From: a bacterium
GTDB taxonomy: Bacteria; Electryoneota; RPQS01
Assembly (NCBI GenBank): GCA_028711875.1
Contig: JAQTRJ010000016.1
Coordinates: 1 to 14,602, forward strand
DNA length: 14,602 nucleotides
Reading direction: 5' to 3'
Part shown: positions 1 to 14,602 of the stretch, in pieces
Layout: the number at the start of each line of letters is the position of its first letter
Position numbering within the stretch: the first letter of the stretch is position 1
The notes under the pieces: generated by a model
What the model was told of the DNA's origin: nothing
Database searches by the model: none
Seen by the model: the letters and a program-made list of their open reading frames with translations, nothing else
Position numbers and translations under genes: made by a program

Positions 1-915
1 GTGGAAACCGATGCCAATGACATGAGAGGGATTCAGCACCGGATGATAGAGAAAGGCATAGTCAATGACCAGTTCCCGCCAGTGCAGGCCGAAACCGGCG
101 GTGAAGCTGTTGGGATTCGTGTTGATTCCGAAACGCAAGTCAAGCGGTTTGACCACCATGGCGTTCACGCCGCCCTTGAACTGGGTCTCACCGCTGATGA
201 CGCGCTCCACGTCGAACGTCGTGCGCACGCCATAATAGGGGAAGTAGCTCACGCCCGCCGAAAGCATACGCGGCAAATCGCGCTTTGAACCTTCGCCCAT
301 CTGCGGGTGATTGGCGTTCTTAAACGATCCTCCGAGCCGGAACCGATCCCACAGCTGCGCGGTGGCGCCGATGTCCAAGCCGAAGGTGGAGGCGCTGCCG
401 AGATCCATGGAAGGCTGATCGTCATAGCCTACCGATTGGCCGAGGTTCCATGAGATCAGCTTCGCCGTGTAGCCGAAGGCCAGCGACGTGTGGAGGTCGT
501 GCTGAAGCAGAATGCCGTGCGACAGAAACACTTCGGTTTCGGAGGACATCGTATGGCCGCCTTCGCGCGTGCCGAGAGTCTGAATGCCCGCGGCAATCCC
601 ACCCGCCTTTCCCGGCAGTTGCGAAAAGCCGGCCGCGGACATGTGGGAAAGGAAATTCAGTCCCCAGGGCTGGTGGTACACGAAGCGGCCTTCGGTTCCT
701 TCGCCATACGCCAGTCCGGCCGGATTCCAATAGGGCGCTTCCGCGCCTTCGGCCGCCGCCGTATAGGCTCCCCCCACCGCCAATGCCGCCGGAACCGGCG
801 GATTGGGATTGGAGATCAGTTGCGCTGAGGCGAGAGGAACCATCGCCAACAGCAGGATGGAAACGATCACATATCTCACGATCGCCTCACGGGACAAGAG
901 AAAATATCTGCGCAT
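1..915 (-). CDS. PorV/PorQ-like (UPF0164-type) outer-membrane beta-barrel protein, C-terminus off the window
   Basis: Reading leftward from the ATG at 915-913, the frame stays open for 305 codons to the window edge without a stop. The N-terminus has a basic stretch (MRRYFLLSREAIVR) and a hydrophobic core ending ASAQL, a signal peptide. Next come a GGAYTAAAEGAEAPYWNPAG motif, typical of the PorV/PorQ/UPF0164 family, and alternating Gly/aromatic beta-strand sequence (e.g. TSLAFGYTAKLISWN, FGLDIGATAQLWDRF), as expected for an outer-membrane barrel. Family members act in FCB bacteria as T9SS components (PorV shuttles cargo to the attachment complex), but many paralogues have unknown roles. The start overlaps the stop of the upstream secreted-protein gene by one base (TGATG), so translation is probably coupled. 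A GTG at 879-877 with a nearby GAGG is an alternative start. Family assignment is fairly sure; the exact role is inference. The 3' end is missing. Confidence 0.8.
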   Translation of the reverse strand, partial: MRRYFLLSREAIVRYVIVSILLLAMVPLASAQLISNPNPPVPAALAVGGAYTAAAEGAEAPYWNPAGLAYGEGTEGRFVYHQPWGLNFLSHMSAAGFSQLPGKAGGIAAGIQTLGTREGGHTMSSETEVFLSHGILLQHDLHTSLAFGYTAKLISWNLGQSVGYDDQPSMDLGSASTFGLDIGATAQLWDRFRLGGSFKNANHPQMGEGSKRDLPRMLSAGVSYFPYYGVRTTFDVERVISGETQFKGGVNAMVVKPLDLRFGINTNPNSFTAGFGLHWRELVIDYAFLYHPVLNPSHVIGIGFH

Positions 916-3809
916 CAGAGTTTCGTTCCAATCACGACGGGTTTCACGATGGTGTCGCTGGTGCCGTCCTGCACGGATTCGAGATGCAGGATATAGGTTC
1001 CCAGCGGCAGGATATTGCGAAGTTCATCCCGGCCGTCCCACCACAGTTCGTTCGGTCCGCCGGCATTCTTGTCTAACAAGGTTGTGACAAGATGTCCGCG
1101 GAGATTGAAGACACGGAGCCGCACGGCGCCCAGCGTAGGTGAGCTGTAGACGATATGAAGCTTCTGGCCGAGATCGGGGGCAAAGGGGCGGTTGGGGACA
1201 TCCAGACGGAGTTCGTCGGACGGCACGGGCTGATCGGGAAGAGTGAAGTCTTCCGCGTACCCACCCAGCATCTGAAAATCGCCGTCATAGGCGGACGTCA
1301 CTCCGGCCACGCTGCACAACACGCCCACCAGATCGCCTTTGCGATAGGTCCGGTCGCCGAGCACGACGGTTGTCAATCCCATGTCGTCCCAGACGCGAAT
1401 GGTTACGTTGCCGCTGCCGTCGTCAATCATGATGTTCGTTCCGCCGCCGACGTTTTCGTCCACCTGATAGATCGTGCCCGTAACCTGAACCCACGTTCCC
1501 GAACCATAGTTGCCCGACGACGACGTCACAATGAGACTTTGCTGAGTCGTGCGGTCGCCGGTAGCCAGACGAATCGGCTCGGGTAAGGGTTGATTCTCGC
1601 CTAAGACGAAGATGTCGGTATTCGGGGTGCCGTTGAAACTCTGGAGTTGAACCGCTCCGGCATAGCTGCTGGCAATTCCGGTAATCGTAATGAGATTGCC
1701 GCGCTGAATGCCGGGGAAGCTCGCCGCCGCGCCGGTCTGCGAAAGATAGAATCCGAGACCGCTGTTGTCCTGCAGATAGGCGGAAATTCGCCGCGATCCG
1801 CTGGTGGTTGTCACATCCTGTACGAAAGTGACGACGCCGCGCAGCGTCACACTGCGACCGTTATAGGCGTCGAAATCGCGGTAGATGTCGGCGATTTGAA
1901 CGTATTCTTCCGGCTCATATCCGGCGAAACTGACTACGGCTCCCGTCAGAACGTTGCCGCTGACATCCTGGACATCTCCGACTGTGAGCTGGTAGGCATG
2001 GCCGGGAAGCAGCCGCTCGAGAGTCGTGAGCTGAATCGTGCGGCCGTCACGGTAGAGATAGGCGGTCAGCACGTGCAGCTCCAGCAGGTCGGTCTGATCC
2101 ACCAGATGGTAGTTGGCAAGATCGGAGATTCCCACCGTATCCAGCCGTTCATTGAAGAGCACATTGAAAGCGGTGTCGCTGACGGCCGTCGCGCTGGTCA
2201 GTTGCGGAGCGCGGTGGTCAATGTAGCGAATATCGTCGTCGGAACGCGGGGCAAGTTCCCAGCCGTGCCCGCTGTAGTAGCTGACGCAGCCGGTGATCGA
2301 AGTAAAGGTGTCGCCGACCGCCGGAACGTACTCGAAAGAAATATCTTTCACCACATAGGCTGAGCCGGTTTCGTTCGCGATGCGAAAAGCGGGATATTGG
2401 GTCGGCCAGTCGGTGATGCTGGTTACCCAGCAGGTGCCGACCCGGATCAGGCAGCCTTCGTAGGCTTCGGAAGAATCGGCCAGCTCGCCCACGCGAACGT
2501 CAATCGGTTCCGGAACAACCGCCTGCTGCCCTAACAGAGTGACGACGTTTCCGCCGGTATATTCGGTGAGGCCGCTGTATTCCACCACTTGTCCGGTTAC
2601 GCTGACGCAATCGCCCAGCGCCGGATCAATCGAACCGCCATAGACAAAGATTCCCGACCACCTGCCGCCTTCCGGGGCCAGGCTGACGGGATCGCTCATA
2701 TAGAAATCGCTGCCATTGCCGAATGCCGCGCCCGTGACAATTCCCGTGACGGTCACGAGCGAATCGGCGAAGGGGGAATTGCCGCCGGTAGGATTCCCGG
2801 TGTATTGAATATCGTAGATGGCACGAATGGAAGAGAGAATCAAATAGGCGTGGGTGCTCGCTGGAGCAGCGGCGGGGCTGGTGGCGGAGGCGCCCTCTGT
2901 ATCCTCGGCCCAGAGATAGTAGTAGCAGGTCGTGCGCGCGGGTCCGGCGGGAATGACGCCGCCCCAGCGACCGTCCCCAGCGGCTCCATCGTGGTGCTGG
3001 CCATCATCATACATCGGGCGCGCGGTGAAGTCTCCCTCCAATCCGAAACGATAGTAGAGGACGGCGCTTCCGACACCCTCATCATCGGTAAGAACCACCG
3101 TGACGGTATCGGACTGCAATTCGTTCGGCCGCTCGGGCGTGTTGGCGATCTCGGAGAAAAGAGGCGGGCGATTGCCGACAAAACCGAAATCACCGTCTCC
3201 GCGCGGATTCAGCGTGTAGACGCTGCCCGAGGCGGTGACGATGCCGCGCAGGTAGCGTAAAACTTCTCCCACCAGCGGTTCGTGGGCATACGTCCAGCCG
3301 CTTCCCACGGTGAGCGGGCCGCTGCCGTCATCGACGGTGAACTGTCCGGATCCCACGCTGACCACGGTGGCATCGGTCAGTTCGATCAGGACACCCTCGG
3401 CCGACTCGCCGACTTCGCCGGAGGCGATCAAATGGGGAGCCGCGGGCGCGACCGGCGTGCCTGTGGAAAATGCACCGGTAACGCTGATCCGCAACCGAGT
3501 CTCCGAACTTGTCTCCCGGACTTCGGCTTCGAACCGAATCGAATCTCCAATGGATAAGCCACGGTCCTGTGCATCATTGACCTGAATCCCGTGCCAAAGC
3601 CCGCCCTCGGGATCGGAAATGAAGTAGTAGGTTGGCAATCGGTAAGCCACAGCCGTGACGACTCCCCCGGTAGTCACCGTTTGACCGACCAAAGGAGAAT
3701 TGCCGGAGGCGTCCTCGGTGAACTGGATGTCGCGGATTGAGACGTCTTGCGCAAAAACGCAAGATGCTGATAATATGATAGATAGCCAAAAAATGATGCG
3801 GTGTATCAT
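915..3809 (-). CDS. large secreted multi-domain protein with OB-fold repeats, Ig-like domains and FlgD-like C-terminal domain
   Basis: I chose the ATG at 3809 because it gives a clean signal peptide (MIHRIIFWLSIILSASCVFAQ) and lies downstream of a predicted promoter. An ATG six bases upstream (3815) is equally possible. The frame is open back to a TTG at 3893, but those starts would precede the predicted transcription start. The protein is about 964 aa. Numbering from the start used here, there are OB-fold-like segments at about 22-210 (NSPLVGQTVTTGGVVTAV), 330-530 (NSPFADSLVTVTGIVTGA), 640-735 (SVTLRGVVTFVQD) and 760-855. They resemble accessory domains found beside extracellular nucleases. 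An Ig-like segment with DDGQHHDGAAGDGRWGG (about 268-282) and a Big_5-type segment (about 535-630, VLFNERLD) lie between them. The end (about 870-964) is a FlgD/T9SS-type Ig fold with VRLRVFNLRGHLVTTL and PLGTYILHL. No nuclease or other catalytic motif is visible. It is likely exported and surface-attached; its ligand is unknown. It is transcribed ahead of, and coupled to, the PorV-like gene. Confidence 0.8.
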   Translation of the reverse strand: MIHRIIFWLSIILSASCVFAQDVSIRDIQFTEDASGNSPLVGQTVTTGGVVTAVAYRLPTYYFISDPEGGLWHGIQVNDAQDRGLSIGDSIRFEAEVRETSSETRLRISVTGAFSTGTPVAPAAPHLIASGEVGESAEGVLIELTDATVVSVGSGQFTVDDGSGPLTVGSGWTYAHEPLVGEVLRYLRGIVTASGSVYTLNPRGDGDFGFVGNRPPLFSEIANTPERPNELQSDTVTVVLTDDEGVGSAVLYYRFGLEGDFTARPMYDDGQHHDGAAGDGRWGGVIPAGPARTTCYYYLWAEDTEGASATSPAAAPASTHAYLILSSIRAIYDIQYTGNPTGGNSPFADSLVTVTGIVTGAAFGNGSDFYMSDPVSLAPEGGRWSGIFVYGGSIDPALGDCVSVTGQVVEYSGLTEYTGGNVVTLLGQQAVVPEPIDVRVGELADSSEAYEGCLIRVGTCWVTSITDWPTQYPAFRIANETGSAYVVKDISFEYVPAVGDTFTSITGCVSYYSGHGWELAPRSDDDIRYIDHRAPQLTSATAVSDTAFNVLFNERLDTVGISDLANYHLVDQTDLLELHVLTAYLYRDGRTIQLTTLERLLPGHAYQLTVGDVQDVSGNVLTGAVVSFAGYEPEEYVQIADIYRDFDAYNGRSVTLRGVVTFVQDVTTTSGSRRISAYLQDNSGLGFYLSQTGAAASFPGIQRGNLITITGIASSYAGAVQLQSFNGTPNTDIFVLGENQPLPEPIRLATGDRTTQQSLIVTSSSGNYGSGTWVQVTGTIYQVDENVGGGTNIMIDDGSGNVTIRVWDDMGLTTVVLGDRTYRKGDLVGVLCSVAGVTSAYDGDFQMLGGYAEDFTLPDQPVPSDELRLDVPNRPFAPDLGQKLHIVYSSPTLGAVRLRVFNLRGHLVTTLLDKNAGGPNELWWDGRDELRNILPLGTYILHLESVQDGTSDTIVKPVVIGTKL

Positions 3810-3864
3810 GAGCATCGAAAGGATGGACAGCGGGTTTTTTCCGTCATGTGATTTCAGGGATATC

Positions 3865-3893
3865 ATTATAGCTATTCCCATCGTGAAATACAA
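3865..3893 (-). promoter_or_regulatory. predicted promoter for the OB-fold protein/PorV-like pair
   Basis: On the minus strand a perfect -10 hexamer TATAAT (3870-3865) lies 17 bases from TTGTAT (3893-3888), which matches only TTG of the sigma70 -35 consensus. The predicted transcript would begin near 3858, giving a leader of about 45 nt before the ATGs at 3815 and 3809. This supports those starts over the TTG, ATG and ATG further upstream. No Shine-Dalgarno sequence is evident in the leader. The promoter sits in the 161-base divergent gap. FCB sigma factors can prefer other consensus sequences, so this is a prediction only. Confidence 0.45.
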
Positions 3894-3936
3894 GTAATTC
3901 CATTCCCTTTTCGAGATATCCTCCCGGCGCAGCTCG

Positions 3937-3965
3937 TTGAATTTCTGAATGAGTTTGGCTACCTT
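3937..3965 (+). promoter_or_regulatory. weak candidate promoter upstream of the lytic transglycosylase gene
   Basis: TTGAAT (3937-3942) and TACCTT (3960-3965) are separated by 17 bases directly before the ATG at 3971. The -35 matches four of six consensus positions and the -10 only three. If used, the transcript would begin at about the start codon (leaderless), or the protein would start at the internal ATG at 4016. No other clear promoter for the plus-strand genes is visible in the divergent gap. Confidence 0.2.
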
Positions 3966-3970
3966 GTTTC

Positions 3971-6184
3971 ATGCGCGTGAGTTGCAGGTTAGTCCTGTCT
4001 TTCCAGCGGCTGATAATGACGGCATGGGCGATCATGGCGCTGGTGACGTTGCAGCCCTGTACGTCGCAGCCGCTGTCCGATGATTCCACGCGGTTCGCCG
4101 GCTATTGGGAACTTGTGGAGGCGGGCGACACGACGGGAGCCGGAGAATACCTGCTGAGTCTGACCGACGCCCGCCAGGGGCGCACGTCTCCCCTGGCGGG
4201 TTTTCTGCTGGGATGGCTGGCCTATCAGCGCGAGGACTATGCGGGGGTGGAGGTTCAACTTGGGCTGGGTGTCCCGCCCGAGCTTACCGATCATGCGCTA
4301 TTTTTACGGGCCGATGCCCTCGAGCGGCTCGGTCAGGCCGAGCGGGCCGCTTCGCTGTGGGAGGAGCTTGCGCGGGATACCTCATCGGTGTATATGCCCG
4401 AGGCGCTGTTTCGGCTGGCGGAATGGGCGCGGGCGACCGGGAATACGAGTGAGTTTCTTGATTGGGCGGCCAAGCATAGAAATCGCTCAACGAACACGGA
4501 GAATCGCCAGCAATTGGACTTGATGGCGGCGGAGATTCTGGCGTCGCAGAATCGGCACGCTGAATCCGTGGATATCCTCTATAACGCTGTGCTGGCGGGA
4601 CCGGCCACGGAGGCTGCCGAGAAGATTCGCCAACGAATCCATGAATACCCAAAGCGTTTTCACGTCACTCCGCGTCGTTTGACCGCGGAGGAAATTCATA
4701 GGGAACTCGACGCCTTGGAAAGCACCCGCTCGTTCCAGAGCGGCCTGCATCGCGTTCACGAATGGATGCAGAGTCCTCAGGGCGGCGATCTCAGCGAGCG
4801 GCTGACGTATTTTCAAGCGCGGTTTGAGAACGGATTGGGACGACACCGGAAAGCCGTGGAAAGCTTCCGGAACTATCTCCGGAGATTTCCCGACGGGCCG
4901 TTCCGCGGCCGGGCGTTGTACTATCTCGGGCGCTCTGCTTATTTTACCGATCAGGATTCCATCGCCATCGGCGCGCTTGCTGAAGCGGCCGATGGCACGG
5001 ACGATTTAATTCTGGCGCAGCAGGCGCTGGAGCTGCTCGGACTTCTGTATCTGGAACGGGGACGACCTGGGGAGGCCGAAGCGGTGTTTCGTCGCTGGGA
5101 GACGCTTAGCCGCGGTTCGGACAGTGAGCTTGATTGCCTGTGGCGGCTGGGATGGGCGCAGTGGGAGGGCGCGTCGTTCGAGGGTGCGGCGGAAACTTGG
5201 CGGCGGTTGTTCGAACAGGATTCCATGTCCGCCTACGCGCCGATTGCTCTCTATTGGCAGAGTCGCGCCAGCCAGAGGATGGGACGCGCCGAACAGGCCG
5301 AGGAACGGCGTCAATCGCTGCGTTTCCGTTTCCCCTATTCCTATTACACCGTGACGGAATTCGGTACGGCAGGCGACATCGCAGCGCAGGAAGTGCCGCT
5401 GACAGCCCCCACGCTCGACGCATTGTGGCTCGCGGGCGGCCAGCACGCCAAACGCTTCTGTCTGCTGGCCGCCATGCGGCTGCCGCGGCTCGCTCTCGAA
5501 GAGTGGCCGGCGATGAGGCGAGAGGTGTCGTCGGCGGATGGGCTGGCCTGGTGGGAGGCGCAGCTGCATATCTGGAACGGAAACCGCCGCGCGGCGATGC
5601 GCGTCATCCGACGGGACCTGGCCGTCTATATCGCGACGGCAGGCCAGCGGCCGAGCGGATTCTATTCTACGCTCTATCCGCTCGATTTCGATCCCAAGAT
5701 CATTCAGCAGGCGGCGCAATACGACATAGATCCCTATTTTCTCTTCGCGCTGATCTGTCAGGAAAGTCACTTCGATCCGAGTGCAATCAGTCCGGCGGGG
5801 GCGATTGGCCTGATGCAATTGATGCCCGAGACGGCCCGGATCGAAGCCCGCGAGCAGGGGATTTCCTATTCGGCGCAGCTTCTTGCGGATCCCGACTACA
5901 ATCTGAAACTCGGGATCGCCCACGTGGCCAGGCTCTGGCAGCTCTATTCCGGAGACCCCGTATTAACGCTGGCCGCCTACAACGCCGGAAAGAACAAAGC
6001 GAACGAATGGCAGGCGAAATTCCCGGCGCGGGACCGCGACGAATTCATTGAACTCATTCCCTACCGCGAGACGCGCATGTTCATCAAACGCATTCTCGAG
6101 CATCGCGCGGCCTACCGGAGACTGTATCCCGACGTCGGATCATCGCTGATCGCCACACCGACGCCATCCAAAACCACCGAGTAA
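3971..6184 (+). CDS. soluble lytic transglycosylase, Slt-like (GH23), with helical/TPR N-terminal region
   Basis: This 737-aa protein begins with a signal sequence (hydrophobic MTAWAIMALVTLQP after a basic start). A long alpha-helical, TPR-like solenoid follows (about residues 40-560; e.g. GRPGEAEAVFRRWETLSRG, SAYAPIALYWQSRASQRMG). It ends in an SLT domain (about 580-705). The domain shows QESHFDPSAISPAGAIGLMQ with catalytic Glu598, GLMQ at 613-616 and AAYNAG at 668-673, all hallmarks of family 1 lytic transglycosylases. These enzymes cleave the MurNAc-GlcNAc bond of peptidoglycan in the periplasm, leaving 1,6-anhydro-muropeptides. Its length is that of a large Slt70-like enzyme. In the start frame a stop at 3950-3952 prevents extension. 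The ATG at 4016 is an alternative start that would still leave a signal peptide; neither has a good ribosome site. LQPC near residue 30 is not a convincing lipobox. It is the first gene of the plus-strand cluster; selD starts one base after its stop. Confidence 0.93.
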   Translation: MRVSCRLVLSFQRLIMTAWAIMALVTLQPCTSQPLSDDSTRFAGYWELVEAGDTTGAGEYLLSLTDARQGRTSPLAGFLLGWLAYQREDYAGVEVQLGLGVPPELTDHALFLRADALERLGQAERAASLWEELARDTSSVYMPEALFRLAEWARATGNTSEFLDWAAKHRNRSTNTENRQQLDLMAAEILASQNRHAESVDILYNAVLAGPATEAAEKIRQRIHEYPKRFHVTPRRLTAEEIHRELDALESTRSFQSGLHRVHEWMQSPQGGDLSERLTYFQARFENGLGRHRKAVESFRNYLRRFPDGPFRGRALYYLGRSAYFTDQDSIAIGALAEAADGTDDLILAQQALELLGLLYLERGRPGEAEAVFRRWETLSRGSDSELDCLWRLGWAQWEGASFEGAAETWRRLFEQDSMSAYAPIALYWQSRASQRMGRAEQAEERRQSLRFRFPYSYYTVTEFGTAGDIAAQEVPLTAPTLDALWLAGGQHAKRFCLLAAMRLPRLALEEWPAMRREVSSADGLAWWEAQLHIWNGNRRAAMRVIRRDLAVYIATAGQRPSGFYSTLYPLDFDPKIIQQAAQYDIDPYFLFALICQESHFDPSAISPAGAIGLMQLMPETARIEAREQGISYSAQLLADPDYNLKLGIAHVARLWQLYSGDPVLTLAAYNAGKNKANEWQAKFPARDRDEFIELIPYRETRMFIKRILEHRAAYRRLYPDVGSSLIATPTPSKTTE

Positions 6185-6185
6185 C

Positions 6186-7235
6186 ATGGCGTACACCAAG
6201 GACGAACTGACGAAACTCACGCATCTGGTTCGCTGCGCGGGTTGAGCCGGCAAGATGGATCCAGCGGAGCTGGATCGCATTCTCAGCGGATTGCCCGCCG
6301 TCAGCGACCCAAACGTGCTGGTCGGATACTCGGGACGCGACGACGCGACGGTGTACCGTTTGCCCTCGGGCGAGCAGATCGTGCAAACGGTGGACTTCTT
6401 CACGCCCGTGGTGGACGATCCTTACGACTACGGTTCGATCGCGGCGGCTAACTCGCTTAGCGATGTGTACGCGATGAACGCGCGGCCGCTGTTTGCCCTG
6501 AATATCTGCTGCTTTCCGCGCAAACATTCCTTCGAACTCTGGCGGGAAGTGTTGCGCGGCGGCGGCGACAAAGCCGCCGAAGCCGGGATCGCGATTGTCG
6601 GTGGACACACCGTGGATGACAGTGAACCGAAATATGGCCTGGTCGTGACCGGACTGGTTGATCCCGGCGCGATTTGGGTCAACGAGGGAGCCAAACCGGG
6701 CGATGCGCTGTTGCTCACCAAACCGATCGGTACCGGACTGATCACCACCGCGCTGAAAAACGAACTCGTTTCCGCCGCGGAGGTCGCGGAGGCAATCGGG
6801 GCGATGAAGACGCTCAACCGCACCGCCGCGGACGTGCTGCGCGGCTTCGATGTTCATGCCTGCACAGACATCACGGGCAACGGCCTGATCGGACACGCCT
6901 CGGAAATGATGGAGGCGTCGAGAGTCGGGCTGGAGCTCCATGCCGCGGACATTCCCTTGTTCTCGCTGGCGCGCGATCTGGCGGAGGGCGGCAAGTTTCC
7001 CGGCGGGACGTTCGCCAACCGAGGCTATTACGAGCGGCTCGTGGACTTGGATTCGTCTGTGCCCGAGAGTCTGAGCTGGCTGCTCTTCGATGCCCAAACG
7101 TCGGGCGGTCTGCTCGCGGCGGTGGCTGGCTCGCAGGCAGAAACCGCGCTGGCTGAACTACGGCGCGCGGGCGTAACGGCGGCGGCGCTGATCGGCTGGG
7201 TTGTGGCCGACGAGCGGATGCGGATTGTCAAGTAA
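6186..7235 (+). CDS. selD: selenophosphate synthetase SelD, selenocysteine-containing (in-frame TGA = Sec20)
   Basis: SelD makes selenophosphate from selenide and ATP, the selenium donor for Sec-tRNA and 2-selenouridine synthesis. Read from the ATG at 6186, the frame begins MAYTKDELTKLTHLVRCAG, reaches TGA at codon 20, then continues AGKMDPAELDRIL without another stop to 7235. With the TGA read as Sec the protein is 349 aa, a normal SelD length. Sec20 and Lys23 align with catalytic Cys17 and Lys20 of E. coli SelD. Other family motifs are GRDDATVY (Asp52/53), TVDFFTPVVDDPYDYG (68-83), AANSLSDVYAM (Asp93), GGHTVDDSEPKYGL (139-152) and CTDITGNGL (Asp229), covering the Mg/ATP-binding residues. 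Starting instead at the ATG at 6255 would remove the catalytic residue and Lys23. Cys17 forms an unusual CAGU motif. The gene starts one base after the transglycosylase stop (TAAcATG), so translation is probably coupled. No selA, selB or selC is nearby. Confidence 0.95.
6246..6295 (+). promoter_or_regulatory. candidate bacterial SECIS element for the selD UGA
   Basis: Immediately after the TGA (6243-6245), GATCCAGC (6258-6265) and GCTGGATC (6269-6276) form a perfect 8-bp stem around a GGA loop (6266-6268). The stem extends by GATG (6254-6257) pairing with CATT (6278-6281; one G-U pair, G6277 bulged). GGCAA (6249-6253) can pair with TTGCC (6291-6295) as a lower stem across an asymmetric loop. 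The upper stem begins 12 nt after the UGA and the G-containing loop lies about 20 nt after it, close to the geometry of E. coli fdhF-type SECIS hairpins recognised by SelB. It lies inside the coding sequence, as bacterial SECIS elements do. The fold was drawn by eye. Confidence 0.75.
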
Positions 7236-7286
7236 GCTGAGGCGATTGCACGAAACGTGAACGCCATTTCCAAGAAGCTTCGCGAC

Positions 7287-7292
7287 GAGGAG
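7287..7292 (+). promoter_or_regulatory. ribosome binding site GAGGAG deciding the asd GTG start
   Basis: GAGGAG sits five bases before GTG 7298, in the 62-base gap after selD. No ATG is available in frame upstream, and the N-terminal TPIRLAVVGATGLVG begins exactly where an Asd Rossmann fold should, so the GTG start is well supported. The strong site suggests that asd can be initiated independently of selD translation. Confidence 0.7.
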
Positions 7293-7297
7293 TACGC

Positions 7298-8284
7298 GTG
7301 ACACCCATTCGGTTGGCTGTGGTGGGAGCGACGGGATTGGTCGGGAGAACGACGCTCGATATTCTTGAAGAGTGGAATGTCCCTCTCGAATCTCTGCGAC
7401 TCTTCGCGTCGGAGGAGTCCCGCGGAAAAAGCGTGCCGTTTCGCGGACGCAAGATCGCTGTCGAAAGGCTGGAACGCGTTCCCGACGGCGTGAATGCCGC
7501 GATTCTGGCGACTTCGCGGGCGATTTCGCGGCGCTGGGTGCCCGCGTTTCGCGAGTGCGGCGTCACAGTGATTGACCACTCGTCGGAATTCCGAATGCAC
7601 GCGGACGTTCCGCTGGTGATTCCGGAAGTGAACGGACACACGCTGCGGGATCACCGAGGAGCCGTCGCCAATCCGAATTGTTCAGCCAGCATTGTGGTCA
7701 TTCCGCTGGCGGCGCTGGCTCGCATCGCGGAGATGAAAACCGCTGTGGTGGATACCTATCAATCAGTATCGGGATCAGGACAGGACGCGCTCGCTGAATT
7801 CGAGAATGAGCTGGCCGATGCGTCGTACTCACCGCGCGTCTTTCCGCGCGTCATCGCTCACAACGTCTTTCCGCAGATCGGAGTCTTCAACGACGTCGGT
7901 CCATGTGATGAAGAGCAGAAAGTCGTGCAGGAATTGCAAAAAATGCTCGAGCTGCCGCAGCTTCATATACTGACGACGACGGTGCGGGTGCCGGTGCGGA
8001 TTGGTCATTCGGCGGCGCTCAGTGTGGAATTGGCGCGCGACGTGCGGATTGATGAAGCGGAAGCGGCGCTGTCCGCCATGCCGGGGATGGTCTACGAACG
8101 GACGACCTATCGCACGCCGCGGGAAATTGCCGGGCGGCAGGAAGTGTTCGTAAGCCGTTTGCGAAAAAGTCCGCACGATCCACACTGGCTGCAGTTTTGG
8201 GTGACAGGGGACAACCTTCGGAAAGGCGCTGCCTCAAATGCCGTGCAGATTCTCATGGAATTGTTCGGAGTGATGATGCCGTGA
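7298..8284 (+). CDS. asd: aspartate-semialdehyde dehydrogenase
   Basis: Asd reduces L-aspartyl-4-phosphate with NADPH to aspartate semialdehyde, the branch point to lysine/diaminopimelate, threonine and methionine; diaminopimelate also feeds peptidoglycan. The 328-aa protein has an N-terminal nucleotide-binding GATGLVG (10-16) and the catalytic ANPNCS with Cys128. It also has YQSVSGSG with Gln155 (the substrate-orienting Gln of the family), and RVPVRIGHSAALSVE with Arg230 and the active-site His237. The C-terminal DNLRKGAASNAVQI matches the family end. Length is near the usual 330-340. It starts with GTG behind a GAGGAG site. Its TGA stop overlaps the GTG start of the next gene (GTGA), so the downstream secreted protein is probably translated by coupling to asd. 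I see no attenuator or lysine riboswitch before it; the upstream gap is too short for one. Confidence 0.95.
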   Translation: MTPIRLAVVGATGLVGRTTLDILEEWNVPLESLRLFASEESRGKSVPFRGRKIAVERLERVPDGVNAAILATSRAISRRWVPAFRECGVTVIDHSSEFRMHADVPLVIPEVNGHTLRDHRGAVANPNCSASIVVIPLAALARIAEMKTAVVDTYQSVSGSGQDALAEFENELADASYSPRVFPRVIAHNVFPQIGVFNDVGPCDEEQKVVQELQKMLELPQLHILTTTVRVPVRIGHSAALSVELARDVRIDEAEAALSAMPGMVYERTTYRTPREIAGRQEVFVSRLRKSPHDPHWLQFWVTGDNLRKGAASNAVQILMELFGVMMP

Positions 8285-9786
8285 TCCGTTCTTGGATCAT
8301 CTTTACGGCTGGCGTGGTCTGTCTGCTGTTGGGCGGGAGCCTTCTGCGGGCGCAGCCGCTCGATTGGTTTCAGGACGTTACCGTTTTCGGTACGACGGGA
8401 AACGAGGGCGCTCCGGCGATCGCTATCATTCCAACCACAGGCGTGATTCGCGCATGGTGCGTATGTGATGAATCGAACATCATCGGCAAACTATCGCTGA
8501 ACGGCGGTTCGACGTGGAGTGAAGCGGCATGCCGGGACACGTCGGCTCCCGTCCGGGCAACGGCTTGCTCCGACGGGCAATTTGCCTACGTTCTGGAGTG
8601 GAATCCCGCACGCGGCGCGCGGAATCTCTGGCGCTTCCCGTCCGGCGATAATTCCTGGAATTCCGCAAGACAAATCACGATTGCGCCGGATCGAGTCCAT
8701 CCGGTTTACGCGGCATGCGCGGCGACGGATTTCGAATTCCAGCCGGTGGATCCCTATCTTAACGTCTGTTGGGTGGACAGCGGGGTTCTGGCGGGCTACG
8801 TGCAGGGCTGGTTCGCGCAGTCCCGTGATCGGGGACTGACCATGAATGGCGAAAGCATGATTTTCGAAGGCCGTGTTTCCCCTGAAGCGCAAGCGTGCGT
8901 CAGCATGGCGACAGCCTGGAATGAAGACCGCGAGACGATGTTCATCGCCACGTCGCTGGATCGGCCGGGTTCCATTCCCCATCAGATTCGGCTGTTCGCA
9001 AGCGAGAATGAAGGTGGTTCATGGAACGAGAGCGAGTTCGTGGATGCCACGACCTTCGATCAAACCGAGCCGTCGCTGGCCGCATATGAACAGTTTCTGC
9101 TGATCGTCTACACGCGCCGTGTCATCGTCGGGCAGCAGAGCGACATCTTCTACACCTATTCCGTGGATGCCGGTTCGACGTTTGCCGTGCCACGCGCGCT
9201 GGCATCCGACGTTTCGGCAGAGCACTCTCCCCGTGCCGTGGTGTCGGGCACGATGGGAATGTTTTCAGTTTTCTATGTGACGGAGACGGATTCAGGAGGT
9301 GCAACGGTTTGTGTTCGGGAGGGACTTCTTTCAACGCCGCACGAGCTTGCACAAGCCGTGATGATAAGCGGAGCGGGTGAAGCGGAAGAGACGGGTGATC
9401 TTGCCGTGGTGTCAGGGCCGCAGGGTGCGGCTGCGTTGTGGACGCGGCGGTTTCCGCTGGGAGATACGGACGTGTGTTTCGACGCGGCGTGGCGCACGTC
9501 GTCGTCGGCCGTTCGCCCCGTTCCGTCGGCGGCGGGCATCACTGGCTGCTACCCGAATCCCTTCAACGGGTGCACCGTGCTGCGGGTGGTTCTAACGCGC
9601 GCTCAAAACGTGGACATCGAGATTACGGACATACTGGGGCGGAGCGTGAAACGGTTTTCGGCGGGACTCTTTCCGGCGGGAGACCATGCGATCCGAGTGG
9701 ATCTTGCGGGAGCAGCCTCCGGACTCTACTTTGCGGGCGAGTCGGATTCGCCGCATCCGCCGCAGCGCTTGATTCTGATGCGATAG
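8281..9786 (+). CDS. secreted Asp-box (sialidase-like) beta-propeller protein with T9SS type A sorting domain
   Basis: I start this at GTG 8281, which overlaps the asd stop (GTGA) and has GGAG ten bases upstream. The product begins directly with a signal peptide (IRSWIIFTAGVVCLLLGGSLLRAQ; cleavage near residue 24). An in-frame ATG at 8197 would bury this signal behind 28 residues encoded inside asd. The 501-aa protein carries Asp-box-like turns SLNGGSTW (72-79), SRDRGLTM, SENEGGSW and SVDAGSTF, spaced as in a six-bladed sialidase/BNR propeller. Catalytic sialidase residues (Arg triad, FRIP motif) are not visible, so enzyme activity is doubtful. From about residue 422, GCYPNPFNG then DIEITDILGRSVKRF and ASGLYFAG match the T9SS type A C-terminal sorting domain. 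It should cross the outer membrane by type IX secretion and be surface-anchored or released. It is the last gene of the plus-strand cluster, followed by a terminator. Confidence 0.85.
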   Translation: MIRSWIIFTAGVVCLLLGGSLLRAQPLDWFQDVTVFGTTGNEGAPAIAIIPTTGVIRAWCVCDESNIIGKLSLNGGSTWSEAACRDTSAPVRATACSDGQFAYVLEWNPARGARNLWRFPSGDNSWNSARQITIAPDRVHPVYAACAATDFEFQPVDPYLNVCWVDSGVLAGYVQGWFAQSRDRGLTMNGESMIFEGRVSPEAQACVSMATAWNEDRETMFIATSLDRPGSIPHQIRLFASENEGGSWNESEFVDATTFDQTEPSLAAYEQFLLIVYTRRVIVGQQSDIFYTYSVDAGSTFAVPRALASDVSAEHSPRAVVSGTMGMFSVFYVTETDSGGATVCVREGLLSTPHELAQAVMISGAGEAEETGDLAVVSGPQGAAALWTRRFPLGDTDVCFDAAWRTSSSAVRPVPSAAGITGCYPNPFNGCTVLRVVLTRAQNVDIEITDILGRSVKRFSAGLFPAGDHAIRVDLAGAASGLYFAGESDSPHPPQRLILMR

Positions 9787-9815
9787 ACGACGCACGCGAT
9801 ATCATCGGATCAACA

Positions 9816-9849
9816 AAGACGGCTCCGCTTGCGGAGCCGTTTGATTTTT
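9816..9849. terminator. rho-independent terminator, probably bidirectional, between convergent genes
   Basis: ACGGCTCCGC (9819-9828) and GCGGAGCCGT (9831-9840) form a perfect 10-bp stem around TT, followed on the plus strand by TTGATTTTT. It lies 33 bases after the propeller-protein stop and ends 17 bases before the stop of the convergent BatA-like gene. On the minus strand the hairpin is followed by CTTTGTTG, a poorer U-tract, so it is a strong terminator for the plus-strand cluster and a weaker one for the opposing operon. Confidence 0.85.
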
Positions 9850-9865
9850 AGAGTGGATTGCGGCG

Positions 9866-11944
9866 CTACGACGCGGGAAGCTCGCGGCGGCCAACGCGCC
9901 CCAGCAGCATTTCGGCGATCAACAATCCCAGCGCGACGAAGAGACAGAGCTTCCAGAGTTCCCGTCCATAACGCCCTTCAAGGACCGCGGCCTGAACCGT
10001 GGTTTGTCGCCCCAATTCCGTGATGTGTCCGCCGAGCAGATTCCGGTAGAGAGTCTCGGGAGCGGCGTTCAATTCCGTTTCCCGAGCCGGCACATTCACA
10101 GCCAGTGCGGCCAGACGGCGGCTGCCTTGCCACAACTCGGTCGCTCCGGGAGTTTCGAGATCGGGAAGCCGAATTACGAAGCCCGATCCTGCCGTCTCGA
10201 CGGTCGGGATCAGGTTTTCGATACCGCGAACCTCGAATCGCTCTTCGCCGGGGACTCCCGGAAACAGCAGTTGTGCCGGTACGCCCGCTTCCAGCTGATA
10301 GGATTCTCCCGACGTGCCGATTCCCGATAGATAGGCGGCGCTACTCACGACAAGCGGGGAAAAGATGCCGCTGCGGAATAACGTGGACCACTCGGGATCA
10401 GGCGATCCGGTCATGAAGAGCGCGCGCCCGCGGCCCACGTAGGATTCCATCAGGAAAGGATTTCCGATCGAAGTGGAAATAATCTCCACTGCCGATTCCG
10501 CGCCGGTCGTGACCACCAATCGCGTGATCTCGGGCGAAACGTCCGCGGGCGGCCGTTCGAACAGGCCCTCGAAAAGCGGATGCTGTAAATCCACTCGACT
10601 CCATCGGGCGGGAGCGGTTCCCGACCACGTGTCCGTCGGCACGGGCAGACCGAGATCGGAGAGCCACGTTGCGTAGCTGCGCAAGTCCGACTGCGGCCCC
10701 GGAGTGATGAACACGCCCTTGCCGCTCTCGACGAAGCGGCGCAACCGCGCTCCGTCCGTCGCATTCAACTCTGCCGCGTCCACCAGAAACATGGCGTCGA
10801 ACGCCGACCAATCCGCGGCGGTCAACTCCATCTCGGACATGACGCTCGTGAGCACAAACGCGCCCGGATCGCCGGAGGGATTGAGAGCCAATGCGGTCAG
10901 AGATCGCGCCGGACCGTCTTTGCCGGCCACGGCCACGCGAAGCTGCAACGGAACGCGGAGCACAAAATTGCGCTGGTCATCGGCGGCGAAGTCGTCGGCT
11001 TCTTCGACACGAACATAGCCGACCTGATCGCCCGGAGAGTCGGGGGTGAATCGCAGGCGATCGGTGGCGGACGCGCCGGGCGCCAGCGTCAGACGCGTTT
11101 GCGCCATCCGCCGCCCGCCCAGATAGATGCTGACGATGCGATCCTCAGCGCGCTGCGCTCCGGTATTGCTTGCGGTGAAGGACACCTCAACGGACCGGCC
11201 GGGTGCGATGATGCGCGAGGTGACGACGGCATCGGTGATCCCGATGTTGCGGACGGGAGTTTCGTCTGCGGAAAGCAGGAAAAGCCGAACGTCGGGCGGG
11301 AGCAGCGGTTCTTCGGGAAGCTGCGGCGGCCATGCGCTGCGGCTGAAATCGGAAAGGACGTAGACTTCTTTGTGAAGATTCTGAGATTGGCCGAGAATCC
11401 GGCGGGCTTCCCGCAACGCCTGAATCAGGTCGCCGCGCAGGTAACCGGGTTGCGCGTTCACTACGGTTTCGCGCAGCAAACGAATCTGAGAGGTCGGAGT
11501 CGGCGAGAAGCATTGTGGAGGATCATCCGCCCAAATAAGCATGGCTTCGTCGCCGTCGCGAAGAAGACTCAGGATTTCCTGCGCCTGTGTCTGCAACCGG
11601 CGGAGGCGGGAGCCGTCGGGAGTTTCGGTCTGCATCGAAGCGGAGCGGTCGAGAATGAGAACGGCGGTCGTTCGCGCGTCGCTTCCGGGCAGCAGTCCCG
11701 CAGACGATTTGAGTACCGGTCGGGCCAATGCGAAAACCAGAAACAAAACGGCCAGCGTCCGCAGAATAAGCAGCAGAATCTGCCGCACGCGCACCTGCCG
11801 CATTTTTCGCCGCTGGAGCTCGTGCAGGAACCGCAGCGTCGGAAAATCCACTCTCTTGAAGCGCTGGCGATTCAGCAGATGAATAAGAACCGGCAGCAAT
11901 CCGAGCGTCAGCGCCGCGAGGATTGCGCCGTTCAGAAACGTCAT
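9866..11944 (-). CDS. BatA-like double-membrane-domain protein with VWA domain
   Basis: This 692-aa membrane protein starts with the BatA N-terminal double-transmembrane module. TM1 is about 5-24, then LLPVLIHLLNRQRFKRVDFP and PTLRFL, then TM2 about 57-76. A von Willebrand A domain follows (about 93-226) with the MIDAS DRSAS at 99-103. Next come a CARDB/Ig-like segment (about 234-332), a GATase-like alpha/beta segment (about 335-530, AMFLVDAAELNATDGARL) and a final TM helix (about 664-682). BatA-family proteins of FCB bacteria are linked to envelope stress or aerotolerance, usually in a moxR-batABCD cluster, which is absent here, so the role is unknown. The bulk lies in the periplasm by analogy. 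Its ATG overlaps the gmhA stop (ATGA), with GGAG eight bases upstream inside gmhA, so it is the last gene of a minus-strand operon. TAG stop at 9868-9866. Confidence 0.85.
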   Translation of the reverse strand: MTFLNGAILAALTLGLLPVLIHLLNRQRFKRVDFPTLRFLHELQRRKMRQVRVRQILLLILRTLAVLFLVFALARPVLKSSAGLLPGSDARTTAVLILDRSASMQTETPDGSRLRRLQTQAQEILSLLRDGDEAMLIWADDPPQCFSPTPTSQIRLLRETVVNAQPGYLRGDLIQALREARRILGQSQNLHKEVYVLSDFSRSAWPPQLPEEPLLPPDVRLFLLSADETPVRNIGITDAVVTSRIIAPGRSVEVSFTASNTGAQRAEDRIVSIYLGGRRMAQTRLTLAPGASATDRLRFTPDSPGDQVGYVRVEEADDFAADDQRNFVLRVPLQLRVAVAGKDGPARSLTALALNPSGDPGAFVLTSVMSEMELTAADWSAFDAMFLVDAAELNATDGARLRRFVESGKGVFITPGPQSDLRSYATWLSDLGLPVPTDTWSGTAPARWSRVDLQHPLFEGLFERPPADVSPEITRLVVTTGAESAVEIISTSIGNPFLMESYVGRGRALFMTGSPDPEWSTLFRSGIFSPLVVSSAAYLSGIGTSGESYQLEAGVPAQLLFPGVPGEERFEVRGIENLIPTVETAGSGFVIRLPDLETPGATELWQGSRRLAALAVNVPARETELNAAPETLYRNLLGGHITELGRQTTVQAAVLEGRYGRELWKLCLFVALGLLIAEMLLGRVGRRELPAS

Positions 11945-12540
11945 GCCGATGTCTCCGATCCGGTCCAGCGATTCTCGATCATTTCGACGAGTAAATGCCC
12001 GCAGAAGAGGTGAGCTTCCTGCACGTGCTGCGGGGATGGCGATGGAATATGCACCGCCAGATCAAGCAGGGGATCGAGTTCAGACGTCGCCCGACCGAGC
12101 AGACCGATGGTTCGCCCCTGGCGTGCGCGCGCAGACCGGGCGGCTTCAATCAGATTGGCGGACTTTCCCGACGTGGAGAGCAGGAACAGCACGTCGCCTT
12201 CCTTCATCAGCGCATCCACCTGCCGCGCAAACACGAGATCAAAACCAAAGTCATTTGAGCAGGCCGTAAGCAGACTCGTATCGGTGGTCAGAGCCAGCGC
12301 CGGCAGCGCTCCCCGATCGCGATCGGAGGTCAGGCGGACGACGAACTCAGTCGCCAGGTGCTGGCATTCGGCCGCCGAGCCGCCATTGCCGCAAAACAGC
12401 AGCTTGCCGCCCCGGCGCAGAGCATTGGAGCAAAGGTTCGCGGCGTCGGACAGTTGCTTCTGAATCACTGGCAGTCGTTCCATGAGTTCGCGGGATTCCG
12501 CGCAGGCCGCTTCGAACATCCGACGATCGGATTCGCTCAT
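11941..12540 (-). CDS. gmhA: phosphoheptose isomerase (sedoheptulose-7-phosphate isomerase)
   Basis: GmhA converts sedoheptulose 7-phosphate to D-glycero-D-manno-heptose 7-phosphate, the first step of ADP-heptose synthesis for LPS core or surface glycans. I chose ATG 12540. It has GGGGAG seven bases upstream (minus-strand 12553-12548), overlaps the RND stop as ATGA, and gives 199 aa, the usual length. The frame extends upstream to 12675, but those 45 residues overlap the RND gene and look non-protein-like. This SIS-domain protein shows [16 protein letters not shown] (51-66) with His61 and Glu65, matching the E. coli metal/catalytic positions. It also shows [25 protein letters not shown] (122-127, sugar-phosphate loop) and QEAHLFCGH with Gln174 and His182. 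All expected active-site residues are present. The rest of the heptose pathway (hldE, gmhB) is not in the window. A related SIS-domain function such as DiaA is less likely given the complete residue set. Confidence 0.92.
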
Positions 12541-14602
12541 ACGGTCGCTCCCCGAGCGGCTTTTTTCTCGGCTCGACTTTCGATGTATTCGTAAACCGCC
12601 GGCACAAAGAACAAGGTCAGGACGGTGCTTGAGATCAGCGCTCCGATGGATGCGATGGCCATCGGCGCGCGCCACTCGGCGCCGGAGCCGATTCCGAATG
12701 CCAGCGGGGCCATGCCCAGAATCGTCGCCAGATTGGTCATCAGAATCGGACGGAAACGTCCGGGAGCCGCGATCAGCGTCGCTTCGCGAGCGCTCTTCCC
12801 CTGTTCGCGAAAAACATGGGCGTAATCAAGGATCAGAATTGCGTTGTTGACCACGATCCCAACCAGCATGACCATGCCCATGAGCACCATCATCGAGACC
12901 GCCGTATCGGTGAGAACCAGTATCAGCGCGACGCCGATCAGCCCCAGGGGCAGCGTCAGCATGATGATGAGCGGGCGAATATAGCTGTTCAGCATGGCGC
13001 ACAGGAGCATGTACGTCAGAATGGACGCGAGGAGCATCGCCTGATAAATGTAGCCGAACTCGCGTCCCATGAATTCGGCTTCGCCGCCGAATATCACGGA
13101 CACCTCGGCAGGAATGGCCAGACTGTCCAGACGCGGCTGAATGTACTTCTGTGCGTCGGAGATCGTCCCGCTGGTCAGATTGGCGGACACGGTGACGAGA
13201 CGTTCCTTGTTTTTCCGGTCAATGGTGGTCGGTCCGGCGGCTTCGGAAATGGACGCGACCGATGTGAGCGGAATCCACGAGTTATTGCTGCGCACTTCCA
13301 AAGACCGAACCTGCTCCAGCTTCGAACGATCGCTCTCGGCCAGGCGAACGCGGACGTCGTACTCCTTGCCGGATTCGCGGTACGTCGTGGCTATCGTGCC
13401 CTCGAACAGCGCGCGCAGCGTGGTGGCGATTCCGGAGGCGTGGAAGCCCTGATCGGCCAGCGCTTCGCGTTTGGGAATCACCTTGAGTTCGGGCTTGCCG
13501 GTGATCCAGCTGTTTGTCACGTCCACCGCTCCCGGCGTTTGGGCGGTGATGGCTTGAACCTGATCCACCACGCGCAGCAGTTCGGCCATGTCGTTGCCTG
13601 TGACCTCGATCTGCATATCGCTCTCGCCGCCGCCTCCGAACTCCGACGTTTTCGTGATAACGATATCGGCGGCCGGAATTTCGGCAATGTGATTGCGCAG
13701 ATCAGCCGTGATCTGGTCGGTGGAACGCTGACGCTCCTTTTTATCGTTCAGCTTCACATAAATGCCGCCCAATTGCGATCCGTAGGAGTCCCCATGACCG
13801 ACCTGAGCAATCCCGATGGTGGTATAATACGACACGACTTCCGGGATGCGGGAGATTTGATCCTCCATAAGGCTCATAGCCTGATCGGTCACGTCCAATC
13901 GGGTTCCCGGAGGCATTTTCACCGAGACGTAGAACTCGCCCTGATCCGCCTGCGGGAAGAATTCGCCACCTACCACTCCGAAGAGACCGAGCGAGACAAT
14001 AAAGATAACGGCTACTCCGCCGATGATGCGAGCGCGGTGATCGAGAATCCAATTCAGGGACTTGCCATAGCTCTCGATGGCCGCGTTCATCAGCCGGTCG
14101 AACCAGCGAAAGAAACGGACGAGCATTCCCAGTCGCTCGGCCAGTACAAGCGCCCCCACAAACAGGATCGTCATGACGGCCTGAGTCAAGCCGACAATCA
14201 GCCACACTCCGGCGAATACGGCGACGGCCGCGAAGAGATACATGCTGCGGCGCATTTTCGTGGCGGACATCATCGGCGTGAGCGTAAACGAGACGATGAG
14301 CGAGAACACCGTGGCGAAGGCGACCGTGAGGCCGAATTCCTTGAAAAATTGTCCCACGATGCCGCCCATGAAGCCGATCGGCAGAAACACGACAATGTTG
14401 GTGAGAGTCGAGGCGGCCACCGCCAGCGCAATTTCCGACGTGCCCTTGGCGGCAGCCTCGCGTGGCGCGAAGCCGCGGTTCCGATAATTGGTGATGTTTT
14501 CCAGCACCACGATGGCGTTGTTCACCAGAATGCCGATCGAGATCGAGAGGCCCATCAGTGTCATCGAATTCAGCGTGAATCCCGCCCAGTAAATGAGCAG
14601 GA
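12537..14602 (-). CDS. RND-family efflux transporter permease (HAE-1/AcrB-like), N-terminal part off the window
   Basis: The visible 687 residues correspond to AcrB from just before TM4 to the C-terminus; about 390 N-terminal residues lie beyond the right edge. Numbering here is from the Met at 14564, with 12 more codons ([12 protein letters not shown]) open to the edge. TM4 ([20 protein letters not shown]), TM5 and TM6 (ending FTLTPMMSA) are followed by an extra hydrophobic hairpin (about 107-148) and by the [11 protein letters not shown] amphipathic helix and TM7. The large periplasmic porter region ([20 protein letters not shown]) and TM8-12, with [17 protein letters not shown], come next. 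Such permeases export drugs, bile acids or lipids with a membrane-fusion protein and outer-membrane channel; neither is visible. Asn-Asn replaces the TM4 Asp pair and Asn573 replaces the TM10 Lys of AcrB. The stop overlaps the gmhA start (ATGA). Confidence 0.93.

Follow-up and report, generated by a model that had tools for sequence, protein, structure and literature searches.

Selenophosphate synthetases (SelD) with selenocysteine (Sec) at the catalytic position are already known in bacteria. In the portions of Mariotti et al. (2015, PMC4561486) used here, 19% of the SelD genes that 223 reference genomes yielded are reported to carry Sec, with no variation in its position, and Sec-type bacterial selD genes are described as carrying a bacterial SECIS element; such an element is a stem-loop directly after the UGA with a G in a small apical loop, according to the part of PMC1088965 drawn on here. 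The selD gene described below lies in a 14,602-nucleotide stretch (the window) that is the whole of one contig (C367) of a metagenome-assembled genome (MAG) from an uncultured lineage. As far as that account of SPS2-Sec (PMC4561486) is used here, the gene agrees with it in the Sec position, in a predicted bacterial SECIS inside the coding region, and in the presence of machinery genes in the genome. Nothing substantive sets it apart from the known Sec-SelDs; what is particular is that the lineage is uncultured and that each of the 11 readable members of its order has the Sec type. The window gene is another member of a known group, and it leaves the known biology unchanged beyond correct annotation.

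The selD frame contains a single TGA, at codon 20, in the context TKLTHLVRCAGUAGKMDPAEL when TGA is translated as U. The read-through protein matches SelD over its whole length above curated cut-offs (361.7 bits with a cut-off of 125 for the NCBIfam model TIGR00476, and 312 bits with a cut-off of 299 for NF002098) and is homologous over nearly its whole length to the SelDs of Escherichia coli (3u0o, 218.8 bits) and Aquifex (2yye, 227.1 bits). Residue 20 is aligned to the first Cys of GAGCGCK in the E. coli protein and likewise to a Cys of the Aquifex protein, so that both enzymes have Cys where the window SelD has Sec, and Lys23 is aligned to the Lys that follows the catalytic Cys in both. The catalytic Cys or Sec and the Lys of SelD are essential residues, and the pattern of a Cys or Sec with a Lys three residues on is found here as U20 and K23. 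The second Cys of the E. coli motif is replaced by Gly22 in the window SelD; among the 64 Sec-SelDs compared below, 52 have Ser or Ala there. A sequence-only reading of the window had proposed that the TGA encodes Sec at the catalytic residue, a start at the ATG at 6186, and an ORF at 6255 that would lack both Sec and Lys; all of this is confirmed, and the frame encodes a Sec-containing SelD, which by its family membership would make selenophosphate. Coordinates of the features are collected in the table.

Table. Features of the window, with positions counted from its first nucleotide
Feature	Position	Strand	Remarks
Two genes of apparent type IX secretion-associated kind	1-3893	-	
Lytic-transglycosylase-like gene, upstream of selD	3971..6184	+	Matches below curated cut-offs
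selD, selenophosphate synthetase, Sec at residue 20	6186..7235	+	349 aa; TAA stop at 7233-7235
In-frame TGA for the catalytic Sec, aligned to Cys17 of E. coli SelD	6243..6245	+	Alignment
AAG, Lys23 (E. coli Lys20), three residues past Sec	6252..6254	+	Alignment
ORF from table-11 calling, ATG start, lacking Sec20 and Lys23	6255..7235	+	326 aa; ORF list
Predicted bacterial SECIS-like hairpin	6258..6276	+	8-bp stem, GGA loop (6266-6268), 12 nt past the UGA
asd, aspartate-semialdehyde dehydrogenase, downstream of selD	7298..8284	+	
RND-type efflux transporter gene	12537-14600	-	Runs off the window end

The MAG is fragmented (2.3 Mb in 367 contigs, about 92% complete), which gives some room to the possibility that sequencing or assembly went wrong at the TGA, or that selD is decaying and has acquired a nonsense mutation, and its partial selA does change frame close to the end of a contig. 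The comparative data argue strongly the other way. The SelD protein was searched against 61 genomes, with strong places defined as those above 200 bits, and exactly one TGA is present in 42 of the 45 strong places; of the remaining three, one (G003) is truncated where its contig ends and two (G016:C475 and G039) are genes of Cys type within long frames. The position of the TGA was checked in 30 of the 45, with the TGA at codon 20 in 27, a Cys in two, and a cut gene in one. Within the order (13 genomes searched), all 11 SelDs with a readable N-terminus have TGA at codon 20, so that 10 further members share this codon with the window gene; the exceptions are the cut gene of G003 and a genome with a best SelD match of only 28.6 bits (G005). 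A wider set of 104 nonduplicate SelD loci, which includes the best 80 of 256 contig stretches and from which six duplicates were removed, has 64 with Sec, 39 with Cys, and one cut by a contig edge, counts that come from a ranked list and whose ratio is no estimate of frequency. The UGA is thus conserved with Sec/Cys pairs among homologues, as in bacterial selenoprotein families, and the Lys23 position is Lys in 103 of the 103 SelDs read.

The codons upstream of the TGA also behave as protein-coding sequence, with differences from eight family members that are mostly synonymous. Codons 1 to 19 include five identical, 11 synonymous, and three nonsynonymous codons in comparison with the same-genus genome G001 (L039), and 13, six, and none with L031; the sister-family sequence L037, the most distant of nine compared, has seven, three, and nine. 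Together, the TGA in 11 SelDs of the order, the invariant Lys23, and the synonymous changes in codons 1 to 19 exclude a sequencing error or a pseudogene for practical purposes, and with the remainder of the frame open and a hairpin with paired changes downstream of the TGA, we regard error or decay as highly improbable. Initiation at the ATG at 6255, to give a shorter Sec-free protein with a different role, is credible to the same very small degree. It has in its favor that table-11 calling produces exactly this ORF, the only one for the selD frame in the standard list, but the ORF starts one codon after Lys23, and its product would be without a residue that is kept in every SelD read. The codons that it omits are conserved as protein, and the ATG of selD is at the same place in eight other family SelDs with a readable start and in L037, although not in L040, in which the first ATG is two codons later. 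The reading retained is a full-length SelD that starts at 6186, and the truncated ORF should not be taken for an inactive enzyme.

Throughout the order, the UGA is followed directly by an RNA hairpin whose loop is GGA or GGU. The structure was derived from 22 sequences of one shared register (the order together with families f5 and f7) chosen from the 64 Sec-SelDs, and in these 22 the seven inner pairs are always present, while the outermost pair is formed in 13 and fails in nine. Over the 176 cells of the 22 chosen sequences, 94.9% are paired, compared with 15 to 46% in slid registers. Changes on both sides of a pair occur in 14 cells at three pairs (A-U to G-C in eight sequences, U-A to C-G in five, and C-G to U-A in one), a cell count reached by none of 500 shuffles. 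The pairing level and the covariation score are each likewise reached by none of 500 in this chosen set, whereas the number of doubly changed pairs is reached by 17 and that of further pair types by 433. Outside the 22, two f3 sequences do not fit the register, and the fit is partial in the remaining 40.

Folding stability is consistent with this picture and differs between the two SelD types. In the 64 Sec-SelDs, the 42 nt past codon 20 have a mean folding energy of -14.3 kcal/mol, compared with -10.2 kcal/mol for synonymous variants (Wilcoxon p of 1e-11, mean z of -1.45, with 22 of the 64 individually below 0.05); in the 39 Cys-SelDs, the same stretch gives -9.0 and -9.2 kcal/mol (p of 0.51, mean z of +0.09, two of 39 below 0.05). 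Seven further segments of 42 nt from these Sec-SelD genes, used as a control, have mean z values from +0.03 to -0.53, and three of them (offsets +153, +213, and +603) are nominally below the null, with mean z of -0.4 to -0.5. The hairpin of the window selD considered alone is not significant in comparison with synonymous variants (p of 0.087). A SECIS prediction had been proposed as a check on the gene, and the GGA loop, the 8-bp stem, the compensatory changes in the chosen relatives, and the excess stability confined to the Sec set bear it out in that the hairpin at 6258-6276 fits a bacterial SECIS and is a predicted element of this type.

Machinery for Sec decoding is present elsewhere in the MAG. 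A tRNA-Sec at G000:C120:7055-7148(-) scores 56.1 bits with the Rfam model (cut-off 47) and is called tRNA-SeC with anticodon tca by ARAGORN. A second match over the Rfam cut-off (47.1 bits) is a tRNA-Leu by ARAGORN; the Rfam model alone is therefore indecisive, because ordinary tRNAs also score over its cut-off. selB is at G000:C296:1072-2919(-), with 343.5 bits (cut-off 242.25). selA is a fragment at a contig end that covers profile positions of about 151 to 453 with 332 bits (cut-off 267.9), with a frame change (L023, near 3208-3296); the frame change and cut are probably an assembly fault, and the selA of the same-genus G001 has nearly full profile length (540.1 bits). A full Sec-decoding system had been expected from the sequence alone, and this holds for the tRNA-Sec (UCA) and selB, whereas selA is there only as a contig-end fragment above cut-off. 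That UGA is a general sense codon, read genome-wide as another amino acid such as Trp, is less probable still than the two alternatives above and is rejected, as it has only the open frame in its favor, while the tRNA-Trp has anticodon CCA beside a separate tRNA-Sec with UCA, and read-through of TGA in the family member G009 (L140) runs the selA and PEGA-like frames into their neighbors.

Of 41 genomes, 35 have a selA match over the cut-off and 34 a selB match over the cut-off. Four genomes outside the family (G013, G035, G036, and G040) are without both above cut-off and are also without a SelD match over 40 bits. G006 (88% complete) has a Sec-SelD and a UGA-containing SelW, yet no selA or selB above cut-off, and two others (G005, 80% complete; G021, 77%) have selA and no strong SelD. 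In L140 the gene order is selA, NfeD-like, slipin-like, PEGA-like, rluB-like, and selB, and similar genes adjoin selA on C18 and selB on C296 of the window's MAG; we assign the names NfeD, slipin, PEGA, and rluB by presumed likeness.

Computation shows the gene, its UGA and the conservation of that UGA, the hairpin, and the genes of the machinery, with selA only in part, and we are highly confident that selD is a selenoprotein gene in which UGA 6243 is decoded as Sec through SelB and the hairpin, with production of full-length SelD. By analogy with the known biology of the family, ribosomes would initiate at the ATG at 6186 and meet the UGA at 6243, where SelB with Sec-tRNA(Sec) would bind the hairpin and insert Sec to give the 349-residue protein. 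The Sec20/Lys23 pair would then make selenophosphate from selenide and ATP, and SelA would use it for Sec-tRNA(Sec), so that SelD would supply the decoding of its own UGA as well as that of at least one further gene, the SelW-like gene described below. A Sec-SelD needs selenophosphate for its own synthesis and may autoregulate on selenium, as the sequence-only reading has it; the portions of PMC4561486 and PMC1794560 used here make no mention of SelD autoregulation. The uncultured lineage thus very probably decodes UGA as Sec.

The neighborhood of selD was compared in L030 to L040 and L059 to L064. One nucleotide separates the stop of the upstream gene from the selD start, and there is no clear ribosome-binding site, which together suggest that selD may be translationally coupled to the upstream gene. 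The lytic-transglycosylase-like gene is upstream in all 15 loci that include the selD start (10 genomes), and in 10 of 10 order relatives in which that start can be read. asd follows selD in 11 of 16 loci (eight genomes), some of which end early, and is not found within 3 kb at L063 and L064 of the sister family. Rfam gives no family over the whole window up to an E value of 1. The transporter gene at the window end is presumably AcrB-like, and of the two genes at the other end we take one to code for a PorV-like beta barrel and one for a large protein of repeats whose C terminus is FlgD-like.

Fusions of SelD to an NADH dehydrogenase-like protein are described in the part of PMC4561486 used here; these have the SelD domain in common with the window SelD, which is unfused. 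Cys-type SelDs with a GLGCACK motif are present at 12 loci (for example L041, L042, L065, L066, L068, and L071), 11 of them in frames of at least 700 residues from stop to stop, and judged by frame length these are probably such fusions. G016 has both a long-frame Cys-type SelD and a UGA SelD.

The sequence-only reading had also anticipated other TGA-containing genes hidden from annotation, and one such gene is found. The PF10262 (SelW/Rdx) profile identifies one gene with one TGA in the MAG, at G000:C328:3205-3414(-) (L162), a second selenoprotein gene besides selD. Its product has 75 residues and a CxxU motif, its ATG is preceded by AAGGAG, and table-11 ORF calling splits it at codon 12. Table-11 gene calling thus truncates or misses at least two genes of the lineage (selD and the SelW-like gene), which would accordingly be misannotated. 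One TGA is present in all nine SelW-like matches among 11 family genomes searched, with C-x-x-U in all nine. A hairpin follows the UGA in the MAG's own gene and is not significant in the synonymous test (p of 0.11); one of the nine family hairpins is individually below 0.05, and all nine are below the null mean. CxxU SelW-like selenoproteins have long been known (Sargasso Sea selenoproteome, PMC1088965), and in the CxxU motif, the PF10262 profile, and the hairpin past the UGA we see no difference from them, as far as that source is used here.

Seven families were asked of the genome (SelD, TIGR01591, PF00384, PF00578, PF01521, PF10262, and PF02627), and further selenoproteins beyond these may be present. 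A Sec-containing formate dehydrogenase was sought with TIGR01591 and PF00384, and no TGA was found in the matches, which sit in one 447-residue frame that we take to be a NuoG fragment beside an NADH dehydrogenase subunit. There is also no TGA in the matches to AhpC-TSA (PF00578; four), Fe-S_biosyn (PF01521; one), and CMD (PF02627; two), and no further UGA gene was recognized by eye in the selA-selB cluster of L140. The selenouridine synthase mnmH/ybbB (TIGR03167) has no match in any of the 11 family genomes, which are without the selenouridine trait by this measure. According to the part of Zhang et al. (2006, PMC1794560) used here, every Sec decoder that lacks FdhA has a Sec-SelD, and most of them also show the selenouridine trait; the absence of the synthase from all 11 genomes is a small departure from "most." The small selenoproteome detected is the only unusual aspect of the system, and it is mildly so.

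It is conceivable, if doubtful, that the whole Sec apparatus is kept essentially for SelD and the SelW-like protein of 75 residues, and that the organism has no Sec formate dehydrogenase and no tRNA selenouridine, in which case the Sec trait would hang on SelW and a self-feeding SelD. Against this are the incompleteness of the MAG (about 92% complete), the restriction of the search to the seven families, and the greater number of UGA genes in the same genus. TGA is present in some AhpC-TSA, PF00384, and CMD genes of relatives, and G001 has two UGA genes of AhpC-TSA, one of PF00384, and one of CMD; those other than the CMD gene we take to be a formate dehydrogenase-like, a peroxiredoxin-like, and a thioredoxin-like gene. 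One UGA gene of G001 (L154; G001:C139:20841-21185, -) codes for a thioredoxin-like protein with a SUPAC motif and a signal-peptide-like start; its C-terminal domain presumably resembles type IX secretion sorting domains, and the product is possibly an exported selenoprotein.
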